Origin: Candidatus Nitrosothermus koennekei
GTDB lineage: Archaea; Thermoproteota; Nitrososphaeria; Nitrososphaerales; Nitrosocaldaceae
Length of the DNA: 64,000 nucleotides
Assembly (NCBI GenBank): GCA_013538715.1
Contig: JACAFH010000002.1
Location: 62,001 to 126,000, forward strand
Reading direction: 5' to 3'
Both the position numbers and the translations under genes were made by a program. Positions 1 through 64,000 of this stretch are shown in pieces; positions within the stretch are counted from its first letter, which is position 1, and each line of letters begins with the position of its first letter. The notes under the pieces are model-generated. The model saw nothing but the letters and a program-made list of their open reading frames with translations, was not told the origin of the DNA and made no database searches.

Positions 1-56
1 ATATATAAATATTATTATAGAAAGGTTAAATTACTAGAGTAAGAAGAAAAAAAGAT

Positions 57-197
57 ATGGAGATAGAACTCGAATTTGCGAGTAAAGTAAACGATAAAGC
101 AGAGATCTTAACAAAATTGGTTGATGTTATAAAAATTGCTGAACAACAAGGTTTCTCTCTAAAAGAGATAGAACTAGAAGATGAAGAAGATAAGTAA
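57..197 (+). CDS. Small acidic protein of unknown function (46 aa)
   Basis: An open frame begins with ATG at 57, just downstream of an in-frame stop at 27-29, and ends with TAA at 195-197. The 46-residue product is highly charged: Glu/Lys-rich with a helical central part and an acidic tail ending EDEEDK. No family is recognised. The frame lies tail-to-tail with the next gene on the other strand, separated by six bases, which fits the dense packing seen elsewhere. The purine-rich coding strand and lysine/glutamate composition match neighbouring real genes. It could still be a chance frame. Confidence 0.5.
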   Translation: MEIELEFASKVNDKAEILTKLVDVIKIAEQQGFSLKEIELEDEEDK

Positions 198-203
198 TAA
201 AAA

Positions 204-587
204 CTAATTCTTAAATATTTTCTTTGCACCTATGAATATTTTTGTAATAATCTTACTTATCTTTACAAATTTTATAGCTTTATATATACTTATTGATAAT
301 TTTATAAGTTTAAATATTCCAAATATTGGAAATAGTGCAGTCATCATTATATCAAACCACTGCTTAATCATAAAATTTTTGATGTTATTTATCTTTCTAT
401 ATTTGAGATAAAGCTCAATTATAAATAATGAAAAGATTATCCAAGGAAGAATCTCTAATAATATACTAAATTGATGCTGTAAAGAGAGAATTGGTTTGCT
501 TAAACCTAATGTCTTATGCTCAAACTCAACATATACTATGAATAAGAGCAGTAATAATACTATTATAATAATATTAAGTATCTTCAT
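204..587 (-). CDS. Small membrane protein of unknown function (127 aa)
   Basis: The product has a hydrophobic N-terminal segment (residues 4-20), a second hydrophobic stretch near 47-62 and a third near 80-100, followed by a basic, lysine-rich tail. It is therefore probably an integral membrane protein with two or three spans. No conserved motif is recognised. It sits 14 bases downstream of the large solute-binding protein gene on the same strand and may be co-transcribed with it, but nothing in the sequence shows a functional link. Confidence 0.6.
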   Translation of the reverse strand: MKILNIIIIVLLLLLFIVYVEFEHKTLGLSKPILSLQHQFSILLEILPWIIFSLFIIELYLKYRKINNIKNFMIKQWFDIMMTALFPIFGIFKLIKLSISIYKAIKFVKISKIITKIFIGAKKIFKN

Positions 588-601
588 ATTATTGATATGT
601 A

Positions 602-3337
602 TTAAATATATAATAAAAATTTGGTTTTTGTTAGTAGTATAGTGGTAGCAAGCGACATTATAAGTATAAGCAGTGCTATAATTCCAAATTCTGGAACTAT
701 TTGAGTTCCTGTTATTCTAATCTCTTTGCTATCTTCTTTTAATGGTATCTCTAATACCCTCTCTTTAGCATTCTCTTCTATCGCATTAACTATAGTATCA
801 TCAACCATTACTACAAATGGCTTATCTAATCCATTCTCTTTAGCATCTATTACATCACGAGGTAAATAGACTTTTAATGTGTTATTCTTCACCTCAGAAA
901 GTCTTAATACAAGCGAATTACCATCTATGCTAACATCGACATCATTCCCAACTACACCTATACTATATTTATCATCATTAAAGCCAAACTCTTCTACTTG
1001 TATGTTACTCTCTCCTAACGCTATAAAACTCTTACTTATAATATCTGGTATTAAGGCTTTATCACTTATCGACATAACCTTTAACTCATTAGAACCCGTT
1101 GATATCCTTGCTAAATCTAATAAAGATAATTCTATTATGAATTCTCCTTTATCATCTGGTCTTACCTCTCCTTTACTACTTATCTTACCATTACCATCTT
1201 TTATGAAGTATAGCACTCTAACATTATTATAGTCATCATCATATTCTATACTTCCACTTATACTACTCTCTTTCATTCTATTTACTGAGAGTGGTATATC
1301 TATATTAGATATCTTAGCAGTCTTTAACTCTTCAAATTTACTCCAATAGTCTTGTTCAAATGGATATGTATCATCTCTAAATGCTTTTATAGTTATAGTT
1401 CTCGCATCTGGATTATAATTATCTAGATAGAACGGTCCATTACTAACAACAGCATGTTTCTTAGTATCTATCCATGTTACTGCTTTATTATATCTATCAT
1501 GTGCATATTCCTCATCTATATCTAATGGTTTTGGAATAAACTTCTCATCTATGAATTTGGTCAATGATTCTTTAAGCATCTCAGAATCATCTTTTATTAA
1601 TAGAGAGAGCCAACTCACATTATTAGTAGTTGCTTGAGGTTTTGAGAATGCAGCTTTGTTACTCTTCACTAAATCTTCCATCGCAGCATATATCTCCCAT
1701 GGAGTACTGCTCCATATACTTGCATAATCTGCTATATAGTTCTCATCAAAATGCCAATAATCTACATAAACTTCTATAGTATCATCATCTATAAATCTAA
1801 ATCCTTTTATAGTATTGATGAATTGCTTTGCTAAAGCTGCATACTCTTCATCAAATGTGGGATCATCTTCACTCTCTTTACTGCCCCACTCATATAAGAA
1901 GTAGATTGAGTATAAGATATCATTTTTATCCATCATTGCATTGTGATGCCATTTACTATATGAGAGATTATATGTTACCTTACTAGTTGCATTTACATTG
2001 CTTCCAACATTAATCCATCTATCATTAGCAGCATCCCATATAAATGCATCATCTGGGACTCTCAATTTACCATCTGGACCTTCTGTCTCCACCTTCCAAT
2101 CTGCTCTAATTGGGAGCACATCTCCAGTATGAGGATTTCTAAATATTGAAGGATCTGTTATAGCTAACCACACTCTAGTAGAGTACCAATCTTTAAATCC
2201 TGCTACTGGATTCCATGAACCTTGATATATCTGCTTCATACCAATCTTTAATTCTCCATCATTACTTTTTGCATTAATAAGTGTGAACCTACTAGTTATT
2301 CCAGCACCGAAATCTGTTATTATGCCACTAATTTTATCACTAGCTATATAAGGGTCGAGAGTGCTAGCAATAAATATCCTTACAGATTCACTAACTCCCA
2401 GCTTAACAGCATTGTTAAGTAATCTATCTCTCTCACCTTTTGATTTATAATCGCCATTAAAGATCTTTATTGTTAACTCATCTAGCTGAGCATTCTCGTA
2501 ATTCCAGTAATCCTCTTGCTTAAAACCTGGCATAAAAGCAAACCAAGGCGCATACATCTGTGCTGCAAGAGAATCATCATACTTATTGAAAGCAGAACTT
2601 CCCCATCCCTCGGTATATATATGCCATTTAATATTCTTTGGATCTGAACCATATACAATCTCTTGTGCTTTGTTAAGATCTCCATTTATCTCTTCTACTT
2701 TAAATCCTATCTTCTCTAATTCAGAAGATATTATCTTACCTATTGAATCTCTTCGTGGATCGTCATTTCTTATGAAGAATTTGACAGTTATAGGTTTATC
2801 TTGATGATACCATACTCCGTCTCTCTTTATAGCACCATGCTCCTCTAAAGCATTTGATATTATCTCTTCTGCTAAAGATGGGTTATATGAGAAGTTGAAC
2901 GATTCTATTGTATCACTTAATACTATATAATCTGGATCTAATTGACTAAATGCAGAATATGATGGAACAGCACTACCTTTTAATATCTCATTAACTATTA
3001 GTTCTCTATCTATTAGATAATTCATCGCATATCTAACTTCTCTAATAGAAAATGGATTAAATGTATCATTACTAACAGCTGGGTTCAACAATATACTTAG
3101 TCTCCCTCCTATAGTCTCATATACGTTTATGTTAGGTTCATCCTTCAGATCTGTTGCTAATTCCAATGGTATCCTCCAAAAATAAGCATCTATATTGCCA
3201 TTTTTAACTTCTTCAACTGCAACATTCTCATCTTGATAATGTATAAACAAGATCTCATCCACATTAGGACCTTTCTCTGCGATAGCAGCAGTTGTAGAAA
3301 TCATTAATAGCAATATTGGTATTATTTTTGCTATCAT
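602..3337 (-). CDS. ABC-type solute-binding protein, family 5 (peptide/nickel type), membrane-anchored by a PEFG C-terminal segment
   Basis: This 911-residue secreted protein begins with a signal peptide (about residues 1-20, cleaved near AIAEK). The bulk (about 25-690) reads as a family 5 extracellular solute-binding protein, with the typical pattern of charged, aromatic-rich segments such as FSIREVRYAMNYLIDRE. It continues into a beta-rich region (about 700-880) and ends with VPEFG, a hydrophobic span and TK residues. That tail matches the PEFG-type sorting or anchor segment known from Nitrososphaerota surface proteins. No ABC permease or ATPase gene adjoins it, so it is an orphan binding protein here. 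The substrate cannot be told; peptides, nickel chelates or other organics are all possible. It is longer than usual for the family (500-600 residues) because of the C-terminal extension. Confidence 0.8.
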   Translation of the reverse strand: MIAKIIPILLLMISTTAAIAEKGPNVDEILFIHYQDENVAVEEVKNGNIDAYFWRIPLELATDLKDEPNINVYETIGGRLSILLNPAVSNDTFNPFSIREVRYAMNYLIDRELIVNEILKGSAVPSYSAFSQLDPDYIVLSDTIESFNFSYNPSLAEEIISNALEEHGAIKRDGVWYHQDKPITVKFFIRNDDPRRDSIGKIISSELEKIGFKVEEINGDLNKAQEIVYGSDPKNIKWHIYTEGWGSSAFNKYDDSLAAQMYAPWFAFMPGFKQEDYWNYENAQLDELTIKIFNGDYKSKGERDRLLNNAVKLGVSESVRIFIASTLDPYIASDKISGIITDFGAGITSRFTLINAKSNDGELKIGMKQIYQGSWNPVAGFKDWYSTRVWLAITDPSIFRNPHTGDVLPIRADWKVETEGPDGKLRVPDDAFIWDAANDRWINVGSNVNATSKVTYNLSYSKWHHNAMMDKNDILYSIYFLYEWGSKESEDDPTFDEEYAALAKQFINTIKGFRFIDDDTIEVYVDYWHFDENYIADYASIWSSTPWEIYAAMEDLVKSNKAAFSKPQATTNNVSWLSLLIKDDSEMLKESLTKFIDEKFIPKPLDIDEEYAHDRYNKAVTWIDTKKHAVVSNGPFYLDNYNPDARTITIKAFRDDTYPFEQDYWSKFEELKTAKISNIDIPLSVNRMKESSISGSIEYDDDYNNVRVLYFIKDGNGKISSKGEVRPDDKGEFIIELSLLDLARISTGSNELKVMSISDKALIPDIISKSFIALGESNIQVEEFGFNDDKYSIGVVGNDVDVSIDGNSLVLRLSEVKNNTLKVYLPRDVIDAKENGLDKPFVVMVDDTIVNAIEENAKERVLEIPLKEDSKEIRITGTQIVPEFGIIALLILIMSLATTILLTKTKFLLYI

Positions 3338-3495
3338 TGTAATATGATATTAATATAAGATTAATATAGTTTTACTTAGAAAGAAGGAGTATAAATAATC
3401 ATATTTATCAAAGCTCATCCAAGAAAATTATATTTCCCAATATAAGTAATATTAAAGATTTTTCACTATTTTTGGAGATTTAGTACAATAATCAA

Positions 3496-3509
3496 AAGAT
3501 ATATATGCA
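3496..3509 (+). promoter_or_regulatory. Probable TATA box for the TFE-beta/RlmE operon
   Basis: The A/T-rich element AAAGATATATATGC lies about 25-30 bases before the ATG at 3530. This is the spacing expected for a transcript that starts at or next to the start codon, as is common in archaea. The 3338-3529 region is the divergent promoter region between this operon and the solute-binding protein gene. Confidence 0.45.
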
Positions 3510-3529
3510 CTATAGAAGATATATAGACA

Positions 3530-3952
3530 ATGGAATCTGTAATTGAGAGAGAAGATAAAAGATCAGAGAAAGAGAACATCGAAGATCTGACATCTAAAGT
3601 ATTTATGATGGTTGTGGGGAGAGGTAAACAAGGTATTCTACAGAGTGAATTATGGAAAGCATTGTCTCTTACTAGTAGAGATGGTTCAAGAGTTGCGATG
3701 AGATTAGAGAAGAGAGCATTGGTAAGTAGAGAGAGAGTACTAGAGAATGGTAGATGGACATATAGACTAGTTGCATTAAGATTACCTGCAGATACTAGAT
3801 GTATTGAAGGTGCTCCATGCCTTATATGTGCAAATGAACATATATGCAATCAAGATAGTAACATAACCTCAGCAACATGTAAAGAAATAGAGAGATGGTT
3901 ACTAAATGAGTATAACAACAGGCATGTAAATAATGAGACCAACAGAAGCTAA
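3530..3952 (+). CDS. TFE-beta / RPC34-type winged-helix transcription factor with Cys cluster
   Basis: The 140-residue protein has a winged-helix domain (about 20-86, with GILQSELWKAL as the first helix) followed by four cysteines, C91-x5-C97-x2-C100-x5-C106. This layout matches archaeal TFE-beta, the homologue of the eukaryotic RNA polymerase III subunit RPC39/hRPC34, in which the cysteines hold a cubane 4Fe-4S cluster. With TFE-alpha the factor stabilises melting of promoter DNA by RNA polymerase. The 3' end overlaps the rRNA methyltransferase gene by 20 bases, so the two are probably co-transcribed. The identification rests on the domain order and cysteine spacing. Confidence 0.75.
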   Translation: MESVIEREDKRSEKENIEDLTSKVFMMVVGRGKQGILQSELWKALSLTSRDGSRVAMRLEKRALVSRERVLENGRWTYRLVALRLPADTRCIEGAPCLICANEHICNQDSNITSATCKEIERWLLNEYNNRHVNNETNRS

Positions 3953-4526
3953 AAAAGAGTATTATAGAAGAGAAGCGAAGAGAGTAGGATATAGAAGTAG
4001 AGCAGCCTTTAAGCTACTGGAGATAAATAATGTCTTTCACATATTTAATGAAGGTATGTATGTTGTAGATCTAGGTTGTTCTCCAGGAGGATGGTCTCAA
4101 GTAGCCTTGCAGTTTATAGGTAAAGGCAAAATAGTAGGCATTGATATAGAAGATATTAAACCTTTACCAATTGAGTTTATAAATGCAAGTATAGAAGATC
4201 CTTCATTATCTGAGAGAATACTAAATATTTTGGGTAGAAAAGTAGATCTGATACTATCTGATATGGCTCCTAACGTATCTGGTATATGGAGTTTAGATCA
4301 TATAAGGCAAGTAGATCTTGTATATAAAGCAGTAGATTTAGCAGAGAAGATCTTAAGAAGGAGCGGTAATATGGTTGTTAAGGTATTTGAGGGAGAGATG
4401 TTTAATCAACTTCGAGAAGATTTAAGCAAAAGATTTAAAGATGTCATTATATTTAAACCAAAAGCTAGTAGGAAAGAAAGTAGTGAACTCTATCTTATAT
4501 GTAAAGGATTTAAGCAAGTATCTTAA
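3933..4526 (+). CDS. rlmE: 23S rRNA (uridine-2'-O-)-methyltransferase, RlmE/FtsJ family
   Basis: The 197-residue protein is a Rossmann-fold SAM-dependent 2'-O-methyltransferase. The SAM site is VVDLGCSPGGWSQ (44-56). The K-D-K-E catalytic tetrad of the FtsJ family is visible as K27 (AAFK), D110 (LILSDMAPN), K150 (VVKVFEG) and E185 (SSELYLI). Bacterial RlmE methylates U2552 of 23S rRNA; the archaeal counterpart is expected to act on the same A-loop region. The ATG at 3933 lies inside the 3' end of the upstream gene. The 3' end overlaps the convergent trm1 gene by 17 bases. Confidence 0.9.
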   Translation: MRPTEAKKEYYRREAKRVGYRSRAAFKLLEINNVFHIFNEGMYVVDLGCSPGGWSQVALQFIGKGKIVGIDIEDIKPLPIEFINASIEDPSLSERILNILGRKVDLILSDMAPNVSGIWSLDHIRQVDLVYKAVDLAEKILRRSGNMVVKVFEGEMFNQLREDLSKRFKDVIIFKPKASRKESSELYLICKGFKQVS

Positions 4527-5607
4527 GAATAGTATTGTAATCAGCATCACTCTTGAATCCATTAAGCATTAGACTCGTTCTTGATGCTTTGAATCCATTA
4601 CTTTTTAATCTATATACGATCTGCTCAAGTTTGATTGGAGTAATTCGTAACCTCTTTGAGATCTCATCTATCGTATAATATGATATTACATCTAACTCAT
4701 CTTCTGCAATGCTTAACACCTTCATACATCTTTTATCCAAAGTCTCATCATAAGCATTCTTCATCTTATTCACGAATTCCTTATCAAATATCTCTCCAAT
4801 CCATAAAGGACCAACCCTGTTCATATCCTTCATGCAATTAGTGCATGTCTTATCAAGGCCTCTATTATTACATTTGAAACAATGATATACACACTTTAAA
4901 TTATCTAACATTGAATCTGCACCTTTTCTGCTAACTATAATCTTAGCATATACTCTAAGATGGTTTCTAATTGCATGTACAAATAATGGTTTTATTGCTA
5001 ATTCTAGCCTTGCTGCTGTAAATGCTAGTAATCCTAACATCAATCTTAAACCTATCTCATTACTATACTCACTTCTCAAAGATAATCCATAATATCTCCT
5101 TAATGCTATTCTTGGATAAAGTCCTTGTAGCACTGGTGTATCCGTTGCTGTTATACATATCATACCTCCATCTTTTACTGCTCTGATCGCATTATCTATA
5201 TAATATACTGGAGTACCAAATGGATCTATTTCTACTATTGACACTCTTTCACTCTCTACAAGCAACCTATTTGCTGGGCATATACTAAATTTACAATTTA
5301 ATATATCATTTATCTTACTTATCTCTTTTGCTATCTCTATAGCTTGAGGATTTATATCATTTATATATGCATATCTAATATTTTCTGCCTCTTTTACTGC
5401 TCTTAAGCCTCGTGCCCCTATCCCTGCTAATGCATCAATAATCTCTGCCTTATCTTGATATGCTCTATATGCTAATACTGCCATATCTCTACTCATTCTT
5501 GCTTTTGGATTAAAGAATGCTGGATCTTTTGGTGGAGTATTAGAATTTAGAGAATCTTTTGGTATTAGTAATTTAGTCTTGCCTTCAACTATCTCTATAA
5601 GGTTCAT
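4510..5607 (-). CDS. trm1: tRNA (guanine(26)-N2)-dimethyltransferase Trm1
   Basis: The 365-residue enzyme dimethylates G26 of tRNA using SAM. The N-terminal domain has the Trm1 entry motif (PPKDPAFFNPKARMSRD), the SAM site (IIDALAGIGARGLRA) and the catalytic-region motif EIDPFGTP. A C-terminal zinc-binding segment carries CxxC...CxxC (CFKC and CTNC). It is the usual archaeal length. The gene is transcribed away from the GC-rich RNA island at 5646-5790, which lies just upstream of its ATG. Confidence 0.93.
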   Translation of the reverse strand: MNLIEIVEGKTKLLIPKDSLNSNTPPKDPAFFNPKARMSRDMAVLAYRAYQDKAEIIDALAGIGARGLRAVKEAENIRYAYINDINPQAIEIAKEISKINDILNCKFSICPANRLLVESERVSIVEIDPFGTPVYYIDNAIRAVKDGGMICITATDTPVLQGLYPRIALRRYYGLSLRSEYSNEIGLRLMLGLLAFTAARLELAIKPLFVHAIRNHLRVYAKIIVSRKGADSMLDNLKCVYHCFKCNNRGLDKTCTNCMKDMNRVGPLWIGEIFDKEFVNKMKNAYDETLDKRCMKVLSIAEDELDVISYYTIDEISKRLRITPIKLEQIVYRLKSNGFKASRTSLMLNGFKSDADYNTILKILA

Positions 5608-5645
5608 TCTTAAAAATTATACTATTATTATTGATATAAACTATG

Positions 5646-5790
5646 TTCCCCGCCTCTGACCCACAAGGAATCATTGCGTGCATAGCACATACTCCTCCCG
5701 CACTCTCCCACGGGGAGCCTACTGTAGCACGGCTGGGTGAAACTATGAATCATTATTCATCACAGTCCGTCTGCGTGCATTTTTGTAGGC
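5646..5790. ncRNA. Unidentified structured RNA with two hairpin domains
   Basis: This roughly 145-base stretch is far more GC-rich than its surroundings, as are the tRNA genes here, and it lacks a plausible protein. It folds into two adjacent domains. Domain I is closed by 5646-5652 pairing with 5711-5717 (TTCCCCG with CGGGGAG, one G-U) and contains a small hairpin 5678-5681/5685-5688. Domain II is closed by 5717-5722/5785-5790 (GCCTAC with GTAGGC), then 5727-5731/5774-5778 (GCACG with CGTGC), with an apical hairpin 5745-5750/5755-5760. The pairing works on either strand, so the transcribed strand is not settled. It does not show the conserved RNase P core or the SRP S-domain motif, and it is shorter than either RNA. 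It sits between the trm1 and ksgA genes. Confidence 0.6.
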
Positions 5791-5839
5791 TGATCTTAAT
5801 AATAATAAACTCTTTATTAAAATTATGATATATTAATCT

Positions 5840-6529
5840 CTAATTATTACTCGTGTTTAAGTGTAATATTGAGATAATCTCTTCCTCATTAAGCTCTTCA
5901 ACTCTTTTATCTGATATGGTATGATCAATTACAAGCATATGTGAAGCATGTTTAATCTTTCTTCCTTTAAATGAGTATAATAATTTTATAGTTTTGATCT
6001 CATCATCTGTAAGTGTATTCCTCTTCCTTAACCTTATAAGAGCTGAATCTACATGAGGAATAGGTTTGAAAGCATCTCTACTAACATCAATTATATGCTC
6101 TATTGTAAAGCAGTGTCTTGCTATGAATGATATTGCTTTATTTTCATATAATATCTTCTCAAAGAAATCTTTCTGAACCATTATTACTGCTAACTCGAAT
6201 TCTTTCTTTGCTAATAACTCTATTGTATCTCTGCTTTTATAATATGGTATATTTGATACAAATTTATCAAAATTTACAATATAAGCATATCTATATCCAT
6301 CTACATTATATAGTTCAAGGTTGTTGTATGATAAAGATCTTGCTTCTTGATACATCTTCTTATCTATCTCACATGAGATCACATATCCCGCTCTTTCGCA
6401 TAGCTCTCTTGTAAGGATACCAGTCCCACTTCCTATCTCAAATACTATATCATCCTTATCTAGTTCAGCAGATTTTATTATTCTCTCTATGATATGCTTA
6501 TCCAAAAGTATATTCTGACCTAGCCTCAT
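5840..6529 (-). CDS. ksgA: 16S rRNA adenine dimethyltransferase KsgA/RsmA (Dim1)
   Basis: The 229-residue enzyme dimethylates two adjacent adenines near the 3' end of 16S rRNA. It opens with RLGQNILLD, the family's N-terminal signature, which fixes the start. The SAM site is VFEIGSGTGILT, the acidic residue follows in CEID, and the catalytic N6-adenine motif is NIPY. The substrate-side signature FKPIPHVDSAL is also present. It is shorter than typical family members (about 260-280 residues), mainly in the C-terminal domain. The start overlaps the DUF655 gene stop (ATGA), and the DUF655-rpo4-L21e order upstream is a common archaeal arrangement. Confidence 0.92.
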   Translation of the reverse strand: MRLGQNILLDKHIIERIIKSAELDKDDIVFEIGSGTGILTRELCERAGYVISCEIDKKMYQEARSLSYNNLELYNVDGYRYAYIVNFDKFVSNIPYYKSRDTIELLAKKEFELAVIMVQKDFFEKILYENKAISFIARHCFTIEHIIDVSRDAFKPIPHVDSALIRLRKRNTLTDDEIKTIKLLYSFKGRKIKHASHMLVIDHTISDKRVEELNEEEIISILHLNTSNN

Positions 6530-7077
6530 CTTCTAACAAATATATTCATCTTAGCAGAACCTGATACCTCTTCGTATATTCTCTCGCTTATCCTCTTTAC
6601 AATATCCCTAACCCCTGTCCTCTTTTGAAGATCATCAAAACTATCAAATCTCTTCTTTTCCCTCTCGTTTATTATCTGCATAAGATATGTCTTACCTATG
6701 CCTGGTATCAATTCTAATGAGTGTATCCTTGGCGTTATGGGTCTTGCATCATTTATATACTCTATGAATCTCTTCTCATTATTCTTGATTATATTCTCTA
6801 TAACATTATGTAATTCATCCTTAGCAGATGCGGTTAGCATATTATAATCTAACCGTCCTAATACACTTATAACTTTAGTTCTATACTCTTTCCCTATGTA
6901 TAATCTTTCTCCTATATTAAACTCCATTTTTGGGAAACCTAATAACTCTAATAATGTTAGATTATTCTCACCAATAGCTTGTATTATTACTCCTTCCCTA
7001 TCTTTTACCGTTTGTGATCTACTATTATACAATACATCAATGATATAAGCATACTCCTCATATCTTCTATGTTCCAT
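6526..7077 (-). CDS. DUF655 family RNA-binding-like protein
   Basis: The 183-residue protein matches the archaeal DUF655 (COG1491) family. An OB-like N-terminal half contains RSQTVKDREG and GENNLTLLEL. A helix-hairpin-helix C-terminal part has IHSLELIPGIGKTYLMQI and the arginine- and lysine-rich KKRFDSFDDLQKRTG. Nucleic acid binding is likely from the HhH motif; the precise role in the family is not established. It lies in a run with rpo4 and rpl21e upstream and ksgA downstream, all on the same strand with gaps of a few bases or overlaps, suggesting one operon for ribosome and transcription functions. Confidence 0.85.
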   Translation of the reverse strand: MEHRRYEEYAYIIDVLYNSRSQTVKDREGVIIQAIGENNLTLLELLGFPKMEFNIGERLYIGKEYRTKVISVLGRLDYNMLTASAKDELHNVIENIIKNNEKRFIEYINDARPITPRIHSLELIPGIGKTYLMQIINEREKKRFDSFDDLQKRTGVRDIVKRISERIYEEVSGSAKMNIFVRR

Positions 7078-7079
7078 TC

Positions 7080-7397
7080 TTATCCCTTTAATATCTCTAG
7101 TATCTTTGTTAATGTATCAGTTAAAACTAGTCTCTTCCATCCAAATGTAAATGCCCTAAGCTCTTCTATACTACTTGGCATAACATTTATTATCTCAGCA
7201 GCCTCTTCCTCACTTAGTTCACACTCCTCTACTAATCTATTCATCATCTCTCTAGCCTTCTTTGCATCGACTTTCGAGAACTCCTTTGCGTAATCATATG
7301 TCCAATATTGTATCTGATCCATCTTATCCTCTCCAACCTTTTCCAAATACTCCTTTACTTCTGGAAGTGTAATAATATGTTTTTTTATTATCTCCAT
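7080..7397 (-). CDS. rpo4: DNA-directed RNA polymerase subunit F (Rpo4)
   Basis: The 105-residue protein corresponds to Rpo4/RpoF, the archaeal counterpart of eukaryotic Rpb4. With Rpo7 it forms the polymerase stalk. Typical features are LPEVKEYLEK at the N terminus, the helical segment with MNRLVEECELSEEEAAEI, and the C-terminal half with the residues MPSSIEELRAF. It sits two bases upstream of the DUF655 gene and four bases downstream of the L21e gene, the conserved order in many archaea. Confidence 0.9.
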   Translation of the reverse strand: MEIIKKHIITLPEVKEYLEKVGEDKMDQIQYWTYDYAKEFSKVDAKKAREMMNRLVEECELSEEEAAEIINVMPSSIEELRAFTFGWKRLVLTDTLTKILEILKG

Positions 7398-7401
7398 ATT
7401 C

Positions 7402-7689
7402 TCACTTCAATGGTTTGAAATGATTTAATCTCCCTATTACTATCTTCTCTTTGTCCCCCATTCTAACTCTTACAGATAGTGTTCTCCTTCCTACACTTTC
7501 AACTACACCAACTCTCCCATGAAACCTTCTATGAGGCATACCATTATGCTCAGAAGGATCTATTATTATAGTTACTCTATCACCTATTTTGTATTCATGA
7601 AGCAAGTAAGATAATCCTCTAACCTTATCCTTTGATAGTAACATTCTACTCTTTCTTCTAAATCCTTTACTATTCAATTCACTCACCAT
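7402..7689 (-). CDS. rpl21e: Ribosomal protein L21e
   Basis: The 95-residue basic protein matches L21e of the large subunit, an archaeal/eukaryotic protein without a bacterial counterpart. The basic N-terminal region KGFRRKSRMLLSKD and the SH3-like core YKIGDRVTIIIDPS followed by GMPHRRFHGRVGVV are characteristic. Length is as expected. It is the first gene of the L21e-rpo4-DUF655-ksgA run and begins 20 bases downstream of radA. Confidence 0.93.
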   Translation of the reverse strand: MVSELNSKGFRRKSRMLLSKDKVRGLSYLLHEYKIGDRVTIIIDPSEHNGMPHRRFHGRVGVVESVGRRTLSVRVRMGDKEKIVIGRLNHFKPLK

Positions 7690-7709
7690 ACTCTTATAAT
7701 AGGTTAGAT

Positions 7710-8693
7710 TTAATGATTACTCTTCTTTTTCTCCTCTGGATCAGATATTCCTCCGTCTGTTAGGGTAAAGATAACTTCCACCTCTGGATGATAAGGACTA
7801 TCAACCATTCTTGCAACTCTATTCTTTCCTGATCTTTTAAGATATATTCTATAAGTGCTTGTATGAGCAACTACATGACCACCAGCTGCTCTAAATGGAT
7901 CTCCATAGAACGTATCTGGTGTAGATTGAATCTGATTAGTTGCAACAACTGCAATATTATACGTCTCTGCTATCCTCATAAGCATATGCATAAACCTATT
8001 AAGCCTCTGCTGCCTCTCTGCTAATGTCCCTCTTCCTAAGAATTCTGCTCTATAGTGAGCAACTGCAGAATCTATAATCAATAATCTAGCATTTATCTTC
8101 TCTATCATCTTACCTACTTCATCTAAGATAAGTTCTTGATGAGAACTATTGTATGCTTTTGCAACCATTATCTTCTCTAAAGCCTTCTCTGGATCTAAAC
8201 CTTTCTTCTGTGCTATTGTATATACTCTTTCTGGTCTAAAAGTTCCCTCTGTATCTATGTATATAGCTCCAGCATCTAAACCCTTAGACTCTTTTGGTAG
8301 TTGGACCATTACGCAGAGTGTATGGCATATCTGTGTCTTACCAGTTCCATATTCTCCATAGAACTCTGTTATAGCTTGAGTCTCTATTCCTCCCCCTAAT
8401 AGTTCATCTAGTTTTGAAGAACCAGTAGATATTCTCTCTATCATCTGCCTCTTTTTATATATTTCTGTTGCAGTGACAAAATCCTTTCCTAACTTACCTA
8501 ATTCTACAAGTTTTGTTCTTGCTTTATTGCAGATAGTAGTAGCTTTATCTAGGTCCAAACCTGTAGCCTCAGATATGCCTAAAGGTCCTCTAACAACTAG
8601 ATCTAAGATATTACGTATTCCAGCATCACTAAGCTTTTGCTTAGTAACTGGTCCTATTCCATCTATACTCTCTAATTCTAACTCCTCTTCCAC
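7710..8693 (-). CDS. radA: DNA repair and recombination protein RadA
   Basis: The 327-residue RecA/Rad51-family recombinase forms filaments on single-stranded DNA and performs strand exchange. A helix-hairpin-helix N-terminal domain (SIDGIGPVTKQKL) is followed by the ATPase core with Walker A GEYGTGKTQ, Walker B ARLLIIDSAV and the ATP-cap/L1 region ATNQIQSTPDTFYG. Length is normal for archaeal RadA. It is followed by the L21e operon on the same strand, 20 bases away, and preceded by the S30e gene. Confidence 0.96.
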   Translation of the reverse strand: MEEELELESIDGIGPVTKQKLSDAGIRNILDLVVRGPLGISEATGLDLDKATTICNKARTKLVELGKLGKDFVTATEIYKKRQMIERISTGSSKLDELLGGGIETQAITEFYGEYGTGKTQICHTLCVMVQLPKESKGLDAGAIYIDTEGTFRPERVYTIAQKKGLDPEKALEKIMVAKAYNSSHQELILDEVGKMIEKINARLLIIDSAVAHYRAEFLGRGTLAERQQRLNRFMHMLMRIAETYNIAVVATNQIQSTPDTFYGDPFRAAGGHVVAHTSTYRIYLKRSGKNRVARMVDSPYHPEVEVIFTLTDGGISDPEEKKKSNH

Positions 8694-8737
8694 GATAGAT
8701 AGATTTAGTTATTTAGTATTATAACCCTTTCTAATAG

Positions 8738-8908
8738 TTACTTTCTTATCTCCCAATTCTGTCCAGGTGTTCTTTTTAAAGTAAATCTCTTTCTGTAATT
8801 TAGTTTATTTCTTATTCGTGCTATTACACTGTGTCTTTCTCTACCTTTTATCTTTGGGGTTTGACTTCTTACCTTTCCTGCTTTTGTTATTGAGCCATGT
8901 GATGGCAT
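8738..8908 (-). CDS. rps30e: Ribosomal protein S30e
   Basis: A 56-residue open frame on the minus strand starts at ATG 8906-8908 and stops at TAA 8738-8740. It begins [19 protein letters not shown], the highly conserved S30e start, and is followed by a very basic remainder ending [12 protein letters not shown]30e is a small-subunit ribosomal protein of archaea and eukaryotes. It lies just upstream of radA in the same direction. Confidence 0.93.
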
Positions 8909-8946
8909 ATCATTATCTTGTTTATTCTATTATATCTAGTTTATGA

Positions 8947-9228
8947 TCAAGGAGATGCTAATTCTGCAAACGGAACTCCTGCTCTATATTTAACAAATAT
9001 CTTATCTCCTCTTTGAAAATTACAATTATCTACAACTTTGATTCCGTTCATAGTATCAGTAGTCTCTACCTCACATTTGTTATCAAATGTTCTTATAACT
9101 TCAACCTCTTCACTAATCATTGGGTTTCCAATATCTCTTATTGGAGAGAATACAACTATTATGATAGACGCTACAATTGCTGCTATTATTCCAACAGCAA
9201 TTGCGGGATTATGCATTAAATTTGTCAT
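8947..9228 (-). CDS. Small membrane-anchored protein of unknown function (93 aa)
   Basis: The protein has one N-terminal transmembrane helix (about residues 9-27, AVGIIAAIVASIIIVVF) and a short soluble domain outside or inside the membrane with two cysteines (in NKCEVE and DNCNFQ) that could form a disulphide. The C-terminal part reads as a small beta domain (GDKIFVKYRAGVPFAEL). No named family is recognised. It lies upstream of the S30e gene in the same orientation, with an A/T-rich promoter region before it. Confidence 0.65.
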   Translation of the reverse strand: MTNLMHNPAIAVGIIAAIVASIIIVVFSPIRDIGNPMISEEVEVIRTFDNKCEVETTDTMNGIKVVDNCNFQRGDKIFVKYRAGVPFAELASP

Positions 9229-9589
9229 GAGTTGTTTTTCATTTAATTATATTTAAATCTAGTGATATCTTATAAAATATTACACGCTAAGATTCGAATT
9301 AATATATAATAAAACTCTTATTTCTTTATACTAAAATTGTAATATTTAGCGTTTATTCAATGATTAAACATCTCTAGATACTTAATGTTAATTATTATGT
9401 AATACTAGATGTCTATAACCATTATAGTGATTATATTGTATGTTTATCTCTCAATTCATTATACTGAACGTTTTGATTGTAATGTAGATAACAATACTAG
9501 CCGTCATACGTTGATCTTATATTCCATACAATAAAATAAAAATTATCTTACATAATTTTATATTACAAATTAGTTATTAAGAAAGACAG
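9229..9589. other. Intergenic region between divergent genes
   Basis: This 361-base A/T-rich stretch carries the promoters of the small membrane protein (minus) and the NikR-type regulator (plus). A GTAATACT octamer at 9399-9406 equals the half-site of the palindrome in front of the metal importer at 12577-12594, but it has no matching second arm here. ACGCTAA near 9282 and TTAGCGT near 9348 form a widely spaced inverted repeat. No coding frame was found. Confidence 0.4.
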
Positions 9590-10000
9590 ATGAAGAGTAA
9601 TGTAGTAAGAATTAGTATATCACTACCAGAAAATCTTTTACATAATTTTGATGCGGTTATGAAGAAGATAGGTTATAAAGATAGATCAAAGGCTATACAG
9701 ACAGCAATGATAGGATTTATCTCTGAAAATGAATGGAGTAATGAAAGCTCAAAAGGGGTTGGCTCTATAGGTTTATTATATAATCCCCATAGTAGAAATA
9801 TAGAAAAGAGTATAACTCTTATACAACATAATTATAATAAGATAGTAACATCTACTATCCATATTCATTTAGATGAGAATAATTGTCTTGAAAATATAAT
9901 AGTACGTGGAGATGTAAAGAGTATAAAGAGATTGGTAAAAGAATTATCAGAGAATAAAGGCATAAAGAGCATCAAAGTGAATTTTGTCAAAGTGGTATAG
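9590..10000 (+). CDS. nikR: NikR-type metal-responsive ribbon-helix-helix regulator
   Basis: The 136-residue protein has an N-terminal ribbon-helix-helix DNA-binding domain (VVRISISLPENLL, then GYKDRSKAIQ) and a C-terminal ACT-like metal domain. The four residues that bind nickel in E. coli NikR (H76, H87, H89, C95) are present with the same spacing as H80, H91, H93 and C99 (QH, then HIHLDENNC). It is therefore expected to be a Ni(II)-dependent repressor, though related proteins can respond to other metals. It faces the ZnuABC-like importer tail-to-tail, nine bases apart, which suggests it controls metal uptake locally. Confidence 0.85.
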   Translation: MKSNVVRISISLPENLLHNFDAVMKKIGYKDRSKAIQTAMIGFISENEWSNESSKGVGSIGLLYNPHSRNIEKSITLIQHNYNKIVTSTIHIHLDENNCLENIIVRGDVKSIKRLVKELSENKGIKSIKVNFVKVV

Positions 10001-10009
10001 TATATGTTT

Positions 10010-10834
10010 TTAATATTTATTATATGTTTTATATAGAAATGATGATAATAATATCAACGCAAATATAAGAACATCTAACAGTACAATTGTTGCACCAGAA
10101 GAAGAATTAAAGATGAAACTTACATACATACCTACAAATGATGTTGAAACACCAATTATGATTGAAAAAAAGATCATTTTTGATAGACTTTTAGTAAGTA
10201 ATCTAGCAGATACTGCAGGAGCAGTTATAGCTGCTGCAAGTAATGTAACACCTATTACATAGATGGATGCTATTACTACTATAGCAATTATTATTGAGAA
10301 TATAAATTCCACAATATCTGTTCGTATTCCATAGATTTTTGCGCTCTCTTTATCGAATATAGTAAATAGCATAGCTTTGTTGAAGAAAAAGAAGAATATG
10401 AAAGAGATAATTGATATGATGATTATCATAAATAGATCTACATCCCTTATTCCTAATATATTACCAAAGAGTAAAGCCTCAAAATTTATTATAAAGCTCT
10501 TCCTTATGCTAAGTAAGAATACACCAATAGCAAAACCAGCACTGCTTATTATGTTTATAATGGCATCTAACTTTATATTGTTCCTTTTGCTTATCTCATT
10601 CATTATAATGCTAGATGCTATACCCCAGATTGTTGCACCTATGTAGAGATTGAGATTTATTAGATAACTAACCATTACACCACCAAAGATAGAATGTGAG
10701 AGAGCGTGCCCTATGTAACTCATACCACGAAGAATTATGTATATGCCTAAGATACCATTTATTGCACCAACAAGTATAGCTACTATCACACCATGCAAGA
10801 AGAATTCGTATTGGAAAGGTTGTATAAGTTCCAT
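10010..10834 (-). CDS. Metal ABC transporter permease (ZnuB/MntB family)
   Basis: The 274-residue protein is an integral membrane protein with about eight or nine hydrophobic spans and belongs to the ABC-3 permease family for Zn/Mn/Fe. Features include GILGIYIILRGMSYIGHALSHS near the N terminus (the conserved histidines of this family) and a C-terminal GATIVLLDVLIFA. It is the last gene of a three-gene importer operon: binding protein, ATPase, permease, all on the minus strand. The permease starts nine bases after the ATPase stop. Confidence 0.87.
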   Translation of the reverse strand: MELIQPFQYEFFLHGVIVAILVGAINGILGIYIILRGMSYIGHALSHSIFGGVMVSYLINLNLYIGATIWGIASSIIMNEISKRNNIKLDAIINIISSAGFAIGVFLLSIRKSFIINFEALLFGNILGIRDVDLFMIIIISIISFIFFFFFNKAMLFTIFDKESAKIYGIRTDIVEFIFSIIIAIVVIASIYVIGVTLLAAAITAPAVSARLLTKSLSKMIFFSIIIGVSTSFVGMYVSFIFNSSSGATIVLLDVLIFALILLSSFLYKTYNKY

Positions 10835-10843
10835 AATTAGACA

Positions 10844-11557
10844 TTACCCATAGAGCTCAATTAGATTATTTAATGTTAGTATATGTTTTGGATCCCCTTC
10901 AGCAATTATCTGCTTATTAAGACAGATTATCTTGGGGAGTTTCTCTGCAACACCTTTTATATCATGAGTAGTAAGTATTATAGTTGTCATCTCTTTATTA
11001 AAACTTTTTAATATTTCTAAGATCTCTTCTCTTGAATTATAATCTGCCCTAGATGTAGGCTCGTCTAACAATAATAGATCTGGATGAGTTATTAATGCTC
11101 TAGCAAGAAATACCTTTTGTTGTTCTCCTCCAGAAAGTTCGTTTATATGACTTTTCGAGTAGTTATATAGATTGAATTCTCTAAGAATTAAATGTACTTT
11201 CCCTATAATATCTTTTTTAAACCATGGGAATATAGAGTCCTTCCAGATGCCAAATGCAACAACCTCTTCTACTGTTATAGGAAAATCCCAATCTATCTTC
11301 TCTACTTGAGGCATGTAACCTATTGTAGGTTTATTATTATTGGAGAGAGGTTTATCATAAAACTCTATAGAACCACTCCATGGTTTTATTAATCCAGCAA
11401 TTATCTTTAATAAAGTAGTCTTACCAGATCCATTCCGCCCTAGTAATCCTATCATCTCACCCTTTTTTACTTCTAAATTTACATCTGTTATTACTGGTGT
11501 ATGTGAGTATCCATATGTTATATTCTTTAGACTTAGAAAATTACTCATTACAAACAC
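10844..11557 (-). CDS. Metal ABC transporter ATP-binding protein (ZnuC/MntA type)
   Basis: The 237-residue ATPase powers the importer. It shows Walker A GLLGRNGSGKTTLLK, the Q-loop region GYMPQ, the signature LSGGEQQK, Walker B LLLLDEPTSRAD and the switch histidine in LTTHD. Its start overlaps the end of the binding-protein gene by 17 bases, indicating translational coupling. The same-strand neighbours identify the substrate class as a divalent metal; zinc, manganese or nickel cannot be separated from sequence alone. Confidence 0.9.
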   Translation of the reverse strand: MFVMSNFLSLKNITYGYSHTPVITDVNLEVKKGEMIGLLGRNGSGKTTLLKIIAGLIKPWSGSIEFYDKPLSNNNKPTIGYMPQVEKIDWDFPITVEEVVAFGIWKDSIFPWFKKDIIGKVHLILREFNLYNYSKSHINELSGGEQQKVFLARALITHPDLLLLDEPTSRADYNSREEILEILKSFNKEMTTIILTTHDIKGVAEKLPKIICLNKQIIAEGDPKHILTLNNLIELYG

Positions 11558-12533
11558 TCTTTACATTTACCTCATCTAATGCATCTATGTTACCTCCTAA
11601 CGGTATGATCATATTATGCATGTTCTCAATCATCATACCTATGTATGTATGATTAGGATCTCCTGCTTTACCTGGTAAAATGTCATCTGCAAGTGTAGTA
11701 ACTACCTTAACTCCTGCCTCTTTAGCTATCTGCTCTATTACTTTACTTGGAAATACTTCAGATGCAAATATTGCTGGTATCTTTTCTTCTCTTATCTCTT
11801 CTATTATCATAGCAATATCTTGAGGAGTTGGTTCACTAAAATCTGACGGTTGTATAGCCCCTATTATTTTCATTCCGTAACGCTCTGCAAAGTATGGCCA
11901 TGAATCATGATAGGTTAAGAGCTTTCTATTTTGTGATGGAATAGTTTGTATTGATAATTTAATACCTTCATCCAATTGTCTTAGTCTTTCAATATATAAT
12001 TCTCCATTCTTCAAGTAATAATCTCTATTTATTGGATCTAACTCTATCAATTTATCTCTTATAAGTTCTGCATATCTAATTGAATATGCAACGTTAAGCC
12101 ATAAATGTGGATTAGGATAGCCATTCTCTTTAGGGAATGAAAAGTCAAATATCCATTCTTGAGGAGTAATGGTATTATCTGCTAATTTTAGTAGATGAAT
12201 ATATTGATTATCTTCCCTTGCAGATTCAACTATCCTCTCAAATGATATTTCAAGATTTAAACCATTTATTATAACAAGATCTGCATTACTTATCATTATA
12301 GCATCAGAAGGAGTAGGCTCAAATGTATGAGAATCCATTCCTTCAGGAATGACTCCATTTAACTCTATCTTATCACAACCAATATTCCTAACCATATCTG
12401 TTACAGGTGCAACGGATGTTATTACTTTAAGTTTAGAGTTATTCTCTCTAGTAAGTGTATTATTATTAATAATCACTATAGATACAATTATAATAATTAC
12501 ACTTACTACTATCAATATTAATGCCCTATTCAT
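11541..12533 (-). CDS. Metal ABC transporter solute-binding protein (ZnuA/MntC-like)
   Basis: The 330-residue cluster A-I metal-binding protein has an N-terminal membrane anchor (about 4-22). The usual metal ligands can be seen: H69 (DSHTFEPTPSD), H143 (PHLWLN), H209 (TYHDSWPYF) and an acidic residue near 283-284 (LADDILPG). The His-rich loop found in many zinc-specific ZnuA proteins is absent, so zinc specificity is not assured. It is the first gene of the operon, and a perfect palindrome lies about 45 bases upstream of its ATG. Confidence 0.88.
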   Translation of the reverse strand: MNRALILIVVSVIIIIVSIVIINNNTLTRENNSKLKVITSVAPVTDMVRNIGCDKIELNGVIPEGMDSHTFEPTPSDAIMISNADLVIINGLNLEISFERIVESAREDNQYIHLLKLADNTITPQEWIFDFSFPKENGYPNPHLWLNVAYSIRYAELIRDKLIELDPINRDYYLKNGELYIERLRQLDEGIKLSIQTIPSQNRKLLTYHDSWPYFAERYGMKIIGAIQPSDFSEPTPQDIAMIIEEIREEKIPAIFASEVFPSKVIEQIAKEAGVKVVTTLADDILPGKAGDPNHTYIGMMIENMHNMIIPLGGNIDALDEVNVKSVCNE

Positions 12534-12576
12534 ATCATTCTATTATATTAGTGTAGTATTAAAACTTTATCAAATA

Positions 12577-12594
12577 GTAATACTGTAGTATTAC
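12577..12594. promoter_or_regulatory. Palindromic operator candidate upstream of the metal importer
   Basis: GTAATACT-GT-AGTATTAC is a perfect 8-base inverted repeat with a two-base spacer, in the promoter region of the ZnuA-like gene (ATG at 12533). A further half-site-like copy (GTAGTATTA) occurs at 12553-12561. The location and symmetry suggest a dimeric repressor site for the metal regulator encoded nearby; this is inference. Confidence 0.4.
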
Positions 12595-12623
12595 AAATAT
12601 TAATTATAGTAATATATTATGAC

Positions 12624-13922
12624 TTATACTTCCTTTTCTATATCACGAATAATATTATATGCTATATCTAATAACTTCTCAAGTACACAATCATCGATAG
12701 ATAATGGAGGCATGAGCATCATTACATTCCCTAATGGTCTTATGTATGCTCCTCTCTTAAATCCTTCCTCCATTATAAGATAGTTTATAGCCTTCCCTAC
12801 TCTAATATTTTTTAATTGTATACCAATCATCATACCTTTATGCCTTATCTCTTCTATTATGTCACTCTTAAACTCTTCAAGTCTAGATGCTATGATTCTC
12901 TCCTTCCTTCTTACATCTTCTATTAGATTATATTTCTCATAAAGATCAAGATTTGATAACGCTGCTACACATGCTAATGGATTGCCAGTAAATGTATGTC
13001 CATGATATAATTGTTTATGCTCATGATACTCACCTAAGAATGCATTAAATATCTTCTCAGTAGTTAGTGTAGCAGCTAATGGAAGATAGCCAGCGGTAAG
13101 CATCTTTCCAAATGTAACTATATCAGGTCTTGAATCTTGTGCAATAAACTCTATCATATTGCCTAATCTTCCAAAACCAGTTGCTATCTCATCTAATATA
13201 AATAAAGTATCATATTCTCTGCATAATTTACTAACTCTACTCTGATAACCTTTAGGATAGATTAATGCTCCTCCAGCAACTTGCGCACCACTTTCCATTA
13301 TAAGGCATATAGGTTCATCCTTTAATTCACGTTCAATAACATCAATACAATGATTGATGTAATCTTCATCACTCATCTCTACTCTTCTATGTATGTATGG
13401 CGGAGTTATTTGTTTAACATCAAAAAGTAATTGCTTGTAATTACTAAAGAAATCCTCTATATAGCCTATTGACATTGTTCCTATTGTATCTCCATGATAT
13501 CCATTCTTTAATGATATTACCTTCTTCCTCTTCTCTTTATTATTAATCCAATATTGTAAAGCCATCTTTAATGCTACCTCAACTGCACTAGAACCATCAC
13601 CAGAATAGAATACCTTATCCATGTAGGTTAGTTTGCAAAGTTTTTCTGCTAATATTATTGCTTTATCATTTGATAAGCCAAATAGCGAGGAATGTTGTAA
13701 TCTATCAATCTCTTCCTTTATTGCATCTATTATCTCTCTCTTTCCATGACCCCATACATTGCACCACATACTTGCTACTCCATCGATATATCTATTTCCC
13801 TCACTATCAATTAAATAGAACCCTTCTGCCCTCTCTATAACTCTAATTTTAGATAAAAGGGCATCTCTCATTTGAGTATACGGATGCCATATATACTTCT
13901 TATCTAATTCTTCTAGGTTCAT
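12624..13922 (-). CDS. bioA: Adenosylmethionine-8-amino-7-oxononanoate aminotransferase BioA
   Basis: The 432-residue class III PLP-dependent aminotransferase makes 7,8-diaminopelargonate in biotin synthesis, using SAM as amino donor. The start IWHPYTQM is typical of BioA. Other features are SGDGSSAVEVALKMA, the substrate-binding NGYHGDTIGTMS, the DEIATGFGR segment and the lysine in FGKMLTAGYLPLAAT that binds PLP. Full length. No other biotin gene is in the window. Its start overlaps the stop of the upstream small zinc-site protein (ATGA). Confidence 0.93.
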   Translation of the reverse strand: MNLEELDKKYIWHPYTQMRDALLSKIRVIERAEGFYLIDSEGNRYIDGVASMWCNVWGHGKREIIDAIKEEIDRLQHSSLFGLSNDKAIILAEKLCKLTYMDKVFYSGDGSSAVEVALKMALQYWINNKEKRKKVISLKNGYHGDTIGTMSIGYIEDFFSNYKQLLFDVKQITPPYIHRRVEMSDEDYINHCIDVIERELKDEPICLIMESGAQVAGGALIYPKGYQSRVSKLCREYDTLFILDEIATGFGRLGNMIEFIAQDSRPDIVTFGKMLTAGYLPLAATLTTEKIFNAFLGEYHEHKQLYHGHTFTGNPLACVAALSNLDLYEKYNLIEDVRRKERIIASRLEEFKSDIIEEIRHKGMMIGIQLKNIRVGKAINYLIMEEGFKRGAYIRPLGNVMMLMPPLSIDDCVLEKLLDIAYNIIRDIEKEV

Positions 13923-14125
13923 CTATATCTTAATGAGAGGTCATCACTATTACTATGTTTCATCTCTTTCTTCCATTGTTTATAATGTTCATTACATAAA
14001 TATGCTCTTTTGCTTGTTGTAATATCTAATCCTGCTTGTCTAACCTTTGCTGCATCTAAAGATCTTACAGCATTTTCAGAGCATCCTTCGACACTACACG
14101 ATACCCCTTTACTAACTTTTCCCAT
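13919..14125 (-). CDS. Small putative zinc-binding protein (68 aa)
   Basis: The basic 68-residue protein contains CSVEGCS near the N terminus and CNEHYKQW later, a C-x4-C...C-x2-H arrangement that suggests one bound zinc. The pattern resembles small archaeal zinc proteins of unknown role. It ends four bases into bioA (ATGA overlap), so the two are likely co-transcribed, but a biotin-related role does not follow from this. Confidence 0.7.
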   Translation of the reverse strand: MGKVSKGVSCSVEGCSENAVRSLDAAKVRQAGLDITTSKRAYLCNEHYKQWKKEMKHSNSDDLSLRYR

Positions 14126-14178
14126 GATTCATATATTGTCACTCTACTCTATAAATACTTCTTTCTATATACCATCTT

Positions 14179-14769
14179 ATGCTTAATAAAATTAGAAGTA
14201 AGATAGAGCCATTAATGAATAATCTTGGCCTAAAGTTAGCGTCTCTAGGCTTGACGCCAAATACATGGACAGTAATAGGCTTCTTTGTATCAATACTCTC
14301 TGCGATAGTATATTCAATGCATAATCATCTTGAATTAGCGATGCTATATGGTGGAATAGTATTGTTGGTTAGTGGTTTTGTTGACATGATAGATGGTAGT
14401 GTAGCAAGAGTAACTAAGCGAGTAAGTAAGAAAGGTGCATTTCTAGATTCTACACTTGATAGGGTATCAGAAGTAGCGATCTATGCTGGTATATTATATT
14501 CTAATGTAGCAAATGATATGCTTGTACTTGTAGCAATAACATCATCATTACTTGTTAGTTATGCAAGAGCTAGGGCGGAATCATTAGGAATAGAATTAAA
14601 AGGTATAGGCATAGGAGAAAGGGCAGAAAGATTACTTATATTATCAATAGCAAGTATATTAAGTATAATAAAGATAGAAATGCTTAATTATGGTATAGCT
14701 CTAATCTGCATAATAGCCATTATAACATTTATTCAACGTATCATTGCTACACTCAATAGATTATCTTAA
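14179..14769 (+). CDS. CDP-alcohol phosphatidyltransferase, probably archaetidylinositol-phosphate synthase
   Basis: The 196-residue membrane enzyme carries the complete CDP-alcohol phosphotransferase signature with D69, D72, D90 and D94 (DMIDGSVAR then GAFLDSTLD). It has about five or six transmembrane spans. The family joins a CDP-archaeol-type lipid with an alcohol; the closest archaeal members of this length make archaetidylinositol phosphate from inositol 1-phosphate. The specific product is inferred. Its 3' end overlaps the convergent S26e gene by nine bases. Confidence 0.82.
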   Translation: MLNKIRSKIEPLMNNLGLKLASLGLTPNTWTVIGFFVSILSAIVYSMHNHLELAMLYGGIVLLVSGFVDMIDGSVARVTKRVSKKGAFLDSTLDRVSEVAIYAGILYSNVANDMLVLVAITSSLLVSYARARAESLGIELKGIGIGERAERLLILSIASILSIIKIEMLNYGIALICIIAIITFIQRIIATLNRLS

Positions 14770-15048
14770 TGGTTCAGCCTTTCTTCTCTCATTTTCTGAT
14801 CTAACCTTAACTACTCCATAGAATACTGCACATGATACACAATAATACTTTATTATTGTAGGGCTTGCAATATAAGCTCCACTACTTCTTAGCTCTTTTG
14901 CTAGAGTAGGTTCAACTAGTGTAAGTTTAGATGTAACTTTCTTCGCCTTATCTCTTGGGACCCATCTACCACAGTTACTGCATTGCACTAGACTAGAGTG
15001 TCCTTTACCACCTTTTGTTCTACCCCTGCTTGTTCTCTTCTTTGGCAT
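14761..15048 (-). CDS. rps26e: Ribosomal protein S26e
   Basis: The 95-residue basic protein matches small-subunit S26e: MPKKRTSRGRTKGGKGHSS at the start, a zinc-type CSNCGRWVPRDKA, and a later YYCVSCAVFYGVV pair. The two CxxC motifs probably bind zinc. S26e is an archaeal/eukaryotic protein present only in part of the archaea, including Nitrososphaerota and related lineages, so it supports the assignment of the organism. Confidence 0.93.
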   Translation of the reverse strand: MPKKRTSRGRTKGGKGHSSLVQCSNCGRWVPRDKAKKVTSKLTLVEPTLAKELRSSGAYIASPTIIKYYCVSCAVFYGVVKVRSENERRKAEPLR

Positions 15049-15135
15049 AATTAATTAGCGTAATAATTAGTTTTAAGTGTTATGCTTGATTCTATAATCA
15101 ATACACTATTATAAGTCTAAGAATATCAGCTAAAC

Positions 15136-15708
15136 ATGATTAATGATATAGTAGAGTGGGCAAAAGAGTTCTTTGTTTCCTTTGGTGAGATAGGCTTATT
15201 TATTGTAGCATTTGCAGAATCCTCTGTCTTTCCTATACCACCAGACATAATACTTATAGCATTAGCATTACTAAACCCTAATCTATCTTTATATTATTCA
15301 TTGATAGCAAGTATAGGTTCTGTATTAGGAGGAATAGGAGGGTATTATATAGGTATGAAAGGTGGAAGAAGAATAGCAAAGAGGATCTTTAAAGAGAGAT
15401 TATTAAATAAAGTAGATGAATATTTTAATGAGTATGGAACATGGACAGTATTTATAGCAGCATTCTCTCCTATACCATATAAAGTATTTACTATAGGTGC
15501 TGGAATTGCTAGGTTTAATCTGAAACGTTTTATAATTGCATCTGTAATTGGTAGGAGTGCTAGATTCGTAGCAGAAGGTATAATCATAATGTTTTGGGGG
15601 AAAGAGATTTTAGACTTTGCTTTAACAAACTTTGAATTGATAACTATAACCGTAACAGCAGCGATAATAGGTTATATTATAATAAAGAAGTTTAGATCAT
15701 CTAAATAG
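15136..15708 (+). CDS. DedA/VTT-domain membrane protein
   Basis: The 190-residue membrane protein has the DedA (SNARE-associated, VTT) pattern: FAESSVFPIPPDIILIALALLNP near the N terminus, GGIGGYYIGMKGG and, in the second half, FSPIPYKVFTIGAGI and a GRSARF arginine motif. Members of this superfamily act as lipid scramblases or flippases or affect membrane homeostasis; the substrate is not known here. Four or five membrane spans are seen. The stop overlaps the convergent gene by 12 bases. Confidence 0.85.
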   Translation: MINDIVEWAKEFFVSFGEIGLFIVAFAESSVFPIPPDIILIALALLNPNLSLYYSLIASIGSVLGGIGGYYIGMKGGRRIAKRIFKERLLNKVDEYFNEYGTWTVFIAAFSPIPYKVFTIGAGIARFNLKRFIIASVIGRSARFVAEGIIIMFWGKEILDFALTNFELITITVTAAIIGYIIIKKFRSSK

Positions 15709-16077
15709 CTCTTTTGTCTTTTTTGCTACATTAAACATCTCTTCAAATGTAGAATCTTTCTCAAATGTTATATACACTATATTCTTATCTATTGAAAATA
15801 CTATGCTATTGACATTCTCATGTATAGTTAACGTTAGTATATGCTTTCCTAAACTATTTTCAAATGTTTTTCTAAGCATCTCTCTAATAGCAGTTATAAA
15901 GAACTCATTCATAGCATCTTCACTTTTAAACAAAGGTTTTACTCCTTTCTTTATCTTACCTGTAATGGTCTTACCATACGAATTTATTATGCCAACATAT
16001 CTTATCTTTGAATCTAACTCTAGTACCTTTGAACATAGTTCTTTCAGTTTAGCTGTATCGTCAAGCATATGATTCAT
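15697..16077 (-). CDS. Conserved small protein of unknown function, roadblock-like in shape
   Basis: The 126-residue protein alternates hydrophobic beta-strands and helices. It resembles a family of uncharacterised proteins common in Nitrososphaerota (possibly DUF6659), and the pattern (KIRYVGIINSYGKTI, TLTIHENVNSIVFSI) is loosely like a roadblock/longin fold. No catalytic residues stand out. There are two near-N-terminal methionines (residues 1 and 4), so the start could be 9 bases later. The family guess is weak; the coding status is good. Confidence 0.65.
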   Translation of the reverse strand: MNHMLDDTAKLKELCSKVLELDSKIRYVGIINSYGKTITGKIKKGVKPLFKSEDAMNEFFITAIREMLRKTFENSLGKHILTLTIHENVNSIVFSIDKNIVYITFEKDSTFEEMFNVAKKTKELFR

Positions 16078-16119
16078 GATAATAAAAGCTATTGATAAAT
16101 GTATAGATGTATTAGGATA

Positions 16120-16464
16120 CTACATTCTTATATGTCTCTTTATATGTTTTGCTATCATATTATATACTTTAAGAGTGTCAGCGCTTATCTTTAGAGAACG
16201 CTGAGATCTCCATTTACTATATATTCTCACACCATTTGGAAGTGGATCTACGAATATATCCCCTTCTTCTCTTATAACCTTCTCGAGTAGATTCATTAAT
16301 TCTTTATCTGAATTAAGTTCATCAGCAAACATTTCTCCCTCCCAATAAACTTTAGGACTAATTATACTATGTCTAGTTCTTGCAAGCAAAGTATCATCCA
16401 TTCTATTACTTCGTATGAAAAAATGAATCTGATATAATGGCAATGCACCATAAATATTGCTCAT
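16120..16464 (-). CDS. Unknown protein (114 aa)
   Basis: The 114-residue soluble protein is not recognised. It has an internal acidic segment (EEGDIFVDPL) and a basic C-terminal half (KWRSQRSLKI, IKRHIRM). It begins one base after the stop of the 79-residue gene upstream, so the two almost certainly form one transcript. Composition and codon use resemble the neighbouring genes. Confidence 0.6.
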   Translation of the reverse strand: MSNIYGALPLYQIHFFIRSNRMDDTLLARTRHSIISPKVYWEGEMFADELNSDKELMNLLEKVIREEGDIFVDPLPNGVRIYSKWRSQRSLKISADTLKVYNMIAKHIKRHIRM

Positions 16465-16465
16465 A

Positions 16466-16705
16466 TTAACCCCTTATTAATATCTGCATACAATCAAATT
16501 CTAGCCCTTCTATCTTAATGCAACATACACTCTCAGCTATCCTAGATGCACCAGAGAAGTAATAACTATAATATGGACCATCTATATCTTCTATCTTTTC
16601 TGCTTTATATCCAAGTTCATGAAGATTATCTATCATTATCTTTGTTATATCATTCTCTATAAAATCTTCCTCTAAATGTTCTTCATGCTCCATGTAGTTA
16701 CTCAT
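16466..16705 (-). CDS. Unknown small acidic protein (79 aa)
   Basis: The 79-residue protein is acidic in its first half (EHEEHLEEDFIEND) and contains one or two cysteines in a hydrophobic C-terminal strand (SVCCIKIEGLEFDCMQI). No family recognised. It is the first gene of a two-gene run with the 114-residue protein. An A/T-rich promoter region precedes it. Confidence 0.55.
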   Translation of the reverse strand: MSNYMEHEEHLEEDFIENDITKIMIDNLHELGYKAEKIEDIDGPYYSYYFSGASRIAESVCCIKIEGLEFDCMQILIRG

Positions 16706-17049
16706 CTATATACTCTAAAATAAAGATTATCGTTAAAGTTTCTCTTAATAACAATTTATCTATATGATGTGTTTTTACAATAATCATAATAAACATAACA
16801 CGACATATAATTATAATTCTATATTTCCAAATATTTCATATATGTTTCCTTCATAATAATGAATTACATATTTTAGATTTTGATACTTGATACTCCAAAA
16901 GGTAATTAGAAAATTGAGAAGCATCTACACTTATCTGTCATACTAGATAATAAAATTTAATTCTATATAGTATTAGATTCTTTCGTATAATATATAAAAT
17001 ATAATATATTTAAAACGATTATCATGACATAACTTATAACTTTTTATAG
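16706..17049. other. Intergenic region, promoters only
   Basis: This very A/T-rich stretch lies between divergent genes. It shows an ACTTATAACTTTTTA-type TATA element about 25-35 bases before the ATG at 17071. No coding frame, hairpin or repeat worth naming was seen. Confidence 0.35.
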
Positions 17050-17070
17050 ATGATATACAATATATTATTT

Positions 17071-17454
17071 ATGGGTAATGGGAGGATAGATGGGTTGATT
17101 AGTAAATATAGCGAGTTAGTCGAAGAACTTAAGATTACGTTCCCTCATGTAGATCTAAAGATATTATTAGAACTTTTCTCACATAGGCTTTTACATCCAG
17201 AACATAAACCAACCGTTAGATTAGAGATATTTTATGATAAGAATGTTAATCTAAACAATAAAGCATCTATGTTAAGTAAAGTTACAGGTGTAATGCCAAA
17301 TATTTATAGAGATGAACATAGATTAGTGATAGAACCTAGACTAGAACTTGATGAGTTGAAAGAGATAGCAATGGACAATGATATAGTGAGTTTAGCAGGT
17401 GATCTAATATGCTGTTTAGATACATTATTAAGTAGAAGGAAGCTATCCGTCTAG
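17071..17454 (+). CDS. Unknown protein (127 aa)
   Basis: The protein begins MGNGRIDGLISKYSELVEEL and has a mixed alpha/beta composition with a helical N terminus and the later strands TVRLEIFYD and HRLVIEPRLELDEL. No known motif. The ATG at 17071 is preferred over the in-frame ATG at 17050 because the TATA-like element near 17030-17043 would place the transcript start only a few bases before 17071. The 3' end overlaps the convergent coiled-coil gene by 12 bases. Confidence 0.6.
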   Translation: MGNGRIDGLISKYSELVEELKITFPHVDLKILLELFSHRLLHPEHKPTVRLEIFYDKNVNLNNKASMLSKVTGVMPNIYRDEHRLVIEPRLELDELKEIAMDNDIVSLAGDLICCLDTLLSRRKLSV

Positions 17455-17931
17455 AACCTTCCTTTTTATTGTATAACGTTCAACTTCTGCTGCTATCTTA
17501 CGTATCTCTCTCTCATAAGATGGAGAGAGTTCTGATTCTTTATACGCATTTTGAATTATGTTTACTATATTCTTTAGAGAGTTTATTATTTCATTATCAA
17601 TATCTATTAACTTCATCAATTTATCTCTCTCTACCCTGTTATTATTTACTAGATTCTCATATGATATTTTACATGTGAGAAGTTCGTTAAATAATGCATG
17701 TAGATCATTCTTTAATCGTTTTATATGTTTTGATCTACTATTCTCTAATAATAGTTCCATATATTTTAATATCTCATCAATGTTACTCTTTATCATATAG
17801 CTTAGATGTTTACTAATCTCACACATATCTTCATAGTTAGTTCTTCTTTTATCAATGGCTCTTTGTATTAATGATGCAAGCCTAATTACTGAATTTATTG
17901 TTCCAGATCTGCTTACATCATCTATTACCAT
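17443..17931 (-). CDS. Helical (coiled-coil) protein of unknown function
   Basis: The 162-residue protein is almost entirely helical, with heptad-like spacing of leucine and isoleucine from about residue 40 to 130 (KSNIDEILKYMELLLENS, KLMKLIDIDNEIINSLKNI). No enzymatic motif. The basic C-terminal end (RYTIKRKVLDG) is conserved-looking. It lies downstream of the dCTP deaminase gene in the same direction. Confidence 0.6.
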   Translation of the reverse strand: MVIDDVSRSGTINSVIRLASLIQRAIDKRRTNYEDMCEISKHLSYMIKSNIDEILKYMELLLENSRSKHIKRLKNDLHALFNELLTCKISYENLVNNNRVERDKLMKLIDIDNEIINSLKNIVNIIQNAYKESELSPSYEREIRKIAAEVERYTIKRKVLDG

Positions 17932-18025
17932 GCTTATAGATATTACTTCATTATTTAAATATCTTTGTCATACTAGTTAAATATACAATATATCATACCA
18001 ACAATATATAGAGAAGTTAAGATAC

Positions 18026-18550
18026 TTATATCAAGACTCTTCTTTTTGATATCCTCTCTAGATATAAGAGATCAAACAATTCATTAAACTCCTTTTTTAT
18101 CATATTTATATAGAGATTAACCTCATCATCGCTCATGTACTGAAATTGATATTCGCCATCATATGGAGATGCCTTACCTTCTCTAGTTATGAATTCTATA
18201 TGCATAAAAGGCTCACTATGCTTTATGGTTATTGGTTTTCTCTCATTGTTAAGATTAACTACTTCTAATACTATTCTCCCAATAAAGCCAGAGTGTACTT
18301 TAGCAGCATTTAGAAACGATAACCCTAATCGACCATATCTGCTTTTGGCAGTTAGATGTGCAACATAGTTAGGGAGTGTGAATATAACTTCATTACTAAT
18401 AACATTCTTATGTTCTAAATAGTTGAGGGTTACATCATCTTTTACAGTTAAGATATAACCATCTCCATCCAATAATTTTTCATCAAATGGATATATGCAC
18501 TTATATTTCTCAATCAATTCTATCAATTCATATTTGCCTATAACTCCCAT
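18026..18550 (-). CDS. dcd: dCTP deaminase / dUTPase family protein
   Basis: The 174-residue protein belongs to the trimeric dCTP deaminase-dUTPase superfamily. Typical motifs: SRYGRLGLS (substrate phosphate binding), NAAKVHSGFIGRIVLEVVN containing the glutamate expected for catalysis, and SEPFMHIEF. Members deaminate dCTP to dUTP, hydrolyse dUTP or do both, keeping uracil out of DNA. Whether this one is mono- or bifunctional cannot be told. It reads toward the coiled-coil gene. Confidence 0.85.
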   Translation of the reverse strand: MGVIGKYELIELIEKYKCIYPFDEKLLDGDGYILTVKDDVTLNYLEHKNVISNEVIFTLPNYVAHLTAKSRYGRLGLSFLNAAKVHSGFIGRIVLEVVNLNNERKPITIKHSEPFMHIEFITREGKASPYDGEYQFQYMSDDEVNLYINMIKKEFNELFDLLYLERISKRRVLI

Positions 18551-18651
18551 ATCATATGATAAATAGAAGCAGTTTAAAGAGTTATATCTCTAATCTATTT
18601 GATACTAATGTTCATAAAATATATAGACGATGGTTCTAATAAAGTAAATGT

Positions 18652-18736
18652 GGCCTCCATAGTATAGTGGTAGTATAAAGGGCTGTGGAACAATTGCAGT
18701 GACCCTTGGGCTGGGGTTCGATTCCCCATGGAGGCC
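18652..18736 (+). tRNA. tRNA-His (GTG) with a 13-base intron
   Basis: Acceptor GCCTCCA/TGGAGGC pairs fully, with a G at -1 (18652) opposite the C73 at 18736, the mark of tRNA-His. The anticodon stem AAGGG/CCCTT brackets CTGTGG and, after an insertion of 13 bases, the final A; the loop is therefore CTGTGGA with anticodon GTG and an intron at the usual 37/38 site. The T-arm is TGGGG-TTCGATT-CCCCA. An A/T-rich TATA box (near 18613-18625) precedes it. The gene is GC-rich. Confidence 0.93.
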
Positions 18737-19153
18737 TTTCACAAAAATGCAACTATAGTTAGAAACTAAGTTGTATAATTAGCACATTTACATGAGAGAT
18801 AAATATTTAACTATAGTATATAATATTATAGCTTAATTATAATTCATCTACTAAAATCTAATATAATAGGTTTATATATAATTTATAATATCATTTTATT
18901 TTATATTCTCTAGCTTTTTAAGTGTCTTATCTGCATATATAACTTTTACCCCATTAGTTTTATATCGCTTATCGAGTTTAATATTATTGCTAGTTAAAAA
19001 CTCATGTATCGAAGATAACTGTTTTAAACAAGGGCAAGAAACGAAACTATGATGTCAACATTACAGTATTTATTGATTCAAACTTTATTTGTAATCTAGA
19101 ACAATTTGAAACAGGTTATGTATTAGCCATAAGTATTTAAGCATACATGTTTT
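18737..19153. other. Intergenic region with possible gene remnant
   Basis: Between tRNA-His and the glycosyltransferase gene lies 417 bases without an intact gene. On the minus strand about 51 codons are open (stop near 18895, from about 19055), giving a plausible-looking lysine-rich tail that includes SCPCLKQLSSIHEFL, but no start codon. On the plus strand 18999-19140 is also open without a start. One of these may be a decayed gene; nothing firm can be claimed. Confidence 0.3.
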
Positions 19154-20614
19154 ATGCTTTCTATGCATCTTACCTCTCTTATCTTATTCTTTATAGTTAT
19201 TACATTAGGAATATTCACATCTTTAACACTTTATTCGTTAGATAACAATTCACTATTATACTATGGAGATTCTATCTCACACTTAATAATAGCAAGGAAG
19301 ATGACAGATTGGCAAGATGCAGGTTTGCATCAATTAGGTACAGTATGGTTACCACTGCCTCACATATTATTAGCAATACCATCATCGATCGATGGATTAT
19401 TCTTTAGTGGTTTTGCAGGTTTGGTGTTAAATCTCCCTGCACTAGCAATAACTACTATGATATTATATAAGATATTATTAAAACATTTAAGTAAAGAGAA
19501 TGCCTTCCTCACTTCATTATTATACCCAACAAACCCAAATATCTTATATCAGTCATTAACTGCAATGACAGAGACTTTATTATTGCTATTTTTTGTACTC
19601 TCAGCATTCTATCTTTTTAGATTCATAGAGAGTAGGAATAATAAATATATAATACTCACTTCAATCTTTATAGTCTTTACTACATTATGTAGATATGAAG
19701 CATGGTTCTTACCTTTTATATTGATACCATATTCTTATATATACTCCATAAAAGATAAGTATAAAACTATACTCTTCTCTCTCTTATCACTTTCAGGTAT
19801 TATATTCTGGCTATTATGGAACCTTTATTATTATGACGATCCATTCGAATTTGTTAATGCGGAATTCTATTCTGCATCATGGCAAGCGGAGATTAGAGAT
19901 ATTAATGATACACTCTTCTTAAATCCATTAAATATATTCAAGATTTATAGTTTAACAATGCTTATTATTTATGGACCATTGGTAGTATCATTAATCAAGA
20001 TAAGCAAAGATTATCTCTATCTAACTATATTACCATTATTCACTCTAATATCCTTGGTTATTGGTATAGGCGAGATCTCTTTTTGGTTTAATTCAAGATT
20101 TCTAATCCTTATTGCACCTCTTCTAATATTCTTGGTCTCTAGATTTAGCAACCAAAAGATATTTTATCTATTTGTTATTACAATTATCTATAGCTTATTT
20201 ATGACTATTACAACATACGATGAGACGTTTGATAACAAGATTGGTATAGTAACATACATCGATGCAAAGACTGGTTTCTTCCATGATAGAGCACCAGTAG
20301 TAATAGGTGAATTTATGCATAGTAATTACGATGATGGAAATATAATGATAATTACTGGTTCTATGCAAGAGCATAAGATAATGATAAATAGCTGGATTAG
20401 ATTAGAAAGATACGATGAGATCATAGAATCAAGTAAATGGAAAAACTCTTTTAAAGAACCATGGTTATATAATAAATGGCTTATAATTAGTAGCAGAGCA
20501 GATTCAGATGCATCTAATGTAGCAAGATATTGGTTGAATAATATTGAGATTATATATAAGTATTATAACAAGATTTATGAATATGACAATATAAGTATCT
20601 TTAAACTTAAATAG
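19154..20614 (+). CDS. GT-C type membrane glycosyltransferase (GT39/ArnT-like)
   Basis: The 486-residue integral membrane protein has about ten hydrophobic spans and one large extracytoplasmic C-terminal domain. The first loop holds YYGDSISHLIIARKM, the acidic motif of GT-C fold enzymes that use a polyprenyl-phosphate sugar donor; a second acidic/Trp motif LGTVWLPLPH follows. Such enzymes transfer a sugar from dolichyl-phosphate to protein or lipid on the outer face. The acceptor is not known. A start at 19163 (MHLTSL) is possible too. Confidence 0.75.
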   Translation: MLSMHLTSLILFFIVITLGIFTSLTLYSLDNNSLLYYGDSISHLIIARKMTDWQDAGLHQLGTVWLPLPHILLAIPSSIDGLFFSGFAGLVLNLPALAITTMILYKILLKHLSKENAFLTSLLYPTNPNILYQSLTAMTETLLLLFFVLSAFYLFRFIESRNNKYIILTSIFIVFTTLCRYEAWFLPFILIPYSYIYSIKDKYKTILFSLLSLSGIIFWLLWNLYYYDDPFEFVNAEFYSASWQAEIRDINDTLFLNPLNIFKIYSLTMLIIYGPLVVSLIKISKDYLYLTILPLFTLISLVIGIGEISFWFNSRFLILIAPLLIFLVSRFSNQKIFYLFVITIIYSLFMTITTYDETFDNKIGIVTYIDAKTGFFHDRAPVVIGEFMHSNYDDGNIMIITGSMQEHKIMINSWIRLERYDEIIESSKWKNSFKEPWLYNKWLIISSRADSDASNVARYWLNNIEIIYKYYNKIYEYDNISIFKLK

Positions 20615-20700
20615 CTAATATTATTTATATTATGAACATTTTAAAATATCTCAATAAGCGCTAATAAGATATTTATTAGCATTATTATGATTATAGCCTA

Positions 20701-22911
20701 ATGAATAATAATATTACATTATTAATAGCAGAGGCTCATCCTAATGATGTAGGTAGAAGGATTGCTAGAATAGATCCAAAAGTTACTAAAGAGTTAAACC
20801 TATCAACTGGTGATGCTGTAGAGGTTACATCAGATAGTGCAAAGATAGTAGTATTGAATTGGCCAGCATATCCTCAAGATTACGGTAAGGGTTTGATTAG
20901 ATTAGATGGGTATAGTAGAAATAGACTAGGCGTGGGAATAAATGATAGAGTTAGCATAAGAAAGGTTGAGATAAAGGATGCACAAAAAATAACATTAGCA
21001 CCTACTGAACCTTTACGCATATATGACGCTGAAGATTATCTTTTAGGGTTATTAAAAGGGCAGATAGTGAGTAAAGGAGATACAATTCCATTAATGATCA
21101 TGGGTCAAAGAATAGACTTAGCAGTATTATCAACAAATCCAGCAGGAGCAGTTCTTATAACAAATTCTACTGAACTAACATTATCAGAAGAGGTTAGTAA
21201 AGAAGAACGTGCAGTTCCATCTGTAACATATGAGGATATAGGCGGCTTAAAGGATGTAGTAACTAAAGTTAGAGAAATGATCGACCTTCCATTAAGACAT
21301 CCTGAGATATTTAAGAGGTTAGGGGTTGAAGCACCAAAAGGTGTATTACTTCATGGTCCACCTGGAACTGGTAAAACATTACTAGCAAAGGCAGTAGCAA
21401 ATGAGAGTAATGCAAACTTTTATTCAATTAGTGGTCCTGAGATAATGAGTAAATTCTATGGAGAAAGTGAAGCAAGGTTAAGAGAGATCTTTAAAGAAGC
21501 AGAAGCAAATGCCCCTAGTATAATATTTATAGATGAGATAGACTCTATCGCTCCAAAGAGAGAAGAGGTTACAGGTGAAGTAGAGAAGAGAGTAGTTGCT
21601 CAATTATTAGCATTAATGGATGGACTGTCATCAAGGGGTAAGGTTGTGGTAATAGCAGCAACTAATAGACCAAACGCTATAGATCCCGCACTAAGAAGAC
21701 CAGGAAGATTTGATAGAGAGATAGAATTACCTATCCCAGATAGAGATGGAAGATTAGAGATATTACAGATACATACTAGGGGTATGCCATTGAAAGATGT
21801 CGAACTTGAGAAGATAGCAGATATAACACATGGTTTCGTAGGTGCAGATCTAGCTGCATTAGCAAAAGAGGCAGCTATGAGGGCATTAAGAAGAGTATTG
21901 CCTATGATAGATCTCTCTGCTGAGAGTATACCAAGTTCAGTATTGAATAAGATTGTAGTAACAATGGATGATTTTATGGATGTATTAAAAGAGATGGAGC
22001 CATCAGCTATGAGAGAAGTCTTTGTAGAGGTTCCTAATGTTAAATGGGATGATATTGGTGGTTTGGAGAACGTAAAGCAAGAGTTACAAGAGGCTGTAGA
22101 ATGGCCATTAAAGTATCATGGAGTATTTACCAAAACAAATGCGACTCCTCCAAAAGGTATATTACTTTATGGTCCACCTGGAACTGGTAAAACATTACTA
22201 GCAAAGGCAGTAGCAAATGAGAGCGAGGCAAATTTTATAAGTATAAAAGGTCCAGAACTACTCTCTAAATGGGTTGGAGAAAGTGAGAGAGGAGTAAGAG
22301 AAGTATTTAGAAAGGCTAAACAAGCATCTCCGTGTGTAATATTCTTTGATGAGATAGATTCTATAGCACCCATTAGAGGAGGAGGTTACGGTGATTCACA
22401 TGTTACAGAGAGAGTGATAAGCCAATTACTTACAGAATTGGATGGGTTAGAAATATTGAAGGATATTGTAGTGATAGCAGCAACTAATAGACCAGATATA
22501 ATAGATCCAGCACTCTTAAGACCAGGAAGGTTTGATAGATTACTCTATATTCCTCCACCTGATTATAACTCAAGGCTTCAAATAATCAAGATACATACAA
22601 GAAAAGTCCCTATTGATAATGATGTTAATATAGAGCAACTAGCATCAAAAACTGATGGTTATACTGGAGCTGATATAGCAGCATTTATCTCAAATGCAGT
22701 TATGCTTGCAATAAGAGAGTATATAACGAGATATAAAGAACCAAAAGAGGCTGAGAAGCATCTGGACGAACTAAAAGTTAGTAATAAACATATAGAAGAA
22801 GCTATGAAGAAGATTAGACCATTATCAAAGGCAGAATTGGACTGGTACAAGCGTATAGCGGAAGAGTTTGGTAGACCTAGATTAGCAGAAAGTGCAAAAG
22901 GTATACTATAA
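20701..22911 (+). CDS. CDC48/VAT AAA+ ATPase
   Basis: The 736-residue protein has an N-terminal double-psi beta-barrel domain (about 1-185), then two AAA+ modules. D1 shows [19 protein letters not shown] near 218, [12 protein letters not shown] and the arginine fingers in [10 protein letters not shown]2 shows [19 protein letters not shown] near 490, [11 protein letters not shown] and [12 protein letters not shown]48/VAT unfolds proteins and feeds the archaeal proteasome. The C-terminal tail of eukaryotic CDC48 is absent. The stop overlaps the convergent cofC gene by six bases. Confidence 0.96.
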
Positions 22912-23529
22912 TTTGAGTTGTTTAAGATATGATACACTCTTTTTGTTTATATTATGATTAACAAGATAATTGATATCATCTATACTATCTAAATCATACA
23001 TAATTCTATTGTTTAATAATATACTAACATCTAGCGAATCTTCTAACGCTTTATTTATATGAATTAAATAACTATCTTTATCATAATAAGTCTTCATAAC
23101 AAGAGGAGGTTTTCTTAAAAGAATGTTAGTACCATCTAATCTACTTGATGGAGTTATTACTATTCCTCTCCTCTTGTATCTTGCTATATCCCTAAGCACG
23201 AATAGATCTATTGGTGTAAGTAAGAGGAGGTCTACTGGTATTACTATACTCGCATCAAACCTCTTGCAATAATCATCAGTTAGAGATATTGCTTCATTAA
23301 TACCTTTGTCCTCATCTTTTATGAAGATAGCATCAAACCTCTTGCTCAAATCTTTAACCTCATCATCATATCCTACCACTATAGTCTGGAAGGTCTTATT
23401 GTTTATGATGCTAAGCATATCTTCAAGCATATATAAAGTAAGTCTCTTCCTTATATCTATCCCAAATATCCCTGCTAGCCTACTCTTTGTTCTTACTAAT
23501 CTCTTGACTGGAATTACTATACATATCAT
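22906..23529 (-). CDS. cofC: 2-phospho-L-lactate guanylyltransferase CofC
   Basis: The 207-residue nucleotidyltransferase activates 2-phospholactate (or phosphoenolpyruvate) with GTP in coenzyme F420 synthesis. The MobA-like N terminus [20 protein letters not shown] binds the nucleotide. Later features are the acidic region [13 protein letters not shown] and [15 protein letters not shown], the metal-binding site. The stop of cofC overlaps cdc48; the start overlaps the stop of cofD by four bases, an ATGA arrangement that makes a cofD-cofC operon. Confidence 0.9.
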
Positions 23530-24431
23530 TTTATATTCTTTATAAAATCTGCAAGTCTACGTTCATCTTCATTGTTTCTCATAACTATATCTGTAATATA
23601 TACATCAATATCAAATTTTGTACTTATAATATTACTATACTTTTCATCACTTTTATCTATAACTAAAGAGCTAGTTATGCTAGAGTATAGATCTGCTATA
23701 CCATATATAGATACATCATATCCTAACGCTTGCATATATTTTGCTGCTGGACCACTTATAGCACTGGTGCCTATTATAGGGCTTACTGCTATACATTTAT
23801 CTCTTGCATCTATCAACGCTTTTCTAATATCTTTTATTGATATTATAGGGTTTATGCTACTAATAGGATTTGCAGGTGCTATAACTATCCTCTCTGCATT
23901 TGCTATAAGATCTAAAACATAATCTGATGCTTTTGCATCATCTATGCCTTTATAGAATACATTTTTAACATCTAACATGCCTTTATGTTTAACCCAGAAC
24001 TCTTGTAAATGCATTATTCCATTATTACTCTCTATGTATGTCTCTACTCTATCATCTGTTGCTGGTAATATTCTTCTCCCTATTGAAAGTCTTCTTCTCA
24101 ATATATCCGTAATCTCACTTAATCTCTTACCCTCTCTAATCATCTCACTTCTTAAGATATGTGTTGCAAGATCCTTATCACCTATACTAAACCATGTATC
24201 GATACCATAGTATCTTAATTGTTTCATAAAGTTAAACGTGTCGTTCTTTATACCCCATCCTCTGTTCTTATCCAATATATCAGCAAGTCCATACATGATA
24301 GTATCTATATCTGGACATATGTAGAGACCATAAAGCCATATATTATCGCCTACATTAGAGATTATATTGGCATTATCAAACCCTCTAACAAGTTTTATAG
24401 AACCTGTACCGCCAGCAAGTATTAAATACAT
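23526..24431 (-). CDS. cofD: 2-phospho-L-lactate transferase CofD
   Basis: The 301-residue enzyme transfers the activated phospholactate moiety to Fo, forming F420-0. It begins YLILAGGTGSIKLVRGFDN, the family N-terminal motif, followed by SNVGDNIWLYGLYICPDIDT. Later motifs are APANPISSINPIISI and the ISGPAAKYM segment. Normal length. With cofC it makes an F420 operon. F420 is widespread in Nitrososphaerota. Confidence 0.93.
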   Translation of the reverse strand: MYLILAGGTGSIKLVRGFDNANIISNVGDNIWLYGLYICPDIDTIMYGLADILDKNRGWGIKNDTFNFMKQLRYYGIDTWFSIGDKDLATHILRSEMIREGKRLSEITDILRRRLSIGRRILPATDDRVETYIESNNGIMHLQEFWVKHKGMLDVKNVFYKGIDDAKASDYVLDLIANAERIVIAPANPISSINPIISIKDIRKALIDARDKCIAVSPIIGTSAISGPAAKYMQALGYDVSIYGIADLYSSITSSLVIDKSDEKYSNIISTKFDIDVYITDIVMRNNEDERRLADFIKNIK

Positions 24432-24498
24432 ACATATAGGAAGGAAGAAGGAGTATTTAGTTGTTAGAAATTTATTAAAGGGTTAAGGAGATAGGTTA

Positions 24499-24573
24499 GG
24501 GCCGGTAGCTCAGCTTGGCTAGAGCGTTCGACTGATAATCGAAAGGTCGTGGGTTCAAATCCCACCCGGCCCA
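24499..24573 (+). tRNA. tRNA-Ile (GAT)
   Basis: Acceptor GGGCCGG/CCGGCCC with discriminator A, anticodon loop CTGATAA with GAT, T-arm GTGGG-TTCAAAT-CCCAC. No intron. A TTTATTAAAG TATA-like element about 25 bases upstream. A GC-rich gene in A/T-rich surroundings. Confidence 0.96.
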
Positions 24574-24915
24574 TGATTGTTGAATCTAAAGATATTCATT
24601 CTTACAATACACATTTGAGGAAGGAATTTATTGCATATTAATTCTAATAAAGATAGGTAACAAGTATAACTAAATTCAAGATAATACTAATATTATATAG
24701 ATTTTAGAGATTAATAACAATAGTATAATTAATGATAAGCATGTTATCAGTTAATAATTAAAATTATCAAATAATAACGTTAGAAAGAAGAACTATTATG
24801 TAGTGTTTAAAATTCAATTATATAATATCTTGTTTATGATAACATATATGTAGAGAATGGATAAATATTGCTTAAAAATTTCGATATATATATCACTTAT
24901 TAGTTAGGAGAGATT
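24574..24915. other. Intergenic region, nothing recognised besides a promoter
   Basis: Highly A/T-rich. Contains GATATATATATC at 24883-24894, a likely TATA box about 25 bases before the ATG at 24916, and an AGGAGA motif six bases before that ATG that could serve as a ribosome-binding site. No other structure or coding frame is seen. Confidence 0.4.
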
Positions 24916-26022
24916 ATGATATCAACTATAATATTAGCAGTATTAATTCTAATATCTGCTCTAAATGATATAAATACAGTACAAGACATGGAGTGTGAAG
25001 ATAAGATAAAGTATTCATTTCATGAAACAATATCTAAAATAGATAAAAGAATGGTCATTAGTATTGCAGAAAATAGCAATTATATTAAATCTAGCAGCAA
25101 GTCATTTAATGGTATATTTTACACATATAATGTGGATGAGAATTGCCTAATTTCATTAGAGGAGATTAATATAAGTTATATAATTAATGATAATAGTAAA
25201 CAACCATTAAATATGCTAACAGTAATTTTAAATCCTGAATTAAAAATCAAGGATGTTAAAGAAGAACCTATACTTTATAATACTAACTCTTATTGGGGTG
25301 GTTATGAGTTAAAAGCCAATACTCAAGTAACAAAACCTATCACAGAGACAAAGGTTACGTTTACTATTCCAACTGTATCTAAACCTAATAGTAATCAATA
25401 TGGTAATGATTATGCATGTAGGGTTGATATAACTAGACAATGCTTATTATCTATGTGGACTGGTTTATCTGATGCCGATGGTTATAATCTTGTAGAAATA
25501 ATGCAAGGAACCATTCTGGGAAATGTAACGTGTACAAGTAATAATTGTATTACAACTTATCGAGGTACTCTTCAATTCTTTCGTGCTAATGACAATAGTA
25601 GTGTAGCAATATATTGTACAAATTCTTTTAATAGCGGTAATAGTGTAAGGATATGGGTTTATAAGGCTGGTAACAATGCAACTCATACGTTCTATACAAT
25701 TGATATTTATAATCAAACTACAAGAAGGGCTTGTGCAATAGTTTATGCTACTCAAAAGAGCTATACATATGCAGATTTTGTTGGAGAGATACCTGCTTAT
25801 ATAAATATTGATAATAGAGCTATATTACCTAAATTTACTACAACAAATATACAAGGTTGGATATATTATGATAATTTATATAGTTCGATATATGTATCAT
25901 ATATGAATGGTTGGTATATAAAAGACTACATACAAGTTAACGGATTTAGAAATGTTGACATTAGTAATATAAAATCAGATGGTACATTTACTATAAAATA
26001 TATAACTAGTAAAGGCACTTAA
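24916..26022 (+). CDS. Secreted eqolisin-like protein (peptidase G1 / glutamic peptidase fold)
   Basis: The 368-residue protein has an N-terminal hydrophobic segment (2-17) and an extracytoplasmic body. The second half matches the eqolisin pattern: NSYWGGYEL (124-132; family NWAGY), FTIPTVS (149-155; family FTVPTVS), MWTGLSDADGYNLVEIMQG (180-198), and FVGEIPAYINID...ILPKF (288-307). The catalytic Gln and Glu of these acid proteases fit Q197 (in MQG) and E291 (in GEIP). Eqolisins are mainly fungal and also occur in some bacteria and archaea. It may cleave proteins at low pH or be an inactive relative. It lies six bases upstream of the NHL-repeat gene, so the two are probably co-transcribed. 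The match is from motifs alone. Confidence 0.6.
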   Translation: MISTIILAVLILISALNDINTVQDMECEDKIKYSFHETISKIDKRMVISIAENSNYIKSSSKSFNGIFYTYNVDENCLISLEEINISYIINDNSKQPLNMLTVILNPELKIKDVKEEPILYNTNSYWGGYELKANTQVTKPITETKVTFTIPTVSKPNSNQYGNDYACRVDITRQCLLSMWTGLSDADGYNLVEIMQGTILGNVTCTSNNCITTYRGTLQFFRANDNSSVAIYCTNSFNSGNSVRIWVYKAGNNATHTFYTIDIYNQTTRRACAIVYATQKSYTYADFVGEIPAYINIDNRAILPKFTTTNIQGWIYYDNLYSSIYVSYMNGWYIKDYIQVNGFRNVDISNIKSDGTFTIKYITSKGT

Positions 26023-26036
26023 ATATATTGACAAAT

Positions 26037-28184
26037 ATGTTCGGTATATTGAATGCAAATATTATTATTTTGAGCATATTGCTAATATTAATATTATCAG
26101 ATAACAATATTAATGCAATATATTATATAGCAGAGAATGAGTTATATAACTTTGAACAGAAGTTTGGTAGAATTGATTACCCAATTACTTTTAACTATCT
26201 ACCAGGAGATGTAGCAGTAGATAGTAAAGATAGAATAATAGTTGCAGATATTGATATGATACATATATTTAATAGTAATGGAGATTATATTACTTCGTTT
26301 AACGGCTATGAATATTATGGTTCATATAGTCCAAAGGGCGGTGGTAATATTACTACTGGATTTATTGCAAGTGGTGTAGCAGTAGATAGTAAAGATAGAA
26401 TAATAGTTGCAGATATCAGTGATAATAATTATAATAATAGTTATAAGATAGATATATACAATAAAAATGGTGAGTTTATTAGATCGCTTGACTTTACAAA
26501 ATGGATAAATGGAACTTTTTATCCAAGAGAAGTTGCAGTAGATAGTAAAGATAGAATAATAGTTGCAGATATTATATGGATAATTATATCTGACAATAAT
26601 GGTAATTTTATAAGAGCGTTTAAACCAGCTATTTATGACGAGGAAGAGATAATAAAAGGTATGGCAATAGATAAGAATGATAACATTATAGTTGCCACTA
26701 TAGATAGAATATATGTATATGATAGTAATAGCACCTTAATAAGAGAATTTCTATATAAAGGAAGTAATTCCCTTACGAAGATAAGTGTAGAGGTAGATAG
26801 TAAAGATAGAATAATAGTTGCAGATATTGATAATTATAAAATAGACATATACAATAAGGTTGGTAATTTAATAAGAACGTTTTCTTATAACGAGATTGTA
26901 CCACGAGGTATAGCAGTATTAAATGATAACATAATAGTTCTTAGTACAGATAGCTTATATGTGTTTAATAACGAAGGTAATCTTCTAACTAAATTAGAGT
27001 CTAATGTATTTAGAGAACCAAAGTTTGCTCATCCACATGGTGTAGCGGTAGATAGTAAAGATAGAATAATAGTTGCAGATACGGGCAATAATAGGATACA
27101 GATCTTCGATAGTAAAGGTAATTTTATTGATGAATTTGGTACATATGGAAACGATAATGGTGAGTTTGCTCATCCACATGGTGTAGCGGTAGATAGTAAA
27201 GATAGAATAATAGTTGCAGATACGGGCAATAATAGGATACAGATCTTCGATAGTAAAGGTAATTTTATTGATGAATTTGGTACATATGGAAACGATAATG
27301 GTGAGTTTGCTCATCCACATGGTGTAGCGGTAGATAGTAAAGATAGAATAATAGTTGCAGATACGGGCAATAATAGGATACAGATCTTCGATAGTAAAGG
27401 TAATTTTGTTAGGCGATTTATGACTGCTGAATATGGCGAAGTGATAGATGTAGCGGTAGATAGTAAAGATAGAATAATAGTTGCAGATACGGGCAATAAT
27501 AGGATACAGATCTTCGATAGTAAAGGTAATTTTATTGATGAATTTGGTACATATGGAAACGATAATGGTGAGTTTGCTCATCCACATGGTGTAGCGGTAG
27601 ATAGTAAAGATAGAATAATAGTTGCAGATACGGGCAATAATAGGATACAGATCTTCGATAGTAAAGGTAATTTTATTGATGAATTTGGTACATATGGAAA
27701 CGATAATGGTGAGTTTGCTCATCCACATGGTGTAGCGGTAGATAGTAAAGATAGAATAATAGTTGCAGATACGGGCAATAATAGGATACAGATATTCTTT
27801 CCACATGTAATACTAAAGTTATTTGGGAGCTCAAAAGATTCAGATAATATAATATACATAAATGAGAATATAACAGCATCTATAATTTCTAACGATAATA
27901 GTATAGAGTATGTGAGATTTAAATGGATAAATCCTAATGGTGAGATAGCTAGAGATATGCTAGTAAGATACTTAGATATGGCAAGTGATACTTTTATACC
28001 TAATATGAAAGGAGAATGGAAGGTAATAGTGGAGTTTAATGATAATAGAATTGAGCATTCAATAAACGTAGGATTTACTGTAATTCCAGAGTTTAGCATA
28101 CCATTAATAATATTATCTATAGCATTAGCAATAGTAATAACTAAGTTTGATAATCTAAGTAATATTAAGAAAATATATCAATGA
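26037..28184 (+). CDS. NHL-repeat surface protein with PEF-type C-terminal anchor
   Basis: After a signal segment (MFGILNANIIILSILLILI) the protein has about a dozen NHL-type repeats, each with the core VAVDSKDRIIVADTGNNR, that should form a beta-propeller or two. Six are nearly identical. The end has a short beta domain and VIPEFS followed by a hydrophobic span and Lys, a PEF-type anchor of Nitrososphaerota surface proteins. NHL propellers serve protein or ligand binding; the role is not known. ATG at 26037 is chosen; TTG at 26028 is in frame too. It follows the eqolisin-like gene closely. Confidence 0.8.
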   Translation: MFGILNANIIILSILLILILSDNNINAIYYIAENELYNFEQKFGRIDYPITFNYLPGDVAVDSKDRIIVADIDMIHIFNSNGDYITSFNGYEYYGSYSPKGGGNITTGFIASGVAVDSKDRIIVADISDNNYNNSYKIDIYNKNGEFIRSLDFTKWINGTFYPREVAVDSKDRIIVADIIWIIISDNNGNFIRAFKPAIYDEEEIIKGMAIDKNDNIIVATIDRIYVYDSNSTLIREFLYKGSNSLTKISVEVDSKDRIIVADIDNYKIDIYNKVGNLIRTFSYNEIVPRGIAVLNDNIIVLSTDSLYVFNNEGNLLTKLESNVFREPKFAHPHGVAVDSKDRIIVADTGNNRIQIFDSKGNFIDEFGTYGNDNGEFAHPHGVAVDSKDRIIVADTGNNRIQIFDSKGNFIDEFGTYGNDNGEFAHPHGVAVDSKDRIIVADTGNNRIQIFDSKGNFVRRFMTAEYGEVIDVAVDSKDRIIVADTGNNRIQIFDSKGNFIDEFGTYGNDNGEFAHPHGVAVDSKDRIIVADTGNNRIQIFDSKGNFIDEFGTYGNDNGEFAHPHGVAVDSKDRIIVADTGNNRIQIFFPHVILKLFGSSKDSDNIIYINENITASIISNDNSIEYVRFKWINPNGEIARDMLVRYLDMASDTFIPNMKGEWKVIVEFNDNRIEHSINVGFTVIPEFSIPLIILSIALAIVITKFDNLSNIKKIYQ
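27027..27794 (+). repeat. Tandem 141-base repeats within the NHL-repeat gene
   Basis: Copies start at 27027, 27168, 27309, about 27450 (shortened, with diverged linker before it), 27576 and 27717. Spacing is 141 bases (47 codons). Whole units are identical or nearly so at the DNA level, unlike the older repeats at 26210-26980, where only the 39-base core (VAVDSKDRIIVAD) is strongly alike. This indicates recent expansion or gene conversion. Confidence 0.9.
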
Positions 28185-28555
28185 CTTTCAGAAAGTTGAG
28201 TATCTTTACTACTAATATGATGATGTTAATATAGCCACTTCACAATTATGTATGAATACCTCAACTCTACCGATTTGATGTTAGCATTGTTCAATTATAT
28301 AATTGCCTTATCTAACCTTTCTATATGATAAAAGATAATGCTATCGATATAGGTTTCTTGTTACACTTTATCTTCCTTTCCATTGATATATCTACTATTA
28401 ATTGTATACAATTGATAAAATTAGTAGACATATAGATATAATTATATTAATCTGATGAATATGATATAGAAGAATTGGTGTAAATAATAAATATACATTA
28501 TTTATAAAATGATTTTACTAAAGATTAATTAACTAATAAAACATATCAATAAATC
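28185..28555. other. Intergenic region, nothing firm
   Basis: 371 bases between the NHL gene and the GINS gene. A CTTTCAGAAAG hairpin-like motif occurs just after the NHL stop. On the minus strand an isolated open stretch of about 21 codons (MERKIKCNKKPISIALSF, near 28320-28385) has a start and stop but no family. The A/T-rich 3' part carries the promoter of the replication operon. Confidence 0.3.
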
Positions 28556-29059
28556 ATGAGCGGTATTAAAGTTTATGAGATAGGTTATATGCTAGAAGAT
28601 ATTAGGGTTCGATTCCTAAAGGATATAAAACTAAATATATTTGATATAAATATTGATGCTAAACAAGATGATACTAACATAATTCCAAGATGGCTAGCGA
28701 ATATATTAAGAGAGATGAAGATAGTTGAGATTAATAAGCAAGATATTGGCGTAGAACTAATTAGAGCGTTAAGTAGGGAAAAGATAAGTGGGAACGAACA
28801 ATTAACGCAATTAAAGCCAGATTTTTATATTAAGATAAGAAGCTCCTTTAAAGATTATGAAGGTGATAAGAATAAGTTATCTATCTATCTAAATGATCTC
28901 ATAGATGCAAGATTATGGAAAATACTTAATCTTGCTAGATCTACTCCTCTTACAGTAGAACTTGAACAAAAATTGACCATTGAAGAAAAAATATTATTTA
29001 ATGCCATCTATAAAGCAATAAATGAATTTAAGAGTGTGTTAAAAGATGTTAAAGAGTAA
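28556..29059 (+). CDS. GINS-family replication protein
   Basis: The 167-residue helical protein directly precedes MCM with a 14-base overlap, the position that archaeal GINS genes take in crenarchaea and Nitrososphaerota. It contains the short beta B-domain-like start (KVYEIGYMLEDIRVRFLKD), IIPRWLANILREM (GINS signature region), and a helical second half. GINS bridges MCM and the RecJ-like nuclease in the replicative helicase complex. Whether it is closer to Gins23 or Gins51 cannot be settled by eye. Confidence 0.75.
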   Translation: MSGIKVYEIGYMLEDIRVRFLKDIKLNIFDINIDAKQDDTNIIPRWLANILREMKIVEINKQDIGVELIRALSREKISGNEQLTQLKPDFYIKIRSSFKDYEGDKNKLSIYLNDLIDARLWKILNLARSTPLTVELEQKLTIEEKILFNAIYKAINEFKSVLKDVKE

Positions 29060-31073
29060 GGGTAAAGAACTAGAAGAACTAGAAGAGTTTCTTAAAGGGT
29101 TTAGAGACACTGATGGAAGATTCAAGTATAGAGAGAGAATAGAGAAGATGATTGTTAATAATATAAGATATATAGTTATTGATCATCACGATTTAGCATT
29201 ATTTGATCAATCAATTGCATATAAACTAACTAATGAACCAAATAATATATTGGGCGTGTTAGTAGAGGCTGTATATCAAGTATTAAGGATAATAAATCCA
29301 GATTATGCTGAAAAGATTAAAGATGCTATAAGCGTTAGAATTGGGAATTATCCAATAAAGACACCAATAAGGAATGTAGATGCTTCTATGATAAATAGAT
29401 TAGTAAGTGTTGCGGGTATGGTAGTTAGGGCATCAGAGGTAAAACCATATCTAACTAAATTAGTATATAGATGTATAAAAGGTCATGTAGGATTTATAGA
29501 AAGTAATATAAAACGATGCCCTGAGTGTAACGAGGCTGTAGAGATTGATAGTAATAAGAGCGTATTCAATAATATGCAATTCATAAGGCTTCAAGAACTT
29601 CCAGAAGATCTACCTCCAGGTCAGTTGCCCCATTACTCTGATGTTATACTTACAGGAGAGTTAGTTGATCAGGCAAGGCCTGGAGATAGGATAATCTTAA
29701 CAGGTATAGTCAAGGTAGAGCAAGATTTTGAGAGTAGGAATGGATTATTCTATAGAATAAGAATTGATGGCAATAATATAGAGTTCTCTCTCTCTACAGA
29801 TTCAGATCTAAGAGCAAGTGAGAGAGCTTTAATAACTAAAGAGGATGAGAAGCAGATAAGGAGATTTGCTAGTCATCCAGATGCATATGAAAGGTTAATA
29901 GCATCAATGGCTCCACATGTATATGGTCACAATATAGTAAAGGAAGCAATATTATTGATGATAGTTGGTGCACCACAAAGAGAGTTAGAAGATAGAACAA
30001 AGATGAGAGGTGACATAAACATATTATTAGTTGGAGATCCAGGTATAGCTAAGAGTGAATTACTTAAATACGCTGCAAGAGTAGCTCCAAGAGGATTATA
30101 TACATCAGGAAGAGGATCAACAGCAGCGGGATTGACAGCAGCAGTAATAAGAGATAAGAGTGGTATGATGATGCTCGAGGCTGGTGCAGTTGTTCTAGGA
30201 GATCAAGGATTAGTGTGTATAGACGAGTTTGATAAATTAAGGCCAGAAGATAGAAGTGCTTTACATGAAGTCATGGAGCAACAATCATGCTCGGTTGCAA
30301 AGGGAGGAATAGTTGCTACTCTCAATGCTAGAACAAGTATACTTGCAGCAGCAAACCCTCTCTTTGGTAAATATGATCCTTATAGGAATATAACAGAAAA
30401 TGTTAATCTTCCTATACCATTGTTAACTAGATTTGATCTTATATTTGTAATGAGAGATGAACCAAATAAGGATTACGATTCTAGTATTGCTAGACATATA
30501 CTTGGTTTGTATAGGAGAGGTTCATATGAGTACGAACCAATACTTAGTATAGAGATGCTTAGTAAGTATCTAGCATATACAAAGCGTATCAATCCAATCT
30601 TAAGCAAAGAAGCAGAAGATAAGATATATGAGTATTATCTAACTATGAGAAATGTAGATTCAGAAGGAATCATAACTGTAACACCTAGACAATTAGAAGC
30701 ACTTATAAGATTAGCAGCGGCTAGAGCAAGATTATTACTTAAAGAGGTTGTAGATGTTAGTGATACTGAGAGGGCTATATATCTCTTTAATAGCATGCTT
30801 AAGACTGCTGGTGTTGATGTTAATACTGGTAAAGTAGATATTGGTGTATTACATGGAATGCCTCAGAGTGAGAGGAGTAAACGTCAGATATTCTTTGATA
30901 TATTCAAGAAGCTAGGAGGAGTGGAAGAGAAAGCTGTAGAGAGAGATGCTCTAGTTAATGAATTGGTAAAGAGTGGAAGATTTAGTGAAGAAGAAGCAAA
31001 TGCATTGATAGATAAATTAAATAGAGAAGGAGTGATATACGAGACTAAGCCTGGGTATTATAAACGTACATGA
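29046..31073 (+). CDS. mcm: Replicative DNA helicase MCM
   Basis: The 675-residue AAA+ helicase has an N-terminal DNA-binding domain with a zinc site (C...H, CPEC near residues 145-165), followed by the MCM box: Walker A LLVGDPGIAKSELLKY, Walker B LVCIDEFDKL, and the arginine finger segment LTRFDLIF. C-terminal winged helix (EEKAVERDALVNELVKS). Length is standard. It overlaps the GINS gene upstream and the Hel308 gene downstream by four bases (ATGA), forming a tight replication/repair operon. Confidence 0.97.
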   Translation: MLKSKGKELEELEEFLKGFRDTDGRFKYRERIEKMIVNNIRYIVIDHHDLALFDQSIAYKLTNEPNNILGVLVEAVYQVLRIINPDYAEKIKDAISVRIGNYPIKTPIRNVDASMINRLVSVAGMVVRASEVKPYLTKLVYRCIKGHVGFIESNIKRCPECNEAVEIDSNKSVFNNMQFIRLQELPEDLPPGQLPHYSDVILTGELVDQARPGDRIILTGIVKVEQDFESRNGLFYRIRIDGNNIEFSLSTDSDLRASERALITKEDEKQIRRFASHPDAYERLIASMAPHVYGHNIVKEAILLMIVGAPQRELEDRTKMRGDINILLVGDPGIAKSELLKYAARVAPRGLYTSGRGSTAAGLTAAVIRDKSGMMMLEAGAVVLGDQGLVCIDEFDKLRPEDRSALHEVMEQQSCSVAKGGIVATLNARTSILAAANPLFGKYDPYRNITENVNLPIPLLTRFDLIFVMRDEPNKDYDSSIARHILGLYRRGSYEYEPILSIEMLSKYLAYTKRINPILSKEAEDKIYEYYLTMRNVDSEGIITVTPRQLEALIRLAAARARLLLKEVVDVSDTERAIYLFNSMLKTAGVDVNTGKVDIGVLHGMPQSERSKRQIFFDIFKKLGGVEEKAVERDALVNELVKSGRFSEEEANALIDKLNREGVIYETKPGYYKRT

Positions 31074-33097
31074 TAGAGTTACCTCTAATATCAAGAGATA
31101 TAATCAAGGATCTTGGATATGATTCACTCTATCCTACTCAAGAAGATGCTATAAAGGCTGGAGTATTAGAAGGGGTAAGTATGCTTATTGCAACTCCTAC
31201 TGCTAGCGGTAAGACGCTAATAGCATTATTGGCAGCTGCAATGTATATAACAAAGCAGAAGGTAATCTACATAACTCCATTAAAAGCACTTGCTAATGAA
31301 AAGTATGAAGAGTTTAAGATACTAGAGAAGTACGGTGCTAAAGTTATGATATCTACAAGTGATCTATCATCTACAAGTTCATATCTTCATGAAGCAGATG
31401 TTATAATACTAACTAATGAGAAACTAGACTCTTTAATGAGGCATGGTGTAGAATGGCTTAACGATACGAGATTGTTTATAATAGATGAGGTTCACATGCT
31501 TGCTAATAAGCATAGAGGTGCAACATTGGAAATTATAATTAGTAAGATACTTACATATTATAAGGAGGTGCAATTATTAGCACTAAGTGCTACAATTAGC
31601 AATGCTGAAGAGATAGCATCGTGGCTTGGATGTAAATTAATTAGTAGTGATTGGAGACCAGTCCCATTAAAAGAGGGTGTTTATAATCAATCTGAGATCA
31701 TCTTTAAAGATGATAGAATTAAAATCATTCAAAGTAATAGAGGGGCTAGTATAGATCTTGCTATTGATTGTATAGCGAATCATGGACAAGCGTTAATCTT
31801 TACAGAGACTAGAAAAAAGGCTGTATCTATAGCATTAAAAGCAACAGAGGTAGTAAATAAATATCTTACTTCTGAAGATAAGATAAAGACAAAGAGTATA
31901 GCAAATGCTATATTAGAGAATGATGATACCGAACTTGCATCAAATCTTGCTTTTGCTATAAGTAATGGTGTAGCATTTCATCATGCTGGATTAAGCTATA
32001 GTTGCAGAAAGATAGTAGAGCATTATTATAGAGAAGGTTTAATTAAATTAATAACAACAACTCCAACACTTGCTGCTGGAGTAAACCTTCCAGCAAGAAG
32101 AGTAATCATTAACAGTATAAGAAGATTTGATGTGGAGAATGGGATGGAGGAGATTAGTGTAATGGAATATAAACAGATGTGTGGGAGAGCAGGAAGACCA
32201 AGATATGATAGCGTAGGGGAGGCTATAATAGTTTCTAACGAGCCAGAGTATATATTTGATACATATATAGATGCAAAACCAGAGGCTATAAGATCTACAT
32301 TGTTAGAAGAGAATAATATGAAGATGCATCTTCTAGGTATCATAGCATCTCTTCCTGCTATCGATAAAGAAGAATTACTTGAATTATTAAAGAATACATT
32401 CATGGCTAGATATTATAGACTAAATACTATAAAGAGTAGGTTAGAGAAGATAATAGATTATCTTTTGGTTAACGATCTTATAATAGAGAAGAAAGGTCGA
32501 TATATTGCTAGTGAGACAGGAAGGTTGGCATCTAACTTTTATCTTCATCCAGAAACGGCTATCCTCTTTAATTCATTTATCAATAAAGGAGAGGTTAACG
32601 ATCTATCATTATTGCATATGATAACTGAATCTTATGATTTCTCTCCAAAAATAGCATTAAGAAGCAAAGATTATGAATTATATGATGAGAATATAATTGA
32701 TAAAGAGTATAACAGAAGTTTGTTAGTATTATACGCATGGATAAATGAGCATAGTGAGAGATTCATACTTGAGAGATACGATGTAGAACCTGGAGATCTG
32801 TATAGAATGGTAGAGAATGCAGAATGGCTCTTACATGCATTTACAGAATTAGCAAGGAAGAATTTAGATCTTATGAGAAGATCATCAATATTAAGAGAGA
32901 GAGTAAAGTATGGAATCAAAGAAGAATTAATTGAACTAGTTAGTATAAAAGATATAGGTAGGATAAGAGCAAGAGCATTATATAATGCTGGAATAAAGAG
33001 TAGATATGATATAAAGAGTGTATCAATGGATAAACTAGCATCTATACCAAAGATTGGGCATGTGTTAGCAAGAAAGCTTAAAGAATTAGAAAAGTAG
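31070..33097 (+). CDS. hel308: Ski2-like DNA helicase Hel308
   Basis: The 675-residue superfamily 2 helicase shows motif I ATPTASGKTL, motif II DEVH, motif III ALSATISN, and motif VI-type QMCGRAGRPRYD. It includes the winged-helix and ratchet domains and ends with a helix-hairpin-helix (MDKLASIPKIGHVLARKL). Hel308 unwinds lagging strands at stalled forks. The start overlaps mcm by four bases. Such coupling with MCM fits a replication-restart role, though co-expression is inferred. Confidence 0.93.
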   Translation: MIELPLISRDIIKDLGYDSLYPTQEDAIKAGVLEGVSMLIATPTASGKTLIALLAAAMYITKQKVIYITPLKALANEKYEEFKILEKYGAKVMISTSDLSSTSSYLHEADVIILTNEKLDSLMRHGVEWLNDTRLFIIDEVHMLANKHRGATLEIIISKILTYYKEVQLLALSATISNAEEIASWLGCKLISSDWRPVPLKEGVYNQSEIIFKDDRIKIIQSNRGASIDLAIDCIANHGQALIFTETRKKAVSIALKATEVVNKYLTSEDKIKTKSIANAILENDDTELASNLAFAISNGVAFHHAGLSYSCRKIVEHYYREGLIKLITTTPTLAAGVNLPARRVIINSIRRFDVENGMEEISVMEYKQMCGRAGRPRYDSVGEAIIVSNEPEYIFDTYIDAKPEAIRSTLLEENNMKMHLLGIIASLPAIDKEELLELLKNTFMARYYRLNTIKSRLEKIIDYLLVNDLIIEKKGRYIASETGRLASNFYLHPETAILFNSFINKGEVNDLSLLHMITESYDFSPKIALRSKDYELYDENIIDKEYNRSLLVLYAWINEHSERFILERYDVEPGDLYRMVENAEWLLHAFTELARKNLDLMRRSSILRERVKYGIKEELIELVSIKDIGRIRARALYNAGIKSRYDIKSVSMDKLASIPKIGHVLARKLKELEK

Positions 33098-33124
33098 ATA
33101 TCTGACTGTAACATTATCTATAAA

Positions 33125-34087
33125 ATGCTATATCTGCTAGCAATAATCATATCATTTGTTACTACATTAATAGTAACTATATACTCTATTAAAATATTAA
33201 GAGCAAAGGGTTCAATGGTGCCGGATCAATTCAAGAAAGGCAAACCTATGATCCCTAGACCAGGAGGATATGCAATAATAGCTGGTATCTCACTAGGTTT
33301 AATAATATTATACTTTCTAACATACAATCTTGTCATAATATCTATATTACTATCATCGTTAATAGCTTTCATTGTAGGATATATAGATGATAAGAATGTT
33401 ATGAAGGGATATTATAAACCATTAGCGTTAATAACAGCTGCATTACCAATCATATTATTAAATACTTATGATTATAATTTAGATTTTCCACTTGCTGGTA
33501 GTGTTAGAATACCAATCCTCTATCTACCATTGATAGTAATAATCCTTGTTATATTTGGTAATACGATAAATTCTATAGACGTATTTAATGGTGTTGCAAG
33601 TGCTTTTATGATTATATCATCTATACCATTAATAATAGCACTATATCTCAATAACGATTATGATAATTTATATGCCGCTTTTATTCTATTAGCATCATCC
33701 TTAGCATTCTTCATATTTCATAGATATCCAAGTAAGATCTTTCCAGGTGATTCTGGGACTCTAACATTTGGAGTATATTATGGTGCATTAGCAATAGTGT
33801 CTGGATTAGAGATAATAGCAGTTATATCATTACTCCCAGCCATAATAAATTCATTCTTCTTCCTCTCTAGTGTAAAAAGAATAGTAGAGCATAGAGAGAT
33901 TAAATCGAGACCTACTGTACTGTTGGATGACTATAGGATAGCAGCATCAAAGGATGTTAATGCACCTATTACACTAGTTAGGTTACTAGTTATAAAGAAA
34001 CCATTATATGAGTATCAGATAGTAAAGAGGATCATATTATTAGCAATATTCTCATCTATGTTAGCCATACTAACAATTCTGATCTGA
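33125..34087 (+). CDS. MraY/AglH-type UDP-sugar:lipid-phosphate sugar-phosphate transferase
   Basis: The 320-residue membrane protein has about ten spans and the signatures of the polyprenyl-phosphate GlcNAc-1-phosphate transferase family: GKPMIPRPGGYAI, IVGYIDDKN (the DD metal site), FGNTINSIDVFNGVA (NxxNxxDGxxG-like) and HRYPSKIFPGDSGT. It should place GlcNAc-1-P (or a relative) on dolichyl-phosphate, the first step of N-glycan or surface-glycan building. It lies downstream of hel308 and upstream of a small membrane protein. Confidence 0.85.
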   Translation: MLYLLAIIISFVTTLIVTIYSIKILRAKGSMVPDQFKKGKPMIPRPGGYAIIAGISLGLIILYFLTYNLVIISILLSSLIAFIVGYIDDKNVMKGYYKPLALITAALPIILLNTYDYNLDFPLAGSVRIPILYLPLIVIILVIFGNTINSIDVFNGVASAFMIISSIPLIIALYLNNDYDNLYAAFILLASSLAFFIFHRYPSKIFPGDSGTLTFGVYYGALAIVSGLEIIAVISLLPAIINSFFFLSSVKRIVEHREIKSRPTVLLDDYRIAASKDVNAPITLVRLLVIKKPLYEYQIVKRIILLAIFSSMLAILTILI

Positions 34088-34088
34088 T

Positions 34089-34295
34089 ATGCTTTTCTTA
34101 CTCTTTTATATAACAATCTTATGGGTACTTATATTGATAGGAGGATTTATCATGGTTAATATAATAGCAAAGATTGAATTAGCAAATAAGTATTTGGAGT
34201 CTATCTCTAAGGCTGTAATAGCAATAGCTATGAGTATAGCATGGATAGCTATAATGGTAATACTTCGAAATATATATATAAAAAGGATTATGTAA
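34089..34295 (+). CDS. Small membrane protein of unknown function (68 aa)
   Basis: Starts one base after the stop of the sugar-phosphate transferase gene and is probably translated with it. Two hydrophobic segments (about 2-27 and 42-59) separated by a short charged helix (KIELANKYLESISK). No family recognised. A frame of similar size exists on the opposite strand, but the close coupling to the gene before makes the plus strand more likely. It overlaps the convergent acyltransferase gene by eight bases. Confidence 0.55.
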   Translation: MLFLLFYITILWVLILIGGFIMVNIIAKIELANKYLESISKAVIAIAMSIAWIAIMVILRNIYIKRIM

Positions 34296-34767
34296 TACCT
34301 TCCCATTCTCTTCTCTTATTAACATACGTATCATAATCATATACAGGTTTTGCTGGTATGCCCATAACTAGAGTATTATCCTTAACATCCTTTGTAACCA
34401 CTGCACCCATCGCAACTATACTATTCTTTCCTATTCTAACTCCAGCCTTGATTACACAAGAAGCACAAAGAATAGCATTATCATCAATAGATACACCAAC
34501 TAGTTTATTACTTGGAGGATACGGATCGTTTGTTAAAGTTACTCTTGGTCCTAAAAATACATTATTACCTATTCTACTAAGTGGAGGTATGTAACACATA
34601 CCCTCTATCCTAACATTATTACCTATTACTACATTGTAATCTATATGTACCAATGAGCCAATTACTGTATTATCACCAATTACTGTATTATCACCAATAT
34701 ACGCATAGTGCCATATCTTTACATTCTTTCCTATCTTTACATTCTTTCCTATGAAATTATCTACCAT
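34288..34767 (-). CDS. Left-handed beta-helix acyltransferase (WbpD-like)
   Basis: The 159-residue hexapeptide-repeat protein has regular (I/V/L)G(D/N)xxx repeats (IGKNVKIGKNVKIWHYAYIG at the start, VIGDNTVIGSLVHID) and later AMGAVVTKDVKDNTLVMGIPAKP. Length and pattern fit N-acetyltransferases of the WbpD type that acetylate the 3-amino group of UDP-sugars. Close to the Gfo/Idh gene (WbpB-like), and to a Trm112-like gene, this suggests nucleotide-sugar synthesis. The exact sugar is not determinable. Reads toward the transferase gene. Confidence 0.75.
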   Translation of the reverse strand: MVDNFIGKNVKIGKNVKIWHYAYIGDNTVIGDNTVIGSLVHIDYNVVIGNNVRIEGMCYIPPLSRIGNNVFLGPRVTLTNDPYPPSNKLVGVSIDDNAILCASCVIKAGVRIGKNSIVAMGAVVTKDVKDNTLVMGIPAKPVYDYDTYVNKRREWEGIT

Positions 34768-34768
34768 A

Positions 34769-35035
34769 TTATATATGCCATGGTCTTGCCTTATTAATTA
34801 TCTTATCTGGCAATTTTTCCTTCCATTTCTCTAAGAATCTTAAATCTTCTTCCTTATCTCTTAACTCATCAGGTAACATTATAGGTATAGCATCTATTAT
34901 TGGATAGAATCTTGAACATTGTGGACAATAAATTACACCTTCTATAATCTCTTCTTTACTATTCAACTCATATAACTCTAGATCAGGATACTTATCTATT
35001 GGGCATGCTAGAATATCTAACAACTCTCTCTTCAT
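34769..35035 (-). CDS. Trm112-like zinc-binding protein (YcaR/UPF0434 type)
   Basis: The 88-residue protein begins with LLDILACPIDKYPDLEL and continues VIYCPQCSRFYPIIDAIPIMLP, the Trm112 fold with a single zinc-site arrangement (C in ACP, CPQC). Eukaryotic Trm112 is an activator of methyltransferases. The bacterial YcaR relative sits among sugar-activating genes in the lipid A region, as this one sits among sugar genes. Four-base overlap with the upstream oxidoreductase (ATGA) and one base gap to the acyltransferase. Confidence 0.85.
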   Translation of the reverse strand: MKRELLDILACPIDKYPDLELYELNSKEEIIEGVIYCPQCSRFYPIIDAIPIMLPDELRDKEEDLRFLEKWKEKLPDKIINKARPWHI

Positions 35036-35967
35036 TGATACTCTCCAATATATATTTGAGAACCATGTTGAGAAGATAACAATGCAGCATCTGCTATCTT
35101 TAATGTTTTGAGAGCTTCCTCTGCTTTTATTAAAGGTTCTGCTTTATTTTCAATAGCATTGATAAAGTTTTGTAACTCTAGCATTAAAGGCTCTTGATAC
35201 TCTATCCTTGGAATTATAGTATTATCATCAGACTCTATCCTTATCTCTTGAGTTATGAAGTTTCCACTTACAATACCTTCTGAGCATATTATATCAAAAT
35301 TTCTCATCTTCTTAGGTGTTATCCAATTAGAAACTATAAACGCATTCTTATTTTTAAAACCAAGTATAAGTAATGAATACTCTTCATACTCGCCACTCTT
35401 CTTGCCACTTCTTGCAAATACAACGTTAGGCATCTCATTTAAGAGGTATAATGCAGTATCTATATCATGAACAGCAGTATCCAATATTATTCCTACATCT
35501 GTTATTCTAATTGGTCTTCTATTCTCTCTATGAAACTCTAATAATAAGACATCACCATAGCTTTTATTATCTATAATACTCTTAGCATATTTTACTACAG
35601 GATTAAACCTTTCTATATAGCCTGCTGTTAGTAGAGTATTATTCTTTTTTGCTCGTCTTATCAACTCCTCTCCTTCTTTGATAGTCTTTGTAAAAGGCTT
35701 CTCTAATAATATCGCTATTCTTTTTTCTAATACCTTTTCTGCTATACTATAATGTGTTGAAGTAGGCGTGCTTATAATTACTCCATCTAATTGTTCATTA
35801 TTTAACATATCAGTGAGAGAAGAGTATGCTTTTACATTATATTTAGCAGCTAATGATTCTGCTCTAGAATAATCTAGATCACAAACAGCCTTTAGTACAT
35901 TTAATTCATTTAACACTCTAACATGATTCTTGCCCCACCCACCAGTGCCAATAACTGCAATGTTCAT
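35032..35967 (-). CDS. Gfo/Idh/MocA family oxidoreductase (WbpB-like)
   Basis: The 311-residue NAD(P)-dependent sugar dehydrogenase shows the Rossmann motif MNIAVIGTGGWGKNH at the very start, the EKPF motif (ILLEKPFTKT) and the family aspartate/histidine region (LDTAVHDIDTALYLL). The ATG at 35967 is chosen because the dinucleotide-binding strand starts there; an upstream in-frame ATG at 36006 would add 13 unlike residues inside the ilvE gene. Clustered with an acyltransferase and a Trm112-like protein, it probably oxidises a UDP-sugar, but this is inferred. Confidence 0.8.
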   Translation of the reverse strand: MNIAVIGTGGWGKNHVRVLNELNVLKAVCDLDYSRAESLAAKYNVKAYSSLTDMLNNEQLDGVIISTPTSTHYSIAEKVLEKRIAILLEKPFTKTIKEGEELIRRAKKNNTLLTAGYIERFNPVVKYAKSIIDNKSYGDVLLLEFHRENRRPIRITDVGIILDTAVHDIDTALYLLNEMPNVVFARSGKKSGEYEEYSLLILGFKNKNAFIVSNWITPKKMRNFDIICSEGIVSGNFITQEIRIESDDNTIIPRIEYQEPLMLELQNFINAIENKAEPLIKAEEALKTLKIADAALLSSQHGSQIYIGEYQ

Positions 35968-35968
35968 A

Positions 35969-36886
35969 CTAATATACAGGTGTAAGCCAACCTCTATACT
36001 TCTCAATATCTCCTCTAACAGCTTTAGAATATGTATCTTTAATGATACTAGTTATTCTTCCTACTTTTCCATCACCTACTTTATGATTATCTATACTTAT
36101 TACTGGCGTTATCTCAGCGGCTGTACCAGTAAGGAATATCTCTTCTGCTAGATATAATTCTGTTCTTGGTATACTTCTCTCTATAACTTCATATCCTAAA
36201 TCCTTTGCAATATTAATAGCTGTATCTCTTGTAATACCTTCTAATATACCAGATGATAATCCCGGTGTAAATATTCTTCCATTTCTTATAATGAATACAT
36301 TCTCACCAGGTGCCTCACTTACATTACCTTGAGAGTCTAGCATTATAGCCTCATCATAATTATTCTTTTTACACTCTTGAGTAGCAAGGACGGAGTTTAG
36401 ATAATTACCTCCAGCTTTTGCTAATGGTGGTAACGAAGGATCACTTATTCTCCTCCACGAAGATACTGCCGCTTTGATGCCGTTTATGTTTAGATATCCT
36501 TCAAACCTAAAGAGCAATATTGCTAGATGCACTAGAGAGTTATCATTTATATAAAGATCTATACCATTAAATCCTGCAAATCCAATTGGCCTTATATAAC
36601 ATGAGCTCTTTATCTGATTATATTTGATTATATCTATTATAGCTTTTATAATCTCTTCCTTACTATACTTTATGTTAAGAGAGTATACTCGTGCAGAATC
36701 TAATAATCTTTTTACATGATCTTCTAATCTAAATATATAGAGATTGTTATGAGATGCATACGCTCTAATACCCTCTATTACACTTGTGCCATAATGTATA
36801 GCATGTGTCATGACATGTACTTTTGCTTCTTCCCATGGGATCTTTTCTCCATCTAACCATACATATCTGAAATTATTAAATTCCAT
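35969..36886 (-). CDS. ilvE: Branched-chain amino acid aminotransferase IlvE
   Basis: The 305-residue fold IV PLP enzyme interconverts branched-chain amino acids and 2-oxo acids. It starts RYVWLDGEKIPWEEAKVHVMTH, carries IRPIGF, the lysine-bearing LAKAGGNYLNSVLATQE and C-terminal LAEEIFLTGTAAEITPV. Standard length. It ends one base before the ATG of the oxidoreductase, so they may share a transcript. Confidence 0.93.
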   Translation of the reverse strand: MEFNNFRYVWLDGEKIPWEEAKVHVMTHAIHYGTSVIEGIRAYASHNNLYIFRLEDHVKRLLDSARVYSLNIKYSKEEIIKAIIDIIKYNQIKSSCYIRPIGFAGFNGIDLYINDNSLVHLAILLFRFEGYLNINGIKAAVSSWRRISDPSLPPLAKAGGNYLNSVLATQECKKNNYDEAIMLDSQGNVSEAPGENVFIIRNGRIFTPGLSSGILEGITRDTAINIAKDLGYEVIERSIPRTELYLAEEIFLTGTAAEITPVISIDNHKVGDGKVGRITSIIKDTYSKAVRGDIEKYRGWLTPVY

Positions 36887-36919
36887 CTTCTTTTAGAGAA
36901 TTAAACGCGATATAAAAAT

Positions 36920-37381
36920 CTACTTATTGATAACGTCTTTTATCTCTTTTACTAATTCTGGCCTTGTCTCTATTAGTTTTATGAATTTTTCTAGCTTAAT
37001 TAATGTTGACGACTCCAAATAATGTTCCAAACCTTCAGCCTCTTTATTTGCTCTATCTTCATCTACACAAAGAAGTGTAAGAAACTTTATTAGTATACCA
37101 TGCCTTTCTCTTATACTTTCTGCAACACTCTTCCCTTTCTCAGTTAATCTTAACCCTCTATAGCGTTCATATTCCAGATATCCTTGATCTCTCAATCTCT
37201 TGACCATATTTGTAACACTTGCTGCACTTACATTTAGGTGAGATGATATGTCTACTACTGTTGCATAACCTTTATCTTCTATAAGTTCAAGTATAACCTC
37301 TAGATAATCCTCCATCTTTGATGTCATGACTCTCTGCTTCTCTTTATGGGCCCTCTTTATTGATTCTAGCCTATTCTTCAA
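36920..37381 (-). CDS. mntR: MntR/DtxR-family metal-dependent repressor, manganese type
   Basis: The protein (153 residues, or 135 if it starts at the Met at 37327, MTSKMEDYLE) has an N-terminal winged helix and a metal/dimer domain. The six residues that bind manganese in B. subtilis MntR are all present: D25, E28, H94, E116, E119 and H120 (in MEDYLE, RHG and AEGLEH). The Asp rather than Met in the first motif is typical of Mn-specific members. A shorter form without the C-terminal SH3 domain is as in MntR. It is separate from the importer near 10-12.5 kb. Confidence 0.88.
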   Translation of the reverse strand: MKNRLESIKRAHKEKQRVMTSKMEDYLEVILELIEDKGYATVVDISSHLNVSAASVTNMVKRLRDQGYLEYERYRGLRLTEKGKSVAESIRERHGILIKFLTLLCVDEDRANKEAEGLEHYLESSTLIKLEKFIKLIETRPELVKEIKDVINK

Positions 37382-37454
37382 CCTATTTATATAATTTGAT
37401 CTATTATTTTATCTTACCTAAAGTGTTTAAATAATATATATGAGAAGATAAATT

Positions 37455-38204
37455 ATGATTGTTACACCTAAGAAGTTACATGATAGATTAAATGATACTT
37501 TAATAATAGATACAAGAGAATGGCATGAGTACGTGCATGAACATATACCTAATGCTATAAATCTAGATCTCTTTGCATTCCATTTTTATGATACAAGTAA
37601 AGATGGTATTGAGATATTTAATAAGGTTATGACGAAGCTTTTATCTAGTGTAGGAGTATCATATGATAAGTTTATAGTCCTTTATGATAATATCTCTGGT
37701 ATAACAGCTAGCAGAGGATTGTGGATATTACATTATTTCTCTCATGAGAATTGTGCTATACTAGATGGTGGAATAGAAGAATGGAAGAAACTATATGAGA
37801 CAGAGAGTAAACTAAACATACCAAAACCATCTGAATTTAAACCTAGAATAAATAAGAGTGTATTAGCTACGTTAGACGACGTTTTAAGTAAGGATTACAT
37901 ACTTATAGATGCTAGAAGTAAAGAAGAATATGATGGAAAGATAGTAAGGGCAGCAAGAGGTGGACATATACCCAATGCTATAAATATAGAATGGAAAGAG
38001 AATATAAATGGTAATATCTTCAAAGATAAAAGTGAGTTAAAGAAGATATATAATATAGATAAGAAGATAATATGCTATTGTCAAGGGGGTTATAGAGCCG
38101 CTCATACATATATAGCATTGAAGATGCTTTCTAAAGACGCAAAGGTGTACCTTGGTTCATGGTATGAGTATGGTAATAGATTAGATCTACCAATAGAGAT
38201 ATAG
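37455..38204 (+). CDS. Two-domain rhodanese (thiosulfate sulfurtransferase type)
   Basis: The 249-residue protein has two rhodanese domains. The first (1-115) lacks the Cys at the active-site loop (LYDNISGITASRG). The second (about 138-249) is catalytic: C209 in CQGGYRAAH. The whole resembles thiosulfate or 3-mercaptopyruvate sulfurtransferases, which pass sulfur to cyanide or other thiols. The substrate is not determinable; a six-residue loop CQGGYR is more in line with thiosulfate-type loops than with the CGSGVT mercaptopyruvate type. Confidence 0.85.
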   Translation: MIVTPKKLHDRLNDTLIIDTREWHEYVHEHIPNAINLDLFAFHFYDTSKDGIEIFNKVMTKLLSSVGVSYDKFIVLYDNISGITASRGLWILHYFSHENCAILDGGIEEWKKLYETESKLNIPKPSEFKPRINKSVLATLDDVLSKDYILIDARSKEEYDGKIVRAARGGHIPNAINIEWKENINGNIFKDKSELKKIYNIDKKIICYCQGGYRAAHTYIALKMLSKDAKVYLGSWYEYGNRLDLPIEI

Positions 38205-38209
38205 TAATT

Positions 38210-38941
38210 TTATTCTTCTATATATTCTCTCATCCTAACTACCTTCTCTAACGGCATCCTTTCTCCATTCACAATCTTTAGGTCTATTTTGATTGTATCA
38301 TCTATATCTATTATATTATAACTATTCTCAAAGAAGCCTCTCATCTTTATACTTGATACAGTTCCAGCATATGCTATTATTAGTGAGCCAAGATTCCATA
38401 ACCAAGGCCTATGTTTATGACCACAAATAACTAGATTAACATTAGATGAAAGTGCTGTATGGAGTACATCTCCAGCATCTAACACTATAATTCTATCACT
38501 ACCTGTATCCGGTGCAGCTATCAGATGGTGATGCATTGCTATTATTTTATATCTATAATCACGTTTAAACGAATTAGCAAGCCACAGACATTGTCTGTAA
38601 CCAACTTCTCCTTCATCCCTATCAGGTCTAGCAGTATTTAACTTTGCTATTATACACTCATCTAACTCATATAATTGCTTATCATAAAACATTCTTTTAA
38701 ATAAGAGATAACCTGTATGCCTATAATCATGATTACCTGCTAAGACTATTATATTACTGCATTTAAGCATCGATATATACTCTTTAGCTTTTTTGAACTC
38801 TACGAGTAAACCGTTCTCAGTAAGATCTCCAGTAACAAGTATGACATCGGGTTCTAATCTATTTATCTCATCTATAGCATTTAGTAATATCTCAGCATTA
38901 TATGCACCTACATGAAGATCTGAGATCTGAACAAGTTGCAT
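38210..38941 (-). CDS. Calcineurin-like metallophosphoesterase
   Basis: The 243-residue enzyme has the five metal-binding motifs of this family: SDLHVG, GDLTENG, GNHDYR, MHHH and GHKHRPW. Members hydrolyse phosphodiesters or monoesters, for instance cyclic nucleotides, UDP-sugars or DNA ends. No accessory domain is present, so substrate is not assigned. Ends five bases from the rhodanese gene (convergent). Confidence 0.85.
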   Translation of the reverse strand: MQLVQISDLHVGAYNAEILLNAIDEINRLEPDVILVTGDLTENGLLVEFKKAKEYISMLKCSNIIVLAGNHDYRHTGYLLFKRMFYDKQLYELDECIIAKLNTARPDRDEGEVGYRQCLWLANSFKRDYRYKIIAMHHHLIAAPDTGSDRIIVLDAGDVLHTALSSNVNLVICGHKHRPWLWNLGSLIIAYAGTVSSIKMRGFFENSYNIIDIDDTIKIDLKIVNGERMPLEKVVRMREYIEE

Positions 38942-39023
38942 AATTATAAACAGGTCAATGACTTATATATATCATTAATTAGAAAGAAAGGATTTTATCC
39001 TAACATAATATATATATTCTTAA

Positions 39024-39099
39024 GCTCCGGTGGTGTAGTCCGGTCAAGCATAGCGGCCTTTCGAGTCGTTGATCCCGGGTTCAAATCCCGGCCGGAGCA
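39024..39099 (+). tRNA. tRNA-Glu (TTC)
   Basis: Acceptor GCTCCGG/CCGGAGC with A73, anticodon loop CTTTCGA with TTC in the stem GCGGC/GTCGT (two G-U pairs), T-arm with CCGGG-TTCAAAT-CCCGG. No intron. A TATATATATTC element about 15-25 bases upstream. GC-rich. Confidence 0.94.
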
Positions 39100-39436
39100 T
39101 CATAGTGTTTATATAATATTTTTAGATTATTTAAATAATCTACTGATATTATATTTGAAATAAGTTATAATTATCACTAATATCTATATATTTTTAATAA
39201 AATATTTACTTTTATATAAAATAAATATAGAACTCAGATTCTCATAAAACTATATTTTATGTAGATAAATCTACAATGATGAATAGAAATGAAATAAGAT
39301 TTTTAGTTCAGTCAAAGTCGCAAGTGTCACGATACTATACGTTTCTAACTATCCACATTGCCTACACATATATTAACTCAGATGGTCTAGCAATAAACTC
39401 ATAACATATAGTAATGCTCTATCCCTTGCTGGCTAT
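39100..39436. other. Intergenic region before a decayed gene
   Basis: 337 A/T-rich bases after tRNA-Glu. No gene was found; a few short open stretches are seen on the minus strand in the last part, which may belong to the decayed gene that follows. Confidence 0.3.
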
Positions 39437-39955
39437 CTATCTAGGTATTGTCTCTACCATTTTAAGGAACTTCTCTTTGGTTAGAAGTTTAGTAGCCCTT
39501 ACTGTTTCTTTTTGCACTGCCTTTATCTTATAGCGATCTGACTTTATGTGCACTACTTGCAGTAGTTGCTTCTCTCTGTTATCACTCTGGCATAATATAC
39601 TAACCTCATCTCCTTAATATTATTGCTATAGTAGCATTACTCTAACCTTTGACTATAACACTTGCTATCCTGTCTATATCCCCTGCTTATTGATCCCAAC
39701 CTAATATTAAGTTCATCCATTATCTTCAGTATCTTGTATGAGAATTATATATAAGATACAACATTCCATATCATTATACCAGAGATAATCAAAGCATTAA
39801 TAAATCACTTCTTATCTTTATTTGCTATCATCTCATCCTTCTCTATCCTCCTTATATTGTAGAGTATTGTAATCATGGATATCTCTTGTGCCTTTTGTTA
39901 CACTATCATTACTACTGCTGTTATTACTTCTAGATCATATTATCTTACCTACCAT
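39437..39955 (-). pseudogene. Decayed gene, probably a small membrane protein plus a basic domain (frameshifts and stops)
   Basis: On the minus strand open stretches follow each other in changing frames. The first (about 39955 down to 39745) reads LEVITAVVMIV, stop, then MITILYNIRRIEKDEMIANK, stop, FINALIISGIMIWNVVSYI and stop. Next comes MDELNIRLGSISRGYRQ (near 39720), then IASVIVKG and SNATIAIILRR in another frame, and finally about 56 codons without a stop ending LLTKEKFLKMVETIPR at 39437. The residue choice is clearly coding-like (Lys/Glu/Ile-rich), unlike the real intergenic regions. At least three frame changes and several in-frame stops are needed. No family recognised. Confidence 0.5.
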
Positions 39956-40009
39956 TACTGTAATTCTTTGCTGTGTGGATATTATACGCACCATATCAAT
40001 TAATAATTA

Positions 40010-40084
40010 TGCGGTCGCCGGGATTTGAACCCGGGTTACCAGCGTGGCAGGCTGATGTCCTAGACCAAACTAGACGACGACCGC
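40010..40084 (-). tRNA. tRNA-Gly (GCC)
   Basis: On the minus strand: acceptor GCGGTCG/CGACCGC with A73, anticodon loop CTGCCAC with GCC in the stem TCAGC/GCTGG, T-arm CCGGG-TTCAAAT-CCCGG. No intron. GC-rich. Lies just downstream of the decayed gene and close to nep1. Confidence 0.94.
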
Positions 40085-40108
40085 TTCAATAGATTTTAGA
40101 TATACTGC

Positions 40109-40768
40109 TTAATAAATTATCAAACGCTTCTCTAACTCATAAATTATTCTAGCAATTACAACATGTGCATCTAGTGAATACTTGCTTATAGAATATAACT
40201 TATCTATACTCTTCATAGTGTCATTAGAGAAACTTGAAGACGGAAAACCACCTACTATTATCATAGCGTGATGTTCTAATGCTAAGCGAGATACGTCTTC
40301 AGCATTTGACGGTTCTCCATGCCTTGATAATCCTATAGTATATCTATCTTTAACCAATGACTCTATTCTATCATTATAGATATGCATTAGCATATCATCC
40401 TTCTCTATTTTTCTCTTCTTAAATAGATCTATTATCAATCCTTCGAACCTATTATATGATTTTGTTAGTCTGACATTCTTAAGTGTTATAATTTCATTGT
40501 TAATTGTATGAATATAGAGATCTAACATACCTTCTTTATATAAAGGGGTAGAAGTTACTGCTAATGAAGATATATGTACTATATCAGGTCTACCTCTTTT
40601 ATGCTTATCCTTTAATCTACTCATAGCATGGTAGTGATAACTCTTATCAAGTAATGTATAACTTGCATCTCTATTAATCTTCTTTGCATGGTTTATAACT
40701 GATCTATCGTTCAATAATTCTTTTGGAACTAGCTCTAAAGATGCTTCTGCAATTATTAATCCTAACAT
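40109..40768 (-). CDS. nep1: rRNA pseudouridine N1-methyltransferase Nep1 (EMG1)
   Basis: The protein (219 residues from the Met at 40768) is a SPOUT-class methyltransferase that methylates N1 of a pseudouridine in helix 35 of 16S rRNA and helps small-subunit assembly. Features: LGLIIAEASLELVPKE, GRPDIVHISSLAV, YNRFEGLI, the C-terminal knot with IGLSRHGEPSN and MIIVGGFPSSSF. The Met at 40768 (ML GLIIAEAS) is chosen; an upstream ATG at 40831 would add a segment unlike the family and overlap the preceding gene. Confidence 0.92.
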   Translation of the reverse strand: MLGLIIAEASLELVPKELLNDRSVINHAKKINRDASYTLLDKSYHYHAMSRLKDKHKRGRPDIVHISSLAVTSTPLYKEGMLDLYIHTINNEIITLKNVRLTKSYNRFEGLIIDLFKKRKIEKDDMLMHIYNDRIESLVKDRYTIGLSRHGEPSNAEDVSRLALEHHAMIIVGGFPSSSFSNDTMKSIDKLYSISKYSLDAHVVIARIIYELEKRLIIY

Positions 40769-40811
40769 ATAGGTATAAAATATCTGTTCAAATATATGGG
40801 TTAAGAAAATA

Positions 40812-41258
40812 TTATAACAGGTTATTGTCAATAAATCTACACAAGATTGATGATAATGGCATGTCTATAGTATCAAGTCTTATAGCTTCTCTAAATCTTA
40901 AATCTAGTAATAATGCAAGCATATCTGGATCTGTATGAGATACAACCACTCTAACATTCTTTATCTCTTCGATGCTCTTCAAACATTCGATCCATGTATT
41001 TATTTTGTTTAATGCTGCTTCTATTAATTCTCTTACTGTATATATATCCAATTCACCCTCTCTTAAATTAAATTTAAGCATTGGTAAGTATAACAAGCCT
41101 TCTTCTATCTTTTCACCTTCTTTTATCATTCTATCAATTATCTCTAACTCTTTCTCCTTTGGTTGTATGTTTCCATATTCTGGCTGGAAATATGCTAATA
41201 GATAATTGTTATCGTCATATATCTTAAAGTACATCTCTTCTCTTTCTATCTTCATCAA
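40812..41258 (-). CDS. Unknown conserved-looking protein (148 aa)
   Basis: The 148-residue acidic protein shows mixed alpha/beta structure, including EREEMYFKIYDDNN near the N terminus, an acidic helical middle and VRVVVSHTDPDMLALLLDLRF. No family recognised. It is upstream of nep1 on the same strand, 43 bases from the nep1 start. The two may be cotranscribed. Confidence 0.6.
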   Translation of the reverse strand: MMKIEREEMYFKIYDDNNYLLAYFQPEYGNIQPKEKELEIIDRMIKEGEKIEEGLLYLPMLKFNLREGELDIYTVRELIEAALNKINTWIECLKSIEEIKNVRVVVSHTDPDMLALLLDLRFREAIRLDTIDMPLSSILCRFIDNNLL

Positions 41259-41301
41259 TAAGTAATTGATAGATGATTTATAATAACTTTAAAAATAGAG
41301 T

Positions 41302-42090
41302 CTAATGTCTTAAAGCAATTGCTATTGCAATGCCAACTACTGCTATTTGCATAAGTATTTCAATACTATTGGATTATTGATTGTTTATATTAGTTATGCT
41401 AAATCTCTTATAGGATCTACATACCCATACCATTATTCTATCTATATCAAATAGACCTTGAGTATTATCAATTCCATCTGCTACAGAATTCCGTATCATC
41501 TATATTGATTATCGCATCATCAAAGTATATTACTATATAATATATTCTACAACCATATATCTGGTTTGGTTAGAATTTGCCTATATGGATACTCGCTAAA
41601 CTAAACGCACTATCTACAAGTCTCAACTATAGCTTTATTCATATCCCCACTCAGCCTCATTTTTGTAGCATCTCTCTAGCATTAGTTCGACGCTTGATAT
41701 TAGAATGTTTGTAACCCCATCTCACACATATCTGAATATAGTGCTTGCTATTATGTCTGTAAACTGCAAATACATGTTCTTTAACATGTCTGAAATTAAT
41801 GATATCTACCTCTCTTCTCAATCTCATTTCAAATGTTATAGTATTATTAATGTTGACAATATTATTGATTATATTATGTATCTCATCTTTCTAACCACTA
41901 AATCCTAGTCTCTCATTAGATAGATCTGCATCATTAGTATCATAGATTATGTTCTATCTGTTAGCTTGATAAATATTGCATATCTTGATCTGTATATCAT
42001 ATATCTATTACTGTTAATACATTGATATTTGATACATATCCACTTCTAAACACGATTATGATAAGATGACATCTGTTATTCTACATACTC
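41302..42090 (-). pseudogene. Decayed gene with several frameshifts and stops (possible surface protein)
   Basis: Coding-like stretches on the minus strand follow each other in the order expected for one gene. They start near 42090 (NINVLTVIDI). From about 41950 to 41657 a long open frame with one in-frame TAG at 41891-41893 reads DADLSNERLGFSG, then KDEIHNIINNIVNINN and more. After frame changes come FDDAIINIDDTEF, then VADGIDNTQGLFDIDRIM, and a C-terminal transmembrane segment IEILMQIAVVGIAIAIALRH ending at 41302. The C-terminal span and the VLTVID motif hint at a secreted, anchored protein, possibly of vWA type; this is weak. It is not functional as read. Confidence 0.5.
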
Positions 42091-42501
42091 TCATATTTAC
42101 TGGGTAGTAAATATAATATAATGACGGAACCTTATTTACATATGTATTCGTATGCTTATATGTCATGTTATCGCCGTTACATGTATTATATACAGCAATC
42201 TGTTAACACTACAAATTAACATGATATATAATTTGGCTTGTACATCATCTCCTCACTATATCTAGTCTTATGTGAATATTATCAAGAATCGGTGTTACCA
42301 CTATCAGAATGAATGATTTTGTTCCAGCTTTGAATATATGATATGTGTATTATTTTATATTTTATCACCATTACATCTATCAATAATATAATTTTATAAA
42401 TTATAATATATTTATTAAATAACAATAATATTATATAAATATAATTTAAATATTTATTAATAATATTAAATTAATAATTTATCATAATATTTGATATAAG
42501 A
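42091..42501. other. Intergenic region with an almost pure A/T tract
   Basis: No gene is recognised. Bases 42382-42482 contain a single C and no G, making an extreme A/T tract directly downstream of the DMT transporter gene. It may be a boundary or terminator region; no direct repeats were identified. Confidence 0.4.
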
Positions 42502-43383
42502 CTAATCGTTTGAAGCAAATATATAAAGTGATATAACTACCATTATGGCTGAAATTATCTTTTGTATAAGTGATGTATACGAAAGATCTTCATCTATGAA
42601 ATTATACTTAACATTATTAACAATATAGATAAGTGTGAGTGTTATTAATGGCTGTGATGCTATAATAGATGCTATTAAAGATACTTCTTTAAATGATGTA
42701 ACGTAAACAATTAATATGTTAGATATGAGGAATAGTATACTTATCGTGATACCATAATATAATGAATTCTTATTAGTTAGTAGGGATAAGGTTCTCTTCT
42801 TAATATCTCTATTGAATAATAGAAAGATCCTACTAACTATTAAACCAAAAGTAAACCAGAATAGATAACTTGTATAAGGAATTAGTAATAGAATATATTT
42901 CATAATTATATACTCAACTGACATAGCTAGATTCAAGCCTAGCATAGGTATTAAAGCTCTTGATATTCTTAGATCTTTTCTATATGATATCAAAGAGGAA
43001 CTTCCTAGAAGTAATGCTAATGCTAGATAATCTAATACATTTAACTCTTCCTTGAATATGATATATGCTAATATAGCGACTAGAATAGGATGTATATATG
43101 CTAATATAGTAATTCTAGATAGCTCTTCTATAAGCAGTGATCTCATAAATAGTATATAAGCAAATGACATCATTGAGCCTATTCCAACAGCAATTATTGC
43201 GTATATATTAAACTCTATACTTCCTATCATTGCTATTATTACTAAATGTAAAGGATAGAAGAGTGATAAGAACACAACCATTATAATAGAACTCTTTACT
43301 CTTGTAATCATAAAACGTTTCTCCAACAAGTCAATAAAAGAATACATTACAACTGATACAAGAGTTAGAATAAACCATTCCAT
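42502..43383 (-). CDS. DMT-superfamily (EamA-type) transporter
   Basis: The 293-residue membrane protein has about ten hydrophobic spans in two halves, as in EamA/DMT exporters: the first half with LSRITILAYIHPILVAILAYIIFKEEL (the typical proline-glutamate motif) and the second with SLIASIIASQPLITLTLIY. Substrates in the family include amino acids, nucleotide sugars and polyamines; none can be assigned. Confidence 0.8.
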   Translation of the reverse strand: MEWFILTLVSVVMYSFIDLLEKRFMITRVKSSIIMVVFLSLFYPLHLVIIAMIGSIEFNIYAIIAVGIGSMMSFAYILFMRSLLIEELSRITILAYIHPILVAILAYIIFKEELNVLDYLALALLLGSSSLISYRKDLRISRALIPMLGLNLAMSVEYIIMKYILLLIPYTSYLFWFTFGLIVSRIFLLFNRDIKKRTLSLLTNKNSLYYGITISILFLISNILIVYVTSFKEVSLIASIIASQPLITLTLIYIVNNVKYNFIDEDLSYTSLIQKIISAIMVVISLYIFASND

Positions 43384-43698
43384 TAGGAATTTATATCTTA
43401 TAATACAATTTAATAAGTGTTACATGTTTATACAGATAGAAGGCTATATCTATGTATGTTATGAACTATGAATATAATTTAGATCAAAAGATCTAACAAC
43501 ATACAGATCATCTTGAAGTGATCTGTTAATATATTACGATGCTGTTGTAATAAAACAAATAACACATAAATATGCTAAACTATCTACACTTATATTTGTA
43601 TCATGATCTCTTCCAAAGCAAATATATTGTTAAGATAGAAAAACAAGACTGAACGTAGTTAGGAATAATTTTATATTCCATCAAAAATTATAGAGTAT
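43384..43698. other. Intergenic region, promoters only
   Basis: 315 A/T-rich bases between divergent genes. TTTTATATTCC about 25-30 bases before the pepF ATG may be its TATA box. Nothing else recognised. Confidence 0.35.
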
Positions 43699-45474
43699 AT
43701 GAAGAGCGTAAAAGTAAGTAGATGGGATCTAAGTGAATTAGTAAACGATCCTAAAGATATAGACTATAAAATTAAAAATATTGAGAAACGTATTGAGGAA
43801 ATTGAAGGAAAGAAAGGTTTGTTAAAGAATGATATAACTATTGAAGAGTTTAAGAGTATAATAAATCTAGTCGAGGAGATATATGAAGAATTAGTAAAGA
43901 TAAACGCATACGCTCATCTCTCACATGCCGCAGATCTTAGATCTAATGAGATCATTGCATTAGTCAATAGAATTGATAGATTTAGCGCTGATATAAATAA
44001 TAGATTGTTATTCTTTGATCTCTGGTTCAAGAAGAATTTAGATGATGAGAATGCTATGAGGTTGATAAATGGTATCGATAACATGTATAAAGATTATCTT
44101 AAGCATAAGAGGTTAGTCGCAAAATATTCATTGAATGAGAGGGAAGAGATGATAATGAATATGCTTGATGTTACAGGTTATATAGCATTGATTAAACTAT
44201 ATGATAGAATTACAGATACATTCGAGTTTGTAGTAGAGATAAAGAAGGATAAGAAGGTAAAAAGGAAGGTATTTAAGAATAAGGAAGAATTACTTAGATT
44301 AGTAAGAAGTATAGATGCAAGAGAGAGGGAAGGTGCATATAAAGCCTTACTAAAGGTATATGAAAAGAATTATCAGGTGTTAGGTGATATATATAATAAT
44401 ATAGCTATTAAATGGAATGATGAATTCATAAAACTAAGAGGGTATAAGACACCTATCTCTGTAAGAAATATAGCAAATAACATCAGCGATGAAGTTATAG
44501 ATACTTTACTTCATGTTTGTAAAAACAACGCATATATCTTTCAAGAATATTTTAAGACAAAAGCAAAATTACTTGATATGAAGAGGTTAAGAAGGTATGA
44601 TATATACGCTCCTCTCAAATTCTCTAAAAAGTTTACTTATCAAGATGGAGTTAAATTAGTGCTAGAAGCATTTGGAGATTTTGATGATAGATTCAAAAGA
44701 TACGCTGAGATGATATTCAAGACCCATGTTGATTATGAGATAAGAGAGGGGAAGAGAAGTGGTGCGTTTTGCTATTCAACAACACCTAAACTTCTTCCAT
44801 ATGTGTTATTAAACTTTGATGGTACATCGAGAAGCATATCTACAATAGCACATGAATTTGGTCATGCTATGCATAGCATACTCTCTTCAGATAAATCTAT
44901 ACTTGTACATTCTCCTCCTTTACCATTAGCAGAGACTGCATCTGTATTTGCAGAGATGCTACTCAATGACAGACTTGAAAAGATAGTTAGTAAGAAGGAT
45001 AAGATAGCGTTAATAGTTGAAGAGATAGATGATATGTATGCTACTGTAATGAGACAGGCATACTTTACACTCTTTGAAATTGAAGCACATAAGAGTATAA
45101 TAAACAATTCAACGATAGATGACGTCTCTGATATATATTATAATAATCTAAAGGATCAGTTTGGTAGCTCTATACTACTAACTAAAGAGTTTAGATATGA
45201 ATGGCTTTACATACCACACTTCTATCATACACCATTCTATTGTTATGCCTACTCGTTTGGCAATCTATTGAGTTTATCACTTTACAATGAATATAAATTA
45301 GATAATAAAGGATTTAAAGAGAGATATTTTGCCATCTTAAATACTGGAGGCTCTAAGAAGAGTGAAGATCTATTACTGGAACATGGATTTGATATAAGCA
45401 AGAGTGAATTCTGGAATAATGGATTCTCTATTATAAATGAGAAGATTAACGAATTAAAGAGTTTAGTATATTAA
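43699..45474 (+). CDS. pepF: M3-family oligoendopeptidase F
   Basis: The 591-residue metallopeptidase of the PepF/M3B type carries the HExxH zinc site H385-EFGH (HEFGHAMHS) and the third ligand region ETASVFAEML about 28 residues later. The N-terminal helical domain (1-200) and the C-terminal part (FGNLLSLSLYNEY) are as in the family. It degrades short peptides in the cytoplasm. No signal peptide. Followed 22 bases later by the fumarase/aspartase gene. Confidence 0.92.
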   Translation: MKSVKVSRWDLSELVNDPKDIDYKIKNIEKRIEEIEGKKGLLKNDITIEEFKSIINLVEEIYEELVKINAYAHLSHAADLRSNEIIALVNRIDRFSADINNRLLFFDLWFKKNLDDENAMRLINGIDNMYKDYLKHKRLVAKYSLNEREEMIMNMLDVTGYIALIKLYDRITDTFEFVVEIKKDKKVKRKVFKNKEELLRLVRSIDAREREGAYKALLKVYEKNYQVLGDIYNNIAIKWNDEFIKLRGYKTPISVRNIANNISDEVIDTLLHVCKNNAYIFQEYFKTKAKLLDMKRLRRYDIYAPLKFSKKFTYQDGVKLVLEAFGDFDDRFKRYAEMIFKTHVDYEIREGKRSGAFCYSTTPKLLPYVLLNFDGTSRSISTIAHEFGHAMHSILSSDKSILVHSPPLPLAETASVFAEMLLNDRLEKIVSKKDKIALIVEEIDDMYATVMRQAYFTLFEIEAHKSIINNSTIDDVSDIYYNNLKDQFGSSILLTKEFRYEWLYIPHFYHTPFYCYAYSFGNLLSLSLYNEYKLDNKGFKERYFAILNTGGSKKSEDLLLEHGFDISKSEFWNNGFSIINEKINELKSLVY

Positions 45475-45496
45475 AGGTTAATAATTCAATTCTAAT

Positions 45497-46882
45497 ATGG
45501 GGTTTAGGATAGACAAAGACTCTTTAGGCGAGATCAAAATAAGAGAAGATGCATATTATGGACCATTTACTGCAAGAGCAATTGAACACTATAAAGTTAC
45601 TAAACAAACTATGCATGAGAAGATGATCAAAGCATTTGTTATGATAAAACAAGCAGCAGCATTAGCAAATATGGAACTTAATAGATTAGATAAAGATAAA
45701 GGAAATGCTATAGTTAGTGCATGTAATGAGATACTCAATGGTAAATTATTAGATCAGTTTTTGGTAGATGCTATAAACTCTGGTGCAGGAACAGCGTTTA
45801 ATATGAATGTAAATGAGGTAATAGCAAATAGAGCATTAGAATTGCTTAATAGAAGGAAGGGTGAGTATGATATAATTCATCCCAATGATCATGTTAACAT
45901 GTCTCAATCTAGTAACGATACATTCCCTACAGCATTACATATAGCAGTATTGATGAATATAGATGAGTTATTACCAATATTGAGCGAGTTAATTAGTGTA
46001 TTAAGGAGTAAAGAGCAAGAATTTAATGATATCATAAAGATAGGAAAGACTCATCTAATGGATGCACTGCCAGTTACATTAGGGAGTGAGTTTGGAGCTT
46101 ACGCTATAGCTATAGAAAAGGCTACAAAAACTATTAAAGATTGTAAAACTCTGCTTGAGCATATAGCATTAGGTGGAACAGCTGTAGGAACTGGTGCTAA
46201 TTCGCCAAAAGGCTACAGAGAAAAGGTTATCAAACATCTATCTATAATATCAGGATTAGACCTAAAGGCAGAAGATAATATGCAGTTTGGTTTGCAGAGT
46301 AGGTTTGCTATAGCAAATACATCGTCATCATTAAGGAATTTAGCATTAGAACTGATTAGGATAGCAAACGATCTAAGATTATTAGCATCTGGACCAAAAG
46401 TAGGATTTAGAGAGATTAATATACCTGCTATTCATGCTGGTTCTTCGATAATGCCTGGAAAGGTGAATCCGTCACTAGCAGAATGTCTCAATATGGTATG
46501 TTTCAATGTAATAGGAAATGATCATGCCGTTGCATTAGCTGTTCAAGCAGGACAGTTAGAGTTGAATGTTATGCTTCCTGTAATGGCAAAATGCATGCTT
46601 GAATCAATAGATATGTTAAAAGGCATATTGCGCTCCTTTATAGATAATATGTTAAAAGGCATATCTGCTAATAGAGAGATGATAGAGGCAGATGTTAAAA
46701 AGAATCCTATACTTATAACATTACTTGCTCCAAAGATAGGATATATGAAAGCAGCAGAGATATACAAAGAAGCATTGAAGAGGGATTCTAGTATCAAGGA
46801 TCTCGTTCTTGAGAAGAATTTGTTAAGTAAGGAAGAGACAGAAAGATTACTTGATATACGAAGATTGTTTGAAGATGGCTAG
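45497..46882 (+). CDS. Class II fumarate hydratase / aspartate ammonia-lyase family enzyme
   Basis: The 461-residue enzyme belongs to the fumarase/aspartase superfamily. It contains KIGKTHLMDALPVTLGSEF, the GSSIMPGKVNP signature and the C-terminal RRLFEDG. The segment after the signature (CFNVIGNDHAVALAVQAGQLELNVMLPVM) follows aspartase more closely than FumC. It either hydrates fumarate to malate or releases ammonia from aspartate; an enzyme test or tree would decide. Its 3' end overlaps the MiaB-like gene by eight bases. Confidence 0.85.
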   Translation: MGFRIDKDSLGEIKIREDAYYGPFTARAIEHYKVTKQTMHEKMIKAFVMIKQAAALANMELNRLDKDKGNAIVSACNEILNGKLLDQFLVDAINSGAGTAFNMNVNEVIANRALELLNRRKGEYDIIHPNDHVNMSQSSNDTFPTALHIAVLMNIDELLPILSELISVLRSKEQEFNDIIKIGKTHLMDALPVTLGSEFGAYAIAIEKATKTIKDCKTLLEHIALGGTAVGTGANSPKGYREKVIKHLSIISGLDLKAEDNMQFGLQSRFAIANTSSSLRNLALELIRIANDLRLLASGPKVGFREINIPAIHAGSSIMPGKVNPSLAECLNMVCFNVIGNDHAVALAVQAGQLELNVMLPVMAKCMLESIDMLKGILRSFIDNMLKGISANREMIEADVKKNPILITLLAPKIGYMKAAEIYKEALKRDSSIKDLVLEKNLLSKEETERLLDIRRLFEDG

Positions 46883-48134
46883 AGTAAGAATTGAGTATTA
46901 TGGTTGCTCTGCAAATGTAGCAGATGCAGAGATGATGGCTGGTATATTAAAAGAGAAAGGGTACGAGATTGTTGATAATAATGAAGATATTAATTTGTTG
47001 GTAACATGCACAGTAAAAGATGCTACTTCAAACAGGATGATAGATAGAATAAAGAAGTTAAGTAAGAAACCATTAGTGGTTGCTGGATGCTTTGCTAAGG
47101 CTGAATATAAAAGAGTAGAGAAATTGAATCCAAATGCAAGTATAGTATCTCCAGATGCTATAGATAGAATAGATGATGTAGTAAGCAAAACACTAAAGAG
47201 GGACAGAGTTGTAATACTAGAAGGTTCTAATAATAAAATAGATTTACCAAGAATTAGAGTTAATCCTATAATAAGCATAGTAGAGATTGCTAGTGGTTGC
47301 TTAAGTGAATGTACATTTTGTGAGACAAAGAATGCTAAAGGTTGGCTAAGAAGCTATCATCCTAATGATATAATCAGAAGTATAAGTAAAGATGTAAAAC
47401 AAGGATGTAAAGAGATATGGATAACATCTACTGATAATGGTGCATATGGAAGAGATCTAGGATTCGATCTTCCGTCTCTACTTAAAATGATAGATAGTAT
47501 AGATGGAGATTTTAAGGTTAGAGTAGGTATGATGAATCCTATATTTATGAACTCTATGATAGAAGAGCTTATAGAAGCGTTTAGATCTGATAAGATATTC
47601 AAGTTCTTACATATACCAGTGCAAAGTGGGAGTGATAAGATTCTTCATCTAATGAAGAGAAATCATAAAGTAGAATTATACTTTGACATAGTCAAAAGAT
47701 TTAGGAGGGAGATTAGAGATATTAGTATTGCTACAGATATAATAGTTGGCTTCCCTAACGAGAATGAGGAAGATTTCAACGCTACATTATATCTTATAAA
47801 AGAGAGCAAACCAGATGTTGTAAATATTAGCAAGTATAGTGCAAGACCTAATACAGAGGCTATTATAATGGAGCAGGTAGATAGGAAGGTAATAAATGAA
47901 AGGAGTAATATTCTTCATAGATTAGTTAAGAGTATAACATTAGAAGAGAATAAGAGATGGATAGATTGGAAGGGTTCTATATTGGTTGATGAGATTAAAG
48001 ATGATGGTATTCAGGGTAGAAATTTTGCATATAAACCAATATTCATAAGAGACAAGCAACCCAGATTAGGTGAGTATATCGATGTAAAGGTTATTAAAGC
48101 ATTACCAACTTCTCTCCTTGCAGAAAAGATTTAA
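46875..48134 (+). CDS. tRNA methylthiotransferase, MiaB/CDKAL1 type
   Basis: The 419-residue radical SAM enzyme starts at ATG 46875 (MARVRIEYYGCSAN). The N-terminal UPF0004 domain has the cluster-binding Cys residues in YGCSAN, VTCTVKD and VAGCFAK; the radical SAM site is CLSECTFCETK (C-x3-C-x2-C); a TRAM domain closes the protein. Archaeal members of this subgroup are expected to methylthiolate t6A37 of tRNA. An in-frame TTG at 46851 is a less likely start. Overlaps the upstream gene. Confidence 0.92.
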   Translation: MARVRIEYYGCSANVADAEMMAGILKEKGYEIVDNNEDINLLVTCTVKDATSNRMIDRIKKLSKKPLVVAGCFAKAEYKRVEKLNPNASIVSPDAIDRIDDVVSKTLKRDRVVILEGSNNKIDLPRIRVNPIISIVEIASGCLSECTFCETKNAKGWLRSYHPNDIIRSISKDVKQGCKEIWITSTDNGAYGRDLGFDLPSLLKMIDSIDGDFKVRVGMMNPIFMNSMIEELIEAFRSDKIFKFLHIPVQSGSDKILHLMKRNHKVELYFDIVKRFRREIRDISIATDIIVGFPNENEEDFNATLYLIKESKPDVVNISKYSARPNTEAIIMEQVDRKVINERSNILHRLVKSITLEENKRWIDWKGSILVDEIKDDGIQGRNFAYKPIFIRDKQPRLGEYIDVKVIKALPTSLLAEKI

Positions 48135-48211
48135 AAATATGAATAATGTTAGACATATTTATTATATTATTATTAAGCAATAATCTTTATAGCCATCTAT
48201 TATTACTACTT

Positions 48212-49093
48212 ATGGGGTTGAAGAGAAATATATTACTGGTGGGCATAGGAAGGCGTGGTGTTGAGTTGACTAGGAGTATATCATTAATTCATGATCTACC
48301 ATATATACTAGATGAGAATATATTTACTTACATGCCAACTCTATCTTCAACTGAACTTAGAAAGCATGTTGCATCACAAAGAGAGAATTTTATTGGTAAT
48401 ATAAACAAATATGAGCAATTAATAATTATTGGAGATCTATCTGAGAAGATCTCAAGATCATCTATACCAGTTCTATCATATTTTGCAATGTCTTGTGGTA
48501 AAGAAGTTTATAATATAATTATAATGCCATACAGGTTTGAGCGTAGTATACTTTACGATGCAATGACTGCTCTTAATATCATAAATAATTATAGTTCGTG
48601 TATTATCATACTTGATAAAGATGCAGTTCTAACCAATAATCCAGAATTAAGTGATATAGATACAGCAAAGGTAATAAATAGTTTTGTGCTTAAGATGATT
48701 GATCTACTCCTCTCCTTTAGGATAGAGTTTAAAGATAATCTAGTTAATATATCAGATAAATCAGATATAAACGCAGCATTCAAAGAAGCGTTAAAGATGC
48801 TTTATAATTCTTCTAAACCAGATGACGTCCACGATGCATTTCTATATATCTCCAATAGAAATGCTAAACTAAGAGATGTAGAAGAGTTATCAAACCATAT
48901 GGAACATATATTTGAGCATGCAAATATTAATATAGTTTTTACAGATGACAATAATGGATTATTATTAATAACATCATCCTCAAATAAGTTCGAGAGATGC
49001 GATCCTTTATATAAGATCACGTATAATATGGATGATAATATAGAGAAGATCACTAAGATTGGAGATTTAAGATTACCAAATATGGAGTTATGA
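48212..49093 (+). CDS. Divergent FtsZ/tubulin-like protein lacking the GTP-binding glycine loop
   Basis: From Met 48212 the 293-residue protein begins RNILLVGIGRRGVELTRSI (the first FtsZ strand-loop) and continues along the FtsZ core: YEQLIIIGDLSEK at the place of the GGGTGTG signature (about 72-80), IIIMPYRFERSILYDAMTAL (FtsZ PFxFEGxxR region, 102-121), IIILDKDAVL (VIPNDRL region) and DTAKVINSFVLKMIDLL. The glycine-rich T4 loop is thus absent, so GTP use is doubtful. Nitrososphaerota divide by Cdv proteins and are known to encode aberrant FtsZ homologues. An upstream ATG at 48146 would add 22 mostly hydrophobic residues. Confidence 0.7.
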   Translation: MGLKRNILLVGIGRRGVELTRSISLIHDLPYILDENIFTYMPTLSSTELRKHVASQRENFIGNINKYEQLIIIGDLSEKISRSSIPVLSYFAMSCGKEVYNIIIMPYRFERSILYDAMTALNIINNYSSCIIILDKDAVLTNNPELSDIDTAKVINSFVLKMIDLLLSFRIEFKDNLVNISDKSDINAAFKEALKMLYNSSKPDDVHDAFLYISNRNAKLRDVEELSNHMEHIFEHANINIVFTDDNNGLLLITSSSNKFERCDPLYKITYNMDDNIEKITKIGDLRLPNMEL

Positions 49094-49372
49094 TTTAGTA
49101 TCTTCTTTTACTTCTTCTGTATATGGTTTAACCCTTATTATTCCATCTGCGTCTCTTGATATCTTCACTCTAATACTTCTTGGAGGATTCCTTATACCTC
49201 TCTTCCATATAAGATGATTTAGTTCTTCATCTATTCTTACCTCTTCGCTTTTCATATGTTTCATAGAAAATTCTTTTATCATATTTATTGCCCTCTTACT
49301 CCTTTTATTCATTGGAGATAATACTACCTTATCGAGATTTATTGTATAAACTCTCTCTTCGCTCTCGCTCAT
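49088..49372 (-). CDS. rpl31e: Ribosomal protein L31e
   Basis: The 94-residue protein from Met 49372 (MSESEERVYTINL) matches L31e of the large subunit, with RSKRAINMIKEFSMKHM and LIWKRGIRNPPRSIRVKIS. An upstream ATG at 49393 would enter the L39e gene and add residues that do not fit. Together with L39e it makes the common archaeal L39e-L31e pair. Confidence 0.93.
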   Translation of the reverse strand: MSESEERVYTINLDKVVLSPMNKRSKRAINMIKEFSMKHMKSEEVRIDEELNHLIWKRGIRNPPRSIRVKISRDADGIIRVKPYTEEVKEDTKS

Positions 49373-49376
49373 CTTA

Positions 49377-49532
49377 TCATACCTCCACGTCACTTCTTCT
49401 CCATTGTCTAATTTTTGGATTCCTTCTTACCTTCCTATTAGTTCTAACTATAACCCATGCTGGTACTGATGTATTTTGCTTCATCTTCTTCATTAACCTA
49501 TTCTTTTTGCTACTTGATTTTATTGCTGCCAT
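49377..49532 (-). CDS. rpl39e: Ribosomal protein L39e
   Basis: A 51-residue open frame starts ATG 49530-49532 and stops TGA 49377-49379. It reads MAAIKSSSKKNRLMKKMKQN and then TSVPAWVIVRTNRKVRRNPK, ending with QWRRSDVEV; the NxxVPxWVxxRTNRKVR and WRR segments are diagnostic for L39e. It lies directly upstream of the L31e gene. Confidence 0.94.
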   Translation of the reverse strand: MAAIKSSSKKNRLMKKMKQNTSVPAWVIVRTNRKVRRNPKIRQWRRSDVEV

Positions 49533-49763
49533 TGGGATTATCTCTTATAATACCCTTATTAAACTATTTTGTTACATATATGTACAATAGATTATATAAT
49601 GATTATGAAATAGGTAAAATACATTAAACGTAAACTTCAATGTTATTGATAATGTTTATTCTATAATTGATATAATATTATAAAATTAAACCTAAATACT
49701 TTATATACAACAAATGTTTATCACTTATTATATTTATAAGTATTAATGAATAAAATGTATTGA

Positions 49764-50450
49764 ATGAGAATACTAATAGGAACATCTGGTTATGTTTATG
49801 AATGGAATAAAGGTATACCATCAAAGTTTGAATGGTATATAGCACAAGGATTCAACAGTGTTGAGATCAACGCTAGTTTCTATAGGTTTCCTAATAAGAG
49901 TTGGGTAAAGAGTTGGAAGATAGCATCAAAAGATTTTAGATTCTCTATCAAGGTTCATAGATCTATAACACATTATGCAAAATTAAGCTCAAACGCTTTG
50001 GATACATTCTTTGATTTTAAGAATAGATTAAGTGAGATAGATGATATAATAAGATTCTGGTTATTTCAAATGCCTCCTTCATATGAATATAATGAACATC
50101 ATATGGACGAACTAAAGAGTTTCGTGACAAATGCTAATGATAAGAGATTAGTTTTTGAATTTAGAGATAAGAGCTGGTGGAAGAGTATTGATAAGATTAA
50201 TGAGTTAGGTGTAATATTCTGTTCAGTAGATGCACCCAATCTTCCACGTGACGTAATAGTAAGCAATAATGTAATATATCTGCGCTTACATGGAAGGGAT
50301 ATGTGGTATTCATATCAGTATAGTGAATTTGAGTTAGAAGCTATCATAAAAGAGATTAAGCAAACAAATACACAAGAAGTAGCTATCTATCTAAATAATG
50401 ATCAAGGCATGTTATCAAATGCACGATATCTATTAGAGAGATTATTATAG
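49764..50450 (+). CDS. DUF72 family protein
   Basis: The 228-residue protein is a TIM-barrel-like DUF72 (COG1801) member. Features: GTSGYVYEWNKGIPS, FNSVEINASFYRFPN, FSIKVHRSITH, FEFRDKSWW, and the end with VAIYLNNDQ. The biological role of the family is unresolved. Separate transcription seems likely. Confidence 0.88.
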   Translation: MRILIGTSGYVYEWNKGIPSKFEWYIAQGFNSVEINASFYRFPNKSWVKSWKIASKDFRFSIKVHRSITHYAKLSSNALDTFFDFKNRLSEIDDIIRFWLFQMPPSYEYNEHHMDELKSFVTNANDKRLVFEFRDKSWWKSIDKINELGVIFCSVDAPNLPRDVIVSNNVIYLRLHGRDMWYSYQYSEFELEAIIKEIKQTNTQEVAIYLNNDQGMLSNARYLLERLL

Positions 50451-50502
50451 TATAGAGACGATTATAACTAGTAATAAATTATGTTCTAAGATATAATAAT
50501 AC

Positions 50503-50868
50503 TTATTTGTAAGGTTGTAACGCATTAACAAGTGTTAGTAATACATCTATATCTACTGGTTTTCTTATACAATACTTTACTCCTTCTCTTTGTAGTTCAT
50601 CTATTTCGCTCTCTGTCATACTAGAAGCAGTAAATAACGCTATCTTTTGTTTATTCAATAAACCCTTTTCCTTTAACGATTTGATCACATCATATCCTGT
50701 AAATTCTGGCATCGCTAGATCTAACAAAACAAGATCATAATTACCTTCTATAATCATCCTTAAACCATCTTTACCATTATTAACAACAGTCACATTATGC
50801 TCTATACTTAATATGGTCTCAAGCATATCTGTTATATCTTTATTATCATCTATTGCAAGTATATTCAT
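50503..50868 (-). CDS. Response regulator receiver protein (CheY-like)
   Basis: The 121-residue single receiver domain contains D7 and D8 at the N terminus, the phosphorylation site D50 (LVLLDLAMPE), the conserved Thr/Ser region (FTASS) and the lysine in IRKPVDID. No output domain, so it acts through another protein. Its start overlaps the histidine kinase stop (ATGA), forming a two-component pair. Confidence 0.92.
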   Translation of the reverse strand: MNILAIDDNKDITDMLETILSIEHNVTVVNNGKDGLRMIIEGNYDLVLLDLAMPEFTGYDVIKSLKEKGLLNKQKIALFTASSMTESEIDELQREGVKYCIRKPVDIDVLLTLVNALQPYK

Positions 50869-52736
50869 TCTCTCACCTTTGGTATGGTAAAGTAGAATGT
50901 ACTGCCTTTGCCTTCTTCACTCTCAACCCATATTTTACCTCCTAACCCTTCTACTATTCCCTTACATATGGCTAAACCTAGACCAGAACCACCATGTTTC
51001 CTCTTTGCTGATGTATCTATCTGATAAAACTTCTTGAATAGATTTGCTTGTTTATCTTTAGGAATTCCTATTCCATTATCTTTCACATAGAAGAGTATAT
51101 CATTACCATTATCCTTTGCTGCCATCTCTATCTTTCCATTCTCAGGGACAAAATCTATTGCATTAAATACCATATTATTTAACACCTGTTCTATTCTATT
51201 CCTGTCACTCTTAATAATAGTTTGTATGTCAGTATTGTTTGTGAATGTTATATTCTTACTCTTCATAGAGTGTAATAGATTATTGTATAATTCACTCATC
51301 ATATCATTAACATTAAACTCCTTATAATCAAATTTCATACTCTTTAGATCAAGTTTTTGTGCATCGAGTATATCGCCTATAAGCCTTCTGAGCCTTTCAG
51401 CATTACTAAGTATTGCATTTACAGCCTTGATCTGTTTTTGATTCATATTACCCATTATCTTCTCATTTAATAACGCTTGACTCCAACCAATAATTGGAGT
51501 TAACGGTGTCTTTAATTCATGAGTTATCATGGATGAGAACTCCTCTTTCTGTCTATCTATAGAATTAACTTTATCTATCAAATTGTTTATTGAATTAGTT
51601 ATACTTGCTAGTTCATCATTACTCTTTATATCTAACTTCTTCAATTGAGTAGCGTCTAACTTATTGCATTCTTCGGAAAGTCTAGCTATAGGATTTGTTA
51701 TACTTTTAGATAAAATATAAACTGCAAATATACTTCCAATAGTTAATATAAATATTGCTAATGATATTGACATTACTAATAGATTAATATTGTCTCCAAT
51801 TACCATAGAATGTGGAACATCATATATCAATATCCAATCAAACATAGGAAGTTTTGAATATACTACATGATGTAACTCTCCATCATTATGATAAGTAGCG
51901 TATACATTCTCACCTACAACTGAATCTTTTGTATCTTCTAAAAGTTCTCTAAACTCTCTCGAATCTGAGACAGTAGCAAGTGTACCAAAGTATTCTGCTG
52001 GTTTTTGTCCTATATATATAGAATTGTTATGTTTTACTTTATTTTCAGAATCGAGTATAACATATCCATTGAGGTCTACTATATATATTCTGCCGTGATT
52101 AACATCTATAATATTACGCATATGTTCTAATGGGATCTCGAAATGTAAGAACGCAGGTTTACTACCGTCATTAAGTACTACTGGACTTGTATAAGCAAAT
52201 ACCCATCGGTTTGTATCTGGAGATACATAAGGGTAGGCTATATAAACATCTCCTTCATTAATCTCAAACGATTGTTTAAAGTATGAAGAATACTCTTCAT
52301 CTGATGATAGTTTATCTATGCTTTCAACTTTTGATAATATAATTCTTGAATGTTCCTGTCCAGTTACATCTATTAAACATATCTCGTCAATATTAAAATA
52401 CGTTTGGAAATGTAAAAGCCATTTATCTATATCTTCTTTTAACTCTAGCTGTTTGCCGGTGAACTTGATATTATTATACATATTTATACTACTCTCTGAT
52501 AGGGTGAAATACTCTTTAATGACAGGATTATTTAGTGCAAATAAAATGTATTCCTTAGCACGATTATGCATATTATTAATCTCGATTTTTATTCTCTCTA
52601 CATTATAATTCATCTCTTTAATACCAGCTTTTGTTATATATTCATTAAACATGTATATTGCAATGTAAGATACTATTCCAATTGAAGAAACTATTAGTAT
52701 AGAGTAAAATATCATGAGACGTTTTGATATTTTCAT
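50865..52736 (-). CDS. Sensor histidine kinase with Cache-type extracellular domain
   Basis: The 623-residue kinase has TM1 (about 8-29), an outer sensor of dCache type (about 31-315, with GQEHSRIILS, AYPYVSPDTNRWVFAY and a second lobe IYIVDLNGYVILDS), TM2 (about 318-342), HAMP (343-395), HisKA with H406 (SSMITHELKTPLTP), and an HATPase domain with N box (NMVFNAIDF), G1 (DNGIGIP) and G2 (GGSGLGLA). The signal is unknown; Cache domains often bind small ligands. Partner is the receiver protein just downstream. Confidence 0.92.
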   Translation of the reverse strand: MKISKRLMIFYSILIVSSIGIVSYIAIYMFNEYITKAGIKEMNYNVERIKIEINNMHNRAKEYILFALNNPVIKEYFTLSESSINMYNNIKFTGKQLELKEDIDKWLLHFQTYFNIDEICLIDVTGQEHSRIILSKVESIDKLSSDEEYSSYFKQSFEINEGDVYIAYPYVSPDTNRWVFAYTSPVVLNDGSKPAFLHFEIPLEHMRNIIDVNHGRIYIVDLNGYVILDSENKVKHNNSIYIGQKPAEYFGTLATVSDSREFRELLEDTKDSVVGENVYATYHNDGELHHVVYSKLPMFDWILIYDVPHSMVIGDNINLLVMSISLAIFILTIGSIFAVYILSKSITNPIARLSEECNKLDATQLKKLDIKSNDELASITNSINNLIDKVNSIDRQKEEFSSMITHELKTPLTPIIGWSQALLNEKIMGNMNQKQIKAVNAILSNAERLRRLIGDILDAQKLDLKSMKFDYKEFNVNDMMSELYNNLLHSMKSKNITFTNNTDIQTIIKSDRNRIEQVLNNMVFNAIDFVPENGKIEMAAKDNGNDILFYVKDNGIGIPKDKQANLFKKFYQIDTSAKRKHGGSGLGLAICKGIVEGLGGKIWVESEEGKGSTFYFTIPKVRE

Positions 52737-52948
52737 TAGATAAAGTGCACAGAATCATTTTTATATAATTTTGTTAGTTATGAATAATACAGATTAATAA
52801 CATATACATGATGATGTAAAGTATTCAAAATTATTCTAATATATTGTTTATAATTTTGTTTAGTCAATTTATATACTAGATAATGTTTAGTGTAATATAT
52901 AGAATAAAATAACAAATACTTATATCATTAGAGTATGAATTCTAGATC

Positions 52949-53332
52949 ATGATAGTATTACACAAAGGAGAATATATAAATAAGCGTAAAGAGGCACGGA
53001 TAACCATAAAGAAGAAAGATTTTGAGAAAGAAAAGTATATACTTTATAAAGAAGGTAAGGGTACTATATACGTAACGGATCAGAGAATAGTATTTGAAGA
53101 CGCTTTAGAAGGTATAATATTTCAGTTGACTAGAGAGAATATAAGCTCTTATAGAGTAATTGAAGAATTCTTAGAGAAGAAGGTAAGGATAAACTTTATA
53201 GCTGATAAGAATAACACAAATGGTTTAGTAGAGATAACATGTAAAGATTGCTCTGATCTGATAACATCAATAGATTCGTTTATAGCACCATCTAATAGCA
53301 TAAAGGAAGAGCTTCTAATAGTCAATAAATGA
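52949..53332 (+). CDS. PH/GRAM-like domain protein
   Basis: The 127-residue protein reads as one small beta-barrel domain: EKYILYKEGKGTIYVTDQRIVFED, then FLEKKVRINFIAD, with a C-terminal helix. The sequence LYVTDQRIVFE resembles PH-like bacterial domains used for surface or lipid contacts. The assignment is tentative. Unknown function; a lone gene. Confidence 0.6.
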   Translation: MIVLHKGEYINKRKEARITIKKKDFEKEKYILYKEGKGTIYVTDQRIVFEDALEGIIFQLTRENISSYRVIEEFLEKKVRINFIADKNNTNGLVEITCKDCSDLITSIDSFIAPSNSIKEELLIVNK

Positions 53333-53441
53333 GATAACTAATTTATCAAGAATATGTTATAAATAATTATTTTTATATAATCCAATATATCGACTTATGT
53401 TATAGCAAGATATAATAACTTCATTATCATTTACAAGTCTC

Positions 53442-54494
53442 ATGAAGGCAGCTAGAATAATCAAACCTAAAGAACCGTTAATAATTACAGATATACAGAA
53501 ACCAGAACCAAAGGGCATGCAGGCTTTAATTAAAGTAATTGCAAGTGGAGTATGTCATAGTGATCTTCACTTATGGGAAGGAGGATATGCTGGCGCTGCT
53601 GGATCATTCATTCGTGTTGAGGATAGAGGTGTAAAATTTCCATTAACTCCAGGGCATGAGATAGCAGGTATTGTAGAAAAGGTAGGTGAGGATGTTAATG
53701 GACTAAGAAGCGGAGATCGCGTCTTAGTATATCCATGGATTGGAGATGGATTATGTCCTGCATGTAGAGTAGGCTCAGAAAATATATGTGATAATCCTAG
53801 ATCGTTAGGAGTATATCAAAATGGAGGATATGCTGAGTATCTATTAGTACCTTCTGCAAAATATCTAGTAAAATTAGATAAGTTAAAAGAGGAAGAGGCA
53901 GCATCATTAGCATGTTCAGGTTTAACTGCATATAGTGCTGTAAAGAATGCTAATATAAAACCTTCTGAAGCTTTGGTCATAGTTGGTGCTGGTGGGCTAG
54001 GTTTAATAGGTGTTCAATTAGCAAGAAGTATAACCAATTCAAAGATCATAGTTATAGATCTTGATGATAAAAAATTAATGGAGGCAAAGAAGTTAGGTGC
54101 TGATTATATAGTTAATAGCAAGAGCGAAGATCCAGTAAAGGCGGTAAAGGAATTGACAAATGGATTAGGTGCAGATGCAGTTATAGATTTTGTAAATGCT
54201 TCTTCTACTGTTTCTAAAGATCTAGAGATGCTAAGAAAGAGAGGGAGGCTAGTGCCAGTAGGATTGTTTGGCGGTTCAATAGAACTACCACTAGTATCCA
54301 TACCATTAAGAGCTATCAAGATAATAGGTTCTTACACAGGGAGATTAGACGATCTCTTTGATCTAGTAACATTAGCAGAAAGAGGAGTTATAAAGACAAT
54401 AATCTCAAAGAGATTTCTTCTAGATGAAGTAAATAAAGCATTGGAAGAGCTTAAGGAGGGAAAGATTGTAGGAAGAGCAATAATCAATCCATAA
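53442..54494 (+). CDS. Zinc-dependent alcohol dehydrogenase (MDR family)
   Basis: The 350-residue NAD(P)-dependent enzyme has the catalytic zinc ligands C and H (GVCHSDLHLWEG and PGHEIAG), structural-zinc cysteines (CPACRVGSENIC), and the cofactor site IVGAGGLGLIGVQLA with an acidic residue after it (IVIDLDD), favouring NAD. It resembles Sulfolobus-type ADH with a long CHSDLHL...G loop. Substrate unknown; primary or secondary alcohols. Confidence 0.9.
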   Translation: MKAARIIKPKEPLIITDIQKPEPKGMQALIKVIASGVCHSDLHLWEGGYAGAAGSFIRVEDRGVKFPLTPGHEIAGIVEKVGEDVNGLRSGDRVLVYPWIGDGLCPACRVGSENICDNPRSLGVYQNGGYAEYLLVPSAKYLVKLDKLKEEEAASLACSGLTAYSAVKNANIKPSEALVIVGAGGLGLIGVQLARSITNSKIIVIDLDDKKLMEAKKLGADYIVNSKSEDPVKAVKELTNGLGADAVIDFVNASSTVSKDLEMLRKRGRLVPVGLFGGSIELPLVSIPLRAIKIIGSYTGRLDDLFDLVTLAERGVIKTIISKRFLLDEVNKALEELKEGKIVGRAIINP

Positions 54495-54519
54495 TTTTTT
54501 AAATAAAAAATTAGATATT

Positions 54520-54759
54520 TTATCCTTGTCCTTCTATTACTATCAATGTTACAGTAGATCTTACCTTTGGCATTCTTCTAATCTTCCATGTTATTATATT
54601 CTTTAATTTCTCCATACTATCGCTCTCTACTTTTGTTATTATATCATATACGCCATATGTTCCTTCAACTTCTTTAACACCTTCCATTTTACGTATCTCT
54701 CTAATTATCTCTTCCTCAGAGCCTAGATCACAGTTTATTAACACATATGCAGACGGCAT
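54520..54759 (-). CDS. Lrp/AsnC ligand-binding (RAM) domain protein, no DNA-binding part
   Basis: The 79-residue protein consists of a single RAM domain: SAYVLINCDLGSEEEIIREI, VEGTYGVYDIITKVESDS, and a C-terminal strand VRSTVTLIVIEGQ. Such stand-alone domains can bind amino acids and dimerise with full-length Lrp proteins. Located downstream of the 161-residue gene with 39 bases between. Confidence 0.88.
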   Translation of the reverse strand: MPSAYVLINCDLGSEEEIIREIRKMEGVKEVEGTYGVYDIITKVESDSMEKLKNIITWKIRRMPKVRSTVTLIVIEGQG

Positions 54760-54798
54760 TGTATAAAGTATGTATATAGTAATATTTAGATGTTGATA

Positions 54799-55275
54799 TT
54801 ATTTAAGACTTTTAGCTATAGCATCAGCAATCTCTTTTGCTGATAAACCTCTATTTATCATCTCTACTATATCATTCCTCTTACTAGCCCACTCATTTGG
54901 TTTTACACCAAGATCTGTTAGTATGCTCATAACCTCTTCATACTTTTGCATCTGTTCTGCATTTAATATAATCTCATTTGATAATATATCAGGTTTTATT
55001 ATATCAAGATAGATCTTATCACCTACCTTAATACCAGAATCTTCATATTCTTTGATAGATAATTTTAGTGTGGTAGTAAAACTACTCATCATCTGGCTAG
55101 TGATTATCTTGTTAAGATTCTTCATCAGATCATCCATAGAACCAAATCCTCCGAACATAGGTATTGTTGTTGGTTGTTTCTCTCTTACATCTTTTGGTTC
55201 TGCTAACGATACAAGTACTTGAGGACTATTGTCAGGTGCCGCATCTATCCTTATAACTATATACTCTTTTCTCAT
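54799..55275 (-). CDS. Conserved protein, possibly arcadin-1-like (tentative)
   Basis: The protein (158 residues from Met 55275, MRKEYIVIRIDAA) has a beta-rich N-terminal half and a helical end that looks UBA-like (WASKRNDIVEMINRGLSAKEIADAIAKSL). A Met at 55317 would add 14 residues. The N-terminal half resembles a family of crenarchaeal/thaumarchaeal proteins linked with crenactin (arcadin-1), but I cannot verify this. No other cytoskeletal gene is next to it. Confidence 0.55.
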   Translation of the reverse strand: MRKEYIVIRIDAAPDNSPQVLVSLAEPKDVREKQPTTIPMFGGFGSMDDLMKNLNKIITSQMMSSFTTTLKLSIKEYEDSGIKVGDKIYLDIIKPDILSNEIILNAEQMQKYEEVMSILTDLGVKPNEWASKRNDIVEMINRGLSAKEIADAIAKSLK

Positions 55276-55318
55276 ACTATATATCTTATAATGCTTATCT
55301 ATTATATTTTTTCTCATA

Positions 55319-55417
55319 CTATTTATTTACTGCCCATTTAACCCCTCTTCCTGGTTGCTGTCTTTTCTCATAAGGTTGGTTTAAATATTCTTGATAAAAG
55401 AGCACGAAAAGCAGCAA
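55319..55417 (-). CDS. Possible 32-residue protein
   Basis: An open frame from TTG 55415-55417 to TAG 55319-55321 reads LLLLFVLFYQEYLNQPYEKR then QQPGRGVKWAVNK. The basic, glycine-rich C-terminal end looks like a real protein tail, but no family is known. A TATA-like element (AAATTTAAGG) lies about 40 bases before it. Low confidence; may be a remnant. Confidence 0.3.
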   Translation of the reverse strand: MLLFVLFYQEYLNQPYEKRQQPGRGVKWAVNK

Positions 55418-55479
55418 TAGTCATCATTATATTTAGAACATTAATAAGAAATACCCCTTAAATTTTACATTCTCTAACT

Positions 55480-56271
55480 ATCCCCGTTTTAACCAAATAT
55501 AGTAATATATAGACCGTTGAATACTAATGATATATAATATAGGAAACTTACCTTAGAGTTGTATTTATTAATCTCTTCCAAAATCCAGTATAAAGCATAT
55601 GTTATCCATTGCATAATCACTATCAAAGGTGCTACTAGCATTAGTATTATACCTATAACCAATCTTTATTCCAATTCGCTTTATAAATGGTTTTCATAAT
55701 AAGAATATGTATTGTCATAAACTTTGTAACATCATCTATACCATCTAGTTCTCTCTTATCCATGCTCGAATGTAATTAATGCCTCCTAATATACACCATT
55801 TGTAACAGCGATCTTCGATTCTATGATAGTTATCTAAGCATTCTATGTAAGATTTATAGAATCCCATTTACCAACATCATTCAATTTAAAATAATTTCCA
55901 GTTCATCCTAGGTGAGAATAGACCCAGTTTATATCTATCATTAACCCATATTCTAAACCATGCAAAATTCATACTAAATATTGAGTCAGGATCATCTCTG
56001 TTACTAGTGCGCAATATAGATTGTACTACACCATAATTATAATTAGTTAGAGCTGATACGGTTTTAGGCATATATCCTTTCTGGTATATTCCCTGTATCT
56101 ACTATAGTTACTATCTCTCCTTTTTAAATGTGCATTGATTATATCGTACATAAAATTTCCTAATATGTTCCTAAACTCTTTATTAATAGTCTCAGATAAC
56201 AATATAGTATATCCATAATATTATTATTTAACAACCTCTTACATATAATATTAAAGATACGAATCTGTCTT
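55480..56271 (-). pseudogene. Decayed gene with frame changes and internal stops
   Basis: Minus-strand coding-like stretches run in order through different frames. Near 56190-56090 one reads FRNILGNFMYDIINAHLK then, after a shift, KGEIVTIVDTGNIPERIYA. The next is the 61-codon open frame at 55886-56071 (KTVSALTNYNYGVVQSIL...). After it come YFKLNDVGKWDSINLT, VTNGVY and EALITFEHG separated by stops, and last hydrophobic RLVIGIILMLVAPLIVIMQW and LEEINKYNSKVSFLYYIS. The gene probably encoded a membrane protein. A short N-terminal segment at 55886-56071 could be mistaken for an intact gene. Confidence 0.5.
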
Positions 56272-56284
56272 AAGCAATAATTGT

Positions 56285-58582
56285 TTATATTATATTGTGC
56301 ATTATTCTCAAATCATCTTTAAATATATTTAATCTATCTGGTATCTCTATATTTATAGGATCTTTTAACGATTTACCTTCTTTCTTTTTTATATTCCATA
56401 TAGACGAATTAAATTCTATAATATCCTTTGTATATACACTATACTTCTTATCCCATTCTACTTTAGGAAACCTTTCAGTGTGTATACTCTTCTTGTATAA
56501 TTCTCTCCAAATTGCATCTGTAATAAATGGTATTATTGGAGCAGCAAGTAAGAGTATTGTTGATAAACATTTATGAAGTGTATAATGTGCACTCTCTTTT
56601 CCATCTATCAATCCATACGCTCTTGCTTTAACCATCTCTATATAATGAGGAGCAAATAGATTCCATGTAAATTCTCTTATAGCGTTTGATACTATAAAGA
56701 AATTAAAATCATTATAGCCCTCAATACACTTCTCTATAAATATTGATAGCTCTGATAGTATCCACCTATCCGTCTCCCTTAAAGGGTAATTACAATCCAT
56801 ACTAAATGATGATACGAATCGAGCGATATTCCATAACTTACTCATGAATTTTTGAGTTCCTGCGATCTTCTGCTCTGAACATCTAAAATCATATCCTAGA
56901 TTAACTTCACTTGCACTCCAAAATCTAAATGTATCAGCACCATATTTCTCTATTATAGGATATGGGTCTATTACATTACCCTTACTCTTACTCATTCTTT
57001 CTCCTTTCTCATCTAAACCATAACCCATTATCCATGCATGTTTAAATGGAACCATCTCTGTTAGTTGGTAACATCTTAATATTGTATAGTGAAGCCATGT
57101 TCTAACAATATCTTTTGCTTGAGGTCTTAATGTATTTGGATAAACACTCTTAAAGAAATTCTCATCCTTCTTGTATCTGCTTATAAATAATGGAGATATA
57201 CTAGAATCCATCCATGTATCAAACGTTCTAGTATCTCCTACAAATTTATTATTTGAACAATATGTACATTTATCAAATGGTGGATCCTCTTTCCATGGTT
57301 TGTAATATTTACTTGGTTTAGGTAAATTAGGCTTATTACAATTTGTACAATACCATACTGGGATCTCAGTAGCATAGTATCTTCTTCTAGAGATAGGCCA
57401 ATCTATGATTACAGATTCTAACCAATTGAGAAGTATATATCTATGCATCTCAGGATGGAAATTTAATTGTAAAGCAAACTCCCTTAATTTATCTATAAAA
57501 TCTAACTGTTTAAGATAATACTCTTTCATCGGTATTATTTCTATAGGATTCTTACTTCTCTCGCATATTGGAGTTCTATGCATTATAACCTCTTCTTTAA
57601 CTATTAAACCATCATTCTTTAGATCTTCTATTATTCTTCTTCTTGCTTCTTCTATGCTTAATCCTTTATACTTTCCAGCATTATCGCTCATCTTACCATC
57701 TTCGTTTATTGCTACTATCTCTTCCAATCCTAACTCTCTAAATAATTGAACATCAGTTTGATCACCATAACTACATATCATAACCATTCCAGAACCAAAG
57801 TTTGGGTCTGCAGCCTTATGAGGAATTATAGGGACATCCCTCCCATATATAGGAACTTTGACACTTTTTCCATGGAGATCTTTATACCTTTCATCGTGAG
57901 GATTAACTATAACTGCTCTACACGAGCATAGTAATTCTGGTCGAGTAGTTGCTATTATTGCATTATTATCATTATCTAATCTAAATTTTATGTATACTAA
58001 TCTGGATTCTTTATCTTCATAAAAGACTTCGGCATCTGCTATTGTAGTACCACATACTGGACAATAGTTGTTAGGTCTATTTGATTCATAAACCAAACCC
58101 TTCTCCCAGAGCTCTATAAATGTTTGCTGCGTCAACGCTCTATATTCATCAGAATCTGTTCTGTAATAATTGTCAAAATCTGCACTTAAACCCATTCTCT
58201 TCATTATAGATATCATCTCTTCTTCTAATTCATCAAGTGCTTTTTTGCATAAACTAATAAATTCTTCTCTACCAATCTCTTTCATCTTAACCTTATACTT
58301 CTTCTCAGTATAGATCTCAACTGGTAAACCATTTCTATCAATTCCTATAGGGAATAATACGTTATAACCTTGCATTCTTGCGGTTCTAGCAATCATATCT
58401 ATCTGAGAATAATGAGCAGCAGCTCCTATATGCCACGGTCTACCAGATGGATATGGAGGAGGAGTATCTATAACAAATGTATTTGGACCAGTATTAAATT
58501 TGTATAATCCTTCTTCTCTCCATATCTTTAAAAGTGTATTCTCTATTGAAGGGTTCCAATGTTTCTCTTTGATAATCTCCAT
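56285..58582 (-). CDS. valS: Valyl-tRNA synthetase
   Basis: The 765-residue class I synthetase shows the HIGH-like motif PWHIGAA after TPPPYPSGR, the KMSKS motif as ERMSKSKGN, FRFWSASEVNLGYD and a zinc-type CPVC...CTNC arrangement. The N terminus lacks long extensions. The spacing with NGLPVEIYTEKKY fits the crenarchaeal/thaumarchaeal ValRS subgroup. It charges tRNA-Val. Separated by 32 bases from the queC gene upstream on the same strand. Confidence 0.9.
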   Translation of the reverse strand: MEIIKEKHWNPSIENTLLKIWREEGLYKFNTGPNTFVIDTPPPYPSGRPWHIGAAAHYSQIDMIARTARMQGYNVLFPIGIDRNGLPVEIYTEKKYKVKMKEIGREEFISLCKKALDELEEEMISIMKRMGLSADFDNYYRTDSDEYRALTQQTFIELWEKGLVYESNRPNNYCPVCGTTIADAEVFYEDKESRLVYIKFRLDNDNNAIIATTRPELLCSCRAVIVNPHDERYKDLHGKSVKVPIYGRDVPIIPHKAADPNFGSGMVMICSYGDQTDVQLFRELGLEEIVAINEDGKMSDNAGKYKGLSIEEARRRIIEDLKNDGLIVKEEVIMHRTPICERSKNPIEIIPMKEYYLKQLDFIDKLREFALQLNFHPEMHRYILLNWLESVIIDWPISRRRYYATEIPVWYCTNCNKPNLPKPSKYYKPWKEDPPFDKCTYCSNNKFVGDTRTFDTWMDSSISPLFISRYKKDENFFKSVYPNTLRPQAKDIVRTWLHYTILRCYQLTEMVPFKHAWIMGYGLDEKGERMSKSKGNVIDPYPIIEKYGADTFRFWSASEVNLGYDFRCSEQKIAGTQKFMSKLWNIARFVSSFSMDCNYPLRETDRWILSELSIFIEKCIEGYNDFNFFIVSNAIREFTWNLFAPHYIEMVKARAYGLIDGKESAHYTLHKCLSTILLLAAPIIPFITDAIWRELYKKSIHTERFPKVEWDKKYSVYTKDIIEFNSSIWNIKKKEGKSLKDPINIEIPDRLNIFKDDLRIMHNII

Positions 58583-58614
58583 AGGATGTATGTTAATACC
58601 ATTTATATTATAAT

Positions 58615-59244
58615 CTAACGCTCGTATGTTGTTTTATCTTTAATATATAATCGATTAAATGCATCTCTTCTAGATTTACATCCATAACATATACCACAAT
58701 GTATCTTACCATTCATATGACAACTCCATGTAAGTTCTAGAGGAAGACCTAATTCTCTAGCAAGTTTTATGACGTCTATCTTTGTAAGGTTTACTAAGGG
58801 TGTTACTATTTCATATTCATTATATAGCATAGAACCCTTCTTTAGTAACATATTTAATAATTTTATATACTCTTTTGTAGCATCAGTATAAAATTCTGTA
58901 TCTTCACTATTATGTCCGCCAACTATCAATCTAATCCTCATATATTCAGCATAATGTGCAGCAATAGCATAAAATAGTAGGTTCTTTGAAGCTATATAAA
59001 ATGGCCATCTAACATCTCCCTCAAACTTATTATAGAAATGGAATGCTTCTTTTATGAATTTTGCATCTATCTCTAAGAGTTCAAGATTGGCATATCGAAT
59101 TATCTTTCTAGCACTATCTATCTCTCCTTCTGGTCTAGAATTGTAATTAATAGTTAGTGCAAGAGTTTTATATCTACTCTTACTCCAATATAAAGCAGTA
59201 CTCGAATCTATACCTCCAGAGAATAATACTAGTGCTTCATACAT
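58615..59244 (-). CDS. queC: 7-cyano-7-deazaguanine synthase QueC
   Basis: The 209-residue PP-loop ATPase makes preQ0 from 7-carboxy-7-deazaguanine. The PP-loop is SGGIDS (9-14). The C-terminal zinc site has C175, C183, C186 and C189 (WSCHMNG then HCGICYGC), as in the family. In archaea preQ0 goes into archaeosine at position 15 of tRNA. Its start overlaps the stop of the QueD-like gene by eight bases. QueE is not in the window. Confidence 0.93.
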   Translation of the reverse strand: MYEALVLFSGGIDSSTALYWSKSRYKTLALTINYNSRPEGEIDSARKIIRYANLELLEIDAKFIKEAFHFYNKFEGDVRWPFYIASKNLLFYAIAAHYAEYMRIRLIVGGHNSEDTEFYTDATKEYIKLLNMLLKKGSMLYNEYEIVTPLVNLTKIDVIKLARELGLPLELTWSCHMNGKIHCGICYGCKSRRDAFNRLYIKDKTTYER

Positions 59245-60025
59245 CTTTAAGTGAAATTAGATGTGCGCCTTTACTAACACCTTCGTATATGTAAACTCCT
59301 AGAGCTTCTACATTATTAGGCATTTTCGGCATTAGTAAACATATTATCTCATTAGCAAGATTTTCTACAGTTGCTTCTCCATTAAGTATGTATGATGTAT
59401 GCTTTGGTAATGTTATATCAAATCTACCATTTGGTCCATCAAATGCTACTCTATAGTATGAATCGTCTTCTTTTATTATATATCTTCTATTTATGAAGAA
59501 TTTATGATCAAAATTTCTAATTACATCTTTAACAAGTCTCTTTGCTTCTCCAAAATCTATAACCATGTTATCTCTCATATTCCCAATTATTTCAACCATT
59601 AAGCTTGCTGTATGTCCATGTAAGACTGAGCATTTCTCTACTAAAGGAAGAATATGTGCGTAATCAAATGAGAGAGAAGGATCTTCTATAAAGATTGAGC
59701 CATATTCATTACTCTCACCGAAAACAGATAATGAACCTATCTCTTCTTCTTTTGCTATGTTAATAGCATTACCTATACCAAATATCTTAACAAAAGGCTT
59801 TAGTGTATTATATTTGATCAGATCTTCATGATTATCTATAATCTCTATGAAACCCTTATCAGTCTTAAAATCTATTTTGTATGTCATGCCATTAAAATCT
59901 ATAGATGTATCATATTCATAATCTATTGATAAATATTGTAATAATTTTGCTATAGAAAGTTCTGTTTTACTCCTTAATAGATTATTTTTGCCATCTCTAT
60001 ATCTAAACTCTTTATTCCTTATCAT
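59237..60025 (-). CDS. queD: QueD/6-pyruvoyl-tetrahydropterin synthase with extra N-terminal domain
   Basis: Residues about 110-262 are the QueD/PTPS fold: zinc ligands H124 (DYAHIL), H136 and H138 (LHGHTA), catalytic C132 (EKCSVLHGH), D173-H174 (NFDHKFF) and E248 (YIYEGVSKG). Residues 1-105 are an added domain: SKTELSIAKLLQYLSIDYEYD, then YKIDFKT and FIEIID, with E22, D52 and E61 in an order reminiscent of PD-(D/E)xK nuclease-like folds, but the closing Lys is missing. QueD makes 6-carboxy-tetrahydropterin from GTP-derived precursor on the way to preQ0. The fusion is unusual; the role of the N domain is unknown. Confidence 0.8.
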   Translation of the reverse strand: MIRNKEFRYRDGKNNLLRSKTELSIAKLLQYLSIDYEYDTSIDFNGMTYKIDFKTDKGFIEIIDNHEDLIKYNTLKPFVKIFGIGNAINIAKEEEIGSLSVFGESNEYGSIFIEDPSLSFDYAHILPLVEKCSVLHGHTASLMVEIIGNMRDNMVIDFGEAKRLVKDVIRNFDHKFFINRRYIIKEDDSYYRVAFDGPNGRFDITLPKHTSYILNGEATVENLANEIICLLMPKMPNNVEALGVYIYEGVSKGAHLISLKDV

Positions 60026-60042
60026 ACATTACCTATCCTCCT

Positions 60043-61158
60043 CTAACTTATATATCTCTTAACTATCTTATAGATACCACTACTAAATTGCACAGCTTTC
60101 TTCTCTCTAATCAGCTCTTCTATTCCTAATTGTTTTGCAACATCTCTTAATATGACCTTTCTTAATCTGCCTCTAATCTTTAAATCAGCATCTAGAGATA
60201 AAACATATCTAACTAATTCTAACGATGTATAAGGAAGCAACAGCTCAACATATTGTGATGTAACCAATTCATCTCTAATAAAATTAATCTTCCATGCATT
60301 CATAACTTCATCATAAAGGACTCTATTCAAATACTTCTTATCTATTGATGTATACCTTGCATAACCTCCAAACAATTCATCTGCTAGCTGACCAAGAACT
60401 ATGCTAGTATATTGATGCTGATATGCATATCTTGCTAATATATCAAATGTTACTCCTATACTAAGATTCATAGGATCATGAAACGGTATTATGTCTTTAA
60501 CTCTTATTAACGAACGCTTAATATCCTCCTCATCAACAAGTATAATATCTAGATCGAAATAATTAGAGACATTTTTAGCATGATGATAATCGTACGAATC
60601 TTTAGTACATACTATTGCTTGAGCGGCATCTGCTATCTTTGCTAAGATTATGCTATCAAGCCCAGATAAACCTATTAGGCATCTTCCTTCTCTAGTTCTT
60701 TTCTTAATAGATGTAGTAAGTAATTCTATAATATTCTCTACTGGACTACCTTCATATTTGTTTGATAATGGTTCAATCTTCTCTTTTGTTAATACTTTAT
60801 CATATCTATAAATTGTACCAGGCTCTACAGCTATAGCATTATCTAATACTCTAGCATCACTTGCTATCTTCAAACCTTTACTGGCTGAATAATACAATGG
60901 TTTTGTTCCTAATTGATCTCTCCCAAATATAATTTCATCATCAAATTTAATAAATGCAAAACTACCATCATATCTCATAAAATCATATGGATCTTCACTA
61001 TTGCCATATATCATTCCATGTATGAAGATTTCATATCGCTCATCCAGTTTAAAGAGATATAATATGTTATTATCAAAAGTATGTATGCTGATATCTCCTC
61101 TCCTAAACTTCATAGCGTCAATAGAATCTACGTTTAATGCTAATCCGTTTACACGCAT
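60043..61158 (-). CDS. Asparagine-synthase-like protein with degraded amidotransferase site
   Basis: The 371-residue protein resembles AsnB: an N-terminal glutamine amidotransferase-like domain (YDGSFAF at 63-69, GRDQLGTKPLYY at 79-90) and a C-terminal AMP-forming PP-loop domain (LSGLDS at 164-169, GQLADELFGGYARY later). It is shorter than AsnB (about 500-600). The Cys nucleophile that must follow the initial Met is absent (MRVNG), and the PP-loop SGGxDS is altered to LSGxDS. Being 17 bases upstream of the QueD/QueC genes, it may serve archaeosine formation; this is speculation. Confidence 0.75.
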   Translation of the reverse strand: MRVNGLALNVDSIDAMKFRRGDISIHTFDNNILYLFKLDERYEIFIHGMIYGNSEDPYDFMRYDGSFAFIKFDDEIIFGRDQLGTKPLYYSASKGLKIASDARVLDNAIAVEPGTIYRYDKVLTKEKIEPLSNKYEGSPVENIIELLTTSIKKRTREGRCLIGLSGLDSIILAKIADAAQAIVCTKDSYDYHHAKNVSNYFDLDIILVDEEDIKRSLIRVKDIIPFHDPMNLSIGVTFDILARYAYQHQYTSIVLGQLADELFGGYARYTSIDKKYLNRVLYDEVMNAWKINFIRDELVTSQYVELLLPYTSLELVRYVLSLDADLKIRGRLRKVILRDVAKQLGIEELIREKKAVQFSSGIYKIVKRYIS

Positions 61159-61162
61159 ATAT

Positions 61163-61870
61163 TTATGTCAATTTCTCTACTTTATTGAACCTTTTATATA
61201 AAGCGCCAAATATAACCCCTAAAGATAACCATGTAATGAGAGATGCAATAATACTAACTATTCTAAACCAATTAACAACATCCATTGTAATGGTTACTTC
61301 ATCAGGATTGTTTGGTAATATAAGATATGCTGCTGTTATTATACCTATATATATGAATGGAATAACATGTTTTATCTTCTTGAATCTTGCTAAATAAGCA
61401 AGGAATAATGCTACGCTCATAGATATACCTAATATTGTAAGATATAATGCTTGTCTATAGTATATAGTAGTTGGATCTCCTACCGCTGGAGGATTTGCCG
61501 GATATTTAAGTGAAGGTACTAAGAATATTACTATCCATAATATACTTGATATTATTAATCCTCTCTTCACCTCTGAGCCATTAATAGAATTTCTAACATA
61601 TGAGTATACTATTGCAAATATGCTAGTATATGCAATAGTCAATACAATAGCAGCAAATACACTTCCTTCCTTCTGCCATAGTCTATATGTAGTTATCTCA
61701 TTCATATCTATACTCTCTCCTTCAGTTTCTAGCCTTTCAATCTCAAATTCTATTGCTTTATCAATATATGGTTCTATCATTAGAAAATTTAATAAAGAAT
61801 AGATTAAACCACTTATAATTCCAGTTATTAATGTTATCAAAATAAAAATTTTAGTATTCATATGAATCAT
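61163..61870 (-). CDS. cbtA: Cobalt transporter subunit CbtA
   Basis: The 235-residue membrane protein has about six spans and the CbtA pattern: EPYIDKAIEFEIER after the first helix, LWQKEGSVFAAIVLT, and PAVGDPTTIYYRQALYLT. CbtA/CbtB are predicted cobalt importers found near cobalamin genes. A second Met (residue 4) could also be the start. It begins directly after the cbtB stop. Confidence 0.9.
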   Translation of the reverse strand: MIHMNTKIFILITLITGIISGLIYSLLNFLMIEPYIDKAIEFEIERLETEGESIDMNEITTYRLWQKEGSVFAAIVLTIAYTSIFAIVYSYVRNSINGSEVKRGLIISSILWIVIFLVPSLKYPANPPAVGDPTTIYYRQALYLTILGISMSVALFLAYLARFKKIKHVIPFIYIGIITAAYLILPNNPDEVTITMDVVNWFRIVSIIASLITWLSLGVIFGALYKRFNKVEKLT

Positions 61871-62077
61871 CTAATGACATGGGAAACCTGCTGCATGTCT
61901 CATGTCATGAAATAGTTCGTGTATGTACAATTCATCAAACGCTTTAGAACCTTGGACTATACTAAATAGATGTCCTTGATCATAGCCTGCCATGAATAAT
62001 ATGAATATAGCTAGCGTTGCTAATATAATTACTCCTGTCTTAGAAAGTTTGAATTCGTTTATAGCTATACTTTTCAT
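61871..62077 (-). CDS. cbtB: Cobalt transporter subunit CbtB
   Basis: The 68-residue protein has one transmembrane helix (about 15-32) and the metal-binding tail HELFHDMRHAAGFPCH that is diagnostic for CbtB. It forms a CbtBA pair. Nitrososphaerota make cobalamin, so cobalt import fits. Promoter: a TACTTAAATAC TATA-like element in the divergent region before it (62095-62110). Confidence 0.92.
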   Translation of the reverse strand: MKSIAINEFKLSKTGVIILATLAIFILFMAGYDQGHLFSIVQGSKAFDELYIHELFHDMRHAAGFPCH

Positions 62078-62158
62078 ATACTCTCTTCTAACGAGAAGTA
62101 TTTAAGTATTTGGATGGTTTATCCAAGATTTATAAATATTATATTACTATCAACAACC

Positions 62159-62779
62159 ATGCTAGATATTTTAGATAAGATTACATATAGATATGCTCCA
62201 AGTAGAGCTATCTCTTTTGAGACAGTACATGTATTCAAAGCATTACAACTTATCTCCAAGAGATCAAGTAGATCCAAACTTATTAAAGAATTAGAATTAG
62301 GAGAGGGAAGTATAAAGACACTAATAAAACATCTAAAGATGTATAATCTCATTTATACTAATAAGTGTGGTACATATCTAACTGAAGAGGGGAGGGGATT
62401 ATACAATAAATTATTCTCTTTTATAAGCGAGTGTGAATTACCATCCTCATCCATAGCCATTGGAAGATTTAACTATGCTATACTACTAAGAGGTTTTGCT
62501 TATGTAATAAGATCTGGTATAGAGCAGAGAGATGCTGCTATTAAAGTGGGCGCTTTAGGAGCGACAACCTTAACATATAATCAAGGATTTATGATGCAAG
62601 GAAATATCATAGAATCTTTAGAGAATGAACCTTATGAAATATTGATGAAATTAGAACCAAAAGATGGAGATGCAATAATAATAGGCTCTGCTAATGATAG
62701 GTTAAAGGCTGAGTTAGGTGCAAAAAATGCAGTAATAGCAACTCTTAGGATGGCAGGAACAAGTTGTAAAATACGTTGA
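62159..62779 (+). CDS. Winged-helix regulator-like protein with C-terminal DUF4443-type domain
   Basis: The 206-residue protein from Met 62159 (MLDILDKITYRYAPSR) has an N-terminal winged helix (about 25-85, with LIKELELGEGSIKTLIKHLK) and a C-terminal domain (about 100-206: SIAIGRFNYAILLRG and EQRDAAIKVGALGATTL). It resembles the archaeal DUF4443 family. An ATTTATAAATATT TATA-like element lies 20-30 bases before 62159, supporting this start over 62114. Target genes unknown; it is divergent from cbtBA. Confidence 0.75.
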   Translation: MLDILDKITYRYAPSRAISFETVHVFKALQLISKRSSRSKLIKELELGEGSIKTLIKHLKMYNLIYTNKCGTYLTEEGRGLYNKLFSFISECELPSSSIAIGRFNYAILLRGFAYVIRSGIEQRDAAIKVGALGATTLTYNQGFMMQGNIIESLENEPYEILMKLEPKDGDAIIIGSANDRLKAELGAKNAVIATLRMAGTSCKIR

Positions 62780-62847
62780 ATATATGTCACATTAAATGTT
62801 ATGGTAGATATGACTAATAATAGAATGACTTTTATAATAGTGTTTGA

Positions 62848-63381
62848 ATGATCAACTTTATGAGAATAAATAATGTTGATCTAGATAAGATATCTAAAAC
62901 TATAGATAATGGTAAGAAAGATAAGAGTACACTAAAGAAGAAGATATCATTGGAAGGGGAATGGATTATAGATAATAAAGGTTATCAGTTTGTAACAGAA
63001 TTAGTATATGAGAAGGGTATAGAGAGAATAGAGATCGACTCACCATCATTCTTAGGAGGCGATGGTAACAGACCAGGAGCTATGCAATATTGTATAGCAG
63101 GATTAACCTCATGTTTTATAGGAACATTTGTTAATATAGCAGCAAGCAAAGGAGTAAGATTATCTAAAGTTAGTATAAAGAGTAATTGTATTATAAACTT
63201 TTCAAAGACTTTTGATATATCAGATGAGCCTATAACAGAATCTATAAACTTTGAGATTGATGCCAAGAGTGATAATGCTAGTAAAGAGCAATTAGAAGAG
63301 ATTATAAAGATGGCAGAAGAGAGATGCCCAGCTATATATAGCATGACTCATATAATAAAACCTCAAGTGAAACTGCTCTAA
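62848..63381 (+). CDS. OsmC/Ohr family protein
   Basis: The 177-residue protein contains two expected cysteines: AMQYCIAGLTSC in the helix and AEERCPAIYSM nearer the end, the redox pair of OsmC/Ohr peroxidases. Beta-strand pattern PSFLGGDGNRPGAMQYC is typical. Length includes an N-terminal extension of about 25 residues; a start at a later Met (62860) is possible. Protects against organic hydroperoxides. Confidence 0.82.
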   Translation: MINFMRINNVDLDKISKTIDNGKKDKSTLKKKISLEGEWIIDNKGYQFVTELVYEKGIERIEIDSPSFLGGDGNRPGAMQYCIAGLTSCFIGTFVNIAASKGVRLSKVSIKSNCIINFSKTFDISDEPITESINFEIDAKSDNASKEQLEEIIKMAEERCPAIYSMTHIIKPQVKLL

Positions 63382-63386
63382 AAGAT

Positions 63387-63399
63387 TAAATATAAAATA
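63387..63399 (+). promoter_or_regulatory. Probable TATA box for the terminal secreted protein gene
   Basis: TAAATATAAAATA lies about 25 bases before the GTG at 63415, the spacing of a leaderless archaeal transcript; supports that start. Confidence 0.45.
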
Positions 63400-63414
63400 C
63401 GAAGAGGTTTTAAT

Positions 63415-64000
63415 GTGTATTATATACTCTTATTAGTATTATTTGTAATTGCGATAGAAGTAGCATATGCTGAGGTATACATACCAGAGAATGATTATAA
63501 AGGATACTATAATTCTGATGGATTATATACAGTAGTTGGCAAAGTGGTTAGCACAGAGCTAACTCCAGTAAAGCCTACTATACATCTAAGCATACGTGAT
63601 GAAAATAATATAATAGAGAAGAGTGTAGAATGGGTTCCTATAATGAATGTACCTTCATTAGCTAGAGAGATACCATTTAAAATAATAATTCCTGAGGTCA
63701 AGAACAAGAACGCTAGGATTAATGAGATAAATGTCACGTTTGAGTATCTTAATAGGAAACCAATATCTGTAGTTGCATTATATGATAATACTCTTACAAT
63801 GTATAGTGACCATGTTAAAGGAAGAGCAATAAATCTTGGTAACGAGACTGTATATAATATAAGGATTTATGCAGGTGCGCACGCTTTGGATGGCTCATGG
63901 TTAGATACATCTATAAGCCATGAGATAATTAATGAGTTAAAACCTGGAGAATCTAAACCATTCACATTATACATAGACCCAATCTTCTATGGTCAAGTAG
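63415..64000 (+). CDS. Secreted protein of unknown function, truncated by window end
   Basis: From GTG 63415 an open frame runs to the window end (195 codons). It starts with a signal peptide (YYILLLVLFVIAIEVAYA, cleaved before EVYIPEN) and continues with beta-rich sequence typical of immunoglobulin-like or CARDB-type domains in surface proteins (YTVVGKVVSTELTPVKPTIH and later GRAINLGNETVYNIRIYAG). The C-terminal part lies outside the window, so an anchor cannot be checked. An in-frame stop (osmC TAA at 63379-63381) closes the frame upstream; ATG 63413 is in another frame with an early stop. Confidence 0.75.
   Translation, partial: MYYILLLVLFVIAIEVAYAEVYIPENDYKGYYNSDGLYTVVGKVVSTELTPVKPTIHLSIRDENNIIEKSVEWVPIMNVPSLAREIPFKIIIPEVKNKNARINEINVTFEYLNRKPISVVALYDNTLTMYSDHVKGRAINLGNETVYNIRIYAGAHALDGSWLDTSISHEIINELKPGESKPFTLYIDPIFYGQV

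What the first reader, a model, noticed from the sequence alone, without database searches (positions are those of the whole stretch)
5646..5790. Unidentified GC-rich two-domain structured RNA between trm1 and ksgA
A GC island in A/T-rich DNA, comparable to the tRNA genes, folds into two consecutive hairpin domains with a 7-bp closing helix (5646-5652/5711-5717) and an imperfect long arm (5717-5722/5785-5790 and 5727-5731/5774-5778). The sequence is not the RNase P core, SRP RNA, 5S or a tRNA. On the minus strand a base ACA follows directly after the domain I stem (5645-5643), as in H/ACA guides, but the arm lengths fit poorly. It may be a new small RNA of these archaea, or a very divergent known one.
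Basis: partly seen in the sequence, partly recalled or inferred. Interest (0 to 1): 0.7.

Follow-up and report, generated by a model that had tools for sequence, protein, structure and literature searches.

The report
Two-hairpin archaeal pseudouridine guide RNA
Between two genes of an ammonia-oxidising archaeon lies a small RNA gene, on the minus strand, whose two hairpins match two key spots of the organism's own ribosomal RNA and very probably direct a known enzyme to modify them; it occurs across its whole archaeal class, yet RNA databases miss it.

Summary
On the minus strand, 5791-5644 is a two-hairpin H/ACA pseudouridylation guide RNA, a divergent counterpart of Pab40/HgcG (Pf7) and of haloarchaeal HP1/HP2. 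Rfam HgcG matches it full length but far below cut-off (17.6 against 77 bits; 27.9 bits, E 3e-6, in a sister genome). My covariance models find hairpin B in 231 and hairpin A in 195 of 300 genomes of the class, and hairpin A also in about 39 genomes of other classes. Helices covary strongly (0/500 shuffles). G.U pairs, kink-turn motifs and a TATA-like box fix the strand. Hairpin A's invariant guide words (GACGG, ACCCA) match the peptidyl-transferase loop around E. coli U2586; hairpin B's conserved GUCAGA, exactly 14 nt before ACA, matches helix 69 and points to U1921. Cbf5 and Nop10 are encoded in the genome. New features: an outer covarying helix that encloses the ACA box of hairpin A, and a guide aimed a few bases away from the sites known for its euryarchaeal relatives. 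The neighbours trm1 and ksgA are incidental. Transcript and pseudouridines were not observed.

The parts
5644..5791 (-). whole bipartite H/ACA guide RNA (about 148 nt; ends inferred)
   Evidence: full-length RF00064 match; one match each to models R1 and R2 in the whole genome
5785..5791 (-). outer clamp helix, 5' strand AGCCUAC
   Evidence: pairs with 5722-5716; species-specific complementarity in 43 loci, mean score 19.3 own vs 12.6 cross-species, 0/2000 permutations
5716..5722 (-). outer clamp helix, 3' strand GUAGGCU, directly after the ACA of hairpin A
5723..5778 (-). hairpin A (5' H/ACA unit): lower stem 5778-5774/5731-5727, GA stem 5766-5757/5751-5742
   Evidence: pair counts (93.9% paired vs 73.6% shuffled; covariation 0.625 vs 0.234)
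5767..5771 (-). hairpin A 5' guide GACGG (ACGG in all 43 loci by the search pattern; preceding G in most)
   Evidence: complementary to LSU CCGUC, E. coli 2590-2594
5732..5741 (-). hairpin A 3' guide UUCACCCAGC
   Evidence: complementary to LSU GCUGGGU, E. coli 2578-2584; positions -16 U and -15 U/C conserved
5723..5725 (-). ACA box of hairpin A
   Evidence: sequence; ACA in nearly all relatives (ATA allowed by the search)
5644..5715 (-). hairpin B (3' H/ACA unit): lower stem 5715-5711/5652-5648, upper stem 5701-5696/5669-5663, G-A pairs 5694-5693 with 5672-5671
   Evidence: pair counts (95.3% paired vs 73.7% shuffled; covariation 0.557 vs 0.151); model R1 match 71.5 bits
5702..5709 (-). hairpin B 5' pocket strand GGGAGAGU
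   Evidence: pairs with helix 69 at E. coli 1919-1926 (Psi1917 register); parts can pair with 1923-1926 (Psi1921 register)
5654..5660 (-). hairpin B 3' guide GUCAGAG, 14 to 8 nt before ACA
   Evidence: conserved in 58 sequences; perfect complement of LSU CUCUGAC, E. coli 1914-1920
5644..5646 (-). ACA box of hairpin B
   Evidence: ACA in 57 of 58 sequences
5814..5821 (-). TATA-like box TTTAATAA, 30-23 nt before the clamp
   Evidence: best TATA-like site lies at -35..-25 in 23 of 43 relatives against 8.5 expected, maximum 15 in 300 shuffles

Best explanation
The locus encodes, on the minus strand, a two-hairpin H/ACA small guide RNA. Each hairpin would be bound by L7Ae at its kink-turn or K-loop and by Cbf5-Nop10-Gar1 at its ACA box (inferred from the known class). 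Hairpin A opens its pocket to the peptidyl-transferase loop of 23S rRNA (CUGGGUU[UA]GACCGUC) and most likely directs pseudouridylation of E. coli-numbered U2586, the haloarchaeal Psi2621 site. Hairpin B binds helix 69 with its 3' guide GUCAGAG and most likely directs pseudouridylation of U1921 (CUCUGAC[UC]UCUU); in this family its 5' strand can also bind in the U1917 register. An outer helix encloses hairpin A outside its ACA box. Shown here: sequence, conservation, covariation, strand, complementarity, presence of Cbf5 and Nop10. Inferred: transcription, RNP assembly, the modified bases.
For: Full-length minus-strand match to HgcG. Hairpin B in 231/300 and hairpin A in 195/300 class genomes, mostly one copy and adjacent; hairpin A in about 39 genomes of other classes. 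Covariation far above shuffles and slid controls. About a quarter of paired cells in hairpin A are G.U, which would be A.C mismatches on the plus strand. ACA and spacing conserved, matching the 14-16 nt rule and 10-layer GA stem of PMC4652768. Guide words match rRNA better than shuffled rRNA: A 0-1/300, B class words 0/300, window B registers 2-5/300. Target strings identical in all intact LSU genes of the class examined. Cbf5 404.6 bits and Nop10 74.1 bits in the same genome. TATA-like boxes about 30 nt upstream. Literature: Pf7/Pab40 stems and Haloferax HP1/HP2 guide Psi2621, Psi1956 and Psi1958 (PMC2584109, PMC4652768).
Against: No transcript or modification data. The pocket of hairpin A is atypical: five target bases (UUAGA) lie between the two guide duplexes instead of two. 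The 5' guide of hairpin B is short (4-5 bp for U1921; a run of at least 4 in 49/58 sequences against 28.6 by chance) and degenerate in a few lineages. The closing pair of hairpin B is ambiguous (14-16 nt from ACA), so U1917 and U1921 both remain open. RF00064 score is far below its gathering cut-off. L7Ae and Gar1 were not searched. Alignments A4 and A5 were fitted to the model structure, which favours it.
Confidence: 0.87

Rival explanations
1. A structured RNA on the plus strand (a new small RNA unrelated to H/ACA).
For: The plus strand also folds (-44.2 kcal/mol, z -1.9).
Against: Conserved G.U pairs exist only on the minus strand; TATA-like box, ACA spacing and kink-turn motifs are on the minus strand; HgcG matches the minus strand only.
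Confidence: 0.02
2. A cis-regulatory leader of trm1 or a terminator/attenuator of ksgA.
For: It lies between the two genes and in their orientation.
Against: Relatives carry the same RNA beside unrelated genes; in Nitrososphaeraceae hairpin B stands alone; its own TATA-like box.
Confidence: 0.03
3. An H/ACA guide RNA whose hairpin B mainly serves U1917 (and U1915), as in Haloferax, not U1921.
For: In the window GGGAGAGU pairs over 8-9 bp with 1919-1927 and GGGU with 1913-1916, leaving exactly U1917-G1918 unpaired; Haloferax HP2 guides these sites (PMC2584109).
Against: Across the class GAGAGU and GGGU are not conserved, GUCAGA is; only 20 of 58 sequences allow the long 5' pairing; spacing to ACA would be 16 nt.
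Confidence: 0.3
4. A conserved RNA that binds 23S rRNA for folding or processing rather than modification.
For: The hairpin A pocket is atypical, as expected if no UN has to be presented.
Against: ACA boxes and canonical spacing are invariant, which folding chaperoning does not need; haloarchaeal relatives modify the same loop (PMC2584109).
Confidence: 0.08

Closest known systems
Pab40 / HgcG / Pf7 H/ACA sRNA of Thermococcales (Rfam RF00064)
   Same: Several H/ACA hairpins in one RNA, kink-turn motifs, ACA boxes, one unit aimed at helix 69; full-length weak homology.
   Different: Two hairpins here instead of three; 3' guide of the last hairpin is GUCAGAG, not GUUAC (helix 69 U1915); far below the Rfam cut-off; outer clamp around hairpin A.
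Haloferax volcanii HP1/HP2 (Hvo1/Hvo2, recalled as sR-h45)
   Same: Two hairpins in the same order; the first aimed at the same peptidyl-transferase loop (Psi2621 = E. coli 2586), the second at helix 69 (PMC2584109, PMC4652768).
   Different: Hvo1 is described as a canonical 10/5/9 fold, hairpin A here is not; Hvo2 serves Psi1956/1958 (E. coli 1915/1917), hairpin B here best fits 1921; long spacer in haloarchaea.
Eukaryotic snR3 / snR191 H/ACA snoRNAs of helix 69
   Same: Guide pseudouridines of helix 69; yeast Psi2264 (snR3) is at the E. coli 1921 position (PMC8307265; numbering mapped by me).
   Different: No homology tested; different RNA architecture.

Membership tests
archaeal H/ACA guide RNA | hairpin with internal pocket, lower stem and 3' ANA box | tested here: met
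   both hairpins; ACA conserved; stems covary
archaeal H/ACA guide RNA | K-turn or K-loop G-A pairs about 10 layers above the pocket | tested here: met
   counted on the sequence: A 5766-5757/5742-5751, B 5702-5693/5662-5672 with one bulge; UGA conserved
archaeal H/ACA guide RNA | 14-16 nt between the pocket-closing pair and ACA | tested here: met
   B 14-16, A 15-16 nt depending on the closing pair; conserved words at fixed distance
archaeal H/ACA guide RNA | pocket strands complementary to rRNA around an unpaired UN | tested here: met
   B: CUCUGAC[UC]UCUU, 0/300 shuffles for class words; A: complementary but with UUAGA between the duplexes
archaeal H/ACA guide RNA | Cbf5, Nop10, Gar1, L7Ae in the genome | tested here: inconclusive
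   Cbf5 and Nop10 found; Gar1 and L7Ae not searched
archaeal H/ACA guide RNA | transcript and pseudouridine at the target | not testable with these tools
   needs RNA-seq and pseudouridine mapping
Rfam RF00064 HgcG | score at or above the gathering cut-off (77 bits) | tested here: not met
   17.6 bits in the window, 27.9 bits in G006; no relative over the cut-off
Rfam RF00064 HgcG | three H/ACA hairpins | tested here: not met
   middle 79 model positions replaced by 4 nt
haloarchaeal HP1/HP2 guide | first hairpin aimed at Psi2621 (E. coli 2586) | tested here: met
   guide words match this loop only
haloarchaeal HP1/HP2 guide | second hairpin aimed at Psi1956/1958 (E. coli 1915/1917) | tested here: inconclusive
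   1917 register possible in this family, class-wide conservation favours 1921

The most novel reading that the evidence does not exclude
A variant H/ACA design: hairpin A sits in a sealed outer helix that encloses its ACA box, and its pocket swaps strands on target binding (GG.UU pairs open so that GACGG takes CCGUC and UU takes GA, bulging U2586-A2587). Hairpin B has been re-aimed within helix 69, from U1915/1917 in euryarchaea to U1921, a site so far tied to eukaryotic snR3, with a double register in some families.
Probability: 0.4. Interest if true: 0.65.

Novelty: new variant of a known kind. Interest (0 to 1): 0.52.

Why it matters
I found no described pseudouridine guide RNA for the ammonia-oxidising archaea; here is one present across nearly the whole class and beyond, missed by Rfam, with precise, testable target predictions in the two functional centres of the ribosome. 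It links the euryarchaeal Pab40/HP1-HP2 guides to another archaeal phylum, suggesting an old guide whose target drifted within helix 69, and it poses a structural question: how Cbf5 binds an ACA box enclosed by an outer helix.

Tried and rejected
Rfam at gathering threshold found only tRNAs in the window. Single-sequence folding gave no clear verdict. The first target scan used the rRNA loci in the wrong orientation and was discarded, then repeated. The key papers on P. abyssi H/ACA RNAs, on H. volcanii pseudouridines and on sR-h45 are not held; their content is cited through PMC2584109 and PMC4652768 or marked as recalled. Searches for a described guide of this kind in Thaumarchaeota found nothing, but most subscription journals are not in the library. 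Synteny with trm1/ksgA was rejected as irrelevant. U1923 as hairpin B target was rejected: 8 bp on the 3' side but no 5' guide. An idea that G011's degenerate 5' guide reflects the rRNA intron in helix 69 was dropped: G007 has such an intron with an intact guide. Guide-target co-change: outgroup families f36, f48 and f31 have GAUGGGU in the rRNA; f36 guides read ACCCAU to match, those of f48 and f31 do not, so this is only weak support.

Full report
Setting. The window lies in a Nitrosocaldaceae genome: its same-family relatives share contigs with Candidatus Nitrosocaldus schleperae, N. tengchongensis and Archaeon HR04. The candidate sits between ksgA (5840-6529, minus) and trm1 (4510-5607, minus), in a GC island of 57% against 22-41% around it.

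Observation. Folding energy is only mildly better than shuffled sequence on both strands (z about -2), so energy alone would not carry the claim.

Identity. No Rfam family reaches its cut-off at this place. A permissive search gives a full-length minus-strand match to RF00064 HgcG (Pab40), 17.6 bits, E 0.0039, with the middle hairpin missing. A same-family genome scores 27.9 bits, E 3.4e-6. DNA homologues exist in other families of the order. An exact 20-base pattern from the 3' end (TTGTGGGTCAGANNCGGGGNACA) finds 30 places in 257 Gb of named genomes, all in Thaumarchaeota/Nitrososphaeria except one MAG labelled only 'bacterium'.

Anatomy (RNA sense = minus strand). An outer clamp AGCCUAC/GUAGGCU (5791-5785/5722-5716) encloses hairpin A with its ACA (5725-5723). 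Hairpin B follows directly (5715-5644) and ends in ACA (5646-5644). Both have a lower stem, a pocket, a stem of ten layers up to tandem G-A pairs, and a kink-turn or K-loop. These are the features of archaeal H/ACA motifs listed in PMC4652768.

Conservation and covariation. In narrow alignments, hairpin B has 95.2% standard pairs (shuffled 85.0) and hairpin A 97.9% (91.7), with covariation scores no shuffle reached. Class-wide, hairpin A has 93.9% against 73.6% and score 0.625 against 0.234; hairpin B 95.3% against 73.7% and 0.557 against 0.151. Those class-wide alignments were fitted to the model, but slid controls collapse. The clamp was tested without alignment: the flanks of the same locus pair far better than flanks of different species (19.3 against 12.6, 0/2000 permutations, 43 loci). 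Whole-genome searches find hairpin B in 231 and hairpin A in 195 of 300 class genomes, mostly single copy and adjacent. Nitrososphaeraceae keep only hairpin B among those listed. A class-wide model of hairpin A also rings in about 39 genomes of other classes of the phylum; in many of these a second hairpin follows in which a GUUA-type 3' guide can be read by eye.

Strand and expression. Many helix positions are G.U on the minus strand and would be mismatches on the plus strand. A TATA-like box lies about 30 nt before the clamp in the window and in 23 of 43 relatives against 8.5 expected. No transcript data were available.

Targets. Target strings are identical in all intact LSU genes examined in the class; two genera carry an insertion, probably an intron, in helix 69. 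Hairpin A: GACGG and ACCCAG match LSU 2664-2665 of this genome better than any other site of either rRNA and than 299 of 300 shuffled rRNAs. The matched loop, CUGGGU-UUAGA-CCGUC, contains E. coli U2585 and U2586; U2586 is the haloarchaeal Psi2621 site guided by HP1 (PMC2584109). The bases at -16 (U) and -15 (U or C) from ACA are conserved and could pair with A2589 and G2588, leaving U2586-A2587 as the unpaired UN; this strand-switch model is my inference. Hairpin B: across 58 sequences, GUCAGA is conserved exactly 14 to 9 nt before ACA; 27 of these were found by a pattern that contains it, but the other 31 were found through the model. It is the perfect complement of helix 69 and leaves U1921 at the canonical place, with RRGA on the 5' side pairing UCUU in 49 of 58 (chance 28.6). 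In the window and its family the 5' strand GGGAGAGU also pairs with 1919-1926 and would present U1917. I weigh U1921 at about 0.65 and U1917 at about 0.3. E. coli numbers were mapped by me from the sequence of helix 69 and the peptidyl-transferase loop.

Machinery. Cbf5 (404.6 bits) and Nop10 (74.1 bits) are encoded in this genome. L7Ae and Gar1 were not searched.

Comparison. In Pyrococcus, Pab40 guides Psi2588 and Psi2016, the latter in helix 69 (PMC6138745, PMC4652768, PMC2584109). The Rfam consensus of its last hairpin has GUUAC 14 nt before ACA, which pairs with GUAAC before U1915. In Haloferax, HP1 and HP2 guide Psi2621 and Psi1956/1958. The window RNA has the same order of units and the same first target, but a different 3' guide in the second unit. 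Yeast modifies the U1921 equivalent (25S 2264, snR3; PMC8307265). So this is a new variant of a known kind, not a new class.

Limits. Everything about function is inferred from sequence. The related sequences are not independent. The shuffle tests treat guide words chosen after seeing conservation and after a first target scan, so their counts are descriptive rather than strict probabilities.

Noticed in passing
L056 (G011) and L064 (G007), LSU rRNA; also L212, L213: The LSU genes of G011 and G007 are about 800 bases longer than others and carry an insertion in helix 69 after GACUCUC (E. coli about 1924/1925), probably an intron; L212 and L213 of other classes look alike.
   Followed up: partly
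L011, L026, L027, L045, L046 and other Nitrososphaeraceae loci: Nitrososphaeraceae carry hairpin B alone; hairpin A gave no match in any of those listed, predicting loss of its pseudouridine there.
   Followed up: partly
L012 and L144: The 5' guide strand of hairpin B is degenerate (AAAAAAA, AAAAAG) although the 3' guide is intact.
   Followed up: no
window 18652-18737: ARAGORN calls a tRNA with an unresolved four-base anticodon (gtgg); perhaps a variant or intron-bearing tRNA.
   Followed up: no
L131, L133, L134, L136: The hairpin B model also matches hairpin A weakly in some Nitrosopumilaceae, which suggests that the two units may be old duplicates.
   Followed up: no
G233 contigs C70 and C75: This genome has two copies of the pair of hairpins, unlike nearly all others.
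   Followed up: no
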